In this document: positions 1 to 64,000 of the stretch, piece by piece
Layout: the number at the start of each line of letters is the position of its first letter
How positions within the stretch are numbered: the first letter of the stretch is position 1
NCBI RefSeq assembly: GCF_004121075.1
Contig: NZ_RHLN01000013.1
Coordinates: 1-64,000, forward strand
DNA from: Lutibacter sp. HS1-25
GTDB taxonomy: Bacteria; Bacteroidota; Bacteroidia; Flavobacteriales; Flavobacteriaceae
Direction of reading: 5' to 3'
DNA length: 64,000 bases
Notes under the pieces: model-generated
What the model was told of the DNA's origin: nothing
What the model saw: only the letters and a program-made list of their open reading frames with translations
Database searches by the model: none
Translations under genes and position numbers: made by a program

Positions 1-62
1 TCACCAACACATTTTCCGATTCCTGAAGAACCCCCAGTAATTAATACGACTTTATTATTCAT
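1..62 (-). CDS. Short-chain dehydrogenase/reductase, N-terminal fragment (continues beyond window)
   Basis: The minus strand reads ATG at 62 and then about 20 codons up to the window edge. The peptide starts MNNKVVLITGGSSGIGKC. This is the Rossmann-fold first strand and the TGxxxGxG NAD(P)-binding motif of classical SDRs (TGGSSGIG). The catalytic Tyr-Lys region lies outside the window, so the substrate cannot be inferred. A promoter-like box (TATTTTTG, minus strand, 106-113) lies about 40 nt upstream, within the repeat unit. The upstream region and the first 21 codons are repeated four more times to the right. Confidence 0.8.
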   Translation of the reverse strand, partial: MNNKVVLITGGSSGIGKCVG

Positions 63-174
63 TGAAAATTATAAGATTAAAAATATTGAAATATTAGTTA
101 GAAGTCAAAAATAAGGTATTCTTTAAAAAACAGAAAGATTAAAAGATTTATTTGAAATAAAAACGAAGAGATTT

Positions 175-200
175 AAAAAAGTCCTTTCCTTAGGAAAGGA
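175..200 (-). terminator. Hairpin terminator in the repeat unit (recurs every 217 bp)
   Basis: On the minus strand the 8-bp stem TCCTTTCC/GGAAAGGA with loop TAA is followed by C and six T, the form of an intrinsic terminator. It starts two bases after the TAA stop of the truncated SDR ORF. Equivalent copies occur near 392-417, 609-634, 826-851 and 1051-1076. The rightmost copy lies between the SRP RNA and the repeats. The hairpin is also a near-perfect palindrome, so an operator role is possible. Confidence 0.55.
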
Positions 201-201
201 T

Positions 202-930
202 TTAGGATAGGAAAAATTCACCAACACATTTTCCGATTCCTGAAGAACCCCCAGTAATTAATACGACTTTATTATTCATTGAAAATTATAAGATTAAAAA
301 TATTGAAATATTAGTTAGAAGTCAAAAATAAGGTATTCTTTAAAAAACAGAAAGATTAAAAGATTTATTTGAAATAAAAACGAAGAGATTTAAAAAAGTC
401 CTTTCCTTAGGAAAGGATTTAGGATAGGAAAAATTCACCAACACATTTTCCGATTCCTGAAGAACCCCCAGTAATTAATACGACTTTATTATTCATTGAA
501 AATTATAAGATTAAAAATATTGAAATATTAGTTAGAAGTCAAAAATAAGGTATTCTTTAAAAAACAGAAAGATTAAAAGATTTATTTGAAATAAAAACGA
601 AGAGATTTAAAAAAGTCCTTTCCTTAGGAAAGGATTTAGGATAGGAAAAATTCACCAACACATTTTCCGATTCCTGAAGAACCCCCAGTAATTAATACGA
701 CTTTATTATTCATTGAAAATTATAAGATTAAAAATATTGAAATATTAGTTAGAAGTCAAAAATAAGGTATTCTTTAAAAAACAGAAAGATTAAAAGATTT
801 ATTTGAAATAAAAACGAAGAGATTTAAAAAAGTCCTTTCCTTAGGAAAGGATTTAGGATAGGAAAAATTCACCAACACATTTTCCGATTCCTGAAGAACC
901 CCCAGTAATTAATACGACTTTATTATTCAT
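202..930 (-). pseudogene. Four truncated copies of the SDR start (25-codon ORFs)
   Basis: Each extra repeat unit carries the SDR start codon (279, 496, 713 and 930 on the minus strand). It stays in frame for 21 SDR codons, then crosses the unit junction into four more codons (FFLS) and a TAA stop, at 202-204, 419-421, 636-638 and 853-855. Every copy therefore encodes the same 25-residue peptide containing only the nucleotide-binding loop. These look like by-products of tandem duplication rather than functional genes. Each keeps its own promoter-like box and is followed at once by a hairpin terminator, so short transcripts are possible. Confidence 0.8.
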
Positions 931-1186
931 TGAAAATTATAAGATTAAAAATATTGAAATATTAGTTAGAAGTCAAAAATAAGGTATTCTTTAAAAAACA
1001 GAAAGATTAAAAGATTAAAAGATTTATTTGAAATAAAAAAGAAGAGATTTAAAAAAGTCCTTTCCTTAGGAAAGGATTTAGGATAGGAAAAATAATAAGA
1101 TTATAAAGTTAATGGGAAGTAAAAACTTTTAACAGTAATTTTTATAAATTTAATTTTGAAAAAGACTTAACAAAAGAGCATAAAAA

Positions 1187-1283
1187 AAGGCAAGCTACCT
1201 ACATCACACCGCTACGACCAATTACCTTTGCTGCGTTCCCGCCCTGGAGGATTCAAAGGGAGCTGGTTGTGTAGGACTTGCCC
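1187..1283 (-). ncRNA. ffs: Small bacterial signal recognition particle RNA (4.5S type)
   Basis: The minus strand carries the hallmark SRP domain IV hairpin: the GGGCGGGAACGCAGCAAAGG segment with its GGAA-type tetraloop and the internal loop bound by Ffh. The ends pair as GGCAAG/CTTGCC, closing a single long stem of about 97 nt. That is the short SRP RNA form without an Alu domain. The 3' end runs into seven T (1182-1188, minus strand), which acts as its terminator. A strong promoter sits directly upstream (1288-1317). The RNA works with Ffh and FtsY to target nascent membrane proteins. Confidence 0.95.
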
Positions 1284-1287
1284 GCGG

Positions 1288-1317
1288 CAAATTTACAATC
1301 ATTTTTAGGAAAAACAA
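1288..1317 (-). promoter_or_regulatory. Promoter of the SRP RNA
   Basis: On the minus strand a TTG (1315-1317), 19 bp and TAAATTTG (1288-1295) match the Bacteroidota housekeeping consensus TTG-N19-TAnnTTTG. The predicted start lies at about 1283, exactly at the 5' end of the SRP RNA. Confidence 0.8.
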
Positions 1318-1457
1318 CCTTTTTTTTTATAAATTTATGTAACTTTTATAAACCGCTGCTTACTAATAAATTAGTAAAAATTAAAAATTAATCTTAACAT
1401 TTAACATCGTGTACTAAAAGTGTATTTAGTATATTTGTTACTTTAAAAAACTTAATT

Positions 1458-1985
1458 ATGGAAAATCAACAATCATCATCTAAACAAGTAATGCTTAACT
1501 ATGGTTTAATTTTAGGTATTATATCTGTTTTAATTACAGTTGCAAATTATGCTTTTGGAAATGTTTATGAGCCTCATTGGGGTGTTTCTGTTGCATCAGG
1601 AATTGGTACTGTAGCAGTAATTGTTTTAGGACTTAAAGCAATTAAAACTAATAACGGAGGATTTTTAAGCTTAGGTGAATCTCTTAAAACCGGGTTAGGT
1701 ATTGCCCTAATTTCTGGTTTGGTTTTTTTGATTTATTTTTATGTATTTGTAAACTTTATTGAAGCAGATTATTTTACAAATATGGCTTCATATCAAGAGG
1801 CTAAGATGATTGAAATGTATCCAAATATGTCTGATGAAGATTTAGAAAATGCGATAGAAATGTCTAAAAAATTCTCTGGCTTTGGAATGACTTCAGCAAT
1901 TATACTAATTATGAGCTTATTCTTTGGTTTTGTGGTTTCATTAATTGCAGGTTTAATTATGAAAAAAACAGAAGAAGTAGATTAA
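1458..1985 (+). CDS. DUF4199 family membrane protein
   Basis: The protein has 175 residues and four hydrophobic segments, at about 13-33, 42-62, 75-102 and 145-168. A short acidic stretch lies between the third and fourth (MYPNMSDEDLENAIE). Length, topology and the N-terminal glycine-rich helix match DUF4199, a Bacteroidota family of inner-membrane proteins with no known biochemical role. A TATATTTG box at 1430-1437 puts a likely transcription start about 15 nt before the ATG. The glycosyltransferase gene follows after 13 bp, so they are probably cotranscribed. This pairing with a family 2 glycosyltransferase suggests a cell-envelope role, which is inference. Confidence 0.85.
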   Translation: MENQQSSSKQVMLNYGLILGIISVLITVANYAFGNVYEPHWGVSVASGIGTVAVIVLGLKAIKTNNGGFLSLGESLKTGLGIALISGLVFLIYFYVFVNFIEADYFTNMASYQEAKMIEMYPNMSDEDLENAIEMSKKFSGFGMTSAIILIMSLFFGFVVSLIAGLIMKKTEEVD

Positions 1986-1998
1986 TACCAATTTATAA

Positions 1999-2946
1999 AT
2001 GAATATATCAGTAGTCATTCCACTACTTAACGAAGACGAATCTTTAAACGAATTATACGATTGGATTGTAAAAGTTATGCAATCCAATCGTTATTCTTAT
2101 GAAATACTTTTTATTGATGATGGCAGTACCGATAACTCGTGGAAAGTTATTGAAAGTCTTTCAAAAAAAGATTCAAATGTAAAAGGAATTCGGTTTCAAC
2201 GTAATTATGGAAAATCACAGGCTTTAAATGCTGGATTTAAAAAAGTAAAAGGCGATGTAGTAATTACTATGGATGCCGATTTACAAGACAGTCCCGATGA
2301 AATTCCTGAATTGTATAACCTTATTGTAAATGAAGGTTTCGACTTAATTTCGGGCTGGAAAAAAAAGCGATACGATTCTAAAATTCGAAAAAATATTCCA
2401 TCAAAATTATTCAATGCTGCAGCTCGAAAAACCTCAGGTTTAAAATTACACGATTTTAATTGTGGATTAAAAGCTTATAAAAATGAAGTTGTAAAAAGTG
2501 TTGATGTTCGTGGCGAAATGCACAGATATATTCCTGTATTGGCTAAAAATGCAGGTTTTAATAAAATTGATGAAAAAATAGTTGAACACCAAGCCCGTAA
2601 ATACGGTGTTACCAAATTTGGAATCGATCGTTTTATCAACGGTTTTTTAGATTTAATCACCATTTGGTTTTTATCAAAATTTGGAAAAAGACCAATGCAT
2701 TTATTTGGCTTATTAGGAACTGTAATGTTTGTAATAGGATTTTTATTTGCCTTTTATTTAGGAATTGATAAGTTATTTTTTAACCCAGCAGGGCGTTTAA
2801 TAACTGAAAGACCTCATTTTTATATTTCGCTTATAACTATGGTAATTGGAACGCAATTCTTTTTAGCAGGATTTTTAGGCGAAATCATTTTAAGAACAAA
2901 ATCAAAAGAAAAACGATATTCAATTTCAAAAAAAATAAATTTATAA
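1999..2946 (+). CDS. Family 2 glycosyltransferase, polyprenyl-phosphate type (GtrB/DPM1-like)
   Basis: The 315-residue protein opens with a GT-A fold domain: VVIPLLNE at 5-12, the DDGS motif at 40-43, and MDADLQ at 91-96 supplying the metal- and sugar-nucleotide-binding acidic residues. Two transmembrane helices follow, at about 236-258 and 276-297. This matches enzymes that move a hexose from UDP- or GDP-sugar to a polyprenyl phosphate on the cytoplasmic face of the membrane (GtrB, ArnC, Dpm1). The exact sugar cannot be read from sequence. It follows the DUF4199 gene and precedes a phosphohexomutase, consistent with glycan precursor supply. Confidence 0.9.
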   Translation: MNISVVIPLLNEDESLNELYDWIVKVMQSNRYSYEILFIDDGSTDNSWKVIESLSKKDSNVKGIRFQRNYGKSQALNAGFKKVKGDVVITMDADLQDSPDEIPELYNLIVNEGFDLISGWKKKRYDSKIRKNIPSKLFNAAARKTSGLKLHDFNCGLKAYKNEVVKSVDVRGEMHRYIPVLAKNAGFNKIDEKIVEHQARKYGVTKFGIDRFINGFLDLITIWFLSKFGKRPMHLFGLLGTVMFVIGFLFAFYLGIDKLFFNPAGRLITERPHFYISLITMVIGTQFFLAGFLGEIILRTKSKEKRYSISKKINL

Positions 2947-3026
2947 CGTTTTAGTTAAAAGGTTTAATTTTATTCATTAAATAACCGTCAATAATATTAT
3001 TTTTGTAATTATCAAAATTAAAAAAC

Positions 3027-4739
3027 ATGAGTATTTTAGAGAAAGCACAATTATGGTTGTCAGATACATTTGATACTGCAACACAACAAGAAATTCAACA
3101 TTTAATTGACACAGATACTACCCAACTAACCGATCGTTTTTACCAAGATTTAGAATTTGGAACAGGTGGAATGCGTGGTGTTATGGGTGCAGGAACCAAC
3201 CGTATCAACAAATATACTTTAGGTAGAGCAACACAAGGTTTGGCTAATTACTTAAATCAAACTTTTCCAAATAAACAATTAAAAGTTGCTATTGCTTTTG
3301 ACTGTCGCCATAACAGTAAATCATTTGCAAAAATTGTTGCCAATGTGCTTTCAGCAAGTAATATCAAAGTTTATTTATTTGAAGATTTACGTGCTACTCC
3401 AGAGCTTTCATTTGCTGTAAAATACTTAGGTTGCGACGCTGGTATTGTTTTAACTGCCTCTCACAATCCACCAGAATATAACGGTTATAAAGTGTATTGG
3501 AATGATGGTGGGCAAATTGTACCACCTCAAGATGGCGAAATTATCAACGAAGTTGTAAATTTAGATTTTGCTGATATCAATTTCAATGCAAATGAAGATT
3601 TAATTGAAGTTATTGGAGAAAAAGTTGACAATGCATTTATTGATGCTTCTGTAAAAAACGGAACTTTCAATACAACTGGAAAAGACAATTTAAAAATTGT
3701 TTTCACTTCATTACACGGTACTTCAATAACTGTTATTCCAGAAACATTAAAAAGAGCTGGTTATAATGATGTTCATATTGTTGAAGAACAACGTGAGCCA
3801 AATGGTGATTTTCCAACAGTAAAATCTCCAAATCCTGAAGAACCTGCAGCATTAAAAATGGCTACAGAATTGGCAGATAAAATTGGCGCTGATATTTTAA
3901 TTGGAACAGATCCTGATTGTGATAGATTAGGTATTGCGGTTAGAGATTTAGATGGCAATATGAAATTGTTAAACGGTAACCAAACTATGTGTTTAATGAC
4001 CAATTTCTTAATTAAAAAATGGAAAGATGCTGGTAAATTAAACGGAAAACAATTTGTTGGTTCTACCATTGTTTCTACCAATTTGGTAAATGAAATTGCA
4101 GCAAGCTATGGCGTTGAAACTAAAGTTGGTTTAACTGGTTTTAAATGGATTGCTAAAATGGTTCGCGAAGCCGAAGGTAAACAAGATTTTATTGGTGGTG
4201 GCGAAGAAAGTTTTGGATATATGGTAGGTGATTTTGTACGCGATAAAGATGCTGTAACTGCAACACTTTTAGCTTGTGAAATTGCTGCTGATGCAAAAGC
4301 AAAAGGAAGTTCTATGTATCAAGAATTATTACAAATTTATGTAGATAATAGTTTGTATAAAGAACATTTAATTTCTTTGGTTAAAAAAGGTATGGATGGT
4401 GCTGAGCAAATCAAACAAATGATGGTTGACTTACGTCAAAATCCTGTAACTAAATTAGATGGTTCTTTAGTTATTTATGTTTATGATTATGATGCTTCAA
4501 CAAAAACAAATTTAATTACAAAAACTGTTGAAAACATTGATATACCAAAATCAAACGTATTAATTTACGAAACTGTTGATGGTACAAAAGTGGCTGCAAG
4601 ACCTAGTGGTACAGAGCCAAAAATTAAATTTTACTTTAGTGTTCGTGGTAAATTAGACACTATTGAAAATGCTAAAAAAGCAGAAGCAGCATTAGATTCA
4701 AAAATTCAACGTATTATTGAAGAAATGCAATTGAAGTAA
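3027..4739 (+). CDS. Phospho-sugar mutase (phosphoglucomutase/phosphomannomutase family)
   Basis: This is a 570-residue alpha-D-phosphohexomutase. The phosphoserine loop TASHNP has its catalytic Ser at 145. The magnesium loop DPDCD sits at 295-299, the sugar-binding GGGEES at 390-395, and the phosphate-binding RPSGTEP near 525-531. The length fits the long PgcA/Pgm branch that interconverts hexose 1- and 6-phosphates. A TATTTTTG box at 2998-3005 suggests its own promoter. Substrate preference (glucose or mannose) is not decided by these motifs. A second, shorter family member, glmM, lies at 24114-25496. Confidence 0.9.
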   Translation: MSILEKAQLWLSDTFDTATQQEIQHLIDTDTTQLTDRFYQDLEFGTGGMRGVMGAGTNRINKYTLGRATQGLANYLNQTFPNKQLKVAIAFDCRHNSKSFAKIVANVLSASNIKVYLFEDLRATPELSFAVKYLGCDAGIVLTASHNPPEYNGYKVYWNDGGQIVPPQDGEIINEVVNLDFADINFNANEDLIEVIGEKVDNAFIDASVKNGTFNTTGKDNLKIVFTSLHGTSITVIPETLKRAGYNDVHIVEEQREPNGDFPTVKSPNPEEPAALKMATELADKIGADILIGTDPDCDRLGIAVRDLDGNMKLLNGNQTMCLMTNFLIKKWKDAGKLNGKQFVGSTIVSTNLVNEIAASYGVETKVGLTGFKWIAKMVREAEGKQDFIGGGEESFGYMVGDFVRDKDAVTATLLACEIAADAKAKGSSMYQELLQIYVDNSLYKEHLISLVKKGMDGAEQIKQMMVDLRQNPVTKLDGSLVIYVYDYDASTKTNLITKTVENIDIPKSNVLIYETVDGTKVAARPSGTEPKIKFYFSVRGKLDTIENAKKAEAALDSKIQRIIEEMQLK

Positions 4740-4768
4740 AATTAAAACTTCTGTGATTATAAAAAAAT

Positions 4769-6595
4769 ATGAAATACTTTAAACAAATTTTAGTATATGC
4801 AAAACCGTATAAAGTATACGGTTTTTTTAACATTATTAGTAACATTTTCTATGCCTTATTTGGCACTTTAGCATTTGTTTCATTAATGCCTATGCTAAAA
4901 GTACTTTTTAAAAGTGCCGACCCAATTAATACGCCTCCAACTTATAATGGCATTTCAAAATTGGGCGATTATATTGAGAATTCAATCAATTATTTTATTA
5001 CACAAAAAGTAAATAATGAAGGTGAATTAAAAGCTTTGTTATTTATGATTGTAATTATCATAAGCACTTTTTTATTGAAGAATATTTTTGGCTATTTAGC
5101 TATGTATTTCATTACTTTTTTAAGAAATGGTGTTTTAAAAGATGTTAGAAATGATTTGTATGAAAAAACAGTTGATCTACCACTAGCCTACTTTTCAGAA
5201 AAAAGAAAAGGTGATATTATTGCCCGTATTTCAACTGATGTTTTAGAAATACAACATTCGTTTTTATCTATTTTAGAATTAATTGTTAGAGAACCTTTAA
5301 CCATTATTTTTACTGTAGTTGCAATGCTGGCTTTAAGTCCGCAATTGACTTTATTTGTATTTATATTTATTCCTATTGCAGGTTTTGTAATTTCATTGGT
5401 TGGGAAATCATTGAAAAAAAAATCAGACAGTGTTCAAAGAGAACAAGGTCAGTTTTTATCAATTGTTGAAGAAACTTTGGGAGGTTTACGTGTTATAAAA
5501 GGATTTAATGCTGAAGGGTATTTCAATCAAAAATTTCAAGACTCAACTTCAAGATTTTATCATTTTTCAAACAAATTGCTAAATCGTCAAAATCTTGCTT
5601 CACCTTTAAGTGAATTTTTAGGAATTGGTGTTATTGCCATTTTATTATGGTATGGAGGCTCATTGGTATTGGTTGACAAAACATTAGCTCCCGATGCTTT
5701 TATTGTTTATATGGGACTGGCATACAATATTTTAACACCTGCAAAAGCAATTTCTAAAGCTGTTTACGGTGTTAAAAAAGGAGATGCTGCAGCAGAACGT
5801 GTATTGGAAATTTTAAACACCAAATCACCTTTGGCAGACAAAGCAAATGCAACCGTAAAACAAAATGGTTTTACATCAAGTATTACCTTAGAAAATGTTT
5901 CTTTTAAATATGAAGATGAATACGTTCTTAAAAACTTTTCATTGGAAATTCCTAAAGGAAAAACAGTTGCTTTTGTTGGTCAGTCTGGTAGTGGAAAATC
6001 TACAATAGCCAATTTATTAACTCGTTTTTATGATGTAAATGAAGGTAGTATCAAAATTGATGGCATTGATATTAGAGACATTACAAAAAAATCTCTAAGA
6101 GATTTACAGGGGCTTGTTTCACAAGATTCTATTTTATTTAACGACACTATAAAAAATAATATTTTACTAGGTGTAAATGGTAAAACTGATGATGAAATAA
6201 TTGCTGCTGCAAAAATTGCAAATGCGCACGAGTTTATCAAAGACTTACCAAAAGGTTACAATACAAATATTGGAGATAGTGGTAATAAATTATCTGGCGG
6301 ACAAAAACAACGTTTAAGTATTGCGCGTGCTGTACTAAAAAATCCTCCAATTATGATTTTAGATGAAGCAACTTCAGCTTTAGATACAGAATCTGAAAGA
6401 TTGGTTCAGGATGCTTTGGAAAAAATGATGCAAAACAGAACGTCTGTTGTAATAGCTCACAGACTTTCAACTATTCAAAAAGCAGATTTAATTGTAGTAC
6501 TTCAAAAAGGTAAAATTATAGAACAAGGAACTCATAATGAACTAATTGAAAACAACGATATGTATAAAAAATTAGTTGAAATGCAAACGATTTAG
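4769..6595 (+). CDS. ABC exporter, fused permease and ATPase (MsbA-like)
   Basis: The 608-residue half-transporter has an N-terminal six-helix type IV exporter domain (about 1-340) and a C-terminal nucleotide-binding domain. Visible motifs are Walker A GQSGSGKST (404-412), signature LSGGQ (from 508), Walker B IMILDEATS (about 528-536) and a switch His in IAHRLST. It should work as a homodimer exporting a lipid or other hydrophobic substrate from the inner membrane. MsbA-type lipid A flipping is plausible but not proven. It starts 29 bp after the phosphohexomutase. The downstream gap is filled by AT-rich short repeats. Confidence 0.9.
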   Translation: MKYFKQILVYAKPYKVYGFFNIISNIFYALFGTLAFVSLMPMLKVLFKSADPINTPPTYNGISKLGDYIENSINYFITQKVNNEGELKALLFMIVIIISTFLLKNIFGYLAMYFITFLRNGVLKDVRNDLYEKTVDLPLAYFSEKRKGDIIARISTDVLEIQHSFLSILELIVREPLTIIFTVVAMLALSPQLTLFVFIFIPIAGFVISLVGKSLKKKSDSVQREQGQFLSIVEETLGGLRVIKGFNAEGYFNQKFQDSTSRFYHFSNKLLNRQNLASPLSEFLGIGVIAILLWYGGSLVLVDKTLAPDAFIVYMGLAYNILTPAKAISKAVYGVKKGDAAAERVLEILNTKSPLADKANATVKQNGFTSSITLENVSFKYEDEYVLKNFSLEIPKGKTVAFVGQSGSGKSTIANLLTRFYDVNEGSIKIDGIDIRDITKKSLRDLQGLVSQDSILFNDTIKNNILLGVNGKTDDEIIAAAKIANAHEFIKDLPKGYNTNIGDSGNKLSGGQKQRLSIARAVLKNPPIMILDEATSALDTESERLVQDALEKMMQNRTSVVIAHRLSTIQKADLIVVLQKGKIIEQGTHNELIENNDMYKKLVEMQTI

Positions 6596-6720
6596 TTAAT
6601 TACGAATTATCAATTACAAATTATTAATTACGAATTATTAATTGCGAATTATCAATTACGAATTACGAGTTATCAATTACGAATTATCAATTACGTATTA
6701 CGAGTTATTAATTTTTTATT
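6596..6720. repeat. AT-rich imperfect short repeats
   Basis: The sequence just after the exporter stop codon is built from variants of aattacgaattatcaattac, repeated about seven times with small changes (acgaatta, gcgaatta, acgagtta). No ORF or T-tailed hairpin is evident. The rest of the gap up to 6826 is AT-rich and shows nothing else recognisable. Confidence 0.8.
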
Positions 6721-6826
6721 ACAAATTTCAAATATTCCTTATTAAAAATTCATTTTTAAATATTCATTGTTAAATATTGGCTAATAAAATATCAATTAGT
6801 ATTTTTACCAAAAATATTAGATCAAT

Positions 6827-7834
6827 ATGAGTCAAATTATAACTTTTGGAGAAGTTTTAATGCGTTTATCGCCCGAAGGAAACAAAAAATTTATACAAGC
6901 CAATTTATTAGAATTTTATTTTGGAGGTACCGAAGTAAATGTTGGAATATCTATTGCCAATTTTGGTGGAGATGTTAAACATATAAGTTGTATTTCTAAC
7001 GATTTTGTTGGTGATACAGCAATTTCATATTTACGTAAATTTGGTGTTGATACTTCTGCAATTGTTCGCTCTAGCCGTCCGTTAGGTGTTTATTTTTTAG
7101 AAGTTGGAGCGGTAATGCGCCCAAGTACAATATCTTATAATAGATCTCATTCATCATTTTCAGAAATAAAACCTTCAATGGTAGATTGGGAAAAATCTTT
7201 AGAAGGTGGAGAATGGTTTCATTGGACAGGAATAACACCTGCGTTATGCAAAGGTGGTTACGAAACCCTAAAAGAAGGCCTTATTTTAGCTCGTAAACAA
7301 GGAATGACAGTATCTGCTGATCCAACTTACCGAAAAGGATTGTGGCAATATGGCGAAAATGCCAAAGATGTTTTAAATGATTTACTACAATATTCAACTA
7401 TTTTTATAGGCGGAATTGATGAAATAAACGAAGCTTTAGGTACTAGTTTTGGTTATTCTAATGAAGAATTTATTGAAGCTTGTAAACAGTTAATGATTGC
7501 ATTCCCTTCTATAGAAAAAGTATTTGATAAAATTAGAACCGCTGTAAACTCTTCGTGGAACAGAATTAGAGCTAGAATGTGGAATGGTATAGAATTTAGA
7601 GAAACAGCCGATTTAGATATTACGCATATTATTGATAGAATTGGAACTGGTGATGCTTTTGCTGCAGGATTGATTTATGGACTACAACATTACGACGATG
7701 ACTTTAAATCTATGGAATTTGCAAGTGCTTCAAGTGCTTTAAAACACACTTATGAAGGTGATGTTAACTTTTCTAGTGTTAATGAAGTTTTAGGCATTTT
7801 AGAAGGAAATACTACTGGACGATTTAATAGGTAA
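6827..7834 (+). CDS. kdgK: PfkB-family sugar kinase, probable 2-keto-3-deoxygluconate kinase
   Basis: This 335-residue ribokinase-fold protein has the N-terminal PfkB signature region (FGGTEVNVGISIANFGGD, about 32-49). The C-terminal DRIGTGDAFAAG motif (270-281) carries the catalytic Asp at 276. N-terminal FGEVLMRLSP and the GIT/SADP elements resemble KdgK, which phosphorylates KDG to KDPG in hexuronate catabolism. No KDPG aldolase or uronate gene lies beside it here, so the substrate rests on similarity alone. The stop codon lies inside a 25-bp palindrome shared with the convergent cca gene. Confidence 0.85.
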   Translation: MSQIITFGEVLMRLSPEGNKKFIQANLLEFYFGGTEVNVGISIANFGGDVKHISCISNDFVGDTAISYLRKFGVDTSAIVRSSRPLGVYFLEVGAVMRPSTISYNRSHSSFSEIKPSMVDWEKSLEGGEWFHWTGITPALCKGGYETLKEGLILARKQGMTVSADPTYRKGLWQYGENAKDVLNDLLQYSTIFIGGIDEINEALGTSFGYSNEEFIEACKQLMIAFPSIEKVFDKIRTAVNSSWNRIRARMWNGIEFRETADLDITHIIDRIGTGDAFAAGLIYGLQHYDDDFKSMEFASASSALKHTYEGDVNFSSVNEVLGILEGNTTGRFNR

Positions 7835-7856
7835 CCTATTAAATCAGTCCTTTTTT
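7821..7856 (+). terminator. Hairpin terminator spanning the convergent kdgK and cca stop codons
   Basis: Twelve-base perfect arms around one central base occupy 7821-7845 (gatttaataggt and its complement). A run of six T follows at 7851-7856. The hairpin contains the kdgK TAA (7832-7834) and touches the cca TGA (7844-7846). It has a T-tract only on the plus strand, so it should serve kdgK best. Confidence 0.7.
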
Positions 7857-9268
7857 AATCCTAATTTTTGGGCTCTTTTTAGCATAAAAGCATAGGCTTC
7901 ATCATAGTCATTTGCAATTTCGCCTTCTAAGATAGCTTCTTTTATGGCATCTTTAATTTGACCAATTTCACGACAAGGTTGTAAATTAAATGTTTCCATA
8001 ATTAATTCTCCAGAAATTGGTGGTTGAAAATTACGAACGTGGTCACGCTCTTCAACTTCTTTAATTTTTTGACGAACAATTTGAAAATTATGATGATAAT
8101 TTTTAAACTTTTTAGGGTTTTTGGTCGTAATATCTGCTTCACATAAGGTCATTAAACTCTCAATATCTTCACCTGTATCAAAAATTAAACGCCTAACTGC
8201 AGAGTCTGTTACATCTGAAGCCAATACAATTGGTCTTGAACTTAAAAATACCATTTTTTGAACAAACTTCATTTTTTCATTCAAAGGCATTCTCATTCTT
8301 TTAAACAATTTGTAAACCATTTTAGAACCTACAAATTCGTGTGCGTGAAAGGTCCAACCAATATTTTTATCAAACTTTTTTGTAGGTGCTTTACCAATAT
8401 CGTGCAATAATGCAGCCCAACGTAACCACAAATCATCTGTATTTTGGGCAATATTATCAACAACTTCTAAAGTATGGTAAAAGTTATCTTTATGCTTCTG
8501 CCCTTCTAACTCTTCAACACCTTGTAAGGCTGTTAATTCTGGTAAAAATCGGGATAATAAATTGGTTTGATGTAATAATAAAAAACCAACCGAAGGCACT
8601 GGAGATAACATTATTTTATTCAATTCATCAACAATACGTTCACGAGTAATAATATCTATTCGCGCTGCATTTTTAGTAATTGCGTCAAAAGATTGCTTTT
8701 CAATGGTAAAATTTAATTGAGAAGCAAACCTAATGGCGCGCATCATACGCAAAGGATCATCAGAATAAGTAATATCTGGATCTAAAGGCGTTCTAATAAT
8801 TTTAGCTTCCAAATCTGCTATTCCTTCAAAAGGATCTAGCAAAGCGCCATAATTATGAGTATTTAAACTTAAAGCCAAAGCATTGATGGTAAAATCACGC
8901 CTGTTTTGATCGTCTTGTAAAGTTCCGCCTTCAACAATAGGATTGCGACTGGTTTCGTTATACGACTCTTTTCTTGCCCCTACAAACTCAATTTCAATAT
9001 CTTCAAAACGCAACATTGCAGTACCATAAGTTTTAAAAACCTGAACTTTTGTTTTGTTTGGCAATAATTTAGCAACCTCATTTGCCAAATCTATACCACT
9101 TCCAACAGCAACAACATCAATGTCTTTTGAAGTTCCTCTTTTTAAAAAATAATCACGCACATAACCTCCAATTACATAGGTTTCAACCTGTAAATTATTA
9201 GCTGCTTGTGAAATATAATTGAATATTGGATGCGTTAAAGCATCTTTGTAAAGTTTGTTTTTTGGCAT
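7844..9268 (-). CDS. cca: CCA tRNA nucleotidyltransferase with HD domain
   Basis: The 474-residue protein has the class II nucleotidyltransferase head (GGYVRD at about 34-39, then the DIDVV metal-binding aspartates) and the RNA-binding helical region. A C-terminal HD phosphohydrolase domain carries the LLHDIGK motif. It adds or repairs the 3' CCA end of tRNAs. The HD domain is common in this bacterial branch. The ATG lies 3 bp after the stop of the Sua5/YrdC gene, as the last gene of a minus-strand operon starting at 11737. Confidence 0.93.
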   Translation of the reverse strand: MPKNKLYKDALTHPIFNYISQAANNLQVETYVIGGYVRDYFLKRGTSKDIDVVAVGSGIDLANEVAKLLPNKTKVQVFKTYGTAMLRFEDIEIEFVGARKESYNETSRNPIVEGGTLQDDQNRRDFTINALALSLNTHNYGALLDPFEGIADLEAKIIRTPLDPDITYSDDPLRMMRAIRFASQLNFTIEKQSFDAITKNAARIDIITRERIVDELNKIMLSPVPSVGFLLLHQTNLLSRFLPELTALQGVEELEGQKHKDNFYHTLEVVDNIAQNTDDLWLRWAALLHDIGKAPTKKFDKNIGWTFHAHEFVGSKMVYKLFKRMRMPLNEKMKFVQKMVFLSSRPIVLASDVTDSAVRRLIFDTGEDIESLMTLCEADITTKNPKKFKNYHHNFQIVRQKIKEVEERDHVRNFQPPISGELIMETFNLQPCREIGQIKDAIKEAILEGEIANDYDEAYAFMLKRAQKLGLKKD

Positions 9269-9271
9269 ATT

Positions 9272-9832
9272 TTAACTGCGAAGCACTATTAATTCTCCAT
9301 TTTCAGCGACTTTTAAAATAGTAGACGACTTTTCATTTATTGCTTCGCGTTGCAAATTTACAACATAGTCTACGCTATCCAAAATAGCTTGGCTAATTTC
9401 TTTAAAACTTTTAGGCGTTTCGTCTCCACTTATATTTGCTGAAGTAGAAACAATGGGTTTTCCAAAAGTTGAAATTAACTGTTTACAAAAGTCGTTTTCA
9501 GGAATTCTAATAGCTACTGTATTGTCGTTTGCAACTACATTTTTTGCCAATCCAACCGGATTGTTATAAATAATTGAAGTAGGCTTTGTAGTGTTTTTTA
9601 AAATTTCTAAAGCACTTTTTGGAATTTCAGGAATGTATTGTTGCAACATTTCTAAACTGGCTACCAAAATAATAAGACTTTTACTTTCTGATCGCTGTTT
9701 AATTTTAAAAACTTTATTTACTGCTGCTTCACAAGTAGCATCACATCCAATACCCCAAACAGTGTCTGTTGGGTATAAAATTACTTTTTGTTGCAGTAAA
9801 TGTGTTAACGACAAATCAATTTCAGATTTCAT
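9272..9832 (-). CDS. tsaC: Sua5/YciO/YrdC-type L-threonylcarbamoyladenylate synthase
   Basis: This 186-residue, single-domain YrdC protein has YPTDTVWGIGCDA near 20-32, the KQRSESKSL basic motif near 45-53 and STSANISG near 130-137. These match the family that forms threonylcarbamoyl-AMP from threonine, bicarbonate and ATP for t6A37 modification of ANN-decoding tRNAs. It lacks the C-terminal Sua5 domain, so TsaC is the better name. Its place directly before cca in one operon fits tRNA maturation. Confidence 0.9.
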   Translation of the reverse strand: MKSEIDLSLTHLLQQKVILYPTDTVWGIGCDATCEAAVNKVFKIKQRSESKSLIILVASLEMLQQYIPEIPKSALEILKNTTKPTSIIYNNPVGLAKNVVANDNTVAIRIPENDFCKQLISTFGKPIVSTSANISGDETPKSFKEISQAILDSVDYVVNLQREAINEKSSTILKVAENGELIVLRS

Positions 9833-9845
9833 TTAAAAAAATATA

Positions 9846-10817
9846 TTAATGTTGAAACTTTTCATTTAACCAGTACAAAATATGTTTTAACTTATCTTTT
9901 GGACATTGGTCTAAGCTTTGCAAACATAAAAATAATTTATTTTTATTAGTAGTTGATTTTAAAACTTGCATATACCATGACAATGGCTTTTTATAAGATT
10001 GAATGTACACCATTTGATAATCGCTTTTTAAAACACAGGTTTTATTTTTAATTTCAATATGATTTGCCAATCCTTGTGGGGTAAATTGATTTGCACTTCT
10101 AAACCTATACTTTAAATTTTCTAATTCAATATTTTTATGTGCACTGAAAAAATTCTCAAACGTAGATTTTCTAAGAGGATAAGGCGTATGATGAAATTTA
10201 TAATATTTTTTAAAACCAACAATTGATGCCCCTAGTTGCTGCGCAATTTTGTGTCCAGCCTTTTTAACTTCTTTTTTCTTTAGAAATATTTTTTTAATTT
10301 TTTTATAAAATAAATCGTCATCAAACTTTAACCATTTGCCTCTTAACACAGGAAACTCATCGATAAAAAAATCGGTAGGATTTGTTTTATTTACTAAAAA
10401 CATATCGTCGTTAAAATACACAAAATGCTCAGCCAAATCAGGGATTTTATACAATTGTGTTTCAATTGGTCTACAATTAAAAGTAGGTAAAAAAGCTTCA
10501 TAGCCTTTAAAAATAGTTGAATGATCTACAATAATTACCTTTTTATACAAATGTTTTGTACTATCATTATTTAAAAATGAAGGAGTTTGATTGTCTGTAA
10601 CAATAAAAATATTTCTTATAAAAGATGCGTTTTTTAAAATAGAATCGACTGTAAATTTTATTTCTTCAACTTGATCAAATCGAGTTCTAAAATTTTTGCA
10701 AGTTCCTTCTTCATCTGAAATATATGGCGCCATTTTTTTAATATGATTTTCATCTTCACCATCAACCCAAGAAATTACAGCATCAATAGGTTTTGTTATA
10801 TTAATATTTTCTACCAT
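9846..10817 (-). CDS. Stealth-family sugar-phosphate transferase
   Basis: The 323-residue protein contains the four conserved Stealth regions in order: CR1 DAVISWVDGED near 12-22, CR2 from FRTRFDQVEEIKFTVDS to IFIVTDNQTP, CR3 VYFNDDMF near 130, and CR4 FRSANQFTPQGLANH. Stealth proteins are hexose-1-phosphoryltransferases that build phosphodiester-linked surface polysaccharides, and GlcNAc-1-phosphotransferase is a relative. The substrate here is unknown. The gene sits 8 bp after the TupA-like gene and 13 bp before the tsaC start, so surface-glycan and tRNA-modification genes share a transcript. Confidence 0.9.
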   Translation of the reverse strand: MVENINITKPIDAVISWVDGEDENHIKKMAPYISDEEGTCKNFRTRFDQVEEIKFTVDSILKNASFIRNIFIVTDNQTPSFLNNDSTKHLYKKVIIVDHSTIFKGYEAFLPTFNCRPIETQLYKIPDLAEHFVYFNDDMFLVNKTNPTDFFIDEFPVLRGKWLKFDDDLFYKKIKKIFLKKKEVKKAGHKIAQQLGASIVGFKKYYKFHHTPYPLRKSTFENFFSAHKNIELENLKYRFRSANQFTPQGLANHIEIKNKTCVLKSDYQMVYIQSYKKPLSWYMQVLKSTTNKNKLFLCLQSLDQCPKDKLKHILYWLNEKFQH

Positions 10818-10825
10818 TTTTGAAA

Positions 10826-11737
10826 TTAATAAACTGTGATTTCATTTTCATTTTCAGGAATTTTTGGCAATACAATTAAATCTCCAATTGATTTATTGTA
10901 TTCATTTGGAATAAAATCTTTTCTTCCATCTGAAGGATAAAAAGTCATTTCACCAAAAACAGCTTTCCCATCTATCGAATAAAAATCTACTCTTACAAAA
11001 GGAAAAGAACCTGCTAACTTTTCAGACAACACCTTCATCTCATCTAAATTAGATGGCTTTTCAACAACACTATCAATACTTTTTTCTATTGAAACATATC
11101 TAAAAGGCAACCTTTCAAAATTTAGATCAAAAAAACCTCTTTTATGGTTATTTGCTCTATCCAAATGAACTTCAATAAAACTAGCTTTACCTTCAAAACA
11201 ATAAAATTTATAATCTATTAATGAGCCTTGCCCAGCTTCTTTCAAATATTTTTCGGCAATCAATCTTGGTTTTACATCTTTATAAGCCCATTCCTGACCA
11301 GTTCTAAAATATTGATTTCTGTTTAGCCATTTTTTAAATAGTTTACGTGCTTTTGTTTCAACCAATTTGGTTTTATCACTAACTATCAAATTATAACTAC
11401 TTGCATGTGTTGCTTTAATTACAAATTGATTTGGTAACTTATCAAAATCTACTTCATTTTCACTTTCATATACACCATATGCTTCATTTAAATATTGAGC
11501 ACCAATTTTTTCTTCAACATAAGCCCTAACCGCGTATTTATCAACCAATTGATTTAAAATTTTAGGATGATAATAAACTTTAAGCCACTGTATTTTTTGA
11601 TTAAACTCTGTCGGATTATTTAAATTTAGTTTTTTACCTGTATAATATTCATATAAATAACCAGCATAATCTTTAGGCGGTAAAAATGTCATTTTTTTTA
11701 ACCACTTTAATTTAAATTTACGAAGATTTGAAAGCAT
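10826..11737 (-). CDS. TupA-like ATP-grasp protein (surface polysaccharide modification)
   Basis: The 303-residue protein resembles the TupA-like ATP-grasp family. It has an N-terminal helical region ending in EFNQKIQWLKVYY, then KYAVRAYVEEKIG. The ATP-binding motifs include FVIKATHASSYN, the basic DVKPRLIAEKYL, and the metal-binding stretch VRVDFYSIDGKAVFGEMTFYPS near the C-terminus. Relatives occur in capsule and teichuronopeptide loci, where they attach amino acids or act on glycans. The exact reaction is unknown. It is first in the operon, with a TATCTTTG box at 11755-11762 upstream. Confidence 0.82.
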   Translation of the reverse strand: MLSNLRKFKLKWLKKMTFLPPKDYAGYLYEYYTGKKLNLNNPTEFNQKIQWLKVYYHPKILNQLVDKYAVRAYVEEKIGAQYLNEAYGVYESENEVDFDKLPNQFVIKATHASSYNLIVSDKTKLVETKARKLFKKWLNRNQYFRTGQEWAYKDVKPRLIAEKYLKEAGQGSLIDYKFYCFEGKASFIEVHLDRANNHKRGFFDLNFERLPFRYVSIEKSIDSVVEKPSNLDEMKVLSEKLAGSFPFVRVDFYSIDGKAVFGEMTFYPSDGRKDFIPNEYNKSIGDLIVLPKIPENENEITVY

Positions 11738-11754
11738 ATACGATTTATTTTGGT

Positions 11755-11762
11755 CAAAGATA
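11755..11762 (-). promoter_or_regulatory. Promoter -7 box of the TupA/Stealth/tsaC/cca operon
   Basis: TATCTTTG on the minus strand matches TAnnTTTG and places the start near 11750, 13 nt before the ATG. No clear TTG element is visible at the expected distance. Confidence 0.45.
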
Positions 11763-11796
11763 AAAATAGTTTAATGTAATCTTAATTCTATAAATA

Positions 11797-11826
11797 AAAA
11801 AAGCTGATAAAGATTTATCAGCTTTT
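11797..11826 (-). terminator. Terminator after dapD
   Basis: An 11-bp stem (aagctgataaa/tttatcagctt) with a two-base loop lies 20 bp beyond the dapD stop. It is flanked by A and T runs, so it could work in both directions. Confidence 0.85.
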
Positions 11827-11846
11827 TCATTAATTTTTTTAAATTT

Positions 11847-12668
11847 TTAAACAGCTACATTGTTTTCACGTAGCGCATCATTTAACGATGTTTTTTTATC
11901 GGTACTTTCTTTACGTTTACCAATAATCATTGCACAAGGAACATAAAATTCTCCTGCCGGAAATACTTTTTTGTAACTACCAGGAATCACAACCGAACGA
12001 GACGGAACTACACCTTTATATTCAACAGGTTTATCACCAGTAACATCAATAATTTTAGTACTCATAGTCAATACTACGTTTGCGCCTAAAACCGCTTCTT
12101 TTTCAACACGTACACCTTCAACAACAATACAACGTGAACCAACAAAAACATTGTCTTCAATAATTACAGGAGCCGCTTGCAAAGGTTCTAAAACACCACC
12201 AATACCTACACCGCCACTTAAATGTACATTTTTACCAATTTGAGCACAACTACCAACAGTTGCCCAAGTGTCTACCATGGTACCTTCATCTACATATGCC
12301 CCAATATTTACATAACTTGGCATTAAAATAGTACCTGCAGAAATATATGCTCCGTAACGTGCAACTGCATGTGGCACAACACGAATACCTTTTTCTTTAT
12401 AACCTGTTTTTAACGGAATTTTATCGTGGTACTCAAAAATACCAACTTCCATTGTTTCCATTTTTTGAATAGGAAAATACATTACAACTGCTTTTTTTAC
12501 CCATTCGTTTACTTGCCAACCACCTTCAATAGGTTCTGCAACACGTAACTTTCCACTATCTAACATTCCAACTACTTCACGAATGGTTTGTTGCGTATTT
12601 TCTTCTTGTAAAAGCGCTCTGTTTTCCCAGGCTTTTTCAATAATTTCTCTAATTGCTTCCATACTCAT
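11847..12668 (-). CDS. dapD: 2,3,4,5-tetrahydropyridine-2,6-dicarboxylate N-succinyltransferase
   Basis: This is a 273-residue left-handed beta-helix acyltransferase. The hexapeptide-repeat core runs from about 105 to 215 (segments such as GAYISAGTILMPSYVNIGAY and VHLSGGVGIGG). It ends in the DapD-typical basic tail (IIGKRKESTDKKTSL). It catalyses succinyl-CoA-dependent acylation in the succinylase branch of lysine and diaminopimelate synthesis. A TATATTTG box (12689-12696, minus strand) lies about 20 bp upstream of the ATG, back to back with the ruvX promoter. Confidence 0.96.
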   Translation of the reverse strand: MSMEAIREIIEKAWENRALLQEENTQQTIREVVGMLDSGKLRVAEPIEGGWQVNEWVKKAVVMYFPIQKMETMEVGIFEYHDKIPLKTGYKEKGIRVVPHAVARYGAYISAGTILMPSYVNIGAYVDEGTMVDTWATVGSCAQIGKNVHLSGGVGIGGVLEPLQAAPVIIEDNVFVGSRCIVVEGVRVEKEAVLGANVVLTMSTKIIDVTGDKPVEYKGVVPSRSVVIPGSYKKVFPAGEFYVPCAMIIGKRKESTDKKTSLNDALRENNVAV

Positions 12669-12727
12669 TTAAAAATTCTTTAATAATGCAAATATAAAAC
12701 TTAAAACCATAATTCATCTAAAATGCC

Positions 12728-12735
12728 TAAATTTG
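12728..12735 (+). promoter_or_regulatory. Promoter -7 box of ruvX (sets the start codon)
   Basis: TAAATTTG matches TAnnTTTG and would start transcription at about 12740. That makes an upstream in-frame TTG at 12733 unusable and supports the TTG at 12763 as the ruvX start. Confidence 0.5.
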
Positions 12736-12762
12736 CACAACTTTATTAATAATGTTAACAAT

Positions 12763-13173
12763 TTGGCACGCATATTAGCTTTAGATTACGGAACAATTAG
12801 AACAGGAATTGCTGTTACAGACGAATTGCAAATTATTGCATCTGGACTAACAACTGTTGAAACTAAAAAGATTTTTTCATTTTTAATGGATTATCTAAAA
12901 AATGAAAAAGTTGAATTGTTTGTTATTGGTGAGCCTAAACAAATGAACAATAAAGCAAGTGAAAGTGAGCAATTTATAAAACCTTTTATTGAAAAACTAC
13001 AACTTACTTTTCCCAAAATACCTGTTGTTAGAGTTGATGAGCGCTTTACGTCTAAAATGGCTTTTCAAAGCATGATTGATAGCGGTTTGAAAAAAAAACA
13101 ACGACAAAACAAAGCTTTGATTGATGAAATTAGCGCTACTATTATTTTACAATCGTATTTACAGCAGAAATAA
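12763..13173 (+). CDS. ruvX: Putative Holliday junction resolvase / pre-16S rRNA nuclease
   Basis: RNase H-fold YqgF-family protein of about 136 residues. The first strand LALDYGTIRTGIAV carries the catalytic Asp, and the later IGEPKQMNN and VRVDERFTSKMA motifs are typical. I place the start at a TTG (12763) immediately before ARILALDYG. A longer frame reaches another TTG at 12733, but that codon lies inside the likely promoter. The family trims 16S rRNA 5' ends in E. coli and was also proposed as a junction resolvase. Peptide deformylase follows. Confidence 0.9.
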   Translation: MARILALDYGTIRTGIAVTDELQIIASGLTTVETKKIFSFLMDYLKNEKVELFVIGEPKQMNNKASESEQFIKPFIEKLQLTFPKIPVVRVDERFTSKMAFQSMIDSGLKKKQRQNKALIDEISATIILQSYLQQK

Positions 13174-13206
13174 ATACCCATATTTTAGTTTCCACTAATT
13201 ATTTTG

Positions 13207-13214
13207 TACTTTTG
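13207..13214 (+). promoter_or_regulatory. Promoter -7 box of the def operon
   Basis: TACTTTTG matches TAnnTTTG. The inferred start (about 13219) excludes an in-frame TTG at 13212 and supports the ATG at 13233. Confidence 0.45.
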
Positions 13215-13232
13215 CAATCCAAAAAAAATAAT

Positions 13233-13820
13233 ATGATTTTACCAATTATAGCATATGGTGATCCTGTTTTAAGAAAAGTAGGTGTTGATATAGATAAACA
13301 ATACCCAAACCTTGATCAATTAATTGAAAACATGAAAGAAACCATGTTTAATGCACAAGGTGTTGGATTGGCTGCTCCACAAATTGGATTGGCTATTAGA
13401 CTTTTTATTGTTGATGCATCGCCTTTTGGTGAAGATGATGATTTAGATGATGATGAACGTGCTTTTTTAGGTGGATTTAAAAAAATATTTATCAATCCTA
13501 AAATTTTAAAAGAAGAAGGTGAAGAGTGGGCTTTTAGTGAAGGTTGCCTTAGTATACCAGATATTAGAGAAGATGTTTTTAGATCTGAAAAAATTACCAT
13601 CGAATATTTAGATGAAAACTTTGAAAAACATACTGATGTTTTAGATGGTTTAGCAGCAAGAGTTGTACAACACGAATACGATCATATTGAAGGAATTTTA
13701 TTTACAGATAAAATCTCTTCATTAAAAAAACGATTAATTAAAAAGAAATTAGAAAATATTTCAAAGGGAATTGTAAAAGCTGATTACAGAATGAAATTTC
13801 CTTCATTAAAAAGAAGATAA
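13233..13820 (+). CDS. def: Peptide deformylase
   Basis: The protein has 195 residues from the ATG at 13233. All three PDF motifs are present: GVGLAAPQIG (motif 1), EGCLSIP (motif 2, with the metal-ligand Cys) and HEYDH (motif 3, with two His ligands and the catalytic Glu). It removes the formyl group from new N-termini. An acidic insert (EDDDLDDDERAF) between motifs 1 and 2 is commonly seen in Bacteroidota enzymes. It starts a likely operon with the DUF5606 gene (4 bp later) and mazG. Confidence 0.96.
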   Translation: MILPIIAYGDPVLRKVGVDIDKQYPNLDQLIENMKETMFNAQGVGLAAPQIGLAIRLFIVDASPFGEDDDLDDDERAFLGGFKKIFINPKILKEEGEEWAFSEGCLSIPDIREDVFRSEKITIEYLDENFEKHTDVLDGLAARVVQHEYDHIEGILFTDKISSLKKRLIKKKLENISKGIVKADYRMKFPSLKRR

Positions 13821-13824
13821 AAAT

Positions 13825-14244
13825 ATGGAATTAAAAGATATTGTAGCAATCAACGGTAAACCAGGATTGTTTGAAATTAAAGCACAATCTAAAGGTGGTA
13901 TTATTGTAGAATCATTGTTAGATGGAAAAAAAGTGCCTGTTACTGCAACCCATAACATTAGTGCTTTAAACGAAATTGCAATTTATACCTACGAAGAAGA
14001 AGTTCCGTTGAGAACTATTTTTAAAACAATTGGTGAAAAAGAAAATGGCGCGGTTGCCATTAGCCCAAAAGAAAGCGAAAAAGTTTTAACTTCTTATTTT
14101 CGTGAAATTTTACCAAATTTTGATGAAGAACGTGTTTACACTTCAAACATAAAAAAGGTATTACAATGGTATAACTTATTGGCTTCAAAAAACTTTGATT
14201 TTACTGCTATTGTAGAAACAGAAGAAGAAACAGAAGAAGCATAA
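13825..14244 (+). CDS. DUF5606 family protein
   Basis: The 139-residue protein begins MELKDIVAINGKPGLFEI, characteristic of DUF5606, a small conserved Bacteroidota family of unknown function. The first 60 residues look like a compact beta domain. The C-terminal half is helical and ends in an acidic tail (TEEETEEA). No signal peptide or membrane segment is visible, so it should be cytosolic. It lies between def and mazG, and its stop codon overlaps the mazG start by one base, indicating translational coupling. Function cannot be assigned from sequence. Confidence 0.85.
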   Translation: MELKDIVAINGKPGLFEIKAQSKGGIIVESLLDGKKVPVTATHNISALNEIAIYTYEEEVPLRTIFKTIGEKENGAVAISPKESEKVLTSYFREILPNFDEERVYTSNIKKVLQWYNLLASKNFDFTAIVETEEETEEA

Positions 14245-15023
14245 TGAATACTAGAGAACAGCAACTGCAAGCATTTGGTCGATTATTAGACGTTATGGAT
14301 GAGTTGCGTTCTAAATGTCCGTGGGATCAAAAACAAACGTTTCAATCTCTAAGGCATTTAACCATTGAAGAAACGTATGAATTAGGTGACGCCATTCTTA
14401 ATAACGATTTTGAAGAAATCAAAAAAGAATTAGGAGACCTACTACTTCATATTGTTTTTTATGCAAAAATTGGTTCTGAAACCAACAGTTTTGACATTGG
14501 AGATGTTACCACAGCTATTACTGAAAAATTAATTTACCGTCATCCTCATATTTATGGGGATGTACAGGTAAAAGATGAAGAAGAAGTAAAACAAAACTGG
14601 GAAAAACTCAAATTAAAAGAAGGAAAAACATCGGTTTTAGAAGGTGTTCCAAAAGGTTTACCAGCTATGGTAAAAGCCAATAGAATTCAAGATAAAGTTG
14701 CTGGCGTAGGTTTTGACTGGGAAAAACCTGAGCAGGTTTGGGAAAAAGTTCAGGAAGAATTAAGTGAGTTAAATACTGAAATTGAAAAAGGAAATACCGC
14801 TAAAATAGAAGCCGAATTTGGCGATGTTTTATTTTCTATGATCAATTATGCGCGTTTTATTAAAGTTGATCCCGAAAATGCTTTGGAACGTACCAATAAA
14901 AAATTCATCAACCGTTTTCAGTATTTAGAAGCCGAAGCTAATAAAGTTGGAAAATCACTTCAAAATATGTCTTTAGAAGAAATGGATGTATTTTGGAATG
15001 CTTCTAAAAAGTTTTACAAATAA
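14244..15023 (+). CDS. mazG: Nucleoside triphosphate pyrophosphohydrolase
   Basis: The 259-residue protein has two MazG domains. The first has LRSKCPWDQKQTFQSLR then EETYELGDAI and KKELGDLLLHIVFYA; the second has EELSELNTEI and EFGDVLFSMINYARF. The EExxE and ExxD metal-binding motifs are intact in the N-terminal half. The family hydrolyses NTPs and dNTPs to monophosphates and pyrophosphate, removing non-canonical nucleotides and, in E. coli, influencing ppGpp. The ATG overlaps the upstream stop by one base. Confidence 0.95.
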   Translation: MNTREQQLQAFGRLLDVMDELRSKCPWDQKQTFQSLRHLTIEETYELGDAILNNDFEEIKKELGDLLLHIVFYAKIGSETNSFDIGDVTTAITEKLIYRHPHIYGDVQVKDEEEVKQNWEKLKLKEGKTSVLEGVPKGLPAMVKANRIQDKVAGVGFDWEKPEQVWEKVQEELSELNTEIEKGNTAKIEAEFGDVLFSMINYARFIKVDPENALERTNKKFINRFQYLEAEANKVGKSLQNMSLEEMDVFWNASKKFYK

Positions 15024-15058
15024 TCTTTAACTTAGCATAGTGCACAATTACTACAACT

Positions 15059-15514
15059 ATGCAAATAAAAGCAAACACACCAACAGCCTATATTGCTCAA
15101 ATTTCTGAAGATCGCATTCCTTATTTTGAAAAATTAAGAGCAACTATTTTAACAAATTTACCCAAAGGTTTTGAAGAGCAAATGAGCTATGGAATGATTG
15201 GGTATGTAGTTCCTAAAAGCAAGTATCCAAATGGCTACCATTGCAATACCAATTTACCGCTCCCTTTTGTTAACATTGCCTCTCAAAAGAATTTTATTGC
15301 ACTTTATCATCTAGGAATTTACGCCGACAAAAATTTGTACAATTGGTTTGTAAATGAATACTCCAAACACTGTAAATACAAATTAGACATGGGTAAAAGT
15401 TGTATTCGTTTTAAAAAACCTGCAGAAATTCCGTTTGAACTTATAGGAGAATTAATGCAAAAGATTTCAATTGAAGATTGGATTGATTTATATGAAAATA
15501 CAATTAAAAAATAA
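15059..15514 (+). CDS. DUF1801 domain protein
   Basis: The 151-residue soluble protein matches DUF1801 (YdhG-like fold). It has the N-terminal helix IPYFEKLRATILTNLPKGFEE, a core MSYGMIGYVVP and FVNIASQKNFIALYHLG, and a terminal MGKSCIRFKK. The molecular function of this group is not established; the fold is related to frataxin/CyaY-like and YjbR-like proteins. It lies downstream of mazG with a 35-bp gap and 9 bp ahead of an SDR gene. Confidence 0.85.
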   Translation: MQIKANTPTAYIAQISEDRIPYFEKLRATILTNLPKGFEEQMSYGMIGYVVPKSKYPNGYHCNTNLPLPFVNIASQKNFIALYHLGIYADKNLYNWFVNEYSKHCKYKLDMGKSCIRFKKPAEIPFELIGELMQKISIEDWIDLYENTIKK

Positions 15515-15523
15515 AAAGCTTTT

Positions 15524-16255
15524 ATGGAAAAAATTTTAATAATTACAGGAGGAAATAAAGGGTTGGGACTTGGTTTGGCAAACCAATATCATAAAAATGG
15601 TTATAGAATAATTTCAATTTCTCGTAGTAAAAAAGAAAAATTATACTCAGAAGAACAGTACCATTGCGATTTAAGCCAATCAGAAACTATTGAAGCTACT
15701 TTTACTGAAATTTTTTCTCATTTGGATAAAAACAATACTAAAAACATAACCCTAATTAACAATGCCGGAGATTTAGGCAACGTTAATACTATTGAAAATA
15801 TAAAACCTGAAGAAATAAATTACACAATTACAGTAAATTTAATTGCTCCTTTAATTTTATCTTCACTTTTTATCAAGTTTACCAAAGACTGGCATTGCAA
15901 AAAAAACATCTTCAATATTTCTTCGGGCGCAGCCATCAATCCATATGAAGGTTGGTCTACTTATTGCACTTCAAAATCGGGATTAGATATGATGACTAAG
16001 GTTATTTCAAAAGAACAAAAAGAAGAAAAAAATGGTGTGAAAATTGTCTCAATATACCCTGGCATTGTAGATACTGAAATGCAAACAAAAGTTAGAAGTT
16101 CGCCTAAAGAAAACTTTAAATCAGTTCAAAAATTTATAGATTTTTACGAACATGGCGAATTGACTTCTCCCAAACAGGTTGCTGAAAAAATTTACCATTT
16201 AGATGAAAGTGGTGAATTAAAAAACGGAGTGATTTTAGATGTAAGAAATTTCTAA
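15524..16255 (+). CDS. Short-chain dehydrogenase/reductase
   Basis: This 243-residue classical SDR has the cofactor loop TGGNKGLGLG at 8-17, NNAG at 79-82, a catalytic Ser at 133/134, and the YxxxK pair Y147 and K151. The overall shape resembles the sepiapterin reductase/benzil reductase group of NADPH-dependent ketoreductases, but the substrate is unknown. It follows the DUF1801 gene by 9 bp and precedes the ModF-like ABC gene by 4 bp. It is unrelated in position to the repeated SDR start at the left end. Confidence 0.88.
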   Translation: MEKILIITGGNKGLGLGLANQYHKNGYRIISISRSKKEKLYSEEQYHCDLSQSETIEATFTEIFSHLDKNNTKNITLINNAGDLGNVNTIENIKPEEINYTITVNLIAPLILSSLFIKFTKDWHCKKNIFNISSGAAINPYEGWSTYCTSKSGLDMMTKVISKEQKEEKNGVKIVSIYPGIVDTEMQTKVRSSPKENFKSVQKFIDFYEHGELTSPKQVAEKIYHLDESGELKNGVILDVRNF

Positions 16256-16259
16256 TAAT

Positions 16260-17498
16260 ATGATTAAAAACAACCATATTAGCTTTCTTTTATGTAACAA
16301 TGTAGATAAAAATAAATTTATTGAGACGCTGATTTTAACAAATAAATTAGATCAACTTGATTTAAAAAACCTAAAAGGCATCCTTTTTTCTGATATTACT
16401 ATCAACAAATTAATTGAAGAAGAAGACAAACACGATACCATAAATGTGCCTACTAAAAACAATAGAAAATTTCGCTCACTTTCTTCAGGAGAACAAAAAA
16501 AAGCATTTTTACAATATTGTTTAGCGCAAAATTTCGAATATATTATTTTAGACAATCCTTTCGACCATTTAGATAAAAATTATCGCATTGAACTCTCTCA
16601 AATTCTTTCTTCTATTGCTAACTCTGTTTTGTTAATTCAACTAACCAATAGAGAAGACGAAATACTGCCTTTTATTTCTAAAAGATTATTGATAAAAGAC
16701 AATACTTTAACAATTGAAAAATTAGAAAACACACCTATTAAAAAGCTTCAAACAATTAATTTACCCATACCTAATACTTATCAATTGTTTGATTACAAGT
16801 TTAATAACATACTTAAATTTGACAATGTTTCTGTAAGTTATGGAGCTCAACAAATTATAAACAACATATCCTGGACTGTAAAAAAAGGTGATTTTTGGCA
16901 TCTTACAGGCCCTAATGGCTCTGGTAAATCAACACTACTATCACTTATAAATGGCGATAATCCAAAAGCTTATGGACAAAATATTTATCTTTTTAATAAA
17001 AAAAAGGGAAGTGGAGAAAGTGTTTGGGAAATTAAAAAACGTATCGGATATTTTAGTACATCTATGACTGAATTATTTGCTAGAAACCACACTTTAGAAC
17101 AAATGATTTTAGCTGGTTTTTTTGATTCTATAGGTTTATATCAAAAACCAACTAATTTACAACAAAAAATTGTTGAGCAATGGATTGCAATCATTGATTT
17201 GTCTGCATTCAAAAAAACACCTTTTATCAAACTTACAATCAGCCAACAAAGAATTGCACTTATTGTAAGAGCAATTGTAAAAAATCCTTTATTGCTAATT
17301 TTAGATGAACCTTTTGAAGGTTTGGATGATGAAAATTTAGCTCTGGTAACAACCATTATAAATGCTGTGATTGCCAAAACTAAAATCACGACCATTTATG
17401 TTTCACACAGAACAGATCCCAGAATTACACCAACCGCTATTTTTGAATTAACCCCCAGTAAAACCGGATCTACAGGAAAAATTACAAATATTATTTAA
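16260..17498 (+). CDS. Double ABC ATPase, ModF/PhrA-like
   Basis: The 412-residue protein has two nucleotide-binding domains and no membrane segments. The first (about 1-165) lacks a Walker A loop but keeps the signature LSSGEQ and Walker B YIILDNPFDHLD. The second (about 185-412) has Walker A GPNGSGKST and Walker B LLILDEPFEGLD, but the signature is replaced by LTISQQ. In a head-to-tail pair only one complete ATP site would form. The arrangement is like ModF/PhrA, an ABC protein of unclear role and not a classical importer. No permease gene is adjacent. Confidence 0.82.
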   Translation: MIKNNHISFLLCNNVDKNKFIETLILTNKLDQLDLKNLKGILFSDITINKLIEEEDKHDTINVPTKNNRKFRSLSSGEQKKAFLQYCLAQNFEYIILDNPFDHLDKNYRIELSQILSSIANSVLLIQLTNREDEILPFISKRLLIKDNTLTIEKLENTPIKKLQTINLPIPNTYQLFDYKFNNILKFDNVSVSYGAQQIINNISWTVKKGDFWHLTGPNGSGKSTLLSLINGDNPKAYGQNIYLFNKKKGSGESVWEIKKRIGYFSTSMTELFARNHTLEQMILAGFFDSIGLYQKPTNLQQKIVEQWIAIIDLSAFKKTPFIKLTISQQRIALIVRAIVKNPLLLILDEPFEGLDDENLALVTTIINAVIAKTKITTIYVSHRTDPRITPTAIFELTPSKTGSTGKITNII

Positions 17499-17503
17499 AT
17501 CAA

Positions 17504-17540
17504 AAAACCGAACCATTTTAACGTGGTTCGGTTTTGTTTT
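17504..17540. terminator. Bidirectional terminator between the ABC gene and lon
   Basis: Inverted repeat aaaccgaacca/tggttcggttt with an eight-base loop, A-rich on the left and T-rich on the right. It sits between two convergent genes and should end both transcripts. Confidence 0.88.
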
Positions 17541-17566
17541 ATAATTTATAAACTGAATTTTTAATC

Positions 17567-20053
17567 TTACTTTTTAGTTGTTTTAACTTTTTTAGTAAGT
17601 GTTAACTTTTTTGCATTTGGCACTTTTTGTTTAGTCAATGCAATGTCAATTACCTCTCTCATTTCAGTCACATAATGAAAAGTTAGTCCTTTTAAATAAG
17701 AAGCTTTTATTTCTTCAATATCCTTTTGGTTGTCTTTACAAAGTATAATTTCTTTGATATTGGCACGTTTTGCTGCCAATATTTTTTCTTTAATACCTCC
17801 AACTGGTAATACTTTTCCTCTCAAAGTAATTTCTCCAGTCATAGCCAATTTAGATTTAACTTTACGCTGAGTAAATACAGACACTAAAGATGTTAACATG
17901 GTAATACCCGCACTTGGACCATCTTTAGGAGTTGCACCTTCTGGAACGTGAATATGCACTTTATATTCATCCAATAATTGTTGATCAATTCCAAAATCAT
18001 CTGCATTTGCTCTAATATATTCCATAGCAATGGTAGCAGACTCTTTCATTACATTTCCTAAATTTCCAGTAATGGACAACCCTTTTCCTTTAGAAATTAT
18101 AGATTCTATAAATAAAATATCACCACCAACACTTGTCCAAGCCAAGCCAGTTACAACCCCTGCAACATCATTACTTTCGTACTTATCGCGCTCTAAATGA
18201 GATGGTCCTAAAACTTTTTCGATAATCTCATTGGTAATTTTCACTTCATAAGCTTCTTCCATTGCAATAGATTTGGCTGCAAAACGCACCATTTTTGCAA
18301 TTTGTTTTTCCAAGCCTCTTACACCAGATTCACGCGTATAAGCCTCAACAATTTTTTCTAATTGAGGTTTTCCCATTTCCAAATGCTCTTTGGTTAGTCC
18401 GTGTTCTTTTAATTGTTTAGGCAATAAGTGACGTCTAGCTATCTCAACCTTTTCTTCAATAGTGTATCCTGAAACGTTGATAATTTCCATTCTATCTCTT
18501 AACGCCCAAGGAATTGTTGATAAACTATTGGCTGTTGCAACAAATAATACTTTAGACAAATCGTAATCTAACTCTAAATAATTGTCGTAAAAAGTAGTGT
18601 TTTGTTCAGGATCCAATACTTCCAACATTGCAGATGAAGGATCTCCGTTATGACTAGAAGATGCCAATTTATCAATTTCATCCAATACAAAAACAGGATT
18701 AGAAGTACCTGCTTTTTTCATATCCTTTATAATTCTACCTGGCATTGCACCAATATATGTTTTTCTATGTCCGCGAATCTCAGCTTCATCTCTAACACCA
18801 CCCAAAGACATACGCACATATTTTCTACCCAATGCTTCAGCAATAGATTTTCCTAAAGAAGTTTTACCAACACCTGGAGGACCGTACAAACAAATAATAG
18901 GCGATTTCATATCTCCTTTTAATTTTAAAACTGCCAAATGTTCAATAATACGTTCTTTCACTTTTTCCAATCCAAAGTGGTCACGATCTAATATTTTTTG
19001 AGCGCGTTTTAAGTCAAATTTATCTTTTGAATATTCATTCCAAGGCAACTCTAACAACAAATCTAAATAGTTACGTTGTACAGAATATTCAGCAACTTGT
19101 GGATTCATACGTTGTAAACGCCCCAATTCTTTGTCAAATGTATCTTTAACGTGTTTATCCCACTTTTTAGATTTAGCTTTTTCACGCATTTCATCTAACT
19201 CTTCATCATACGAAACACCACCCAATTCTTCCTGAATAGTTTTTAACTGCTGATGCAAATAATATTCGCGTTGTTGCTGATCCATATCAGAACGCGTTTT
19301 AGACTGAATTACATTTTTCAATTCTAAACGTTGTAACTCAACGTCCATTTTTTTCAATGTTAATAAAGCGCGATCTTTTAAATTTTCAGTTTCTAACAAC
19401 TCTTGCTTCTCCTCTACTTTTAAATTCATATTAGAAGAAACAAAATTTATCAAAAACGGTTTGCTTTCAATATTACTAATGGCAAAAGAAGCTTCTGAAG
19501 GTAAATTCGGATTTTCCTTAATAATTTTAATTGCCATATCTTTTATTGAATCTATAATCGCTTCAAATTCAGGCTCTTTTTCTTCAGAACGATCTTCAAC
19601 ACGTTTTTTTGTAACAGCTTTAATATAAGGTTCTTCCTCTACAAAACTATCAACTTCAAAAGGTTTTTTACCTTGAATAATTACGGTTGTGTTACCATCG
19701 GGCATTTTTAACATACGTAAAATACGCGCCACAGTTCCAACTTTATAAATGTCGTTGATCGTAGGATTTTCTACGCCTTCATTTTTTTGCGCTACAACTC
19801 CAATAATTTTATTTCCTTTATTGGCTTCTTTTATTAATTGAATAGATTTATCACGCCCAGCTGTAATAGGAATTACAACCCCTGGAAACAAAACCGTATT
19901 TCGCAAAGGAAGTATTGGTAAAACATCCGGAATTTCTTCTTTATTGATTTCTTCTTCATCTTCTGGCGTCATTAAAGGTATTAAATCCGCGTCGTCGTCT
20001 AAAATATTTTGTAATGACAGATTGTCCATTTTTAAAAATTTTGTTTTACTCAT
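17567..20053 (-). CDS. lon: ATP-dependent protease La
   Basis: The 828-residue protein has the full Lon architecture. The N-terminal substrate-binding domain begins at [19 protein letters not shown] and is followed by a coiled middle. The AAA+ module carries Walker [10 protein letters not shown] and FVLDEIDK. The proteolytic domain has the catalytic Ser at 714 (KDGPSAG) and a Lys expected about 43 residues later (GGIKEK). A lysine-rich tail ends the protein. It degrades misfolded and regulatory proteins in the cytoplasm. A bipartite promoter lies at 20111-20139. Confidence 0.97.
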
Positions 20054-20110
20054 AGTCTATATAGGGTCATTTTGTCATTTAAAATTACTTCAAAAATAAA
20101 ATTTTAAATG

Positions 20111-20139
20111 CAAAAATAGTTTATTAATTTGATTACCAA
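20111..20139 (-). promoter_or_regulatory. Promoter of lon
   Basis: On the minus strand TTG (20137-20139), 18 bp and TATTTTTG (20111-20118). The predicted start is near 20106, giving a leader of about 50 nt. A second TATTTTTG at 20091-20098 could be an alternative box. No heat-shock CIRCE-like repeat was seen. Confidence 0.65.
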
Positions 20140-20287
20140 GTGATTAAAATTAACCTATTAGGTAATATTACTTATAAATTTCAATAGTTATGCCAAAAAA
20201 AATAATATAACAGTCTTTTTTTAATTAATTTTAATTAAAACTGTAACAGTTTAAAATTATTCATGTCTTTTTAGTAGAAATCAATTT

Positions 20288-20827
20288 TTGAAACCCATAG
20301 ATCAACATACAGACCAACTGATTTATAATTGCAAAAAGGGCGATAAAACAGCGCAATTTACAATTTATAAAAACTATTACAAAGCAATGTTTAACACTGC
20401 TTACAGAATTGTGAACGATCGTTTTGAAGCCGAAGATATTATGCAAGAATCATTTTTAGCCGCTTTTACAAAAATAGATTCGTTTATTGGAGATGTAACT
20501 TTTGGCTCGTGGTTAAAAAGAATAGTGATTAATAAAAGCTTAACTGCTTTGAAAAAAAACAATAAAATGGATGTGGTTTCTTTGGAAAAAGTAACTGTAA
20601 AAGAAGTTGAAGATACGTTTGAAGATTATAGCCAAATAAGTGCTTCTGAGATTTTAAATAAAATAACACAACTTAAAAGCAATTATAAAGTTGCGATAAC
20701 GCTTCATTTAATTGAAGGATTTGACCACGAAGAAATAGCTCAAATTATGGATATTTCAAATGAAAATAGCAGAACAATGATTTCGAGAGCAAAACAAAAA
20801 TTAAGACAACTTATTAATGATAAATAA
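20288..20827 (+). CDS. ECF-type RNA polymerase sigma factor
   Basis: The 179-residue protein has sigma-70 region 2 (YNCKKGDKTAQFTIYKNYYKAMF, then AEDIMQESFLAAF) and region 4 (NYKVAITLHLIEGFDHEEIAQIM with a helix-turn-helix and SRAKQKLRQL). There is no region 3, as in extracytoplasmic-function sigma factors. A TTG at 20288 is the best start; no in-frame ATG lies before the conserved region. It is translationally coupled (1-bp overlap) to a single-TM protein that is probably its anti-sigma factor, and two exported proteins follow. Confidence 0.92.
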   Translation: MKPIDQHTDQLIYNCKKGDKTAQFTIYKNYYKAMFNTAYRIVNDRFEAEDIMQESFLAAFTKIDSFIGDVTFGSWLKRIVINKSLTALKKNNKMDVVSLEKVTVKEVEDTFEDYSQISASEILNKITQLKSNYKVAITLHLIEGFDHEEIAQIMDISNENSRTMISRAKQKLRQLINDK

Positions 20828-21372
20828 TGAAAGATCATTTAGAAAATAAATTTAAAACATTAGAAAATCAGTTTGATATTGAAGAGCCTGATTTTGGTCA
20901 TTTTGATCGGTTTGAAGCAAAACTAAACAATACAAAACCAAAAACCCGCAACAACATAATCAAATTAATTATCACCATTGCAGTTGCAGCATCAGTTGTA
21001 TTATTTGTTGGAATATGGATTGGAAAAAATCAAAATTCACAAAAAGGAATGCAATTGGCTAGTGTTTCATCTGAAATGAAAGAAACACAAAGCTATTTTG
21101 TTACTGTTATTGAAAAAGAATTATATACAATTGACAATGAACGAAATAAAGATACAGAAAAACTAATTTCAGATGGATTAAATCAATTAACCAAACTTGA
21201 AATAGCATACAATAAACTTACTTTAGAACTAAAAGAAAGCACTGAAGATAAACGAATTATTTTTGCAATGATTTCAAATTTTCAACAACGAATTGACGTT
21301 TTACAAAGTTTATTATTACAAATTGAAACCGTTAAAAAACTAAAAAATCAACACAATGAAAACCATATTTAA
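20827..21372 (+). CDS. Putative anti-sigma factor, single-pass membrane protein
   Basis: The protein has 181 residues. A cytosolic N-terminus of about 45 (acidic, with FGHFDRFEAKL near 24-34) precedes one transmembrane helix at about 46-65. A mostly helical periplasmic part follows with possible coiled coil (LTKLEIAYNKLTLELKES). Its ATG overlaps the sigma stop codon. Topology and position suggest an anti-sigma factor for the upstream ECF protein. No zinc-binding HxxxCxxC motif is present, so it would not be a ZAS-type anti-sigma. Function is inferred from context only. Confidence 0.7.
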   Translation: MKDHLENKFKTLENQFDIEEPDFGHFDRFEAKLNNTKPKTRNNIIKLIITIAVAASVVLFVGIWIGKNQNSQKGMQLASVSSEMKETQSYFVTVIEKELYTIDNERNKDTEKLISDGLNQLTKLEIAYNKLTLELKESTEDKRIIFAMISNFQQRIDVLQSLLLQIETVKKLKNQHNENHI

Positions 21373-22432
21373 AATAGCAATTATTTTCTTTTTAATTCCG
21401 TTAGCAATTTCAGCTACTGAAAGAAAAGGGAAATTCACCAAAAAAAAGGTGATTAAAAAAGAATATACCGTAAACAAAGATGCCACTTTAAATGTGACAA
21501 ACAAATTTGGAAATATTGAGATTGTTACCAATACATCTAACAAAATTGAAATTATTGTAAATATTACAACCAATGGCGATAATGAAGAAAAAGTACAACA
21601 ACGTTTAAATGAAATTTCTGTTGCTTTTGAATCAGGCTCAAATACAGTTTCTGCGCAAACCATTATTAAAAAAAGTTCCAACTCGTGGAATATGTGGGGC
21701 AATAAAAGCAATGTAAATATGGAAATTAATTACATTATTAAAATGCCAGTTACAAACAATGTGAAACTTGAAAACGACTATGGAGCCATTAATTTGGATA
21801 AGATTGAAGGAACCGCAACTATTAACTGCGATTATGGTAGTTTAAATATTGGTGAATTGTTAAATAACGACAATAAAATAAACATTGATTACAACAATAA
21901 ATCGAATATTGAATATATGAAAAATGGCGCTGTTAATGCAGACTACTCTACCATACACATTGAAAAAACGGGCAATATCTTATTAAATGCCGATTACTCT
22001 AATATTTCATTTGGAACAATCAATTCTTTAGATTATAACTGTGATTACGGTGATTTAAAAATTGGAACTATCAATAACATTAGTGCTAATTGTGATTATA
22101 TGAATACTGCTATTGAAAAGTTGACTGGATCTGGTACTTTTAATATAGATTATGGTTCTTTAAAAATCAATGCCTTTGCACAAAATTTTAAACAACTAAC
22201 TGTCGAATCTTCTTATACCCAAATTAAATTAGGTATAAATACAACAAATTCTTTTAACATTAAAGCTTCCTTAAGTTATGGAAATTTAAAATCTATTGAC
22301 AATTTTACTTTTAACAAAGAAATTTCAAAAACAGCTTCAAAATATTATGAAGGCTTTTATAATTCACCCAATGCAAATAGCAAAATGGATTTAAACACAA
22401 ATTATGGAAACATCACATTTACAAATAATTAA
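21356..22432 (+). CDS. Exported DUF4097-like beta-repeat protein
   Basis: The 358-residue protein begins with a signal peptide (about 1-20, KIAIIFFLIPLAISA). A repetitive beta-strand region follows, rich in Asn and Asp-Tyr-Gly turns: LENDYGAINL, INCDYGSLNIG, NADYSTIHI, YNCDYGDLKIG and NIDYGSLKI. That periodicity suggests a right-handed beta-helix or beta-roll of the DUF4097/putative adhesin type. The start overlaps the previous gene by 17 bp, so it belongs to the sigma-factor operon. It is probably periplasmic or surface-attached; no ligand can be inferred. Confidence 0.82.
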   Translation: MKTIFKIAIIFFLIPLAISATERKGKFTKKKVIKKEYTVNKDATLNVTNKFGNIEIVTNTSNKIEIIVNITTNGDNEEKVQQRLNEISVAFESGSNTVSAQTIIKKSSNSWNMWGNKSNVNMEINYIIKMPVTNNVKLENDYGAINLDKIEGTATINCDYGSLNIGELLNNDNKINIDYNNKSNIEYMKNGAVNADYSTIHIEKTGNILLNADYSNISFGTINSLDYNCDYGDLKIGTINNISANCDYMNTAIEKLTGSGTFNIDYGSLKINAFAQNFKQLTVESSYTQIKLGINTTNSFNIKASLSYGNLKSIDNFTFNKEISKTASKYYEGFYNSPNANSKMDLNTNYGNITFTNN

Positions 22433-22442
22433 ACCAAATTTT

Positions 22443-23165
22443 ATGAAAACAATTTCACAATTAATTATTATTGCAACCTTCATTTTTAGCATTGGTTTAA
22501 ATGCTCAATATAAAAGTATAAAAGCCAATGGAAATATAATTACACAAACAAGAACAGTTGCTAATTTTAGCAAAATAAGTATTTCGGGGTCTTTTGATGT
22601 GACATTGACAAAAGGAAATGAAGGTAACATTTCAATAAATGCAAGTGAAAATTTAATGGATATTATTGAAACCAAAGTTGAAAACGGAATTTTAAAAATT
22701 AAATTTAAAAATGGCATAAATGTTAAAAATCATAAAACAATTTTTATAACTGTTTTTTATGATACCGTCAACTCAATTTCATTAGGTGGATCGGGAGACA
22801 TTCATTCATCTAATACTTTAAATGCTAATGATTTAGAGTTGATTTTGTCTGGTTCTGGTGGATTTAATTTAGCAGTTTCCACTACCAATTTAAATATCAA
22901 TATTTCTGGTTCTGGAAATATGAATATTGCTGGAAAAACAGCTGTATTAACTTGTGCCGTTTCAGGATCTGGGAATATAAAAACAACCGATTTAACTGCT
23001 AATATTGTGCATGCTAAAATATCAGGATCAGGAAATATAAAAGTACATGCTGTAAACGAAATTAACGCAAAATCATCGGGTTCTGGTAACATTATTTATA
23101 CAGGAAACCCAACAATTATCAAATCAAATTCAAGTGGATCAGGGTCAATTCAAAAAAGAGATTAA
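22443..23165 (+). CDS. Head-GIN domain (DUF2807) exported protein
   Basis: The protein has 240 residues from the ATG at 22443. A longer frame back to 22404 would place 13 extra residues before the signal peptide (TISQLIIIATFIFSIGLNAQ). The mature part holds repeated SGSG motifs (SLGGSGDI, LSGSGGF, ISGSGNM, VSGSGNI, ISGSGNI, SSGSGNI), the hallmark of head-GIN/DUF2807 proteins that form a beta-helix. The role in Bacteroidota is unknown. It is the last gene of the sigma-factor cluster, 10 bp after the DUF4097-like gene and before a strong terminator. Confidence 0.88.
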   Translation: MKTISQLIIIATFIFSIGLNAQYKSIKANGNIITQTRTVANFSKISISGSFDVTLTKGNEGNISINASENLMDIIETKVENGILKIKFKNGINVKNHKTIFITVFYDTVNSISLGGSGDIHSSNTLNANDLELILSGSGGFNLAVSTTNLNINISGSGNMNIAGKTAVLTCAVSGSGNIKTTDLTANIVHAKISGSGNIKVHAVNEINAKSSGSGNIIYTGNPTIIKSNSSGSGSIQKRD

Positions 23166-23181
23166 CCAAATCTATTCTTAA

Positions 23182-23219
23182 AAAAAACGTCCAAACTAAT
23201 AATTTGGACGTTTTTTTTA
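23182..23219. terminator. Bidirectional terminator
   Basis: Perfect inverted repeat aacgtccaaa/tttggacgtt with a seven-base loop and long A and T flanks. It separates the convergent head-GIN and envelope-protein genes. Confidence 0.9.
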
Positions 23220-23237
23220 TTTAAGCTGATTGATAAA

Positions 23238-24107
23238 TTACTTGCTTTTTGATAAGGGAAATTTGGCTCCAAACACCCACATATTTTCAAAAAAAGTAAA
23301 ATGTTGTGAGGCTGAATCTGTTTTACTTGCAGTTGTTCTAATATCTTGCATATTGATATAGCCTGCTTTAAAATTATATTGAATAAAGAAATATTTATAA
23401 AAAGTCAAATCCAAACCAACGTGTGCTGAAAATCCATATCCAGAAACATGAAATTCGTCATAACGTTCATTGCCCAATAACTTGGTGTTTGTTTTTGGAT
23501 ATAAAGCGCCAATACCAATACCTTCGGTTAAATTGATATCAATATGTTTAACAGGAAATCCAATCCAATTATCAACAGTATCAAACCTATTAACTTCAAC
23601 AGTTACATAGTTTAAACCATCTGTATGCTCAAAAGTTAAAAAATCTTTATCTAAATAAATAGGATCATTATTATAAATACCATTATAAGTACTACCATCG
23701 TTAATATTTCCACTAATATTAACCGTTTGGTCGTTTCTCATCACATATTTCATATGGTCAACACCTAAAGCAACATTGTAATGATCGTGAAAAAAATAAC
23801 CAACTCTAAAATTGGTTTGCGGAATGGTAATTTCATCCAATTTAAAAAAATAAATACCAAAAGGTTTTGGTTTATCTTCGGCTTTTACATCATATAATGT
23901 AAAATAATAATCATCACCTTTAAAGGTAATATCCGATTTAGAATAGTTACCTCTGTTCCATCCCCAAAAAATGTACATTCTGCCTTTATTGTGCTTAACA
24001 TCGTTAAAATTTCTTTTAACAATAGAATCATTTTTCACAGCATCAACCTGTTGAGCATATAAAGCTCCAGTAATTAGCAATACAAATACTATTAAAAACT
24101 TTTTCAT
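23238..24107 (-). CDS. Exported beta-barrel-like envelope protein, unknown function
   Basis: The 289-residue protein has a clear signal peptide (KKFLIVFVLLITGALYAQ). The body has alternating hydrophobic strands rich in Tyr, Phe and Asp (MYIFWGWNRGNYSKSD, FRVGYFFHDHYNVALGVDH, YFFIQYNFKAGYI) and ends MWVFGAKFPL. The pattern is that of an outer-membrane beta-barrel. I do not recognise a named family. Its ATG lies 6 bp beyond the glmM stop, so it is probably cotranscribed as the distal gene. Confidence 0.7.
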   Translation of the reverse strand: MKKFLIVFVLLITGALYAQQVDAVKNDSIVKRNFNDVKHNKGRMYIFWGWNRGNYSKSDITFKGDDYYFTLYDVKAEDKPKPFGIYFFKLDEITIPQTNFRVGYFFHDHYNVALGVDHMKYVMRNDQTVNISGNINDGSTYNGIYNNDPIYLDKDFLTFEHTDGLNYVTVEVNRFDTVDNWIGFPVKHIDINLTEGIGIGALYPKTNTKLLGNERYDEFHVSGYGFSAHVGLDLTFYKYFFIQYNFKAGYINMQDIRTTASKTDSASQHFTFFENMWVFGAKFPLSKSK

Positions 24108-24113
24108 TTTAAT

Positions 24114-25496
24114 TTATATGCAATTTTTAATTTCTTCAATAAATCTAAGTGCTAAAGCATCGGCTGTTTCTTGTGAAGTACTTTCTGTATAAATTCTGAT
24201 AATTGGTTCAGTATTCGATTTTCTTAAATGAATCCATTCTGATGCAAAATTAATTTTTACACCATCAATGGTAATTACATCCTCATTTTTATAATTTGAA
24301 GCAATGGTTTCTAAAATTTTATCAACATTGATTTGTGGTGTTAACTCAATTTTATTTTTACTCATAAAATAACTTGGGTAACTATCTCTTAAAGCTTTAC
24401 AAGACATTTTTGAATGTGCCAAATGAGATAAAAATAAAGCTACACCAACCAATGAATCTCTACCATAATGTGACTCAGGATAAATAATTCCGCCATTTCC
24501 TTCACCACCAATTACAGCATTTGAAGCTTTCATTAATTCCACAACATTTACTTCACCTACAGCACTTGCCTCATATTTCCCTTGATGTTTTTCAGTAACA
24601 TCTCTTAAAGCTCTTGAAGACGATAAATTTGAAACGGTGTTTCCTGGCGTTTTACTCAAAACATAATCTGCACAAGCAACAAGTGTATATTCTTCACCAA
24701 ACATAGAACCATCTTCACTTACCAATGCCAATCTGTCAACATCTGGATCAACTACAATTCCAAAATCTGCTTTTTCTTTAACTACCAATTCTGAAATATC
24801 AGTTAAATGCTCTTTTAAAGGCTCTGGATTGTGCGGAAAATGACCATTTGGCTCACAATATAATTTCACACATTCTACACCCAATTCTTCTAACAAAGCT
24901 GGTATTACAATACCACCACTTGAATTAACAGCATCAACAACTACTTTAAATTTTGCTTTTTTAATAGCTTCAACATCAACCAAGTTTAATTTTAAAACTT
25001 CGTCAATATGTTTTTGCATATAGTTACTTTTTTTATTGTAAGTACCTAAATTATCAACTTCAGCAAAAATATAACTATCATCTTCAGCAATTTTTAAAAC
25101 TGCCTCACCCGCTTCACCATTTAAAAACTCACCTTTGTTATTCAATAATTTTAAGGCGTTCCATTGTTTTGGATTGTGACTTGCAGTGATAATAATACCT
25201 CCATCGGCAGCGTCAAGCGTTACTGCCAACTCTACAGTTGGTGTTGTTGATAAGCCAATATCTGTAACATTGATACCTAAACCTACCAAAGTATTACAAA
25301 CTAAACTGCTTACCATTTTACCCGAAATTCGGGCATCGCGACCAACAATAACGGTTAAATTTTGTTTTGTTGAATTATTTTTAAGCCACATACCATAAGC
25401 TGCAGCAAATTTAACAGCATCTATTGGAGTTAAATTATTACTAACTTCTCCTCCTATTGTACCTCTTATTCCTGAAATTGATTTTATTAAAGCCAT
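24114..25496 (-). CDS. glmM: Phosphoglucosamine mutase
   Basis: This 460-residue alpha-D-phosphohexomutase begins SISGIRGTIGG. The phosphoserine loop is TASHNPKQWN, the metal loop DPDVDRLA, the sugar-binding loop GGEGNGGI, and the phosphate-binding loop RKSNTEPIIRIY. The GEGNGG motif in place of GEESG favours glucosamine-phosphate isomerisation (GlmM) over glucose or mannose. It would supply glucosamine 1-phosphate for UDP-GlcNAc, peptidoglycan and lipid A. A TATATTTG box lies at 25514-25521. Confidence 0.9.
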   Translation of the reverse strand: MALIKSISGIRGTIGGEVSNNLTPIDAVKFAAAYGMWLKNNSTKQNLTVIVGRDARISGKMVSSLVCNTLVGLGINVTDIGLSTTPTVELAVTLDAADGGIIITASHNPKQWNALKLLNNKGEFLNGEAGEAVLKIAEDDSYIFAEVDNLGTYNKKSNYMQKHIDEVLKLNLVDVEAIKKAKFKVVVDAVNSSGGIVIPALLEELGVECVKLYCEPNGHFPHNPEPLKEHLTDISELVVKEKADFGIVVDPDVDRLALVSEDGSMFGEEYTLVACADYVLSKTPGNTVSNLSSSRALRDVTEKHQGKYEASAVGEVNVVELMKASNAVIGGEGNGGIIYPESHYGRDSLVGVALFLSHLAHSKMSCKALRDSYPSYFMSKNKIELTPQINVDKILETIASNYKNEDVITIDGVKINFASEWIHLRKSNTEPIIRIYTESTSQETADALALRFIEEIKNCI

Positions 25497-25542
25497 TGTT
25501 TTATTTTAGACAACAAATATAAATTTAATCGTTGTATTAGCG

Positions 25543-25576
25543 AAAAAAAAAGCTGTATCAAATGATACAGCTTTTT
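25543..25576 (-). terminator. Terminator after rpsA
   Basis: Inverted repeat aaaagctgtatca/tgatacagctttt with A and T flanks, 23 bp beyond the rpsA stop. It may also insulate the glmM promoter. Confidence 0.88.
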
Positions 25577-25598
25577 AATTATAAAAATTTAGGAGTGA

Positions 25599-27422
25599 TT
25601 AGTTACCACCTTCCATTTTTTTCTTCAATGCAGCTAAATCGTCATTTAAGTCTCCAAGAGTAATTTTCTCAGCAGTATCAGCTTTTTTCTGAGCTACTTT
25701 GATATTTTTCTCTTCTTGAGCTTTAAATATTGAAGTGTGAGAAGCTACAATTCTTCTAAATTCTTTGTTAAATTCAAGAACTTTGAATTCTGCAGTTTCA
25801 CCTTTCGCTAATTTAGAACCATCTTCTTTAGTTGTAAATCTACTTGGTACAAAAGCTTCAACATTATCTTCAAAAGTAATGATTAAACCTTTATCGCTTT
25901 TATCTTTTACAGTACCTGTATGTACAGAATCAATAGCGTAAGTATCTTCATGAACATCCCAAGGATTGTCATTAGTTTGTTTGTGACCTAAGTTTAATTT
26001 ACGTCCTTCAACATCTAATTCTAATACTTGAACCTCTAATTTATCACCTACAGATGTAAAGTCAGATGGATGTTTAATTTTCTTAGTCCAAGAAAGATCA
26101 GAAATGTAAACCAATCCGTCAATTCCTTCTTCTAATTCAACAAAAACACCAAAGTTAGTATAGTTACGTACAATACCAATGTGAGAAGAACCTACAGGGT
26201 ATTTTTTAGCAATATCAGTCCAAGGATCTGGATGTAATTGTTTAATACCTAAACTCATTTTTCTTTCTTCTCTATCTAAAGTTAAAACTTGAGCTTCAAC
26301 TTCATCACCTACAGATACGAAATCTTGTGCAGAACGTAAATGTGTTGACCAAGACATTTCAGAAACGTGGATTAAACCTTCAACACCTTGTGCTACTTCA
26401 ATAAATGCACCATAATCAGCAAGTACAACTACTTTACCTTTTACAGTATCACCAACAGCAATGTTAGCATCTAAAGCTTCCCATGGGTGAGCGTTTAATT
26501 GTTTTAAACCTAATTGGATTCTTGTTTTCTCATCATCAAAATCAAGAATTACAACGTTTAATACTTGGTCTAATTCAACCACTTCACTTGGGTGGTTAAT
26601 TCTTGACCATGATAAATCTGTAATGTGGATTAATCCATCAACACCACCTAAATCAACAAATACACCATAAGAAGTAATGTTTTTAACAACACCTTCTAAT
26701 ACTTGTCCTTTTTCTAATTTACCAATAATTTCTTTCTTTTGAACCTCAATATCTGCTTCAATAAGCGCTTTGTGAGATACAACAACGTTTTTAAATTCTT
26801 GGTTGATTTTAACAACTTTGAATTCCATTGTTTTCTCTACGTATTGATCGTAATCTCTAATTGGTTTAACATCAATTTGAGAACCTGGTAAGAATGCTTC
26901 AATTCCAAAAACATCTACAATCATACCACCACGAGTTCTACATTTTACAAAACCGTTTACTACTTCACCTGTTTCGTGTGCATTATTTACACGATCCCAA
27001 GCTTTAATAACTCTTGCTTTTTTATGTGATAATACCAATTGACCAGTACTATCTTCTCTTTTATCTACTAAAACTTCAACAATATCACCAACTTTTAAGT
27101 TAGGATTGTAACGAAATTCGTTTAATGAAATAACTCCTTCTGATTTAGAATTGATATCAATAATTGCTTCACGGTCAGTTTTTCTTACAACTTTTCCGTC
27201 AATTACCTCACGTTCTTTAACCAAACCTAAAGTACCATCTAAGGCAGCTTCAAAAGCTTTTAAGTTTTCTTCGTCAATAGCTTCAATACCTTCTTCGTAT
27301 TTGTGCCAATCAAAACTTTCTAAAAATTGTTCAGGACTTACTTTTGCAACCTCTACAGCTGCTGTTTTTTGCACTTCAGGAGCATTTACTTGCTCTTCAG
27401 TATTTTTTGTTTCTTCAGACAT
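25599..27422 (-). CDS. rpsA: 30S ribosomal protein S1
   Basis: The 607-residue protein has six S1 RNA-binding repeats. Repeats 3-5 are the best conserved (e.g. SYGVFVDLGGVDGLIHITDLSW, ending in the SW pair). An acidic N-terminal extension of about 45 residues (ETKNTEEQVNAPEV) precedes the first repeat. S1 binds AT-rich mRNA leaders and brings them to the 30S subunit. That matters in Bacteroidota, where Shine-Dalgarno signals are weak. It has a strong promoter (27550-27580) and a leader of about 120 nt that opens with a hairpin. Confidence 0.96.
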   Translation of the reverse strand: MSEETKNTEEQVNAPEVQKTAAVEVAKVSPEQFLESFDWHKYEEGIEAIDEENLKAFEAALDGTLGLVKEREVIDGKVVRKTDREAIIDINSKSEGVISLNEFRYNPNLKVGDIVEVLVDKREDSTGQLVLSHKKARVIKAWDRVNNAHETGEVVNGFVKCRTRGGMIVDVFGIEAFLPGSQIDVKPIRDYDQYVEKTMEFKVVKINQEFKNVVVSHKALIEADIEVQKKEIIGKLEKGQVLEGVVKNITSYGVFVDLGGVDGLIHITDLSWSRINHPSEVVELDQVLNVVILDFDDEKTRIQLGLKQLNAHPWEALDANIAVGDTVKGKVVVLADYGAFIEVAQGVEGLIHVSEMSWSTHLRSAQDFVSVGDEVEAQVLTLDREERKMSLGIKQLHPDPWTDIAKKYPVGSSHIGIVRNYTNFGVFVELEEGIDGLVYISDLSWTKKIKHPSDFTSVGDKLEVQVLELDVEGRKLNLGHKQTNDNPWDVHEDTYAIDSVHTGTVKDKSDKGLIITFEDNVEAFVPSRFTTKEDGSKLAKGETAEFKVLEFNKEFRRIVASHTSIFKAQEEKNIKVAQKKADTAEKITLGDLNDDLAALKKKMEGGN

Positions 27423-27517
27423 GTTTGCTGATGATTAAAATTTGTATCTTATTGTTATTCAGATTTTTAAACGATAACAACTCCAAGAGATTATTTATAT
27501 AATTATTTATCTATATT

Positions 27518-27545
27518 CCTTTTTAAATCTGTACTCGTAAAAAGG
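27518..27545 (-). promoter_or_regulatory. Hairpin at the 5' end of the rpsA mRNA
   Basis: Inverted repeat CCTTTTT/AAAAAGG with a 14-base loop. The predicted transcription start (27544-27546) coincides with the first arm, so the transcript would begin with this stem-loop. It could protect the 5' end or take part in autoregulation; neither is shown. Confidence 0.4.
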
Positions 27546-27549
27546 AGTG

Positions 27550-27580
27550 CAAATTTACGTATTTATTTTTAATCTAACAA
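27550..27580 (-). promoter_or_regulatory. Promoter of rpsA
   Basis: TTG (27578-27580), 20 bp, then TAAATTTG (27550-27557) on the minus strand, a full match to the Bacteroidota consensus. Confidence 0.75.
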
Positions 27581-27784
27581 GAAGAAAATGAATGGTTTGT
27601 GTAATTTAATATCAAAATTTAAAATGACGTGTTAAAAAGTGCTCATTTTTTTAAAAAACAACTTAACACACTTAATACTAGAAGTTTGAAGTTTATAAAA
27701 TTGACCTAACATTCAAGTCTAGCCAATTATTAAAAAATTAAAGCTAAATGTAAGTAATATCAACAAAAAACCTCAAATTTTAAA

Positions 27785-27895
27785 TTGTTTTATATGGGTG
27801 TTCCCTATCGGTCGGGCTATTCGCTATATCTTTTTTACATTTCCACTGCGTTGCAATATAAAAAAGGATGCCGCTGCTATCCCTAACACAATGCA
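27785..27895. other. Candidate dispersed intergenic element
   Basis: Within a 564-bp gene-free stretch, about 110 bp is clearly less AT-rich than its surroundings. It contains the phrases gggtgttccctatcggtcgg, gctattcgctatatc and ccgctgctatcccta. On the minus strand about 35 codons stay open in two frames, but no start signal or known domain is seen. From memory, similar wording recurs between genes in other Flavobacteriaceae, which I cannot check here. The rest of 27600-27986 is AT-rich with no recognisable signal. Confidence 0.4.
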
Positions 27896-27986
27896 ATCAA
27901 AAAAATAACATATTTTAAATCGCTGTAAACTAAAACGTATAAATTTAAGTCACTATTATTTAAAACATGAAAACTGCTACCAGAAA

Positions 27987-29414
27987 CTACTCAATAAAAC
28001 ATTCATTTTTAAAACCTATCAAATATACTTTTTCTTGTGCTCTTGTAAGCGCTGTATACAACCAACGGTAATATTCAACTCCTTCTCCGTTAGGTAAATA
28101 TGGTTGTTCTATAAAAACAGTTTTCCATTGCCCTCCTTGTGATTTATGACAAGTAACTGCATAAGCAAATTTAATTTGCAACGCATTAAAGTATTGATTG
28201 GCTTTTATACCTAACAACTGTTTGTACTTAGATTTTTCATGAGCAAAATCTTTCCCAACTTCATGATACAATCTATTTGATTCTTCATATGTTAAAGAAG
28301 GGGATTCTGATGCCAGTGTATCTAATAACAATACCGTTTCAAAAGGCTTTTGATTTGGATAATCAATCATTCTAATGGTAACTTCCGCAAAACGAAAACC
28401 ATACAACTCCTTTATATTTTTAATTTCCAAAATTTCACAAATATCTCCGTTGGCAATAAAACCAGCATCACTCGAATCTTTAAGCCAAAAATAATTGTTT
28501 TTAACAACCATTACATAATCGCCCGTAGAGATTTCATTTTCCTGACCTCGTATTTTACTTCTTATTTGCTGATTGTATTGATTTGCTCTTTTATTAGATC
28601 TAACAATAAATGCAGTATCCTCTACACCTATATTATCATAAGCTGAATGAATAGCGTCTTCAATATCATAACCATCAACCAATCTAATCAAATCTGGAAA
28701 ACCCAATTGAAATTGAAATGTATTTGACCCAATATTGGCTATTATAAATCTTAAATCGGTCGCATTAATAAGTATCCCCGATGCTTCATGCTGACGCATA
28801 ACCTCACTTAATTCAATTTCAGTAACTACTTTATCGTAGTTAAGTTCTAACTTTTTAGCATCTAATGCCGGACTAATATCTAATTTTACTGGTGGTAGTT
28901 GAGCGGTATCACCAATAAAAATAATTTTACAACCAACACCCGAATATACATAAGACATTAAATCATCTAATAAAGAGTTATTCTCAAATAATTTAACTTT
29001 ATCAGATCCATCAGGTATCATAGACGCCTCATCAACTATAAAAATGGTATTGTTGTGTTTATTAGGCTGTAAAGTAAAATCTACACCACCTGACTTATTT
29101 TTTTTTGGAAAATAAATCTTTTTATGAATTGTAAATGCTTGTTTATTAGCATATCCAGAAATAACCTTTGCAGCTCTTCCGGTTGGAGCCAACAAAACAG
29201 CCTTTTTACCAATATGCCATAAATTATTTACAACAGTACTAATAGTCGTTGTTTTTCCTGTACCAGCATAACCTTTAATTAAAAACAAACTGTTCTTATT
29301 TTTATCGAAAATAAAATCTGTGAGTTTTGTAAGTAATAAATCTTGAGAAATTGTAGGTTCAAAAGGAAACTTTTGGATTAAAATTTTATAAAATTCAGAG
29401 GCCGTTTTAATCAT
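27987..29414 (-). CDS. RecD-like / Dda-type superfamily 1 DNA helicase
   Basis: The 475-residue protein has Walker A GYAGTGKTT (48-56), motif Ia LLAPTGRAAKV, motif II FIVDEAS, motif III GDTAQLPPV, and a C-terminal UvrD_C_2 block. That block has TCHKSQGGQW (motif V) and RWLYTALTRAQEKVYLIG (motif VI). It is a short SF1B helicase like Dda or the core of RecD2, without RecBC partners nearby. It probably unwinds DNA 5' to 3' in repair or fork restart. It lies divergent from the two-TM protein at 29518. Confidence 0.88.
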   Translation of the reverse strand: MIKTASEFYKILIQKFPFEPTISQDLLLTKLTDFIFDKNKNSLFLIKGYAGTGKTTTISTVVNNLWHIGKKAVLLAPTGRAAKVISGYANKQAFTIHKKIYFPKKNKSGGVDFTLQPNKHNNTIFIVDEASMIPDGSDKVKLFENNSLLDDLMSYVYSGVGCKIIFIGDTAQLPPVKLDISPALDAKKLELNYDKVVTEIELSEVMRQHEASGILINATDLRFIIANIGSNTFQFQLGFPDLIRLVDGYDIEDAIHSAYDNIGVEDTAFIVRSNKRANQYNQQIRSKIRGQENEISTGDYVMVVKNNYFWLKDSSDAGFIANGDICEILEIKNIKELYGFRFAEVTIRMIDYPNQKPFETVLLLDTLASESPSLTYEESNRLYHEVGKDFAHEKSKYKQLLGIKANQYFNALQIKFAYAVTCHKSQGGQWKTVFIEQPYLPNGEGVEYYRWLYTALTRAQEKVYLIGFKNECFIE

Positions 29415-29481
29415 ATTTTAAAAAAAAACAAATATACAAATTGATTTATGCTTAAAAGTTTTTCTCATTAAAAAAAATTTG

Positions 29482-29489
29482 TAGATTTG
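29482..29489 (+). promoter_or_regulatory. Promoter -7 box of the 29518-31617 operon
   Basis: TAGATTTG matches TAnnTTTG, about 28 bp before the ATG at 29518. No clear upstream TTG element. Confidence 0.4.
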
Positions 29490-29517
29490 CGTACACACAA
29501 AAAATAACATATATAAA

Positions 29518-30246
29518 ATGATAACATTATTAATTATTGTAGCAGGTATAATAGTTACGGGTTTAATAGCATACGGAGTAGTGAATTTCGTTCCAAAAAA
29601 ATTACATTGGTTAATCTCAGTTGTACTTATTTGTTTAGCAGGACTTTTAATTTACAAAATCAATTTCGAAATAAGAAAACCTATCTTATTTAACAAAGAA
29701 AAAGTAGCTAAATATTCAAAAGTAATTGAGCAATTAAAAATGATTCGTGATGCTGAAGTTGCTCACAAAAAAGTAACAGGAAGTTACAATGCTAACGGTG
29801 AAGATTTAATAAAATTTATTGACACTGCTAAATACGCATTAACACAAACAAGAAACGTTCCTCAAACAATAAATGTTGGTGGTGGTATTACTAAAGAAAT
29901 TGAAATTAGAGTTGTTGACACTATTGGTTATGAAGATGTTAGAGCTCAATTTGCAGGTTTAGACTACAAAAACATGATGAATATTCCTGGTACTAACGAA
30001 AAATTTAAAATTGAACTAGGAGAAATTGAAAAAGTTGCTGGTTTAAAAGCGCAAGTTTTTGAAGTAAAAGTAGACAAAGCCTTGATATTAGAAGGAATGG
30101 ACACTAACCTTGTAAAGCAAGAAAAAGAAGCTATTGGAGGTGAAGAAATTAGAGGTGAATATATTAAAATAGGATCTTTAGGCGAAGTTAGTGAAGACGG
30201 TAACTGGCCACCATCATATGATAACAAAGATAAAAAAGAAAACTAA
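29518..30246 (+). CDS. Conserved two-TM membrane protein of unknown function
   Basis: The 242-residue protein has two hydrophobic helices near the N-terminus (about 2-24 and 31-49). A soluble region of about 190 residues follows, with mixed helices and strands (EQLKMIRDAEVAHKKVTGSY, IEIRVVDTIGYEDV). The segment after the second helix loosely resembles a pilin-like or periplasmic domain, but I do not recognise a family. The 3' end overlaps the DUF3822 gene. Its place between the helicase and DUF3822/rsmD seems to be a common Bacteroidota gene order (recollection). Confidence 0.75.
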   Translation: MITLLIIVAGIIVTGLIAYGVVNFVPKKLHWLISVVLICLAGLLIYKINFEIRKPILFNKEKVAKYSKVIEQLKMIRDAEVAHKKVTGSYNANGEDLIKFIDTAKYALTQTRNVPQTINVGGGITKEIEIRVVDTIGYEDVRAQFAGLDYKNMMNIPGTNEKFKIELGEIEKVAGLKAQVFEVKVDKALILEGMDTNLVKQEKEAIGGEEIRGEYIKIGSLGEVSEDGNWPPSYDNKDKKEN

Positions 30247-31063
30247 TAATCAGATAGATTATAAAAATCTAGAAGAAAATCATTTATCCATCCAATTGAG
30301 TTTGGATGGATTTTCTTTTTGTATTTATAACAAAGCTGTAGAAGAATTTGGCGCTATTGCTATTTATAAATTTGAAGGTAACACCTTAAGTCCTTTTCAA
30401 CATTTAGAAATGGTTGAAGAACTTTTTAAAAAGGAAGAGTTGCTAAAAATCAACTATAAATCTGTCAGCGTTTCACACTTTAACAATCTTGTAAGCCAAG
30501 TACCTTTGCCTTTTTTTGAAAAAGAAAATTTAGCAGACTATTTACAGTATAGCGTTAAAGTATTAGAAAATGATTATATAACTTACGATCAACTGTATAA
30601 TTCGGAAATTGTAAATGTGTACATCCCTTTTGTAAACATTAATAATTTTTTTATAGATTGTTATGGTTCATTTGAGTTTAAACATTCTTCAACCATATTT
30701 ATTGAAAAATTATTACAAGAATTTAAACATGCTACTAAAGATTGTTGCTTTATAAATGTTACTGGAAATAATTTTGAGATTGCAATTTTCACCAATAAAA
30801 AACTACAATTATTTAACTGTTTTACCTTTAAAACAAAAGAAGATTTTATCTATTACATCCTTTTTACAGCCGAACAGTTAAATTTAAACCCTGAGGAACT
30901 AAAAGTCGTTTTATTAGGAGATATCGAAGAAAAATCAGATCTGTATGCTATTTTATTTCAATACATTAGAAATATTGAGTTTTACAAGCCACAACATTTC
31001 TCTTCATTTTTAAAAGAAACCATTTCAGCGCATTCTAACTTTACGCTGCTAAATCAAATATAA
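30218..31063 (+). CDS. DUF3822 family protein
   Basis: The protein has about 281 residues from the ATG at 30218, which overlaps the previous gene by 29 bp. A longer frame begins with GTG at 30191. The conserved core includes HLSIQLSLDGFSFCIYN, then IDCYGSFEFKHSSTIFIE, CCFINVTGNNFEIAIF and FKTKEDFIYYILFTAEQL. This pattern matches DUF3822, which looks like an actin/ASKHA-type ATPase fold with repeated strand sets; its function is unknown. The stop overlaps the rsmD ATG by one base, so the two are coupled. Confidence 0.85.
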   Translation: MITKIKKKTNNQIDYKNLEENHLSIQLSLDGFSFCIYNKAVEEFGAIAIYKFEGNTLSPFQHLEMVEELFKKEELLKINYKSVSVSHFNNLVSQVPLPFFEKENLADYLQYSVKVLENDYITYDQLYNSEIVNVYIPFVNINNFFIDCYGSFEFKHSSTIFIEKLLQEFKHATKDCCFINVTGNNFEIAIFTNKKLQLFNCFTFKTKEDFIYYILFTAEQLNLNPEELKVVLLGDIEEKSDLYAILFQYIRNIEFYKPQHFSSFLKETISAHSNFTLLNQI

Positions 31064-31617
31064 TGCGCATCATCTCTGGAAAACACAAAAGCAAACGTAT
31101 TCAAGCTCCTAAAACGTTACCCGTTAGGCCAACAACTGATATGGCAAAGGAAGCTTTGTTTAATATTTTAAATAACTTATATTTTTTAAACGATGTCTCT
31201 GTACTAGATTTATTTTCTGGAACTGGAAATATTAGTTACGAATTTGGATCAAGAGGAACCGAAAAAATAACCGCCGTTGATGCACATTTTGGTTGTGTGA
31301 AATTTATAAACACTACAGCACAACAATTAGACCTAAATATCAATGCATACAAAAGCGATGTATTTAAATTTTTAGAAAAATGTACTGGTAAATTTGATGT
31401 TATTTTTGCAGATCCACCTTATGAATTTGAGCAGGAATTATTTGAAAAAATAATTGCATTGGTATTTGATAACAACCTACTAAACGAAGATGGGCTTTTA
31501 ATTGTTGAACATTCTAAACATACAAATTTAGATAAAAACCAACACTTAAGTTATCAAAAAAAATATGGTGGAAATATGTTTAGCTTTTTTGAAAATAAAT
31601 CAGCAGAATTAGAATAA
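31063..31617 (+). CDS. rsmD: 16S rRNA (guanine(966)-N2)-methyltransferase
   Basis: The 184-residue protein opens [16 protein letters not shown] and has [17 protein letters not shown]. The SAM-binding motif [17 protein letters not shown] and catalytic DPPYEF follow. It methylates G966 of 16S rRNA during 30S assembly. The ATG overlaps the DUF3822 stop, and the 3' end overlaps the convergent MoxR gene by 9 bp. Confidence 0.95.
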
Positions 31618-32562
31618 AGATTCTATAATTTTCTTTTCATTAATACCTTCAGCTTCTGCTTTGTAATTTTTTACAATCCTATGCTTTAAAATAGCATACG
31701 CAACCGATTGAACATCTTCAATATCTGGTGAATATTTTCCATTTACAGCTGCATTGGCTTTGGCTGCTAAAATTAAATTTTGAGAAGCTCTTGGTCCTGC
31801 ACCCCAATCTATGTAGTTATTTACAATTTCAGTAGAATGTACAGAATTTGGACGTGTTTTAGACACCAATTTCACTGCGTATTCTATTACATTATCTGCT
31901 ACGGGAATTCGTCTTACAAGATGCTGAAAATTTGTAATTTCTTCCGCAGATAATAAAGTGTTAATTTGCTGTTTTAAATCGCTTGTGGTGCTTTTTACAA
32001 CAGCAACTTCGTCGTCAAAACTTGGATAATCCAACTGAATTGAAAACATAAAACGATCTAATTGTGCTTCTGGTAAAGGATATGTTCCTTCCTGTTCAAT
32101 TGGGTTTTGCGTTGCCAATACAAAAAAAGGTTTAGCCAAAACGTGATGATGACCCGCAACAGTTACAGTACGCTCTTGCATAGCTTCTAACAAGGCTGCT
32201 TGCGTTTTAGGTGGCGTACGGTTTATTTCATCGGCTAAAATTATATTGCTAAAAACAGGCCCTTTGATAAATTTAAAATGATTGGTTTCGTCTAAAATTT
32301 CACTTCCTAAAATATCTGAAGGCATCAAATCTGGTGTAAACTGAATTCTTTTAAAATCGAGACCTAAAGTCGATGCTATAGTGTGAACCATCAAGGTTTT
32401 AGCCAACCCAGGTACTCCAATCAGCAATGAATGACCACCACTAAAAATTGAAAGTAATATAAGATCTACTGCCTTATGCTGTCCAACAATTACTTTTCCA
32501 ATTTCTTGTTTTAAAGCATCGTATTTCTCGACCAATAATTTTAAAGCAGTAACATCAGACAT
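31609..32562 (-). CDS. MoxR-family AAA+ ATPase
   Basis: The 317-residue protein has Walker A GVPGLAKT, the MoxR-specific insert region, Walker [24 protein letters not shown] and sensor 1 [25 protein letters not shown]. MoxR ATPases act as chaperones that help mature metal-containing or secreted complexes, often with DUF58/VWA partners. None lies in this window. Here it is the distal gene of a run of three export-chaperone genes, 3 bp after the last one, which suggests an envelope protein quality-control role. Confidence 0.92.
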
Positions 32563-32565
32563 TTT

Positions 32566-34083
32566 TTATTTTTCTTTTTTCCAGTTTTTTTCAAAATCAC
32601 ATTCGGTATGCGGACTATTTATTTTAATATAAGTATCCATCAACTTTTCCTGTGCCCATTTATTTATAGTTTCTTCTTTCTTTTTTTGCAATGCCAATTG
32701 TTGAATTTTCTCATAATCATCAGAAAAATTAGCTGTGTGAGCATCGATTTTTCCAACAACTTTTATCATTTTAAACATTTTATCTCCACCTCTCACTTCT
32801 TCATAAAATGGTTGTGTTATTTCATCGGGTTTTAAACTACTAACACGGTTATACAATTGTGGATCCATACGTGTAAGATCAAATTTTGTATCATTTGTCT
32901 CTGGATTCATAATCAACCCTCCACTTGTTTTGTTTTCTTTATCGTCAGAGTATTGTAATACTGCTTCAGCAAAGGTAATTTCACCATTTAATATTTTATC
33001 GCGTATTGATTTCAACTCATCTTCAGCTGCTTTCATTTCGGCTGAACTAATTTTAGGCTGAATTAAAATATGACTAACAACACGTTCTTGACCTTTAATT
33101 TTATCTACCAAAATAATATGATAACCAAAACTTGATTTAAATGGATCAGAAACTTGACCTTCGTCTAAACTAAACGCAACTTCTTTAAACTCCTTTATAA
33201 ACCCACTTTGACGTGTAATTGTATATTGCCCTCCAGATCCAGGTCCTTTACTAGACACCGCAGGATCGTCTGAATTTATAATTGCTTTTAACCTAAAACT
33301 AAAACCTTCTTCAACTTCTTTTTTAATTTCATTTAATTTGTCAATCACCCTTTCGGTTTCCTCATCAGTAGGCTTCATTGTTTTTACAATTTGAGCTAAA
33401 ACAATTTCTGTACTAAATTCAGGTAATTCACCATCAACTTCTAAGTTTTTAAAATAAGTTCTTACTTCTTCAGGAGTAACATCAATATTTTCAGTAATTG
33501 AAGCGCTTTCTCTACGAATTAACAATTGCTCTTTTTGAATTTCATACAATTCTTTTCTTAAATCGTCTTCATCATTAAAACCATACATAGCAACAACTTT
33601 TTCCATAGAACCTAATTGTTGTTTAAAATAATCGATATTACGGTCTACTTCTTCATTTACTTCGGCTTCAGAAACTGCAACACTATCAATAACTGCCATA
33701 TGAGCAATTAATTTTTGAGTCATTATTTCTTCTAATATTCCACAATTAGAAATCCCAATATCTCCGCCTTCCATTCTCAATTCTAATTCTTTTTTGAATT
33801 TATCTATATCCGAATTTAAAACAATATTATCACCAATAACAACAGCAACTCCATCTATTTTAACCTTTAACGGATTGTTATATCTAGCCTCTGAAATCAC
33901 TTTTGGTGGCGCTTCAACTGTTACAGTATCTGACTTAAAATCTGGCATTGGGCTTCCAATCCCACCTTTTACATAAGTACTATCTGTTTGTGCATTTAAT
34001 CCTGCAAAACATAATAAAAAGGTTAAAATTAAAGTGTTTTTAAATTTAATATATTTCAAATTGTTGATTATTTCGTGCATCAT
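32566..34083 (-). CDS. SurA-like periplasmic chaperone / PpiC peptidylprolyl isomerase
   Basis: The 505-residue protein has a signal-like segment (NTLILTFLLCFAGLNAQ). A SurA_N-type helix bundle follows (VVIGDNIVLNSDIDKFKKELE, then QKLIAHMAVIDSVAVSEAEV). Two parvulin domains come next (the first around SGGQYTITRQSGFIKEFKEVAFSL and FGYHIILVDK; the second from VVSHILIQPKIS). The ATG at 34083 overlaps the upstream gene by 38 bp. An in-frame TTG at 34059 would give a more typical signal peptide. It should escort outer-membrane proteins across the periplasm. Confidence 0.88.
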   Translation of the reverse strand: MMHEIINNLKYIKFKNTLILTFLLCFAGLNAQTDSTYVKGGIGSPMPDFKSDTVTVEAPPKVISEARYNNPLKVKIDGVAVVIGDNIVLNSDIDKFKKELELRMEGGDIGISNCGILEEIMTQKLIAHMAVIDSVAVSEAEVNEEVDRNIDYFKQQLGSMEKVVAMYGFNDEDDLRKELYEIQKEQLLIRRESASITENIDVTPEEVRTYFKNLEVDGELPEFSTEIVLAQIVKTMKPTDEETERVIDKLNEIKKEVEEGFSFRLKAIINSDDPAVSSKGPGSGGQYTITRQSGFIKEFKEVAFSLDEGQVSDPFKSSFGYHIILVDKIKGQERVVSHILIQPKISSAEMKAAEDELKSIRDKILNGEITFAEAVLQYSDDKENKTSGGLIMNPETNDTKFDLTRMDPQLYNRVSSLKPDEITQPFYEEVRGGDKMFKMIKVVGKIDAHTANFSDDYEKIQQLALQKKKEETINKWAQEKLMDTYIKINSPHTECDFEKNWKKEK

Positions 34084-34897
34084 CTATTAATGTTTCTTCA
34101 ATATTTCTTAATAATAATAATTTTCTTTGGTGCAAAATCATTTGCTTAATTGTTGGTGCTATATAACTTTTTGGTGCAACCTCATTTCTATTTAACACTT
34201 TTTTTACAGCCACCAAATATAAGCTTAATGAGTCTTCTTTTTGAATAAAATTGTCATTTTTTAATAACTCATCTCGACTTACGGTTTTAAACAGAGGAAC
34301 CTCATTAATAAAATCGCTATATTTAATCCAAACTGTATCATTTAAATGGTGAGATGTTAAAGATAGCTCTTTGGATTTTAACTTTAATAAATCTTCTTTT
34401 TTATTAGAATTAAAAAGTTTTATCAACTCCTTTTTATCGTAAACATCTTTCCCTAACTTAATATATTTCAACTTTAGCAGTTCTTCATTTATCTTAAAAT
34501 TTTGACCATTTTCTTTGTAAAATTTTTCAATATCTTCATCTGTAATTTCAGTATTTAAATACTCTGCAACAACAGCTTCTTTATAGGAATTTATATACAA
34601 ATCCTGGCGATATTTTTTTACCAGTTCATCAAATTGATCTGCTTTATTTTCTAAATTTAATTGTGCTTTTGCCAATAATAACTGCTGCTTAACCCAATTA
34701 TTTATATAGTTATTAGTTATTAAAATACTGTCTTGCTGTGAAGTACCACTAGAAACAATTTTTTTCAAATCAGTTTTATACAAATAGGTGTCATTTACAC
34801 GTGCAACTGCATCTTTAGACTCTTCCTTTATGGTAAAATAGTCACAAGATTGCAATAAAAACAACAAAAATATGATGTATAAAAAAGAATATCTCAT
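34046..34897 (-). CDS. SurA-N-like lipoprotein, putative periplasmic chaperone
   Basis: This 283-residue lipoprotein has the lipobox LLLFLLQSC with Cys at about 18. The mature part is helical and resembles SurA/PrsA N- and C-terminal regions (VARVNDTYLYKTDLKKIV, ITDEDIEKFYKENGQNFKINEELLKLKYI). I do not see a complete parvulin domain, so it may be a catalytically empty chaperone. It is flanked on both sides by PpiC proteins, sharing the start base with one stop and overlapping the next gene. Confidence 0.75.
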   Translation of the reverse strand: MRYSFLYIIFLLFLLQSCDYFTIKEESKDAVARVNDTYLYKTDLKKIVSSGTSQQDSILITNNYINNWVKQQLLLAKAQLNLENKADQFDELVKKYRQDLYINSYKEAVVAEYLNTEITDEDIEKFYKENGQNFKINEELLKLKYIKLGKDVYDKKELIKLFNSNKKEDLLKLKSKELSLTSHHLNDTVWIKYSDFINEVPLFKTVSRDELLKNDNFIQKEDSLSLYLVAVKKVLNRNEVAPKSYIAPTIKQMILHQRKLLLLRNIEETLIDDARNNQQFEIY

Positions 34898-36507
34898 TAT
34901 TTTAAATTTTCTTTAAAAAGACGTTTTTTCTCCCTCTCTACAAATTCAACTTGGTATTTTTGATGCAATCCTTGAACCCATACTTTTTCTAAATAATTTT
35001 GATAATCGGAAATTACAAGTCCTTTATTTGTTTCCAAATCTTTATCTAAATACTTGCTATTTTTATTTGATTCATAAAAATTTTGCAATCCAATACTGTC
35101 TTTAGATTTATCCCAAACTTGTTTCTCTAACATTGCAAACAATAACAATCCTTCTTCAAACTCTTTGTATGTTGCTGCAAACTCTTTATTTGTAAATTGT
35201 ATATTTTCTTTGTAATAATTTAAAACATTTTCTTCTTGAAAAGCCTTAAAAGCTACTTCTAAAGTCTGATTATTTCCACTATTAAGATATTTGATAAATT
35301 GATTTTGATAAATATCTAAATCCTGAATTTTAAGTAGTTTTTTGTCAAATTTCTCTGGATTTTGCTTCCAATCATCTGTTTTAAATTGATTCAATGCTTC
35401 ATTATAAACTTCAACATTGTATTCATTAAACAAACGATTAACTACAGATTTCCCTATCAATTTAGAACGCTCATCACTTTCTACCTGTTGTGTTAATTTT
35501 GGTTTTAAAACTTCAAAACTCTCTAAAGGATATTTATTTAATAATTTAACAATATGCCAACCATATGCTGTTTGAAATGGTTTAGAAATAGCTCCAACAT
35601 TTTGTAAAGAAAATGCCACATCGGCAAAATCCTCAATCATTTGTCCGTAATTGAACTTTTTTAAACGCCCTCCATTTGGGGCACTTGAATTGTCTTCTGA
35701 AAATTTTTGAGCTAGCATTTCAAAATCAGCAGGATTTTTTAGCACAAGTTGATAAATTGAGTCTACTTTTTTAGAAATTTCTCCTGATTTATTTTTAAAC
35801 ATAATATGAGCCACTTCTACTTCACCCTGAGATTCTTTAATATCGTTTACTTTTACAATATGATAGCCAAATTTTGTTCTAAATGGCATAGACACCTCAC
35901 CAACCGCTGTTGAATAAGCTGCATTTTCAAAAGGATAAACCATTTGTAAAACCGAGAAATAACCTAGTTTACCTCCGTTTTGAGCTGCAGATGGATCTTG
36001 AGAAAATTGTTTTGCAACGACTTCAAAATCTTGTCCATTTACAATTAAGTTTCTAGCTTCAACCAATTTATTATAAGCCGCCAAAGTGTCTGCAGGTTTT
36101 GCATCTTCAGCAACAAAAATTAAAATATGACTTGCATCAATTTGAATTTTCATGCGTTCATAAGCTTCTTTTACCAACTTATCAGTAACCTCTTTATCTG
36201 CCAAATAAGGTAAAATCAATGAATTTTTGTATTGCTTTAACTCATCTATATAACTTTTAACGGTATCTAAACCAATCTCTTTAGCATTTTTTACTTTCAA
36301 CTTATAATCTACAAATAATTGTAGGTAATTTTCTATTGTATTGTCTTTTGAATCTGGAACAACATTTAAGTTTTTATTGTAAACTGCTAAAAATTCACTT
36401 GAATAATAAGGTTCATTATCTATTGTAAATAAAATTTTATTTGAATTTTGGGAGTTAGCAATTGCCCCTGCAAAAAAGGCAAAAGCTATAATCAATTTTA
36501 ATTTCAT
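34897..36507 (-). CDS. Periplasmic peptidylprolyl isomerase, two PpiC domains
   Basis: The 536-residue protein has a signal peptide (LKLIIAFAFFAGAIANSQ), an N-terminal helical chaperone region, and two parvulin domains in tandem. The first has IDASHILIFV, then GGKLGYFSVLQMVYPFENAAY and FGYHIVKV; the second has VEVAHIMF, then GGRLKKFNYGQMIEDFADVAF and YGWHIVKL. A long C-terminal helical region follows. It should accelerate prolyl isomerisation and chaperone exported proteins. It is first in a four-gene operon on the minus strand. Confidence 0.9.
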   Translation of the reverse strand: MKLKLIIAFAFFAGAIANSQNSNKILFTIDNEPYYSSEFLAVYNKNLNVVPDSKDNTIENYLQLFVDYKLKVKNAKEIGLDTVKSYIDELKQYKNSLILPYLADKEVTDKLVKEAYERMKIQIDASHILIFVAEDAKPADTLAAYNKLVEARNLIVNGQDFEVVAKQFSQDPSAAQNGGKLGYFSVLQMVYPFENAAYSTAVGEVSMPFRTKFGYHIVKVNDIKESQGEVEVAHIMFKNKSGEISKKVDSIYQLVLKNPADFEMLAQKFSEDNSSAPNGGRLKKFNYGQMIEDFADVAFSLQNVGAISKPFQTAYGWHIVKLLNKYPLESFEVLKPKLTQQVESDERSKLIGKSVVNRLFNEYNVEVYNEALNQFKTDDWKQNPEKFDKKLLKIQDLDIYQNQFIKYLNSGNNQTLEVAFKAFQEENVLNYYKENIQFTNKEFAATYKEFEEGLLLFAMLEKQVWDKSKDSIGLQNFYESNKNSKYLDKDLETNKGLVISDYQNYLEKVWVQGLHQKYQVEFVEREKKRLFKENLK

Positions 36508-36600
36508 AAAGTGTTTATTTTGCTTTTTAAAAGCGCTAAATTATTTTTTTAGAAAACGCTGCAATTTATTTTTTATTTTCAGCAAAGGGTGTTAAAACTA

Positions 36601-36882
36601 TCACAAAGAAATAATTCCTTCAATTTTTTCGGCAGCACGGTATTTTTCAATAACAGCATCTGCACTATCCATAATTACCTGTATCGATACACTTGTAAAC
36701 TTTCCTGTTTTAGATACATTTTTATTGATAACCGCACCTCCAAAATCAAATAAATCTTCAATTTGCTGAATAGCTACTTCGCTAGAAGGAACAATAAATT
36801 TGAATAAATATTTTGAAGGAAAAGTAGTATCTTGATTTAAATCTGTTTTTAGTTTGTCGTAAAATGCTTTTTTATCGCTCAT
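36601..36882 (-). CDS. DUF493 family protein (YbeD-like)
   Basis: The 93-residue single-domain protein has the ferredoxin-like ACT-type fold pattern of YbeD: YLFKFIVPSSEVAIQQIEDLFDF, then SKTGKFTSVSIQVIMDSADAVIEKY, ending KIEGIISL. The family is widespread and proposed to be regulatory, with no confirmed role. It lies upstream of the chaperone operon, separated by 93 bp, and is divergent from the AAA ATPase gene at 36999. Confidence 0.9.
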   Translation of the reverse strand: MSDKKAFYDKLKTDLNQDTTFPSKYLFKFIVPSSEVAIQQIEDLFDFGGAVINKNVSKTGKFTSVSIQVIMDSADAVIEKYRAAEKIEGIISL

Positions 36883-36986
36883 TGGTATTTATATTTAGAT
36901 GCATAGACATCAAATTAAACAATTATTTTGTTAATATCAATTAACAAAATTACAAGAATATTTTTAGTTAAATTTATCCAATACCT

Positions 36987-36994
36987 TATTTTTG
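36987..36994 (+). promoter_or_regulatory. Promoter -7 box, possibly giving a leaderless mRNA
   Basis: TATTTTTG ends 4 bp before the ATG at 36999. The usual start distance of 4-6 bp after the box would begin the transcript at or next to the start codon. Confidence 0.4.
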
Positions 36995-36998
36995 TTAA

Positions 36999-37535
36999 AT
37001 GCAAAGAAAAATTGTAATCACTGGAGGCCCTGGAACAGGAAAATCTACGGTAATTGAAGCTTTAATAAAACTTGATTTTACCTGTATGCCCGAAATTTCG
37101 AGAACCGTAACTTTAAATGCCCGAGACCAGGGTATTGAACAGTTATTTTTAACAAAACCATTGTTATTTAGCGAATTACTACTAGAAGGTCGTATCAATC
37201 AGTATCTTGAATCTGAGAAAAAAAACAGTGAACTCGTTTTTTTTGACCGTGGAATTCCAGATGTACACGCTTATTTAAATTATATTAGTGTTGATTTTCC
37301 AGATTCATACATTCAAAAAAGTAATTTGTACCGATATGAATTTGTGTTTTTAATGCCTCCTTGGGAAGAAATTTATATAACCGATAATGAGCGTTATGAA
37401 AATTTTGAACAGGCTTTAGCCATTCACAATCATTTAGAGCGAACTTATAAAAAATTAAATTATCCAATTATTGAAGTTCCAAAAGGCACTGTTAAAGAAC
37501 GAACCGATTTTATTTTATCATTTATAAAAAAATGA
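36999..37535 (+). CDS. P-loop AAA ATPase (AAA_28/NadR kinase-like)
   Basis: The 178-residue protein has Walker A GGPGTGKST near 8-16. It then has EISRTVTLNARDQG, an acidic VFFDRGIPDVHAYLNY that fits the Walker B/substrate region, and FVFLMPPWEEIY. This pattern matches AAA_28-type small P-loop proteins related to the nucleoside or NMN kinase domain of NadR. The substrate is unknown. It overlaps recQ by 4 bp, suggesting an operon with recQ and fmt. Confidence 0.82.
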   Translation: MQRKIVITGGPGTGKSTVIEALIKLDFTCMPEISRTVTLNARDQGIEQLFLTKPLLFSELLLEGRINQYLESEKKNSELVFFDRGIPDVHAYLNYISVDFPDSYIQKSNLYRYEFVFLMPPWEEIYITDNERYENFEQALAIHNHLERTYKKLNYPIIEVPKGTVKERTDFILSFIKK

Positions 37536-39427
37536 AAACGCCTTTAGAAATACTTCAAAAATATTGGAAACACTCACAATTTAGAGAACCACAAGAAGCT
37601 ATTATAAATAGTGTTTTAAACGGCGAAAATTGTATTGTTTTACTACCAACAAGTGGTGGTAAATCTATTTGTTATCAGGTTCCTGCTTTACTTTTAGAAG
37701 GTATTTGTATTGTTATTTCTCCTTTAATTGCTCTTATAAAAGACCAAGTTAACAGCTTACAAGAAAAAAATATCAAAGCCATTGCCTTAACTTCACAATT
37801 ATCACAAGATGAAATTGTGATTGCTTTTGACAATTTGCAATTTGGCGGTATTAAATTCTTGTATTTATCGCCCGAAAAATTACAATCAAAATTTATTCAA
37901 GAAAAAATAAAACAATTAAACGTATCATTAATCGCCATTGATGAAGCCCATTGTATATCTGAATGGGGGCACGATTTTAGACCTTCGTATTTAGAATTAA
38001 AATTATTAAAAGAACTTCAGCCTAAAGCTAGTGTTATTGCTCTTACAGCAACGGCTACACAAAAAGTGTTAGATGATATTCAGCAAAATTTAGAAATTGA
38101 AAATGCTCAAATTTTTAAAAAATCATTTAAACGAAATAATTTAGCTTTTCATATTATAACTACTGAAGATATTTACGGAAAATTGCGTCAGGTTTTAAGT
38201 CGGTTTAATGAATCTACCATTGTTTATACCAACAATAGAAAACAAACAAAAGAAGTTTCTAAATTTTTAAACAGAAACGGTTTTAAAAGTAGCTTTTACC
38301 ACGGTGGCTTATCAAACGATGAAAAAAACAATGCTTTTAATAGTTGGATGCAAGATGAAACACCCATTATGGTTGCTACCAATGCCTTTGGTATGGGAAT
38401 AGACAAACCCAATGTTAGAGCTGTAATTCATATAAATACACCAAATAGCTTAGAAAATTTTATACAAGAAGCTGGGAGGGCTGGTAGAGACGGTAAAAAT
38501 TCATATTCGGTATTATTAACCAATAAAGCAAGCTTATTTGAAACCGAAAACAAATTTGTTTCAAACATAGCAACCGTTAAATTTATAAAAACAATTTATT
38601 CACATTTAAACCAGTTTTACAGTGTTTCTATTGGAGAAACACCTGTTGAATCGGTAAATTTTTCGCTGCAAGAATTTTGTGTTAAATATCAGTTGAATTT
38701 ACTACAAACCTACAATGCTCTTAAAATTTTAGAACGCGAAAGCATTATTTTACTTGACGAAAATTATACGCGAAAATCAACCATTCGATTTACTGTTGGT
38801 AACCAACAACTATTTAATTTTATTGAAAATACACCTTCTAAAGAAAGTTTAATTCAATTAATTTTAAGAAGTTATGGTGGTGTTTTTGAACATTTTACCG
38901 TTATCAATGAATATGTAATTTCAAAAAAACTAAACCTTCGAAAAAAAGAAGTTATAAACCAGTTAAAAGAATTAAATGATCTTGGAATTTTAAACTATGC
39001 TTATGCTGATACAACTTCAAAACTTACTTTTTTAGTTATTAGAGAAGATGATTATACCATAAACCGAATTTCAAAAAGCATCAATCAGCAAAATGAATTG
39101 AAATTTGAAAAATTAAAATCAGTAATTCAATTTATAGAAAACAACCAGGTTTGCAGAACAACACAGCTACTCTCCTACTTTAACGAACGTACAACCGAAC
39201 CTTGCGGTAAATGTGATGTTTGCTTGGCTTCAAAAGCTAAAAAAACACCCATAAAAGATATTGTTTTTCAACTTACAGAAGCTTTAAAAAAAGAGCCAAT
39301 GTCATCGCAACAACTTTCAAATATTTTAAATTTCCCAGAAAATGAAATTTTAAATACCTTAAAAATATTATTAGAGAAAAATAAAATAACAATAACTTCG
39401 CAAAATAAATTTAAACTTAATTTATAA
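37532..39427 (+). CDS. recQ: ATP-dependent DNA helicase RecQ
   Basis: The 631-residue protein has a DEAH-box SF2 core: LLPTSGGKSICYQVP (motif I), AIDEAHCISEWGHDFRPSY (motif II with the RecQ-specific loop), and QEAGRAGRDG (motif VI). The RecQ C-terminal zinc-binding cysteines (CRTTQLLSYF, then CGKCDVC) and a winged helix follow. The C-terminus (about 585-631) is a short helical extension where an HRDC domain is often found, but I cannot confirm HRDC. It unwinds recombination intermediates. The stop overlaps the fmt start by one base. Confidence 0.95.
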   Translation: MKTPLEILQKYWKHSQFREPQEAIINSVLNGENCIVLLPTSGGKSICYQVPALLLEGICIVISPLIALIKDQVNSLQEKNIKAIALTSQLSQDEIVIAFDNLQFGGIKFLYLSPEKLQSKFIQEKIKQLNVSLIAIDEAHCISEWGHDFRPSYLELKLLKELQPKASVIALTATATQKVLDDIQQNLEIENAQIFKKSFKRNNLAFHIITTEDIYGKLRQVLSRFNESTIVYTNNRKQTKEVSKFLNRNGFKSSFYHGGLSNDEKNNAFNSWMQDETPIMVATNAFGMGIDKPNVRAVIHINTPNSLENFIQEAGRAGRDGKNSYSVLLTNKASLFETENKFVSNIATVKFIKTIYSHLNQFYSVSIGETPVESVNFSLQEFCVKYQLNLLQTYNALKILERESIILLDENYTRKSTIRFTVGNQQLFNFIENTPSKESLIQLILRSYGGVFEHFTVINEYVISKKLNLRKKEVINQLKELNDLGILNYAYADTTSKLTFLVIREDDYTINRISKSINQQNELKFEKLKSVIQFIENNQVCRTTQLLSYFNERTTEPCGKCDVCLASKAKKTPIKDIVFQLTEALKKEPMSSQQLSNILNFPENEILNTLKILLEKNKITITSQNKFKLNL

Positions 39428-40371
39428 TGAGAGATTTGAGAATTGTATTTATGGGAACGCCCGATTTTGCTGTTGCTACTTTAGATGCTTTGTTAAAAGC
39501 AAAATTTAATGTAGTTGGCGTAATTACTGCACCCGATAAACCTGCAGGAAGAGGACGAAAATTAAATCAGTCTGCCGTTAAAACATACGCTTTAGAACAC
39601 CAATTAAATATATTACAACCTACCAATTTAAAAAGTGAAGATTTTATTGCTGAATTAAAAGCTTTAAATGCCAATTTACAAATTGTAGTAGCTTTTAGAA
39701 TGTTACCCAATGTAGTTTGGCAAATGCCCCAATTTGGAACCTTTAATTTACACGCATCACTTTTACCAGATTATAGAGGTGCTGCTCCTATAAATTGGGC
39801 TATTATAAATGGTGATACCAAAACTGGTGTCACAACTTTTTTTATTGATGAAAAAATTGATACCGGAAATATTATTTTACAAGAAGAAGTTTTAATTGGC
39901 GAAAATGAAACTTTAGGTGAATTACACGATAAATTAATGAATATTGGTAGTAAATTGGTTGTAAAAACAGTACAAGCCATTAAAGAAGGTACTGTTACAA
40001 CTACAAAACAACCTGAAATTGAAGAAAAAGCTGCTCCTAAAATATTTACTGATACCTGTAAAATTAACTGGAACGATTCTTTAAACAATATTTACAATTT
40101 AATTAGAGGTTTAAACCCTTATCCTGCTGCTTGGACAACTTTGATAAATAATAATGAAGAAATTAAATTGAAGATTTTTGATGTAAAAAAGGAAGAAGCA
40201 ATCCACCAAAACAAAAATGGTAAAATAATTACTTCAAAAAATGAAATTAAAGTTGCAGTTACAAATGGTTACATTATACTTGAAAGTTTACAACTTTCTG
40301 GTAAACGAAAAATGGATAGCAAAAGTTTATTAAATGGTTTTAGTTTTAACGAGCAAGCTATTTTACAATAA
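39427..40371 (+). CDS. fmt: Methionyl-tRNA formyltransferase
   Basis: The 314-residue protein begins LRIVFMGTPDFAVATLDALL and has the catalytic-loop region FNLHASLLPDYRGAAPINWAIINGD with the family SLLP signature. The C-terminal Met-tRNA-binding domain begins near TDTCKINWND. It formylates initiator Met-tRNA using 10-formyl-THF. It is coupled to recQ by an ATG-stop overlap. Confidence 0.97.
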   Translation: MRDLRIVFMGTPDFAVATLDALLKAKFNVVGVITAPDKPAGRGRKLNQSAVKTYALEHQLNILQPTNLKSEDFIAELKALNANLQIVVAFRMLPNVVWQMPQFGTFNLHASLLPDYRGAAPINWAIINGDTKTGVTTFFIDEKIDTGNIILQEEVLIGENETLGELHDKLMNIGSKLVVKTVQAIKEGTVTTTKQPEIEEKAAPKIFTDTCKINWNDSLNNIYNLIRGLNPYPAAWTTLINNNEEIKLKIFDVKKEEAIHQNKNGKIITSKNEIKVAVTNGYIILESLQLSGKRKMDSKSLLNGFSFNEQAILQ

Positions 40372-40476
40372 ACCTATATTTTACTAGGCTTACAGGCTTT
40401 TTTACAAAAAAAATACAAACGTTATTAACATTTAACCTCTTTTATTAACAAAAGTAACAAGTTTTATGCTAAAAAC

Positions 40477-40506
40477 TTGCACAAACCCTTATTCCGTCTA
40501 ACTTTG
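40477..40506 (+). promoter_or_regulatory. Promoter of the HU gene
   Basis: TTG (40477-40479), 19 bp, TAACTTTG (40499-40506), a textbook Bacteroidota promoter. The predicted leader is about 48 nt. Confidence 0.8.
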
Positions 40507-40559
40507 TTAAGCTATTATTAGCGAAATATGTTTAACCAAAATAAATTAAGATTTAAATT

Positions 40560-40832
40560 ATGAACAAATCAGATTTAATTGATGCTATGGCAGCTGATGC
40601 TGGCATTTCAAAAGCAGCAGCAAAGTTAGCTTTAGAATCATTAACAGACAATGTAACAAAAACACTTAAAGATGGTGGTAAAGTTGCACTAGTAGGATGG
40701 GGAACTTGGTCTATCTCTAAAAGAGCGGCTAGAAGTGGTAGAAACCCTCAAACAGGAAAAACCATTAATATTGAAGCTAAAAATGTAGTTAAATTTAAAG
40801 CAGGTGCTGGATTTAGCGATGCTGTAAACTAA
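40560..40832 (+). CDS. hup: HU-family DNA-binding protein
   Basis: The 90-residue protein begins MNKSDLIDAMAADAGISKAAAKLALESL and has the beta-arm GWGTWSISKRAARSGRNPQTGKTI, including the conserved RxGRNPxTG motif. It bends and packages DNA as a dimer. It is monocistronic, with a strong promoter and a downstream terminator. Confidence 0.96.
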   Translation: MNKSDLIDAMAADAGISKAAAKLALESLTDNVTKTLKDGGKVALVGWGTWSISKRAARSGRNPQTGKTINIEAKNVVKFKAGAGFSDAVN

Positions 40833-40853
40833 TACATAAAAGTTTATCTTATT

Positions 40854-40889
40854 AAAAAGCTTTCTAAAAAAATTAGAGAGCTTTTTTTT
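40854..40889 (+). terminator. Terminator after the HU gene
   Basis: Stem aagctttctaa/ttagagagctt (one G-U pair) followed by eight T. Confidence 0.88.
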
Positions 40890-40928
40890 GTTCCATATTT
40901 TTATTACATTTAATCAAACGCTTTATTT

Positions 40929-41486
40929 ATGCTAAAAATAAAACCCTCAAAAGGAAGGTTGCTAATTGCTGAACCTTCAATATTAAACGACAAATCATTT
41001 AATAGGTCTGTTATATTCTTAACAGAACATAATAATGACGGAACAATTGGTTTTATTCTTAACAAACCTTCAGAATTTACAATTGTAGATTTAATTCCAG
41101 ATATTGATTGTGATTTTGTAATTTACAATGGCGGTCCAGTAGAACAAGAAAACCTATATTTTATTCATAAAATACCCGAATTAATAACAGATAGTGTGCA
41201 TATAGCTAACAACATTTATTGGGGTGGTAATTTTGAAAAATTAACAGCGTTATTAAATAACAACAAGATTAAAGCAGATGATATTCGTTTTTTTCTAGGA
41301 TATTCTGGATGGTCACAAGAACAATTAAATACAGAACTCCTTGAATCTAGCTGGGTTGTTATTGAAAATAAATTTGAGAATTTATTTTCTGTAGAAAGTG
41401 ATGAATTTTGGAAAAATCAATTGCTTAAATTTGGTGGAGAATACCAAATTTGGGCAAATGCACCTGAAGATCCTGCCTTAAACTAA
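40929..41486 (+). CDS. YqgE/AlgH family protein
   Basis: The 185-residue protein has the family pattern KGRLLIAEPSILNDKSFNRSVIFL with GTIGFILNKPS, then YNGGPVEQENLYFIHK and RFFLGYSGWSQEQLNTEL. These match YqgE/AlgH, a widely conserved cytosolic family first linked to alginate regulation in Pseudomonas and otherwise uncharacterised. It begins 97 bp after the HU gene and converges on the ferredoxin gene at 41503. Confidence 0.92.
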   Translation: MLKIKPSKGRLLIAEPSILNDKSFNRSVIFLTEHNNDGTIGFILNKPSEFTIVDLIPDIDCDFVIYNGGPVEQENLYFIHKIPELITDSVHIANNIYWGGNFEKLTALLNNNKIKADDIRFFLGYSGWSQEQLNTELLESSWVVIENKFENLFSVESDEFWKNQLLKFGGEYQIWANAPEDPALN

Positions 41487-41502
41487 TTTTTTAAAAATTC
41501 AA

Positions 41503-41859
41503 CTATACGTCTCCCTTATGTAAAAATTGATGTTTAGCTAATAAAACCTCATCAGTTTCAACATTATCTTCATCAGGTACACAACAATCAACAGGACAAA
41601 CTGCTGCGCATTGTGGCTCGTTAAAAAAACCTTTACACTCTGTGCATTTATCTGTTACAATAAAATAGTATTCGTCATTTAAAGGTTCCTGCAACTCATC
41701 AGCATCAATTTTATTACCATTTGGCAAAACCACACCTCCTTCAAGTGAAGTTCCATCACTGTATTTCCAATCTTCAGACGCTTCATATATAGCATTGTTT
41801 GGACATTCTGCTTCACAAGCGCCACAATTTATACATTCATCTGTTATTTTTATTGCCAT
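41503..41859 (-). CDS. Ferredoxin with two [4Fe-4S] clusters
   Basis: The 118-residue protein has CxxCxxCxxxCP near the start (CINCGACEAECP) and a second set with a longer spacer (CTECKGFFNEPQCAAVCPVDCC). The second motif has an eight-residue insertion between cysteines, as in the Alvin/Fdx-type ferredoxins. An insert of about 50 residues separates the two halves. It carries electrons in cytosolic redox reactions; the partner is unknown. It is divergent from the LuxC-type reductase gene. Confidence 0.9.
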   Translation of the reverse strand: MAIKITDECINCGACEAECPNNAIYEASEDWKYSDGTSLEGGVVLPNGNKIDADELQEPLNDEYYFIVTDKCTECKGFFNEPQCAAVCPVDCCVPDEDNVETDEVLLAKHQFLHKGDV

Positions 41860-41882
41860 ACTATGTATTTAGATTAATTTTG
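41853..41882 (+). promoter_or_regulatory. Promoter of the acyl-CoA reductase gene
   Basis: TTG (41853-41855), 19 bp, TAATTTTG (41875-41882). Opposite to it a TATATTTG (41886-41893, minus strand) serves the ferredoxin gene, so the two divergent promoters overlap. Confidence 0.75.
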
Positions 41883-41907
41883 CAGCAAATATAAAATTTT
41901 TACGACA

Positions 41908-42981
41908 ATGAAATTAGAGCAACGAAAAGAAGCTTTTGCAAAACTAGGTGTATTTTTTAAACAATTCTCTAATTCAAAAATTGAAAAAACAGACAATTCA
42001 GAATTCAACACGCTATTTTTTGATGCTTTTAAAATGCAAATCGAAAGAGCTCAAGAGTTTAACGGATGGTTTACAAAAAACAATGTGCTTACAGCAATTG
42101 AAAGTTGGAGCAATGCTTTGAGCATTGATAATTTGAATAAATGGACTTCAAAATACTCTTTTAATGAAAATACCGAACCAAAAACTGTAGCCATTATTAT
42201 GGCTGGTAACATTCCTTTGGTGGGTTTTCATGATTTGTTGTGTGTGCTTATTACAGGAAATAAAGCCTTGGTAAAACTTTCATCACATGATAAACATTTT
42301 TTACCTTTAATAGTTAAATATTTAGAACATTACAATCCTTCATTTAAAAACAGCGTTACTTTTACACAAGAAAAATTAACCAATTTTGACGCCGTTATTG
42401 CAACTGGAAGTAACAATACTGCACGTTATTTTGAGCATTATTTTGGAAAATACCCAAATATTATTCGTAAAAACAGAAATTCGGTTGCCATAATTACAGG
42501 AAAAGAAACCAATGAAGAACTTGAAGCCTTGGGTGAAGACATTTTTCTATATTTTGGATTGGGTTGTAGAAGTGTTTCAAAATTATTTGTGCCAAAAAAT
42601 TACAATTTCGATTTACTATTCAATGCCTTATACAAATATAACGACATTATAAATTACAAAAAATACGAAAACAATTACGACTATAATAAAGCCGTTTATT
42701 TAATGAGTATGTTTAAAATATTAGAAAATGGATTTGTAATGTTGAAGGAAGACAGTAGTTATAGCTCGCCTATTGCAACTGTATTTTATGAGCATTATGA
42801 CGATTTTGAAATCTTGACAAAAAAGCTAAAAGCAGAAAGTGAGCAAATTCAATGTATTGCGAGTAACGAAAACGTTGTAGATTTCGTAAAATTCGGCAAA
42901 ACTCAACATCCAAAATTATGGAATTATGCCGATAATGTCGATACCATTGAATTTTTAACGAAAAGTAGCGATTTTTTTTAA
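41908..42981 (+). CDS. LuxC-like acyl-CoA reductase
   Basis: The 357-residue protein matches the LuxC/acyl-CoA reductase family. It has TVAIIMAGNIPLVGFHDLLCVL, the conserved GSNNTARYFEHYFGKYPNIIRKNRNSVAIITG, and FGLGCRSVSKLFVP, where Cys near 220 is a likely active-site thiol. LuxC reduces fatty acyl groups to aldehydes. Here no luciferase genes are near, so it may serve fatty aldehyde or lipid metabolism. It is divergent from a ferredoxin and lies 69 bp before serC. Confidence 0.88.
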   Translation: MKLEQRKEAFAKLGVFFKQFSNSKIEKTDNSEFNTLFFDAFKMQIERAQEFNGWFTKNNVLTAIESWSNALSIDNLNKWTSKYSFNENTEPKTVAIIMAGNIPLVGFHDLLCVLITGNKALVKLSSHDKHFLPLIVKYLEHYNPSFKNSVTFTQEKLTNFDAVIATGSNNTARYFEHYFGKYPNIIRKNRNSVAIITGKETNEELEALGEDIFLYFGLGCRSVSKLFVPKNYNFDLLFNALYKYNDIINYKKYENNYDYNKAVYLMSMFKILENGFVMLKEDSSYSSPIATVFYEHYDDFEILTKKLKAESEQIQCIASNENVVDFVKFGKTQHPKLWNYADNVDTIEFLTKSSDFF

Positions 42982-43050
42982 TAAATATTTTACTCTTTTT
43001 TATATTTTTTTAACGAAATTTGTCAGAAATTTAATTCATATTTTATAAAA

Positions 43051-44118
43051 ATGAAAAAACATAATTTTAGCGCAGGTCCTTGTATTTTACCTCAAGAAGT
43101 TTTAGCAAAATCTGCCGAAGCGATACTTAATTTTGATGGTCTTAATTTATCATTAATAGAAATTTCACACAGAAGCAAAGAGTTTATTGCTGTAATGGAT
43201 AAAGCAGTAAGTTTAGTAAAAGAATTATTAAACCTACCTGAAGGTTACTCCGTATTATTTTTACAAGGTGGTGCAAGTCTAGAATTTTTGATGACACCTT
43301 ATAATATTATGAAAGTTGGCGGTAAGGCTGGATATTTAGACACAGGTGCTTGGAGTTCTAAAGCTATCAAAGAGGCTAAATTATTAGGTGATGTTGAAGT
43401 GTTTGCTTCATCTAAAGATAAAACTTACAACTACATACCTAAAAATTACACTGTACCAAAAGACGTTGACTATATCCACGTAACTAGTAACAACACTATT
43501 TATGGTACTCAAATAAAAGATTTCCCAAAAACTGATGCACCTTTAGTTGCTGATATGAGTTCTGATATCTTTTCTCGTCAGTTAGACTTTAGCAAATTCG
43601 ATATTATTTATGCTGGAGCACAAAAAAATATGGGACCTGCTGGTGCAACACTTGTTGTTGTTAAAGACGAAATTTTAGGAAAAACTGGACGTCAAATTCC
43701 TGCAATGTTAGATTATCAATCTCATATCAAAAACGACAGTATGTTTAATACACCTGCTGTTTTCTCTGTATATGTTTCAATGTTAACATTACAATGGTTA
43801 AAAGACTTAGGTGGTATTCCAGCTATCGAAAAAATAAATGAAGAAAAAGCTGCTTTATTGTATGCTGAAATTGATAGAAATCCTCATTTTAAAGGTTTTG
43901 CTGAAAAAGAAGATCGCTCATTAATGAACGTTACTTTTAACTTAACTAACGAAGCTGACCAAGAAGCATTTGACAAAATTTGGAATGCAGCTGGTATTAG
44001 TGGTATAAAAGGTCACAGATCAGTTGGTGGATATAGAGCTAGTATTTACAATGCAATGCCTATTGAAAGTGTTCAAGTACTTATTGATGCAATGCAACAA
44101 CTTGAAAAACAAAACTAA
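43051..44118 (+). CDS. serC: Phosphoserine aminotransferase
   Basis: This 355-residue class V aminotransferase begins HNFSAGPCILPQEVL. It has ISHRSKEF, the PLP-lysine loop YAGAQKNMGPAG (Lys near 192) and HRSVGGYRASIYNAMP near the end. It converts 3-phosphohydroxypyruvate to phosphoserine. serA follows after 18 bp, so serine synthesis is grouped here. Confidence 0.97.
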   Translation: MKKHNFSAGPCILPQEVLAKSAEAILNFDGLNLSLIEISHRSKEFIAVMDKAVSLVKELLNLPEGYSVLFLQGGASLEFLMTPYNIMKVGGKAGYLDTGAWSSKAIKEAKLLGDVEVFASSKDKTYNYIPKNYTVPKDVDYIHVTSNNTIYGTQIKDFPKTDAPLVADMSSDIFSRQLDFSKFDIIYAGAQKNMGPAGATLVVVKDEILGKTGRQIPAMLDYQSHIKNDSMFNTPAVFSVYVSMLTLQWLKDLGGIPAIEKINEEKAALLYAEIDRNPHFKGFAEKEDRSLMNVTFNLTNEADQEAFDKIWNAAGISGIKGHRSVGGYRASIYNAMPIESVQVLIDAMQQLEKQN

Positions 44119-44136
44119 TAACAAAAATATATTATA

Positions 44137-45087
44137 ATGAAAGTATTAGCAAATGACGGTTTAGCCAAAAGTGGTATAGCAGCTCTTGGATTAAATGGTT
44201 TTGAAGTGGATTTAACTACTGTTGCACAAGATCAATTGGTAGATTACATAAACAAAAATGAAATTGTTGTATTACTTGTAAGAAGTGCTACACAAGTTAG
44301 AAAAGATATTATAGACAATTGCCCTTCTTTAAAAATTATTGGTCGTGGTGGTGTTGGAATGGACAATATTGATGTTGAATATGCTCGCGAAAAAGGCCTA
44401 AAAGTAATTAATACACCTGCAGCATCTTCTCACTCTGTTGCAGAGTTGGTTTTTGCTCATTTATTTGGAATGGTTCGTTTCTTACACGATGCAAACCGTA
44501 ACATGCCTTTAGAAGGTGAATCAAAATTCAATACATTAAAAAAAGCTTATGCTAAAGGTATTGAGCTAAAAGGTAAAACTTTGGGTGTAATTGGTTTTGG
44601 TAGAATTGGTCAAGCAACTGCAAAGGTTGCCTTAGGATTAGGAATGAAAGTTATTGCTTTTGACCCATTTTTAGAAAGTGCAGATTTAGAATTAGAGTTT
44701 TTTGATGGTCAAAAAGTTTCATTTAACGTTAAAACAATTGCAAAAGACGAAGTTTTAAAACAAGCTGACTTTTTAACTTTACACGTTCCTGCTCAAAAAG
44801 AGTACGCTATTTCAACAAAAGAATTTGAAATAATGAAAGACGGCGCTATTTTAGTTAACGCAGCACGTGGTGGTGTAGTTGATGAAGTTGCATTGGTAAA
44901 AGCTATTGAAAGTGGTAAAATTGCAAAAGCTGCTTTAGACGTTTTTGAAAAAGAACCAAAACCTGAAGTTCAATTACTAATGAACCCTAACCTATCTTTA
45001 ACTCCACATATTGGTGCAGCAACTGCTGAAGCACAAGATAGAATTGGAACAGAATTAGCACAACAAATTGTTGAAATATTAAAATAA
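44137..45087 (+). CDS. serA: D-3-phosphoglycerate dehydrogenase (short form)
   Basis: This 316-residue D-2-hydroxyacid dehydrogenase has the NAD-binding loop GVIGFGRIGQATAKV, VNAARGGVVDEVAL with the catalytic Arg, and LTPHIGAAT with the catalytic His. It lacks the C-terminal ACT domain of serine-inhibited enzymes, so feedback control would differ. Position directly after serC strongly supports phosphoglycerate as substrate. The gene ends at a good terminator. Confidence 0.92.
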   Translation: MKVLANDGLAKSGIAALGLNGFEVDLTTVAQDQLVDYINKNEIVVLLVRSATQVRKDIIDNCPSLKIIGRGGVGMDNIDVEYAREKGLKVINTPAASSHSVAELVFAHLFGMVRFLHDANRNMPLEGESKFNTLKKAYAKGIELKGKTLGVIGFGRIGQATAKVALGLGMKVIAFDPFLESADLELEFFDGQKVSFNVKTIAKDEVLKQADFLTLHVPAQKEYAISTKEFEIMKDGAILVNAARGGVVDEVALVKAIESGKIAKAALDVFEKEPKPEVQLLMNPNLSLTPHIGAATAEAQDRIGTELAQQIVEILK

Positions 45088-45105
45088 TTTGTAGTACATA
45101 TATTT

Positions 45106-45136
45106 AAAAAAAGGCTGTTATTTAACAGCCTTTTTT
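45106..45136 (+). terminator. Terminator after serA
   Basis: Arms aaaaggctgtta/taacagcctttt with a two-base loop and T tail. Confidence 0.9.
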
Positions 45137-45190
45137 AGTTTATAATTGTAACTTTGACACATTAGTTATTATAAAAACACAAAACTTAAT

Positions 45191-46444
45191 ATGGCAATAA
45201 TTAAACCTTTTAAAGGACTTCGTCCACCTCAAAATAAAGTTAAAGAAGTTGCATGTTTACCTTACGACGTAATGAATTCTGAAGAAGCTGCAATTATGGC
45301 AAAAGATAAACCCGCATCATTATTACGTATAACACGTGCTGAAATTGAATTTGAAAAAGACATTGATGCACACGATGAAAAAGTTTATTTACATGCACGT
45401 AAAAACTTCGAAATTTTTCAAGAAAACGGAACTTTAACACAAGATAGTGAGCCTAAATATTATATTTATGCGCAAACTATGAATGGAAAAACACAATACG
45501 GAATTGTAGGTGCCGCTTCTTGCCAAGATTATTTAGATGGAAACATTAAAAAACACGAACTTACAAGACCTGATAAAGAAGAAGATCGTAAAGTGCTTTC
45601 TCGTATTTTAGAAGCAAACATTGAACCTGTATTTTTTACTTACAGAGCAGTGCCAGAAATTGATGCAATTGTTTCTAACATTGTAACCACTAAAAACCCT
45701 GAGTACGACTTTTTTGCTGAAGAAGATGGTTTTGGACATCATTTTTGGGTAATTGAAGATGCTGATACAAATAAAACTTTAGAGCAACTTTTTAAAGAAA
45801 AAGTACCTTGTACTTATGTTGCAGATGGGCATCATAGAACTGCTGCTGCTGCAGGAATGGCCGAAGAATTTAGCAAACAAAATCCAAATCATACTGGAAA
45901 TGAAGATTACAACTTTTTTATGGCAGTTCATTTTCCAGACAACCAATTACAAATTATAGATTACAACCGTGTTGTAAAAGATTTAAATGGTTTAAGTACT
46001 GATGCGTTTATTGCTAAAGTTGAAGAAAATTTTACAATTAACCAAGTTTCCGAAGAAATCGTAAAACCAAGTCAATTACATGATTTTTCTATGTATTTAA
46101 ATGGAAAATGGTACGGACTTACTGCAAAAGAGGGCACTTTTAACGACAATGATCCTATTGGTAGCCTTGACGTTAGCGTTTTATCTAAATGTATTTTAGA
46201 GCCTGTTTTAGATATCAAAGATTTAAGAACTTCAACAAGAATTGATTTTGTTGGTGGTATTCGTGGCTTAGGAGAATTATCTAAAAGAGTAAATAGTGGT
46301 GAAATGGCTGTTGCATTTGCTTTATTCCCTGTAAGTATGGATCAATTAATGAACATTGCCGATACTGGAAATATTATGCCTCCAAAAGTAACCTGGTTCG
46401 AACCTAAATTACGTTCTGGACTGGTAATTAATAAATTAAAATAG
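45191..46444 (+). CDS. DUF1015 family protein
   Basis: The 417-residue soluble protein begins AIIKPFKGLRPPQNKVKEVACLPYDVMN and contains YVADGHHRTAAAAGMAEE, the HxxHR-like core of DUF1015. The family, sometimes called putative SpoOJ/ParA/ParB-like, often lies beside serA/serC, and a role in serine-related metabolism has been suggested by context only. TAACTTTG at 45149-45156 is a likely promoter box. The GTG start of the YggS gene follows 6 bp after the stop. Confidence 0.9.
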   Translation: MAIIKPFKGLRPPQNKVKEVACLPYDVMNSEEAAIMAKDKPASLLRITRAEIEFEKDIDAHDEKVYLHARKNFEIFQENGTLTQDSEPKYYIYAQTMNGKTQYGIVGAASCQDYLDGNIKKHELTRPDKEEDRKVLSRILEANIEPVFFTYRAVPEIDAIVSNIVTTKNPEYDFFAEEDGFGHHFWVIEDADTNKTLEQLFKEKVPCTYVADGHHRTAAAAGMAEEFSKQNPNHTGNEDYNFFMAVHFPDNQLQIIDYNRVVKDLNGLSTDAFIAKVEENFTINQVSEEIVKPSQLHDFSMYLNGKWYGLTAKEGTFNDNDPIGSLDVSVLSKCILEPVLDIKDLRTSTRIDFVGGIRGLGELSKRVNSGEMAVAFALFPVSMDQLMNIADTGNIMPPKVTWFEPKLRSGLVINKLK

Positions 46445-46450
46445 TAGTTT

Positions 46451-47119
46451 GTGTCTATAAAAAACAACCTACATAGCATTTTACAATCATTTCCTGATAA
46501 CGTTCAGTTAGTTGCTGTTTCAAAAACAAAACCTGCAAGTGATGTTCTTGAAGCTTACAATGCCGGACAACGCATTTTTGGCGAAAATAAAATTCAGGAA
46601 ATGGTTGAAAAATACGAGCAACTTCCAAAAGATATCCAATGGCATATGATTGGACATTTACAAAGCAATAAGGTAAAATACATGGCTGGTTTTGTAAATT
46701 TAATTCATGGGGTTGATAGTTTTAAAACATTGAAAGAAATTAACAAACAAGGCCTTAAAAACAACCGAATTATCAATTGTTTGTTGCAACTTAAAATTGC
46801 AAAAGAAGATACCAAATTTGGCTTTTCATTTACAGAAGTAGATCAACTTTTAGAATCAACAGCATTTGAAAGCTTGAAAAATATTCAAATTCTGGGTTTT
46901 ATGGGAATGGCTACTTTTACAAATGATGAAAATATAGTACGTGAAGAATTTAGATCATTGAAAAATTATTTTGAAGCTTCAAAAAAATACAGTTCTTTCA
47001 ATTTCAATCCTACACAACTATCTATGGGTATGAGCGACGATTATAAAATTGCAATTGAAGAAGGAAGTACCATGATTAGAATAGGAAGTGCTATATTTGG
47101 AAATAGAAATTATATATAA
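46451..47119 (+). CDS. YggS-type pyridoxal phosphate homeostasis protein
   Basis: The 222-residue protein has the PLP-binding LVAVSKTKPASDVLEAYNAGQRIFGENKIQE, with Lys in SKTKP. WHMIGHLQSNKVKYM, LSMGMSDDYKIAIEEGSTMIRIGSAIFG and related motifs of the single-domain PLPBP/YggS family follow. It binds PLP without known catalysis and affects vitamin B6 and amino-acid balance. The start is GTG. The next gene begins at the base after its stop. Confidence 0.95.
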   Translation: MSIKNNLHSILQSFPDNVQLVAVSKTKPASDVLEAYNAGQRIFGENKIQEMVEKYEQLPKDIQWHMIGHLQSNKVKYMAGFVNLIHGVDSFKTLKEINKQGLKNNRIINCLLQLKIAKEDTKFGFSFTEVDQLLESTAFESLKNIQILGFMGMATFTNDENIVREEFRSLKNYFEASKKYSSFNFNPTQLSMGMSDDYKIAIEEGSTMIRIGSAIFGNRNYI

Positions 47120-48199
47120 TTGTACGCAATACTTGACATAGAGACTACCGGAGGTAAATTCAACGAAGAAGGAATTACAGAAATCGCCATCTATAAATTT
47201 GATGGTCATGAAATTGTAGATCAGTTTATTAGTTTGGTAAATCCCGAAAAAGACATTCAACCTTTTGTTATTAATTTAACTGGTATTAACAATGAAATGG
47301 TTAAAAATGCACCAAAATTTCACGAAGTTGCAAAACGAATTGTTGAAATTACAACAGATTGCGTTTTAGTTGCTCACAATGCCGATTTTGACAATCGTAT
47401 TTTAACAACAGAGTTTAGAAGACTTGGTTACAATTATGATCGCAAAACACTTTGTACTGTTGAATTAAGTAAAACATTGATTCCAGAACTTCCTTCTTAT
47501 AAATTGGGTAATTTATGTAAATCATTAGGCATCCCAATTTCTAGTCGTCACCGTGCTGATGGTGATGCCATTGCAACAGTACTATTGTTTAAATTATTGT
47601 TAGCTAAAGACATTCACAAAAATATTATAAAAGAAGCTGTAATTACAGAAAATCCAAGAAAATTAGCTTCTAAATTATTGACTATTCTTGACGAATTGCC
47701 GTCTAAAACAGGATTGTTTTATGTTCATAATTGTACTACACAAATAATGTACATTGGCAAAGGCAAAAACATTAGAAAAGCTGTAAATCAATTGTTTTTA
47801 CGTGCATCAAAAAAAGCGCAAACAATTCAAAAAAATGTTGTTTCCGTGACTTATGAAGAAACTGGTAATGAGCTAATTGCGCAATTAAAATTTAACGAAG
47901 AAATAAAAACAAACAAACCAAAATATAATTTTATTGCCAAAGTTAAAGAGGAACCTATTGAATTTAGCAACGATAATTTATTAATCATTGACAGAGGTAG
48001 AACCATAGGTGAAAAATCAGTTATATTAATTGAAAATAACGAATTTAAAGGTTATTGCTACACCGATTTTGGTTACCAATTAAGTCACTTAGAAATACTT
48101 AGAAAACTTATCTCTCCAATGGATAATTCTATTTCAAACAGAAATATCATTAAAAAATACCTTCAAAAAAACAACATTGAAAAAATAATAAGGTTTTAA
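47120..48199 (+). CDS. DnaQ-type 3'-5' exonuclease fused to a GIY-YIG nuclease domain
   Basis: The 359-residue protein starts with TTG. The N-terminal exonuclease (about 1-165) has DIETTG, then VAHNADFDNRIL and HRADGDAIAT, giving the DEDDh metal ligands. From about 195, LFYVHNCTTQIMYIGKGKNI and the later NELIAQLKFNEEIKTNKPKYN resemble the GIY-YIG nuclease domain of UvrC and of DNA polymerase III epsilon-like proteins. The typical GIY tyrosine is changed to FYV-MYIG. The role, perhaps DNA repair or proofreading, is inference. Confidence 0.88.
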   Translation: MYAILDIETTGGKFNEEGITEIAIYKFDGHEIVDQFISLVNPEKDIQPFVINLTGINNEMVKNAPKFHEVAKRIVEITTDCVLVAHNADFDNRILTTEFRRLGYNYDRKTLCTVELSKTLIPELPSYKLGNLCKSLGIPISSRHRADGDAIATVLLFKLLLAKDIHKNIIKEAVITENPRKLASKLLTILDELPSKTGLFYVHNCTTQIMYIGKGKNIRKAVNQLFLRASKKAQTIQKNVVSVTYEETGNELIAQLKFNEEIKTNKPKYNFIAKVKEEPIEFSNDNLLIIDRGRTIGEKSVILIENNEFKGYCYTDFGYQLSHLEILRKLISPMDNSISNRNIIKKYLQKNNIEKIIRF

Positions 48200-48245
48200 T
48201 TATTTAAAAGCTTTAACTTAGTATTTCATTTAGTGATTCTTAATT

Positions 48246-49073
48246 TTGATTGAACAAAAAAATAACAAACAGGTAAATTGGAAATCGAGACTTCATGATA
48301 TTATTTATGAAGCCGACACCAAAGAGGGTAAATTATTTGATATCATTCTAATTATCACCATTATAATTAGTATTGTATTGGTAATGCTTGAAAGTGTGAG
48401 CAGTATTGACCAAAAATACCACAACATTTTAAATATTTCTGAATGGATTATCACCATTTTATTTACTATTGAATACATTGCCCGCATTATTTGTATTAAA
48501 AAACCAACCTCCTACATATTTAGTTTTTATGGAATTATTGATTTTTTAGCGACCATTCCAAAATACATTTCATTAATTTTTGTGGGTACACACGCCTTAA
48601 TTGCACTCCGTGCTTTGCGCTTGTTAAGGGTTTTTCGAATTTTAAAATTAGCACGCTATATGGGTGCTTCTATCAATTTGGTTGCAGCACTTAAAGCCAG
48701 CCGAATTAAAATATTTGTCTTTCTATTTGCCATTATAGTACTTACCATTATTTTAGGAACTATTATGTATTTGGTTGAAGGACCACAAAATGGATTTACC
48801 AGCATTCCGTACAGTATGTACTGGGCAATTGTAACCTTAACTACGGTTGGTTATGGTGATATTTCTCCGCACACACCATTTGGTCAGTTTATTGCAAGTA
48901 TTGTAATGGTATTGGGTTATGGAATTATTGCGGTTCCTACGGGTATTGTTACTTCCGAGTTAACTAAAGCAGATACAAAAGTTCCTATAAATACCCAACA
49001 TTGTACTAATTGTGGTTCAGACAAACATTTAGACAATGCCAAATATTGTAATAATTGTGGCGCAAAATTATAA
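48246..49073 (+). CDS. Voltage-gated-like potassium channel with C-terminal zinc ribbon
   Basis: The 275-residue protein has six transmembrane segments. S4-like arginines are in LIALRALRLLRVFRILKLARYMG, and the selectivity filter is TTVGYGD before the last helix. The C-terminus adds a cysteine-rich tail CTNCGSDKHLDNAKYCNNCGAKL (two CxxC pairs), the pattern of a zinc ribbon. The fold is that of a Kv-type tetramer. The start is uncertain: a TTG at 48246 fits best. miaA starts 2 bp after the stop. Confidence 0.88.
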   Translation: MIEQKNNKQVNWKSRLHDIIYEADTKEGKLFDIILIITIIISIVLVMLESVSSIDQKYHNILNISEWIITILFTIEYIARIICIKKPTSYIFSFYGIIDFLATIPKYISLIFVGTHALIALRALRLLRVFRILKLARYMGASINLVAALKASRIKIFVFLFAIIVLTIILGTIMYLVEGPQNGFTSIPYSMYWAIVTLTTVGYGDISPHTPFGQFIASIVMVLGYGIIAVPTGIVTSELTKADTKVPINTQHCTNCGSDKHLDNAKYCNNCGAKL

Positions 49074-49074
49074 T

Positions 49075-49989
49075 ATGAAAAATTATTTAATCACAGTTGT
49101 AGGTGCTACCGCAATAGGTAAAACAGCTTTAAGCATAAAATTGGCAAATCATTTTAATGCTGAAATTATCTCGTGCGATTCTCGTCAGTTTTATAAAGAA
49201 ATGAGTATTGGAACTGCAGTACCTTCTACTGAAGAATTGGCTGCTGCAAAACATCATTTTATTAAAAACCGTTCTATTTTTGAAGATTACAGTGTTGGAC
49301 AATTTGAAAAAGATGCACTTGCTAAATTAGATGCTCTTTTTTCAAAAAACAATGTAGCGATAATGGTTGGCGGTAGTGGCTTGTATGCCAATGCCGTATT
49401 AAATGGTTTAGACTATTTTCCTGATGTTCCTGCGGAAATAAGAGCAAATTTAAATGAAAAATTAACTTCAGAAGGAATCGAAGTTCTTCAAAATGAATTA
49501 AAAGAACTTGATATTGAAAGTTACAACACCATTGAAATTGAAAATCCACATCGTTTAATTAGAGCTTTGGAAATTTGTATTGGTACTGGTAAAACTTATG
49601 CTGAATTTAAAAACAAACCCAAAGCTGCAAGAAATTTTATACCAATAAAAATTGGTCTTACTGCTGATCGCGAAACTATGTACAATCGTATCAACAAACG
49701 AGTTGATATTATGATTAAAGAAGGTTTGCTAGAAGAAGCCAAAAACTTGTATGAATTTAAAAAACTAAACGCATTACAAACAGTTGGTTACCGAGAATTA
49801 TTCGAGTTTTTTGATGGAAATTGCACCTTAGAATTTGCAATTAATGAAATTAAAAAAAATACAAGAAGATTTGCAAAACGACAAGTAACCTGGAATAAAA
49901 AAGATACAGAAATATTGTGGTTTGATTTTGAAAAAAACTTCAATATCATTTCAACAGAAATTGAAAAAATAATTCAAAAATCATCTTAA
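49075..49989 (+). CDS. miaA: tRNA dimethylallyltransferase
   Basis: The protein has about 304 residues from ATG 49075; a longer frame into the upstream gene is less likely. It has Walker A GATAIGKTAL, IISCDSRQFYKEMSIGTAVP, and MVGGSGLYANAVLNGLD. The C-terminal ENPHRLIRALEICIGTG and TVGYRELFEF follow. It transfers a dimethylallyl group to A37 of tRNAs reading UNN codons. Confidence 0.95.
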   Translation: MKNYLITVVGATAIGKTALSIKLANHFNAEIISCDSRQFYKEMSIGTAVPSTEELAAAKHHFIKNRSIFEDYSVGQFEKDALAKLDALFSKNNVAIMVGGSGLYANAVLNGLDYFPDVPAEIRANLNEKLTSEGIEVLQNELKELDIESYNTIEIENPHRLIRALEICIGTGKTYAEFKNKPKAARNFIPIKIGLTADRETMYNRINKRVDIMIKEGLLEEAKNLYEFKKLNALQTVGYRELFEFFDGNCTLEFAINEIKKNTRRFAKRQVTWNKKDTEILWFDFEKNFNIISTEIEKIIQKSS

Positions 49990-50097
49990 TTAAATTTTCA
50001 ATCATCTAATTTAGTAACTTAAGGTATAACAATTGATAGTACTTATATAATAAACCCTTAGTAAATATTTCATTAACCAATTCTAAAAAATGAAATT

Positions 50098-50544
50098 ATG
50101 AAAACTGCAATAAGTAACAGGTTTAAGCTTCAATTCAGTATATTAACAATCGTGTTTTTAACTACTCTCCTATTTTCTGGCTGTGAATTATTTTTAAATG
50201 AAGCTGTGGATTGTATTGCTAAAGTAAAACCAAAATTACCCGATAACAATTTGGCAGAAGGAAAATTAGGTATTGAGTATTTTGAAACCATAACTGCTTC
50301 AGCAACAAACCACGTAAACGATGATGATTTTGCATATTATTTTAATATGATAGGCAGACCTCCACGTGGAATTAACTATGTTTTTGACCACCGAAAAATT
50401 TATTTTAGTGGCATTCCAACCGAAAAAGGTACTTTTAGTTTTTCTATTGATTTATCTATAGGTGATGGATTGGTTTTTAATGATGATGGCATTTGCTTTA
50501 GCGACGATTCTACTTCAAAAATTTATACCATTATTATAAATTAG
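50098..50544 (+). CDS. Small exported lipoprotein, unknown
   Basis: The 148-residue protein has a hydrophobic leader (FSILTIVFLTTLLFSGC) ending in a lipobox-type FSGC, so the mature Cys near 29 is probably lipidated. The mature part is acidic and Gly-rich with likely beta strands (LGIEYFETITAS, GTFSFSIDLSIGDGLVF), possibly an immunoglobulin-like domain. I do not recognise the family. The gap after miaA (49990-50097) holds nothing else obvious. Confidence 0.65.
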   Translation: MKTAISNRFKLQFSILTIVFLTTLLFSGCELFLNEAVDCIAKVKPKLPDNNLAEGKLGIEYFETITASATNHVNDDDFAYYFNMIGRPPRGINYVFDHRKIYFSGIPTEKGTFSFSIDLSIGDGLVFNDDGICFSDDSTSKIYTIIIN

Positions 50545-50592
50545 TATCTTAAGGTTTTTAAAACATTTATAAATTGATATCATTGAAATTAT

Positions 50593-50600
50593 TACATTTG
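50593..50600 (+). promoter_or_regulatory. Promoter -7 box of the outer-membrane-like protein
   Basis: TACATTTG fits TAnnTTTG; the transcript would start near 50606, 19 nt before ATG 50625. This favours that ATG over an upstream in-frame start at 50574. Confidence 0.45.
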
Positions 50601-50624
50601 TTGATAATTAAAAAAACTTTAAAC

Positions 50625-51065
50625 ATGAAAAAATTATTTACATTCTTACTATTCTCTGGTTTATTTGTTGGTGTTTCTAATACAGTAATGGCACAAGAAG
50701 ATTATCAAGCGTTAAATTTGGCTATTTCTTTTGGAAATAACACTAAAATAAAAGCCAATTACGAAATTCCTGTTGCAAAAAATATCACTGTAGCCCCAGC
50801 TGTAATCATTCCTCTAGATTTTGATTATATTGGACTTGGTGTAAAAGCAGATTATTATTTTGATAGTTTAATGAATTTACCAAAACCTTGGGATATTTGG
50901 GCTGGTGTAGATACCAGTTTTAATGTAGGTCAAGACAACGATATTTTTGATATTAATGCGCATGTAGGTGTTGAATATAAATTTAACAGCACTTGGGGTA
51001 TTTTAGGCGAATTTGGTGGTGGATCTGCTTCATTTGGAGGAATTGGTGTAGGTATACACTTTTAA
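50625..51065 (+). CDS. Small outer-membrane beta-barrel protein
   Basis: The 146-residue protein has a signal peptide (FTFLLFSGLFVGVSNTVMAQ). Regular beta strands follow (LNLAISFGNNTKIKANYEI, IGLGVKADYYF, FDINAHVGVEYKF, WGILGEFGGGSA) and it ends GVGIHF. The pattern is that of a short outer-membrane beta-barrel, similar to small OmpA-like or OmpW-like barrels, but I do not recognise a specific family. A terminator lies downstream. Confidence 0.72.
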   Translation: MKKLFTFLLFSGLFVGVSNTVMAQEDYQALNLAISFGNNTKIKANYEIPVAKNITVAPAVIIPLDFDYIGLGVKADYYFDSLMNLPKPWDIWAGVDTSFNVGQDNDIFDINAHVGVEYKFNSTWGILGEFGGGSASFGGIGVGIHF

Positions 51066-51083
51066 TAAAAAATATTTTATATT

Positions 51084-51116
51084 GAGGCGCTTTTATTAAG
51101 TTAAAAGCGCCTTTTT
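51084..51116 (+). terminator. Terminator after the small barrel gene
   Basis: Inverted repeat aggcgctttta/taaaagcgcct with a six-base loop and T tail. Confidence 0.9.
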
Positions 51117-51142
51117 ATTTTAACACATTTACAAAATAGACC

Positions 51143-51907
51143 TTGAATAAAACCGAACTCAAAGAATTTTTAGATCAAAAAGTAATTCAATATAACAATC
51201 CAAATTTTATTGAAAGTGATCCTATTCAAATACCGCATCAGTTTTCAATAAAAGAAGACATTGAAATCGCTGGTTTTTTAACAGCCACAATTGCTTGGGG
51301 AAACAGAAAAATGATTATCAAAAATGCTTCTAAAATGGTTGAATTGATGGGCAATTCTCCTTATGATTTTGTAATGAACCACAAAGAGCATCATTTAGAC
51401 AATTTTGATAGCTTTGTACACAGAACATTTAATGCTTATGATTTTCAGTATTTTATAAAATCACTTCAACATATTTATAAAAATCATCAAGGACTTGAAA
51501 ATGTTTTCAGCAAAAACACTACAAAAACTTCTATACAACCTGCTATCCATAATTTTAAACAACTTTTTTTTGAAATACCACATTTACAGCGTACTGAAAA
51601 ACACATCTCAGACCCGCTAAAAGGTTCGGCTGCAAAAAGAATTAATATGTTTTTAAGGTGGATGATTAGAAACGATAAAACAGGGGTTGATTTTGGTATT
51701 TGGAAAAGTATCTCGCCAAGTATTTTATCTTGTCCGTTAGATGTACACTCTGGAAACGTTGCACGAAAATTAGGTTTATTAACCCGAAAACAAAATGATG
51801 CTAAAGCGCTAAATGAGTTAGATTTAAACTTAAGAAAAATGGACAAAAACGATCCCGTAAAATATGATTTTGCACTTTTTGGATTGGGTGTTTTTGAACA
51901 GTTTTAA
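51143..51907 (+). CDS. TIGR02757 family protein
   Basis: The 254-residue protein starts at TTG 51143 (LNKTELKEFLDQKV). It contains EIAGFLTATIAWGNRKMII, RINMFLRWMIRND and LSCPLDVHSGNVARKLGLL. These match TIGR02757, a Bacteroidota and spirochaete family of unknown function. Parts recall helix-hairpin-helix DNA-glycosylase proteins (LDVHSGN at the position of the catalytic loop), so a DNA-repair link is possible but unproven. Confidence 0.85.
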   Translation: MNKTELKEFLDQKVIQYNNPNFIESDPIQIPHQFSIKEDIEIAGFLTATIAWGNRKMIIKNASKMVELMGNSPYDFVMNHKEHHLDNFDSFVHRTFNAYDFQYFIKSLQHIYKNHQGLENVFSKNTTKTSIQPAIHNFKQLFFEIPHLQRTEKHISDPLKGSAAKRINMFLRWMIRNDKTGVDFGIWKSISPSILSCPLDVHSGNVARKLGLLTRKQNDAKALNELDLNLRKMDKNDPVKYDFALFGLGVFEQF

Positions 51908-51970
51908 AATTTATTTTAACATTTTATTATGATTTCTAACTTCAAATTATTTTCAAATGAATAATAAGAT

Positions 51971-51978
51971 TATATTTG
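51971..51978 (+). promoter_or_regulatory. Promoter -7 box of the 52014 gene
   Basis: TATATTTG, about 36 bp before the ATG, fits TAnnTTTG; no clear TTG partner. Confidence 0.4.
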
Positions 51979-52013
51979 TGTAGTAACGTTACCTAATTTT
52001 AAAAAACATTTAA

Positions 52014-52820
52014 ATGAAAAAACTTAAAAAATTTCTATTGATTAGCTTGGTATTAGTGGCTACTACCAATTATGCACAAACAAACAAATACGGTATTCGT
52101 GCCGGTGTAGGTATTCCAAATTTAAAAAGTACTGATAACAACATTTACAGTAAAGATTATGAATCTGTTACTGGATTTGATGGTAGCTTATTTGCTGATT
52201 TTGGTATTACTGAAGAATTTTCTATAAAAGCTGAATTGGGCTTTTTAAGAAAAGGAGGCGAACGCAATGGTTGGCAACCAATACCTGCTGCTTTATTAGT
52301 GGATCCTGCTACTGGTGAGCCTTTACAATTACCTCCAGGAGTAGTTCCTTATGCTACATTTGATAACAAGGCTGTATTTTCTTATATAGAAATCCCTGTA
52401 TTGGCTAAATACGAATGGAGTTTAGGTGAAACATGGGGTGTTTATGTAAACGCTGGTCCTTATATTGATTTTATGATCAACCCTAAACAAAAAACAAAAG
52501 GAGAGAGTTCAATTTTCATATACTCTCCAGAAGCTGGTGATTATATTCCGATAACTCCACCTATGTCATTTGAAGCAACAACTGATATTTCAAAAGACCT
52601 TGCTACCATTGATTTTGGTGCTATGTATGGTATTGGAGTTACCGCAGCTATTAGCGAGCACAGTGAATTATTATTTGATGTAAGAGGTTCTTATGGTTTT
52701 TTACCTTTACAAAATGACAAAGACACTTATGGTACAGTTCATATGGGTAGTTTATCTTTTGCTTTAGGTTATGCATATACTTTTCCTAGTAAAGTTCAAA
52801 AAACACCGGTTAAACAATAA
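52014..52820 (+). CDS. Outer-membrane beta-barrel (PorT-like) protein
   Basis: The 268-residue protein has a signal peptide (KKFLLISLVLVATTNYAQ). NKYGIRAGVGIPNLKS begins the barrel, followed by FSIKAELGFLRKGGE, FSYIEIPVLAKYEWSL, WGVYVNAGPYIDFMI and YGIGVTAAI. The YIEIPVLAKY segment is typical of Bacteroidota PorT-family outer-membrane beta-barrel proteins. The exact role is unknown. Confidence 0.82.
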   Translation: MKKLKKFLLISLVLVATTNYAQTNKYGIRAGVGIPNLKSTDNNIYSKDYESVTGFDGSLFADFGITEEFSIKAELGFLRKGGERNGWQPIPAALLVDPATGEPLQLPPGVVPYATFDNKAVFSYIEIPVLAKYEWSLGETWGVYVNAGPYIDFMINPKQKTKGESSIFIYSPEAGDYIPITPPMSFEATTDISKDLATIDFGAMYGIGVTAAISEHSELLFDVRGSYGFLPLQNDKDTYGTVHMGSLSFALGYAYTFPSKVQKTPVKQ

Positions 52821-52841
52821 TTTAACTACTTTTTAAAATAT

Positions 52842-52879
52842 AAATCCGCTAAGAAATTGCTCTTAGCGGATTTTTTTTA
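52842..52879 (+). terminator. Terminator after the PorT-like gene
   Basis: Inverted repeat aaatccgctaaga/tcttagcggattt with a six-base loop and T tail. Confidence 0.9.
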
Positions 52880-52960
52880 TTGAATTACCCTAGTCTAAAT
52901 AATTAGTTAAAGCATTTTTAAACCATTGAATTGATTTAAATAAACATTGAATAAATCATC

Positions 52961-52993
52961 AAAAAAAAACCTTTTAGAAACAAATCTAAAAGG
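52961..52993 (-). terminator. Terminator after the oxoamine synthase gene
   Basis: On the minus strand ccttttaga/tctaaaagg with a six-base loop, then nine T. Confidence 0.9.
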
Positions 52994-53019
52994 CTTTTTA
53001 ATTTTTTATAATTTAAATA

Positions 53020-54264
53020 TTACATCATTGAAGCTGCAATACGTTTATAAACACCACCTTCTAATTTTTCACGAATTGCAGAAAAAGAAGCAATTGTTAT
53101 TTTTACATCTTCTAAATTGTGAGCTGCTGTAGGAATTAATCTTAATAAAATCAATCCTTTTGGAATTACAGGATACACAACTATTGAACAGAATATAGAG
53201 TAGTTTTCGCGTAAATCATGAACCATAGCCATTGCTTCAGGAATTTCACCTTCTAAGAAAACCGGAGTAACACAAGTATTAGTTTTACCAATATTAAATC
53301 CATTTTCTTTCAATCCATTTTGAAGTGCATTTACATTTTCCCAAAGTTTGTCTTTTAACTCAGGCATTGTTCTAAGCATATCCAAACGTTTTAAAGCACC
53401 TTTAACCATTGGCATTGGTAAAGATTTTGCAAACATTTGTGAACGCATATTGTACTGTAAATATTGAATAATGTCTTTATCTGCCGCAAAAAATGCACCA
53501 AATCCTGCCATTGATTTTGCAAAAGTAGCAAAGTAAACATCAATACCATCTTGAACACCTTGCTCAAAACCAGCACCTCTACCACCTTCTCCTAAAGTAC
53601 CAAAACCGTGCGCATCATCAACTAAAAATCTAAAATTGTATTTTTCTTTTAATGCAACAATTTCTTTTAATTTTCCTTGTTCTCCACGCATTCCAAATAC
53701 ACCTTCAGAAATCACTAAAATTCCTCCACCTGTTTCTTCTGCAATTTTTGTAGCTCTTTGAAGATTTTTTTCTAAACTTTCAACATCATTGTGTTTGTAA
53801 GTAAATCTTTTTCCATGGTGTAATCTAACACCATCAATAATACAAGCGTGAGAATCAACATCATAAACAATTACATCATGTTTTGTAACCAAAGCATCAA
53901 TAGCTGAAACCATACCTTGGTATCCAAAATTTACCAAATAAGCAGCTTCTTTTTCAACAAACTCAGCACATTCACGCTCTAATTGTTCATGAAAATTTGT
54001 ATGCCCAGACATCATTCTAGCACCCATAGGATAAGCCATACCATATTCAGCCGCGGCTTCAGCATCTGCTTTTCTTACTTCTGGATGATTTGCCAATCCA
54101 AGGTAATCGTTAATACTCCAAGTAATAACTTCCTTACCATTAAATATCATTTTATCAGAAATTTCACCTTCTAATTTTGGAAAAACAAAATAGCCTTCCG
54201 CTTGTTTAGCCCATTTTCCTAAAGGACCTTTATCTTTTACTATTCTTTCAAATAAATCTTTCAT
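53020..54264 (-). CDS. Alpha-oxoamine synthase, probable cysteate fatty acyltransferase (CapB-like) or serine palmitoyltransferase
   Basis: This 414-residue fold-type I PLP enzyme has the PLP-binding Asp in DDAHGFG (216-222), the internal Lys 250 in TFAKSMAG, and His pockets at DSHAC. The family condenses an amino acid with an acyl-CoA/ACP (KBL, BioF, SPT). The minus-strand gene upstream is cysteine-synthase-like. This pairing is the known layout of the sulfonolipid capnine pathway, where cysteate is made and then acylated. No threonine dehydrogenase lies near, so kbl is less likely. A sphingolipid-type serine palmitoyltransferase remains possible. Confidence 0.8.
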   Translation of the reverse strand: MKDLFERIVKDKGPLGKWAKQAEGYFVFPKLEGEISDKMIFNGKEVITWSINDYLGLANHPEVRKADAEAAAEYGMAYPMGARMMSGHTNFHEQLERECAEFVEKEAAYLVNFGYQGMVSAIDALVTKHDVIVYDVDSHACIIDGVRLHHGKRFTYKHNDVESLEKNLQRATKIAEETGGGILVISEGVFGMRGEQGKLKEIVALKEKYNFRFLVDDAHGFGTLGEGGRGAGFEQGVQDGIDVYFATFAKSMAGFGAFFAADKDIIQYLQYNMRSQMFAKSLPMPMVKGALKRLDMLRTMPELKDKLWENVNALQNGLKENGFNIGKTNTCVTPVFLEGEIPEAMAMVHDLRENYSIFCSIVVYPVIPKGLILLRLIPTAAHNLEDVKITIASFSAIREKLEGGVYKRIAASMM

Positions 54265-54360
54265 TATATATTATTTTAAAATATATGTATTTGATAACTA
54301 CACATACAAGGGTGCAAATTACGTGATTTTTTTTTTGCTATCAAATGTAAATTACACAAA

Positions 54361-54396
54361 AAAAGAGGTTAAAATAAATTTCAACCTCTTTTTTTT
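54361..54396 (-). terminator. Terminator after the cysteine-synthase-like gene
   Basis: Arms aaagaggtt/aacctcttt with a twelve-base loop and A/T tails. It separates this gene from the oxoamine synthase gene, so the two may be transcribed separately. Confidence 0.8.
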
Positions 54397-54413
54397 ATTT
54401 ATTATTTTGATAA

Positions 54414-55451
54414 TTATTTGATGTATTCTACAACTTCATGTGCTTGTTTCTGCGAATCAAAAAATCCTTGTTCTTTCATCCAATCATCACAAAATACTTT
54501 TTCCATATAACGAGAACCGTGATCTGGCAATACCAACACTACTTTTGAGTTTTCGTTAAAATAACCTTGCTCTGCATATTGCATTGTTGCTTGTACTATT
54601 GCACCACTTGTATATCCTGTAAAAAGACCTTCGGTTACAGCTAACTCTCTTGCTCTGTGTGCTGAAGCTTCATCTGTAACTTTTTCAAAAACATCAATCA
54701 CATTAAAATTGGTTGCAGTAGGAATTAAATTTTTTCCTAAACCTTCAATTCTGTATGGATAAATTTCATTTTGATCAAACTCACCTGTTTCATGAAATTT
54801 TTTCAAAATAGATCCAAAAGCATCAACACCTAAAATTTTAATATTGGGATTTTGTTCTTTTAAATATTTACCAATACCTGAAATTGTTCCTCCTGTACCA
54901 CTTGCAGCAACCAAATGGGTAATTTCACCATTTGTTTGTTTCCATATTTCTGGACCTGTACTATTGTAATGTGCCTGAGCATTTAATTGATTGAAATATT
55001 GATTGATGTAAACTGAATTTGCAGTTTCAGCATGCAATCTTTTTGCTACTTCATAATATGATCTAGGATCATCGGCTTTAACGTGTGCAGGGCAAACATA
55101 AACTTTTGCCCCCATTGCTTTTAGCATATTAATTTTTCCAGCAGATGCTTTTGAACTTACTGCCAAAATACAATTATAACCTTTAATAATACTTACTAAA
55201 GCCAAACTAAAACCTGTATTTCCTGAGGTAGTTTCAATAATTGTACTCCCTTTTTTTAACAATCCAGATTTTTCAGCTTCTTCAATAATATGTAAAGCAA
55301 TTCTATCTTTCATAGAATGCCCAGGATTAAATCCTTCATATTTTGCATAGAAACTACCAGAAAGATCTTTGGTTATTTTGTTAAGTTTAATTAATGGAGT
55401 ATTACCTATTAGGTCTAAAATATTGTTACTAATACCAGTATTTTGTATCAT
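54414..55451 (-). CDS. Cysteine-synthase-like PLP enzyme, probable cysteate synthase (CapA-like)
   Basis: This 345-residue fold-type II PLP enzyme has [10 protein letters not shown], Lys 48 in [16 protein letters not shown] (74-80), and a PLP-phosphate-binding [10 protein letters not shown]-terminal extension of about 25 residues ([15 protein letters not shown]) goes beyond typical CysK. That tail and the neighbouring acyl-CoA:amino acid condensing enzyme suggest it makes cysteate rather than cysteine. The sulfur acceptor substrate is not readable from sequence. It has a full promoter (55518-55546) and an inverted repeat in the leader. Confidence 0.78.
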
Positions 55452-55471
55452 TTTTAATAGTTTAATTCAAT

Positions 55472-55500
55472 ATCAAATATTTTTAAAAATAATATTTGAT
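55472..55500 (-). promoter_or_regulatory. Inverted repeat in the cysteate synthase leader
   Basis: Ten-base perfect arms (atcaaatatt/aatatttgat) with a nine-base spacer, between the predicted start (about 55512) and the ATG. It could be an operator or an mRNA hairpin; there is no T-run, so a terminator is unlikely. Confidence 0.5.
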
Positions 55501-55517
55501 TAATTATCTACAACATG

Positions 55518-55546
55518 CAAATGTAATATTTTTTTTGAAATCACAA
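55518..55546 (-). promoter_or_regulatory. Promoter of the cysteate synthase-like gene
   Basis: TTG (55544-55546), 18 bp, TACATTTG (55518-55525) on the minus strand. The TTG lies inside the last codons of the upstream peptidase gene. Confidence 0.7.
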
Positions 55547-57601
55547 TGAAACTTCTAAATCAATTAAAAAACTGTAGTCTCTTGCCACTTCTTTTAAGGC
55601 CTCAAAACGCCCAGAAGCACCGCCATGACCAGCTTCCATATTAATATGCATAAGTAGTAGATTTGAATCTGTTTTTAACTCTCTTAATTTTGCTACCCAT
55701 TTTGCAGGTTCAAAATACTGTACTTGAGAATCGTATAAACCTGTTGTAACTAAAATATTAGGATAATTTTGTTGAATTACATTGTCGTATGGAGAATATG
55801 ATTTCATATACTCATAATATTCCTTTTCATTTGGATTTCCCCATTCATCATATTCACCAGTTGTAAGCGGAATGCTATCGTCTAACATAGTAGTTAAAAC
55901 ATCTACAAAAGGAACAGCTGCTATAATACCATTAAACAAATCTGGTCTTTGATTAATAACGGCACCCATTAATAAACCACCTGCAGAACCTCCATTTGCA
56001 TACAAATGTTTACTTGAAGTATATTTATTGTCAATTAAAAAATTAGCACAAGCAATAAAATCGGTAAATGTGTTTAATTTTTGAAGTAATTTTCCGTTTT
56101 CGTACCATTTTCTCCCTAAATACTCTCCTCCTCTTATGTGCGCTATGGCAAAAATAAAACCTCGGTCTAACAAACTTAAGCGAGTGGTACTAAAACCTGC
56201 ATCTACAGTAATACCATAAGAACCATAACCATACAATAACAATGCTGTGTTTTCGCTTAACAAAGTGTTTTTATGATAAACAATAGACATTGGAATTTGA
56301 GTGCCATCAGTAGCTGTAGCCCATAAACGCTCACTTTTATAATTACATTTATCAAAATTACCACCCAAAACTTCTTGTTCTTTTACAATTGTTTTTAGTT
56401 TGGTATCTACATTAAAATCAATTACCGAACTTGGTGTTGTCATAGAATTGTAACCATAACGAACAATATTTGTGTCAAATTCAGGATTGTAATAAACACC
56501 TGCCGAATAGGTTTCTTCTCCAAAAGGCAAATAAAAATCTTCCAAACCATCCCAACGTCTAATTCTAATTTGACATAAACCATTTGAACGCTCTTCAACA
56601 ACTAAAAACTGTTTAAAAATAGAAATATCTTCAATTAAAACATCTTCTCTATGCGAAATCAAATCAATCCAATTTTCTTTAGAAGTATTTGTTTCTGAAG
56701 TTTTCATTATTTTGAAATTGGTAGCACCATCTTTATTGGTAAGTATGTAAAAATTATCTTCAAAATGGGCAATTTCATATTCTAAATCGCGCTCTCTTGT
56801 TTGAAAAACTTTAAAATCGCCTGTAGGATTATTGGCATCTAAAATTTGATATTCGGTTGAAACCGTGCTACTTGAACCAATTACAATAAATTTACCTGAC
56901 TTTGTTTTATAAACAAAAGCGTTAAATGTTTCATCTGCTTCGTAAAATACTTCAACATCTGCCTTAGGATCTGTACCTAAAACATGACGAAATATTTTTT
57001 CTGAACGTAAAGTAGACACATTATTTTTAGTGTAAAAAATAGTTTTACTGTCACTTGCCCAACAAGAACCTCCTGTGGTATTTATAATTTTTTCAGGATA
57101 AATTTCACCTGTTTCCAAATTTTTAAATTGTAAGGTATATTCTCGTCCGCCTGTAGTATCTACTCCAAAAGATGCTATTTTATTGTTTGGACTTATTGAT
57201 AAACCCGAAAGTTTATAATAATTATATCCTTCGGCCAACTTATTTACATCAAACATTACCTCTTCTTCTGCTTCTAAAGTTTCAAATTTTCGAGCATAAA
57301 TTGGATATTGATTTCCTTTTTTAAATCGAGTAATGTAGTAATAGTTATTTTTTTTATAAGGTACAGATTCGTCATCTTCCTTAATACGCGCCTTCATTTC
57401 TTCAAATAAATCATCCTTAAACTGCTTTGTATGTGCAGTTTTTTCATTGTAATAATCATTCTCAGCATTTAAATAGGCTATTACTTTGGGATTTTCCTTG
57501 TCGTTTAACCAGTAATAATTATCTATTCTTACATCACCATGAATTTCTAATTTCTTTGCGATCTTTTCAGCTCTTGGCGCTTTTACTCCACTTACAATCA
57601 T
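55541..57601 (-). CDS. ptrB: S9A oligopeptidase B-like serine peptidase
   Basis: The 686-residue cytosolic enzyme has no signal peptide. An N-terminal beta-propeller (about 1-400) is followed by an alpha/beta hydrolase domain. GYGSYG lies near 453 and the nucleophile Ser 539 in ANGGSAGGLLMG. A catalytic Asp and a His in NMEAGHGGASGR follow. Oligopeptidase B cuts short peptides after Lys/Arg. The start is ATG 57601, divergent from ybaB. Confidence 0.92.
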   Translation of the reverse strand: MIVSGVKAPRAEKIAKKLEIHGDVRIDNYYWLNDKENPKVIAYLNAENDYYNEKTAHTKQFKDDLFEEMKARIKEDDESVPYKKNNYYYITRFKKGNQYPIYARKFETLEAEEEVMFDVNKLAEGYNYYKLSGLSISPNNKIASFGVDTTGGREYTLQFKNLETGEIYPEKIINTTGGSCWASDSKTIFYTKNNVSTLRSEKIFRHVLGTDPKADVEVFYEADETFNAFVYKTKSGKFIVIGSSSTVSTEYQILDANNPTGDFKVFQTRERDLEYEIAHFEDNFYILTNKDGATNFKIMKTSETNTSKENWIDLISHREDVLIEDISIFKQFLVVEERSNGLCQIRIRRWDGLEDFYLPFGEETYSAGVYYNPEFDTNIVRYGYNSMTTPSSVIDFNVDTKLKTIVKEQEVLGGNFDKCNYKSERLWATATDGTQIPMSIVYHKNTLLSENTALLLYGYGSYGITVDAGFSTTRLSLLDRGFIFAIAHIRGGEYLGRKWYENGKLLQKLNTFTDFIACANFLIDNKYTSSKHLYANGGSAGGLLMGAVINQRPDLFNGIIAAVPFVDVLTTMLDDSIPLTTGEYDEWGNPNEKEYYEYMKSYSPYDNVIQQNYPNILVTTGLYDSQVQYFEPAKWVAKLRELKTDSNLLLMHINMEAGHGGASGRFEALKEVARDYSFLIDLEVSL

Positions 57602-57618
57602 ACATTTATTTTATTGGG

Positions 57619-57635
57619 CAAAAATAGTATATTTG
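57619..57635. promoter_or_regulatory. Divergent promoter boxes of ptrB and ybaB
   Basis: TATTTTTG (57619-57626, minus strand) and TATATTTG (57628-57635, plus strand) are adjacent and face away from each other. The plus box predicts a start near 57640 and so favours ATG 57664 for ybaB over the in-frame 57646. Confidence 0.45.
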
Positions 57636-57663
57636 CCATTGCAACTTGTTAAAATATATTAAA

Positions 57664-57987
57664 ATGTTTGGAGATTTAGCTGGAATGATGGGCAAATTAA
57701 AAGAAGCTCAGGCAAAAATTGAAGCCACAAAATTACGTTTAAACAGTATTTTTATTGATGGTGATGCTGGAAACGGAATGGTAAAAGTTACTGTTACTGC
57801 CAATAGTAAAGTAACAAATATTTCTATTGATGATAGTTTAACCGATAAGGAAGAAATTGAAGATTACCTTATAATTGCTCTAAATACTGCCTTGGAAAAA
57901 GCAAAAAACATCAACGAATTAGAGCTTGCCAATGCTGCCAAAGACGGGATGCCAAATATTCCTGGAATGGATCTGTTTGGGAAATAA
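57664..57987 (+). CDS. YbaB/EbfC nucleoid-associated protein
   Basis: The 107-residue protein from ATG 57664 begins [26 protein letters not shown]. It contains [20 protein letters not shown] and ends [12 protein letters not shown]. It matches YbaB/EbfC, a small dimeric DNA-binding protein of the nucleoid; recR and dnaX, common neighbours elsewhere, are not adjacent here. Confidence 0.93.
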
Positions 57988-57994
57988 ATATTTG

Positions 57995-58148
57995 ATATTG
58001 ATATTAGATATTTGAAGTTTGATATTTGAGGTTTGAGGTTTATAGATTATCATGTCTATTTATTTCGAAATAACACCTTCGAACTTTAGACTTTTGATTT
58101 TTGACTTCAGGACTTTTGACTTTTGACTTTAGACTTAAAACTTTTGAC
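57995..58148. repeat. Short imperfect repeats (gatattt and gacttttgac types)
   Basis: Two runs: gatattgatattagatatttgaagtttgatatttgagg near 57990-58040, and gacttttgattttt/gacttttgacttttgacttt near 58080-58150. They fill the convergent gap between ybaB and the LytTR regulator. No ORF or clear T-tailed hairpin is seen. Confidence 0.75.
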
Positions 58149-58156
58149 ATTCAAAC

Positions 58157-58906
58157 CTACTCTATCCAATTTTTAAAGTCTTTTACACGTTCTCGACTAA
58201 CAATTATTTCGGTTGCTGAAAACGAGTTTAAAATCAACTTTAAACGACTATTACTGTACGATATAATATCTTTTATGGCGTTGATATTTACTAAAAATGT
58301 TCTGTTGGCTCTAAAAAACAATGCTGGATCTAGTTTTTCTTCCAATTGTTCTAAAGTTTCTTCGAGCAAATAGCTTCTATTGTCTATTGTATGTATGTTA
58401 GTTGCCTTGTTTTCACTATAAAAACATTCAATAGCTTCTACTGAAATCATTTTTAAATGCTGTCCTATTTTTACTGTAAAACGCTTTTTATAGCTTTTTT
58501 CAGAAGGCGCAACCAATTTTTTAATCTGTTCTATATTAAAATTAATTTTTGCTGAAGTTTGCAATTTATTGTATTGATCAATGGCATTTTGAAGTTCATC
58601 ACTATCAATTGGTTTTAACAAATAATCTACACTATTTAACTTAAATGCCTTTAAAGCATATTCGTCATAAGCAGTGGTAAAAATAATGGCACTTTTGACA
58701 TCAACTTCTTCAAAAATTTCAAAAGACAAACCATCAGATAGTTGAATATCTAAAAATAACAAATCGGGGTGTTCGTTGTTATAAAACCAATTTACCGATT
58801 CTTCAACGGAGTGTAACATCGCAATTGGTTCTATACCAAATTCGTTTAACATTCTGCTCAATCTTCGAGCAGCAGGTTTTTCGTCTTCAATAATTACTAC
58901 TTTCAT
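58157..58906 (-). CDS. LytTR-family response regulator
   Basis: The 249-residue protein has an N-terminal receiver domain (acidic pocket IEDEK at 6-10, phospho-acceptor Asp 53 in LFLDIQLSDG, Lys in LKPID). The C-terminal LytTR DNA-binding domain (about 140-245) has FTVKIGQHLKMISVEAIECFYSENK and FFRANRTFLVNINAI. It should pair with the LytS-type kinase at 59731. Two small 2TM-domain genes lie between them, so all four may form one regulatory operon. Confidence 0.93.
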   Translation of the reverse strand: MKVVIIEDEKPAARRLSRMLNEFGIEPIAMLHSVEESVNWFYNNEHPDLLFLDIQLSDGLSFEIFEEVDVKSAIIFTTAYDEYALKAFKLNSVDYLLKPIDSDELQNAIDQYNKLQTSAKINFNIEQIKKLVAPSEKSYKKRFTVKIGQHLKMISVEAIECFYSENKATNIHTIDNRSYLLEETLEQLEEKLDPALFFRANRTFLVNINAIKDIISYSNSRLKLILNSFSATEIIVSRERVKDFKNWIE

Positions 58907-58919
58907 TTTTAGTATTTAA

Positions 58920-58975
58920 TAGTTGTACTTTTTGACTTTTTACTTTTTACTTTTTACTTTTTACTTTTTGACTAA
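58920..58975. repeat. Tandem short repeat (ctttttactttttact)
   Basis: About six copies of a 9-10-base unit, tactttttac/gactttttac, fill the gap between the 2TM gene and the LytTR gene. This is close to the gacttttgac wording at 58080-58150 and at 61725-61762. Confidence 0.85.
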
Positions 58976-58978
58976 ATA

Positions 58979-59293
58979 TCACTCCCAAAATTCTTTTTTA
59001 TCTTTGTTCATAATTTCTTTAATTTTACGTTCTTCCCAATCTTTCCCTAATAAAAACTGCATTCCGAATACATTAAACGCATGAAAAACAATTCCTATTC
59101 CCCAAAATATTAAGGTATTGTACGATTGCCATTCCCAAAATATTTTCCATCCACCATAAGAAACTGCGCTTGAAATTAACAAAAAAGCATTTACGATAAC
59201 AAAAACAGTTAAATGAACATAAAAACCTTTGATAGACTTTACCCGTTTTTTGGCTCTGATATATTTTTGCTCTTCTAAACTTGAATTTTCCAT
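58979..59293 (-). CDS. 2TM domain protein
   Basis: The 104-residue protein has an N-terminal KYIRAKKRVKSIKGFYVHL, two hydrophobic helices (about 27-47 and 60-80) and a C-terminal basic tail DWEERKIKEIMNKDKKEFWE. This layout is the 2TM domain found in Bacteroidota, sometimes fused to histidine kinases. Its function is unknown. It is nearest of the three copies to the regulator gene. Confidence 0.9.
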   Translation of the reverse strand: MENSSLEEQKYIRAKKRVKSIKGFYVHLTVFVIVNAFLLISSAVSYGGWKIFWEWQSYNTLIFWGIGIVFHAFNVFGMQFLLGKDWEERKIKEIMNKDKKEFWE

Positions 59294-59297
59294 CTTC

Positions 59298-59594
59298 TTA
59301 AAATTTACGATTGTTATCTTTTTCCATTATTTCTTTAATTTTTCGTTCCTCCCAATCTTTTCCAAAAATTAAGTTATTTCCAAACACTCCAAAACCGTGA
59401 AATACAACACCTATACCCCAACCCATCATTGGCCACCAAGCCCAATAATACCCAGGCGATGTCATATAATTTATAAAAAACAAAAAAGGAATTACCAAGC
59501 AATAAGCTGTTAAATTGGCATAAAACCCTTTGATATTTTCTACTCTTTTCTTTGCTCTAAGATATTTTTCTTCTTCTGTATAATTTGTTTTCAT
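59298..59594 (-). CDS. 2TM domain protein, second copy
   Basis: This 98-residue protein is closely similar to the 58979 gene in architecture: KYLRAKKRVENIKGFYANL, two TM helices (about 25-43 and 52-72), and tail DWEERKIKEIMEKDNN. The two ORFs are separated by 4 bp, and the kinase gene carries a third copy, suggesting local duplication. Confidence 0.9.
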   Translation of the reverse strand: MKTNYTEEEKYLRAKKRVENIKGFYANLTAYCLVIPFLFFINYMTSPGYYWAWWPMMGWGIGVVFHGFGVFGNNLIFGKDWEERKIKEIMEKDNNRKF

Positions 59595-59730
59595 TTTTTT
59601 TATCGTTTTAGCTACTGGCTTATGCCTTTAGCTGGTTGCTTAATATATTTGTTATAAAATTATCGCTTCGACTTCGCTTAGAAATCAGTATAATTTGACT
59701 TTCGGCTTTTGACTTTCAAACTATATTTAA

Positions 59731-61074
59731 TTACTCCCAATATTGTTTTTTATCTTCATTCATATATTCCTGAATTTTGCGTTCTTCCCAATCTCTTCCT
59801 AAAAACGGATTGTAAGCAAAGGCCTTAAATGCTCCAAAAACCAATCCAATTCCCCAACCTACAATTGGAAACCAAAACCAACGAAATTGTGGTACGTAGG
59901 TTAAATTAATATAAATTAAAAAAGGTATTACAATACAATAGGCTATTAAACTTGAATAAAAACCTTTGATATGTTCTACTTGTTCTACTGCTCTTAAATA
60001 TTTACTGTTTTCTAAATTTTCTGATGTTTTCATAATCGTTGTTTTTTGAGTTAATAATGGTAATTTCACCATAAAACTATCTGCATTTTTTTCGACTGAC
60101 ACCTTTTTTAAGGTAATTAAATCATATCTGTCTATAATATTTTTCAATCCTACTTTGGTTCCTTGTTCCATAGTAGTTTTAGGGTTGTAATTGTTGGTAA
60201 TTATTAAATATCCAACTTCTTCAGTTATCACAACTTTTAAAGGATTTTCGGTTGAAACCACATTGTGTTTTACTGTATTTTCTAACAGTAATTGTAACGA
60301 TAACGGAATTATTTTTAATTCTAAATTGCTCGATTTCTCTGGAATTTCAAAAGTAACAGCATTTTCAAAACGCATTTTAAGCAATTCCATATATGCTTTG
60401 GCAAATTGTAATTCTTCATCTAAATCAATCAAATCCTTGTTTTTTTGCTCTAAAACATACCTGTAAACCTTGGCTAATTTGGTTGTAAATACTTCTGCTT
60501 GCTTAGGGTTTTCGCCAATTAATGATGTTAAAACATTTAAACTGTTGAATAAAAAATGAGGATCAATCTGACTTTTTAACGACTCGTATTTGGCTGTTTC
60601 AGTTTTTGCTACTATTTGTTGTTCTTCTACTTTCTTTTTGGTCATTGCCTTGTAAAAAAAGATCGTATGAAAAATTAAACTAACAATTAAAGTAATTACC
60701 AAACCAAACACATAATAATTTGTTGCATAAGGGTCATTAAAAAAATCATCAATTGGCTTATTATAAAGTATCACTATAGTTATAAACCTTAATAGCACCA
60801 GGCCTAACATAGTAGCCAAAACAGAACCAATTGCACCAATAATTAAGCGTTTTTTAGCGTGGTCTTTCCAACCCAATTTTTCATTTAAATACTTAAAAAA
60901 ATAAGCATTAACAACCGTTAAAACAAAAGCATACATAAAATGAATTCCCAATATTTTTACCAATTCTACTGGAGCAATATCAAATCCATTGGTAGTAAGC
61001 AATCTCTCTACAATAAATATTGAAAACCCAACTATTATTGAAATTTTTAAAAGGTATTTAAATGCTGTCTTCAT
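59731..61074 (-). CDS. LytS-type histidine kinase fused to a 2TM domain
   Basis: This 447-residue protein has four or more TM helices in residues 10-145. The His_kinase block follows, with the phospho-acceptor His 173 in QIDPHFLFNSL, the N-box Asn 266 in LLLENTVKHN, and G-rich GLKNIIDRY. From 348 (MKTSENLENSKYLRAVEQVEHIKGF) a complete 2TM module is appended, with the same DWEERKIQEYMNEDKKQYWE tail as the free 2TM proteins. Codon 348 is an ATG preceded by a linker, as if two genes had merged. It should phosphorylate the LytTR regulator at 58157. Confidence 0.9.
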   Translation of the reverse strand: MKTAFKYLLKISIIVGFSIFIVERLLTTNGFDIAPVELVKILGIHFMYAFVLTVVNAYFFKYLNEKLGWKDHAKKRLIIGAIGSVLATMLGLVLLRFITIVILYNKPIDDFFNDPYATNYYVFGLVITLIVSLIFHTIFFYKAMTKKKVEEQQIVAKTETAKYESLKSQIDPHFLFNSLNVLTSLIGENPKQAEVFTTKLAKVYRYVLEQKNKDLIDLDEELQFAKAYMELLKMRFENAVTFEIPEKSSNLELKIIPLSLQLLLENTVKHNVVSTENPLKVVITEEVGYLIITNNYNPKTTMEQGTKVGLKNIIDRYDLITLKKVSVEKNADSFMVKLPLLTQKTTIMKTSENLENSKYLRAVEQVEHIKGFYSSLIAYCIVIPFLIYINLTYVPQFRWFWFPIVGWGIGLVFGAFKAFAYNPFLGRDWEERKIQEYMNEDKKQYWE

Positions 61075-61106
61075 TATTTGGAATCTAACTTTTTATCAAC
61101 TGCAAT

Positions 61107-61544
61107 TTAAAACTTAATTTCGATATCAAGATTTTCATTTTTAACTTCAAATTTTGAAGTTTCAAATTGTGGCGGACCAAAATTCATAACATTATTTGAA
61201 GCCCCAAAAGCTTCCTTGGGCATTCCATTCAATTCAAAATCCATTTTACCGTTCTCATTTTCGTCATGAAAACAAACAATCGCATATTCACCTGTTGGTA
61301 TATTTGTAAATACTACTGTACCTACACCATTTTTAACAGCACTCGACTGCGATTGTAAAGGCTCCATTTTTAAAAAAGAATCTTTGGTATGAATAGAAAA
61401 TTTAATAGTACCAGCATCAGTTAACGCATTTGGCACAGTTACTTTAATTGTTTGTCCGTTTTCAGTTACTTTTTGTGCTACACTTGTTTGCGCTACCAAA
61501 TAAGATGTAAATAAAAGTGCAATGGCTATTAGAAATTGTTGCAT
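61107..61544 (-). CDS. DUF2141 exported protein
   Basis: The 145-residue protein has a signal peptide (LIAIALLFTSYLVAQ). The mature part matches DUF2141: TIKFSIHTKDSFLK, VVFTNIPTGEYAIVCFHDENENGKMDFELNGMPKEAFGASNN with the characteristic HDENxNGKxD Ca2+-like loop. The family is exported and uncharacterised. It starts 32 bp upstream of the kinase in the same direction, so it may be cotranscribed with the LytTR operon. Confidence 0.9.
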   Translation of the reverse strand: MQQFLIAIALLFTSYLVAQTSVAQKVTENGQTIKVTVPNALTDAGTIKFSIHTKDSFLKMEPLQSQSSAVKNGVGTVVFTNIPTGEYAIVCFHDENENGKMDFELNGMPKEAFGASNNVMNFGPPQFETSKFEVKNENLDIEIKF

Positions 61545-61724
61545 TTTAAATTGTTTTTAGCGTTTATAATTAATTTTCACACTTCAAAAGTGTAAGAAAT
61601 TAAACAACTACAAAATTTAAGTTTTCTGAATTGTTGATTTTTTAGGATGAAATGTAATTAGATGATCATTTCCGATTTTCTATTTACATATTTGGTTCAC
61701 GTTTATCTGATAATCCCTCTAACC

Positions 61725-61762
61725 TTTTGACTTTGGACTTTGCACTTTTGACTTTTAAACCC
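61725..61762. repeat. Short imperfect repeats (gactttggactttgcacttttgactttt)
   Basis: In the 366-bp gap before the EF-G paralogue, about four copies of a gactttt-like unit appear. The rest of 61545-61910 is AT-rich with no ORF, clear terminator or perfect promoter; TAACTTTA near 61873 is only a near-match to TAnnTTTG. Confidence 0.6.
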
Positions 61763-61910
61763 AAATAAACTTCAACGCTACGCTGTTACTAAGAATTTTT
61801 CAATAAGCTACTTTTCAACCATATAAGTAACCAAAACCTAACATTCGTCATATTTTAATGCTAAATATTTGCTAACTTTATAAGACTTTTTAATATAAAC
61901 CGCAAATATT

Positions 61911-64000
61911 ATGAAAATATACGATGACAAACACATTAAAAATGTTGCTTTTGTAGGTGCTCACAAAAGTGGAAAAACCACACTTGCAGAAACAATGCTC
62001 TTTGAAGCTGGCTTAGTCAGCCGCCGTGGTAGCGTAGAAAACAAAAATACCGTTTCAGACTATCACGAAATTGAACACGAAAGAGAAACTTCCATTTTTG
62101 CCACTCCACTTCATACCGAATGGCGCAACTACAAAATAAATATTATAGACACTCCTGGCTTAGACGATTTTATTGGAGAAATCGCCTCAACTATGCGCGT
62201 TGCAGACTCAATTGTTACGGTTATTAATGCACAACATGGTGTTGAAATTGGTACAGAAATTATATGGAATTATGTAGATCGTTTTTCAAAACCTACTTTA
62301 TTTGTAATCAACCAAATCGACAATCCTAATGCCGATTTTGATGAAAGTTTTAAAAGTATTGTTGAATTGGTAGGTAAAAATGCCGTTAAAATTCAATATC
62401 CAATTGTAGTAGATGGTGCCCAATGTATTGTTGACGTTTTAAAAATGAAAATGTACAAATTTGGTGCTGAAGGTGGAAAACCTGAAAAATTAGCAATCCC
62501 TAAAGATCAAATTGAAATAGCCAACGAACTTCACAATGAATTGGTTGAAAAAGCTGCTGAAAATGATGAAGATTTGATGGAATTGTTTTTTGACAAAGGC
62601 ACTTTAAATGAAGATGAAATGCGTAAAGGAATTAAAAAAGGGATGTTAAATCACGAATTGTTTCCTGTTTTCTGTATTTCAGCATTAAATGATATGGGAA
62701 CTGGTAGATTGATGGGCTTTATAGACAATGTTGCGCCTTCTGCTGCCGATTTAAAACCTGAACAAAGTATTGATGGTGAATTGGTTGAATGCAAAATTGA
62801 TGCACCAACTTCTTTATTTATTTTCAAAACATTGTACGAACCAAATTTAGGTCAGATTAGTTTTTTCAAAGTAAAATCGGGTGAAATTAAGCAAAATGAT
62901 AAATTAGAAAATTCAAGAAACGACGAAATTGAAATTATCAATCAACTGTATATTATGGATGGTAAAAACCGCCAGCCAGTAGAAAAATTAAGCGCAGGTG
63001 ATATTGGCGCAACTTTAAAACTAAAATACACCGAAACAAATGACACTTTAAGAACCAAAGGCTCAAATATTACCATTAAGCCAATTGTTTTTCCTGAACC
63101 AAGAATAACTAAATGTGTGAATGCTGTTGATAAAAATGATGATGAAAAATTAAACGAAGCACTGAAAAAAATACACAGTCAAGATCCTACGGTAAGCATC
63201 AGTTATTCAAAAGAATTAAAACAACAAATTTTAACCTGTCAGGGCGAATTGCATTTAGCAACCATAGACTGGACTCTTGAAAAACTCTACGGTATTAAAG
63301 CAACATTTGACCAACCTAAAATTGCATACAGAGAAACCATTCAACGCTCTGCATCAACAAGTTACAAACACAAAAAACAATCAGGTGGTTCTGGTCAGTT
63401 TGGAGAGGTACATTTAAAAATTGAACCTTGGTTTGAAGGAATGCCAGAACCTGAAGGCTTTAACATAAGAGGAAAAGAAGAAGTGAATTTAGATTGGGGC
63501 GGAAAATTGATTTTTTACAACTGCATAGTTGGTGGTGTTATTGATACTCGCTATTTACCATCAGTATTAAAAGGCTGTTTAGAAGTTATGGAAGAAGGTC
63601 CACTAACAGGTTCGTATGCCCGCGACATAAGAGTTATGGTTTACGACGGTAAAATGCACTCTGTAGATTCAAATGATATTTCTTTTAAAATTGCTGCAGC
63701 TCACGCTTTTAAAGCTGCATTTTTAGAAGCCAAACCTAAATTATTAGAACCTATTCACGATTTAACTGTTAAAGTTCCTGAAGATTTAATGGGAAATGTA
63801 ATGACCGATTTACAATCGAGAAGAGCTATAATTTTAGGAATGGATAGCGAAGGAAAATACCAAACAATTAAAGCAAAAGTACCTTTAGCTGAAATGTATA
63901 GATACTCAACAAATTTAAGATCTATAACACAAGGTAGAGGTAATTTTAATACCAAATTTGCAAGTTTTGAGTTGGTTCCTAATAACATTCAGGATGAACT
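61911..64000 (+). CDS. Elongation factor G paralogue (EF-G2-like), C-terminus beyond window
   Basis: At least 696 codons are open to the window end. Domain order is that of EF-G: G domain with P-loop GAHKSGKT (16-23), G3 DTPGLDDF (80-87), G4 NQID (134-137), then domains II to V (SYKHKKQSGGSGQFGEVHLK, SYARDIRVMVYDGKMHSVDS, TDLQSRRAIILGM). Canonical EF-G has DTPGHVDF and NKxD; here the catalytic His is Leu 84 and the G4 Lys is Gln 135. A Bacteroides paralogue, EF-G2, is known to translocate with little or no GTPase. This is probably the flavobacterial counterpart. The window lacks the 3' end and the regular fusA. Confidence 0.9.
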   Translation, partial: MKIYDDKHIKNVAFVGAHKSGKTTLAETMLFEAGLVSRRGSVENKNTVSDYHEIEHERETSIFATPLHTEWRNYKINIIDTPGLDDFIGEIASTMRVADSIVTVINAQHGVEIGTEIIWNYVDRFSKPTLFVINQIDNPNADFDESFKSIVELVGKNAVKIQYPIVVDGAQCIVDVLKMKMYKFGAEGGKPEKLAIPKDQIEIANELHNELVEKAAENDEDLMELFFDKGTLNEDEMRKGIKKGMLNHELFPVFCISALNDMGTGRLMGFIDNVAPSAADLKPEQSIDGELVECKIDAPTSLFIFKTLYEPNLGQISFFKVKSGEIKQNDKLENSRNDEIEIINQLYIMDGKNRQPVEKLSAGDIGATLKLKYTETNDTLRTKGSNITIKPIVFPEPRITKCVNAVDKNDDEKLNEALKKIHSQDPTVSISYSKELKQQILTCQGELHLATIDWTLEKLYGIKATFDQPKIAYRETIQRSASTSYKHKKQSGGSGQFGEVHLKIEPWFEGMPEPEGFNIRGKEEVNLDWGGKLIFYNCIVGGVIDTRYLPSVLKGCLEVMEEGPLTGSYARDIRVMVYDGKMHSVDSNDISFKIAAAHAFKAAFLEAKPKLLEPIHDLTVKVPEDLMGNVMTDLQSRRAIILGMDSEGKYQTIKAKVPLAEMYRYSTNLRSITQGRGNFNTKFASFELVPNNIQDE

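Follow-up and report, generated by a model that had tools for sequence, protein, structure and literature searches.

The stretch of DNA analysed here, hereafter the window, comprises bases 1-64000 of contig C13 (81,689 bp) of the Lutibacter sp. HS1-25 genome assembly, which consists of 164 contigs; position 1 of the window is a contig end. At this end lies a single tandem array (positions 1-1093; period 217, 5.0 copies, score 2107), far beyond what chance would produce, and behind it lies an SRP RNA gene (Table 1). Read in gene direction, on the minus strand, each unit runs from a terminator-like hairpin through a TATTTTTG box to the ATG and the first 21 codons of a short-chain dehydrogenase (SDR) gene, codon 21 taking its last base from the common AAAAAT of the unit boundaries. 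The ATG and TATTTTTG stand at identical offsets in 5/5 window units. The original prediction had described near-identical 217-bp tandem units, each with a start region of the same gene; the array is confirmed, units 1-4 being letter-for-letter identical and unit 5 a variant, and the ATG, TATTTTTG and first 21 SDR codons are present in all five. Its description of the repeat as a whole promoter-start module is likewise borne out by the sequence, every unit carrying both a TAnnTTTG box and a gene start.

Table 1. Features of the array, its flanks and the SDR gene (coordinates are those of the window unless the C19-end stretch L002 is named).
Feature	Position	Strand	Remarks
Interior units, 4 x 217 bp, identical	1-217, 218-434, 435-651, 652-868	-	Array leaves the contig at position 1
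Distal (SRP-side) edge unit	869-1093	-	Carries one C>A change and has 8 bp duplicated after unit position 148
SDR gene-start copy, distal unit	869-930, ATG 930-928	-	
SDR gene-start copies, interior units	652-713, 435-496, 218-279, 1-62	-	
TAnnTTTG-type -7 box TATTTTTG, distal unit, predicted	974-981	-	44-51 nt upstream of ATG
TATTTTTG boxes, interior units	757-764, 540-547, 323-330, 106-113	-	
Intrinsic-terminator-like hairpin, distal unit	1058-1076	-	8-bp stem, 3-nt loop, CTTTTTT tail
Terminator-like hairpins, interior units	833-851, 616-634, 399-417, 182-200	-	
AAAAAT, right end of array	1088-1093	.	Matches AAAAAT at codon 21 of the SDR gene on contig C19
SRP RNA gene (RF04183)	1184-1290	-	Rfam match 109.8 bits, E 3.2e-22; its position upstream of SDR is conserved
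Gene-proximal unit	contig C19, L002:1501-1717		GGA/TCG at codons 10/13
SDR gene, complete	contig C19, L002:756-1562	-	268 aa

The other side of the array closes contig C19 (66,614 bp), where it directly adjoins the SDR gene, here complete. The last 837 bases of C19 are identical to window 1-837, forming an edge-to-edge overlap within the periodic tract. One of the five units had been thought to lead into the real gene; none of them does, and the gene-proximal unit sits on C19. A check for the full gene to the left of the window had also been suggested, and the whole SDR was found at the C19 end beside the same array. The window units carry GGG/TCA at codons 10/13, as against GGA/TCG in the gene's own unit, both sites being synonymous. 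In the added units, the SDR frame goes 4 codons into the next unit and then stops, yielding a 25-aa ORF (listed on contig C19) whose stop codon ends 1 nt ahead of the next hairpin stem.

The SDR product belongs to the short-chain dehydrogenases by its match to PF00106 (E 1e-47). No NCBIfam cut-off was reached among the best 25 of 219 models, the top model in that set being 3-ketodihydrosphingosine reductase, below its cut-off at 265.5 of 400 bits. The closest relatives of the protein among the 79 loci returned are mostly from Lutibacter, with others from elsewhere in the Flavobacteriaceae. At Rfam gathering scores, the window yielded the SRP RNA (1184-1290) and Flavo-1 (27806-27891) only, with no RNA family in the unit, and nothing was found in the C19-end stretch. 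Two further candidate identities of the unit were rejected. A family of short SDR-like peptide genes is not what the 25-aa ORFs represent, as they are plain 5' fragments of the SDR gene that stop at the unit junction; nor does the whole unit behave as a dispersed mobile repeat, given that its long matches in the genome (E <= 0.001) are at C13 and C19 only, the other 6 matches at this threshold being pieces of 35-54 bp with 79-90% identity.

The surroundings of the gene were compared by script in 116 loci searched for SDR and SRP RNA, 17 of which were left out: 8 from the HS1-25 genome itself and 9 of the 108 others, in which SDR or SRP RNA was not detected or the SDR start was absent, several of them at contig ends. 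SDR and SRP RNA are neighbours in the remaining 99/108 loci from other records, which include repeated records and amount to 77 distinct sequences; because the two genes adjoin in these loci, we take the C13 start and the C19 end to be chromosomal neighbours. The gap between them across the 99 loci, its SDR end set at the codon that aligns with codon 1, ranges from 6 to 1534 bp (median 116), and in HS1-25 it is 253 bp when one unit is counted. A second gene start, sought as the motif ITG(G/A)(S/A)(S/R)GIG, occurs in the gap of 0/99 loci, and the longest exact self-repeat in any of these gaps is 22 bp; in 15/99 loci the motif misses even the true start, and the absence there is the one given by the self-repeat test, applied to the gap and not to gap plus gene. 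The array thus has the appearance of a local amplification, absent from the 99 related loci examined. At three loci (L110, L111, L112), SRP RNA and the aligned SDR start lie only 6-10 bp apart, and SDR may share the SRP RNA promoter there because so little separates the genes. A Flavo-1 RNA (RF01705) lies in the SRP RNA-SDR gap of 5/14 relatives scanned (L030, L031, L033, L037, L051); Flavo-1 looks like a dispersed element.

The box in each unit is of the type TAnnTTTG, given as the flavobacterial sigma-A -7 consensus in a portion of PMC9723704. In the 74 distinct related gaps that are at least 40 bp long, the last 150 bp before the gene contain this consensus in 25 cases, against 7.5 expected from mononucleotide shuffles, and lack it in 49. 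The sigma-70 consensus, by comparison, gave no signal (5 sites vs 6.1 expected). Each unit is accordingly predicted to bear a flavobacterial-type promoter box, and the SDR gene, judged by sequence, retains an intact promoter region within the proximal unit.

Five hairpin sites, all copies of a single one, were counted where shuffled sequence would give 0.6. Their folding (-10 kcal/mol) is modest, with z-scores of -1.4 to -1.9, and termination at the hairpin is uncertain for that reason. A 35-bp hairpin pattern (<=3 mismatches) was detected in 8/38 genus genomes, HS1-25 included, and not once with a reversed control; a similar hairpin adjoins the SRP RNA in four other members of the genus (G021, G029, G031, G034). 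A REP-like hairpin spread over the HS1-25 genome was considered and rejected, all 9 matches of the 35-bp pattern (<=3 mismatches) being within the array. The 19-bp palindrome (<=2 mismatches) occurs at two further places in the genome, on C1 and C2, and a search with the unit returned weak pieces of the hairpin region on C9, C93, C159 and C2; the hairpin may therefore be a weakly dispersed element. Since each added unit closes with a stop codon and a terminator-like hairpin, the added units look like insulated dead ends.

It is known that recombination between short repeats gives rise to tandem duplications, on which homologous unequal crossing-over can then act. We consider that a real tandem duplication of this sort upstream of SDR, most likely neutral, is the best reading of the locus, at a probability of about 0.6, and the array looks like an ordinary one. 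A 217-bp stretch reaching from SDR codon 21 to just past the terminator-like hairpin would have been duplicated when two AAAAAT tracts recombined illegitimately or replication slipped from one to the other. As in duplications of the known route, such tracts are found at the unit ends: both unit boundaries have AAAAAT, the one on C19 at SDR codon 21 and the other at 1088-1093 of the window. These boundaries fit a duplication at microhomology, a 6-bp A/T tract being weak evidence in an A/T-rich genome. Unequal crossing-over of the two initial copies probably amplified the array later. The interior unit is a hybrid that joins the left part of the distal unit to the right part of the proximal unit, which is the product that such a crossing-over would be expected to leave. 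Each further unit would constitute a separate module with its own promoter box, ATG, 25-aa ORF and terminator-like hairpin, all visible in the sequence and presumably active as named. Unlike the short-repeat duplications that raise gene dosage, the HS1-25 unit is far smaller than a gene and brings no gain in dosage. The effect on SDR expression is expected to be small and the array to be most likely neutral and transient, neutrality being our default assumption.

The direction of change can be judged from the codons that differ between the units. Of 76 distinct related starts, 51 have the ITGGSSGIG motif, and in these codon 10 is GGA in 38, GGC in 7, GGT in 6 and GGG in none; the GGG of the array copies is thus derived. 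Codon 13 is uninformative in the related starts (TCA 25, TCT 14, TCG 11, TCC 1).

Tandem arrays of this size do not appear exceptional in the genus. Two single-contig genomes of the genus, sampled in 40 stretches of 20 kb (800 kb in all), were scanned with Tandem Repeats Finder and yielded three arrays with a period of at least 80 and a copy number of 1.9 or higher: one of 331 bp x 3.6 (97%), in L234, one of 261 bp x 2.0 (73%), and one of 256 bp x 2.0 (98%), in L260. The two arrays of 97-98% sit between ORFs, in 2/40 of the sampled 20-kb stretches; the 331-bp array lies between larger ORFs and itself holds two ORFs of 66-67 aa, and the 256-bp array has no ORF of at least 60 aa around it. A matching scan of the relatives' loci (752 kb) gave three rows (L106, L107), none above 89%. 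The genome of L. profundi LP1 is described as a PacBio assembly in a part of PMC5219744. The HS1-25 array resembles the two well-matched arrays in having a period of 200-350 bp, their copies being 97-98% matching, and differs from them, as far as ORF lists tell, in that they hold no start of a neighbouring large ORF.

The number of units must be considered separately from the duplication. The duplication itself does not appear to be an assembly artefact, because two different edge units are found on two contigs. Only these two units can be regarded as certain, and the copy number beyond them is not fixed by the assembly, since several totals would yield the same 837-bp overlap: six units if that overlap is the true join, more in shorter registers and fewer in the case of a loop. 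Within a periodic tract, two contig edges are bound to overlap in one register or another. Unmerged overlaps are evidently common in the HS1-25 assembly: ten cases of edges that overlap or nearly do so, over 65-1334 bp, were listed among 82 of its 328 contig ends, the 837-bp case included. For these 82 ends we surveyed the 1.5-kb edges of C1-C40 and C43 (80 ends) together with the C13 start and the C19 end. Exactly periodic edges of more than 1 kb were seen in 4/82, namely the C13 start and the C19 end (both of 217-bp period), the C22 start (249-bp period) and the C34 end (240-bp period). Three further ends have exactly periodic edges of 370-444 bp with 1.3-1.6 copies, and in the other 75/82 exact periodicity at the edge does not reach 50 bp of repetition. 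The end of C160, outside the 82, was found by a search with the C34 array.

These edges bear on an alternative that we regard as possible though unlikely: that the chromosome has two or three units and the assembler over-extended them, the identical interior units coming from repeated walking of a loop from each side. A loop through the right part of the proximal unit and the left part of the distal unit would give exactly the interior genotype, and the two sides of the array end after nearly equal periodic lengths, 1016 bp at the C13 start and 1021 bp at the C19 end. The three other ends, picked for long arrays, are periodic over 1053 bp (C22), 1413 bp (C34) and 1606 bp (C160), and 22 of 24 ends that share a non-array repeat have a shorter reach than the array tracts, under 1 kb (395-1267 bp for all 24, median 562.5). 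Against this, a two-unit array of ~440 bp should have been spanned by the reach of the non-array ends, and edges within one shared repeat are scattered and not placed at one node, a pattern that read-limited extension fits better than a simple graph loop. Over-extension also has to accommodate the array at the C21 end (169 bp x 5.0), with 641/674 positions matching one period on (95%), which is present in the assembly. Because its copies vary and the array stops short of the edge, starting 134 bp inside it, imperfect arrays evidently do get assembled in this genome; smaller imperfect arrays occur at other contig ends. Moreover, assembly errors are expected to collapse copies and not to expand them spuriously, according to an excerpt of PMC12817950.

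The identity of copies 1-4 had been taken to mean that they expanded recently or are kept uniform by recombination. The second part remains plausible, the interior unit being exactly a hybrid of the two edge units; the inference of recency or homogenisation from identity is not supported, for the exactly periodic tract leaves the contig edge on both sides and both the count and the identity may be products of assembly. Where tandem units lie at a contig edge, how many there are and how alike they are should be taken as biology only once the reads have been consulted.

Among known kinds of repeat, the promoter tandem repeat (PTR) seems the closest to the array, and the sequence does present tandem copies with a predicted promoter, five units each with TATTTTTG 44-51 nt upstream of an ATG. 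In M. tuberculosis, PMC12817950 reports PTR units of 57 bp (dop), 58 bp (lpdA) and 54-56 bp (cysG), whose copy numbers differ from isolate to isolate; those of dop and lpdA also vary within a sequenced population. The arrangement of head-to-tail promoter-bearing copies just upstream of one gene is shared with those PTRs, as is an uncertain copy number, there in older assemblies; at 217 bp, in contrast to 54-58 bp, the HS1-25 unit is larger and takes in the ATG and 21 codons as well as a terminator-like hairpin. A functional PTR, in which cells differ in copy number and SDR expression is tuned accordingly, by extra promoters reading through the terminators, decoy binding or interference, strikes us as improbable here. 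It would agree with the TAnnTTTG box in every unit and with the changes in PTR copy number in M. tuberculosis, where expression often rises with copy number (PMC12817950, in part). The stop codon and terminator-like hairpin that end each added unit make the promoters look insulated from the gene and argue against additive promoters, and the tuning of expression by copy number that the original prediction had offered as a possibility finds no support here; the absence of the array from the 99 related loci leaves no long-term selection visible. A literature search for repeats of promoter, first codons and terminator returned no description among the matches listed. To our knowledge, promoter-start repeat loci have been little described in flavobacteria, and the HS1-25 array, if its copies are real and variable, would be one.

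A ribosome-gated relay, in which a ribosome terminating at the 25-aa fragment would cover the hairpin (the stop codon ending 1 nt before the stem) and let transcription through, so that translation of the fragment sets the number of upstream promoters feeding SDR and the number of units sets the gain, we consider highly improbable.

Several other repeats were noted. The 249-bp array at the C22 start (L149:1-1290) has four identical units, followed by a diverged one and then a more diverged partial one; each unit has a TATCTTTG box, followed after ~70-90 nt by a hairpin whose tail is T-rich, and in the most diverged copy both sides of the stem seem, by eye, to have changed together. We regard these units, by their sequence, as candidate tandem small-RNA genes. 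A match to Flavo-1 is found beside this array as well (L149:1391-1477). The ends of C34 and C160 (L212, L213) carry the same exactly periodic 240-bp array, and at the C34 end one frame is open through all 1500 bases. Finally, an array of 7-bp units of the AATTACG/AATTATC type occupies positions 6598-6731 of the window, and further arrays of 7-bp period were seen at the C13 end, at the C21 end and close to where C35 starts.
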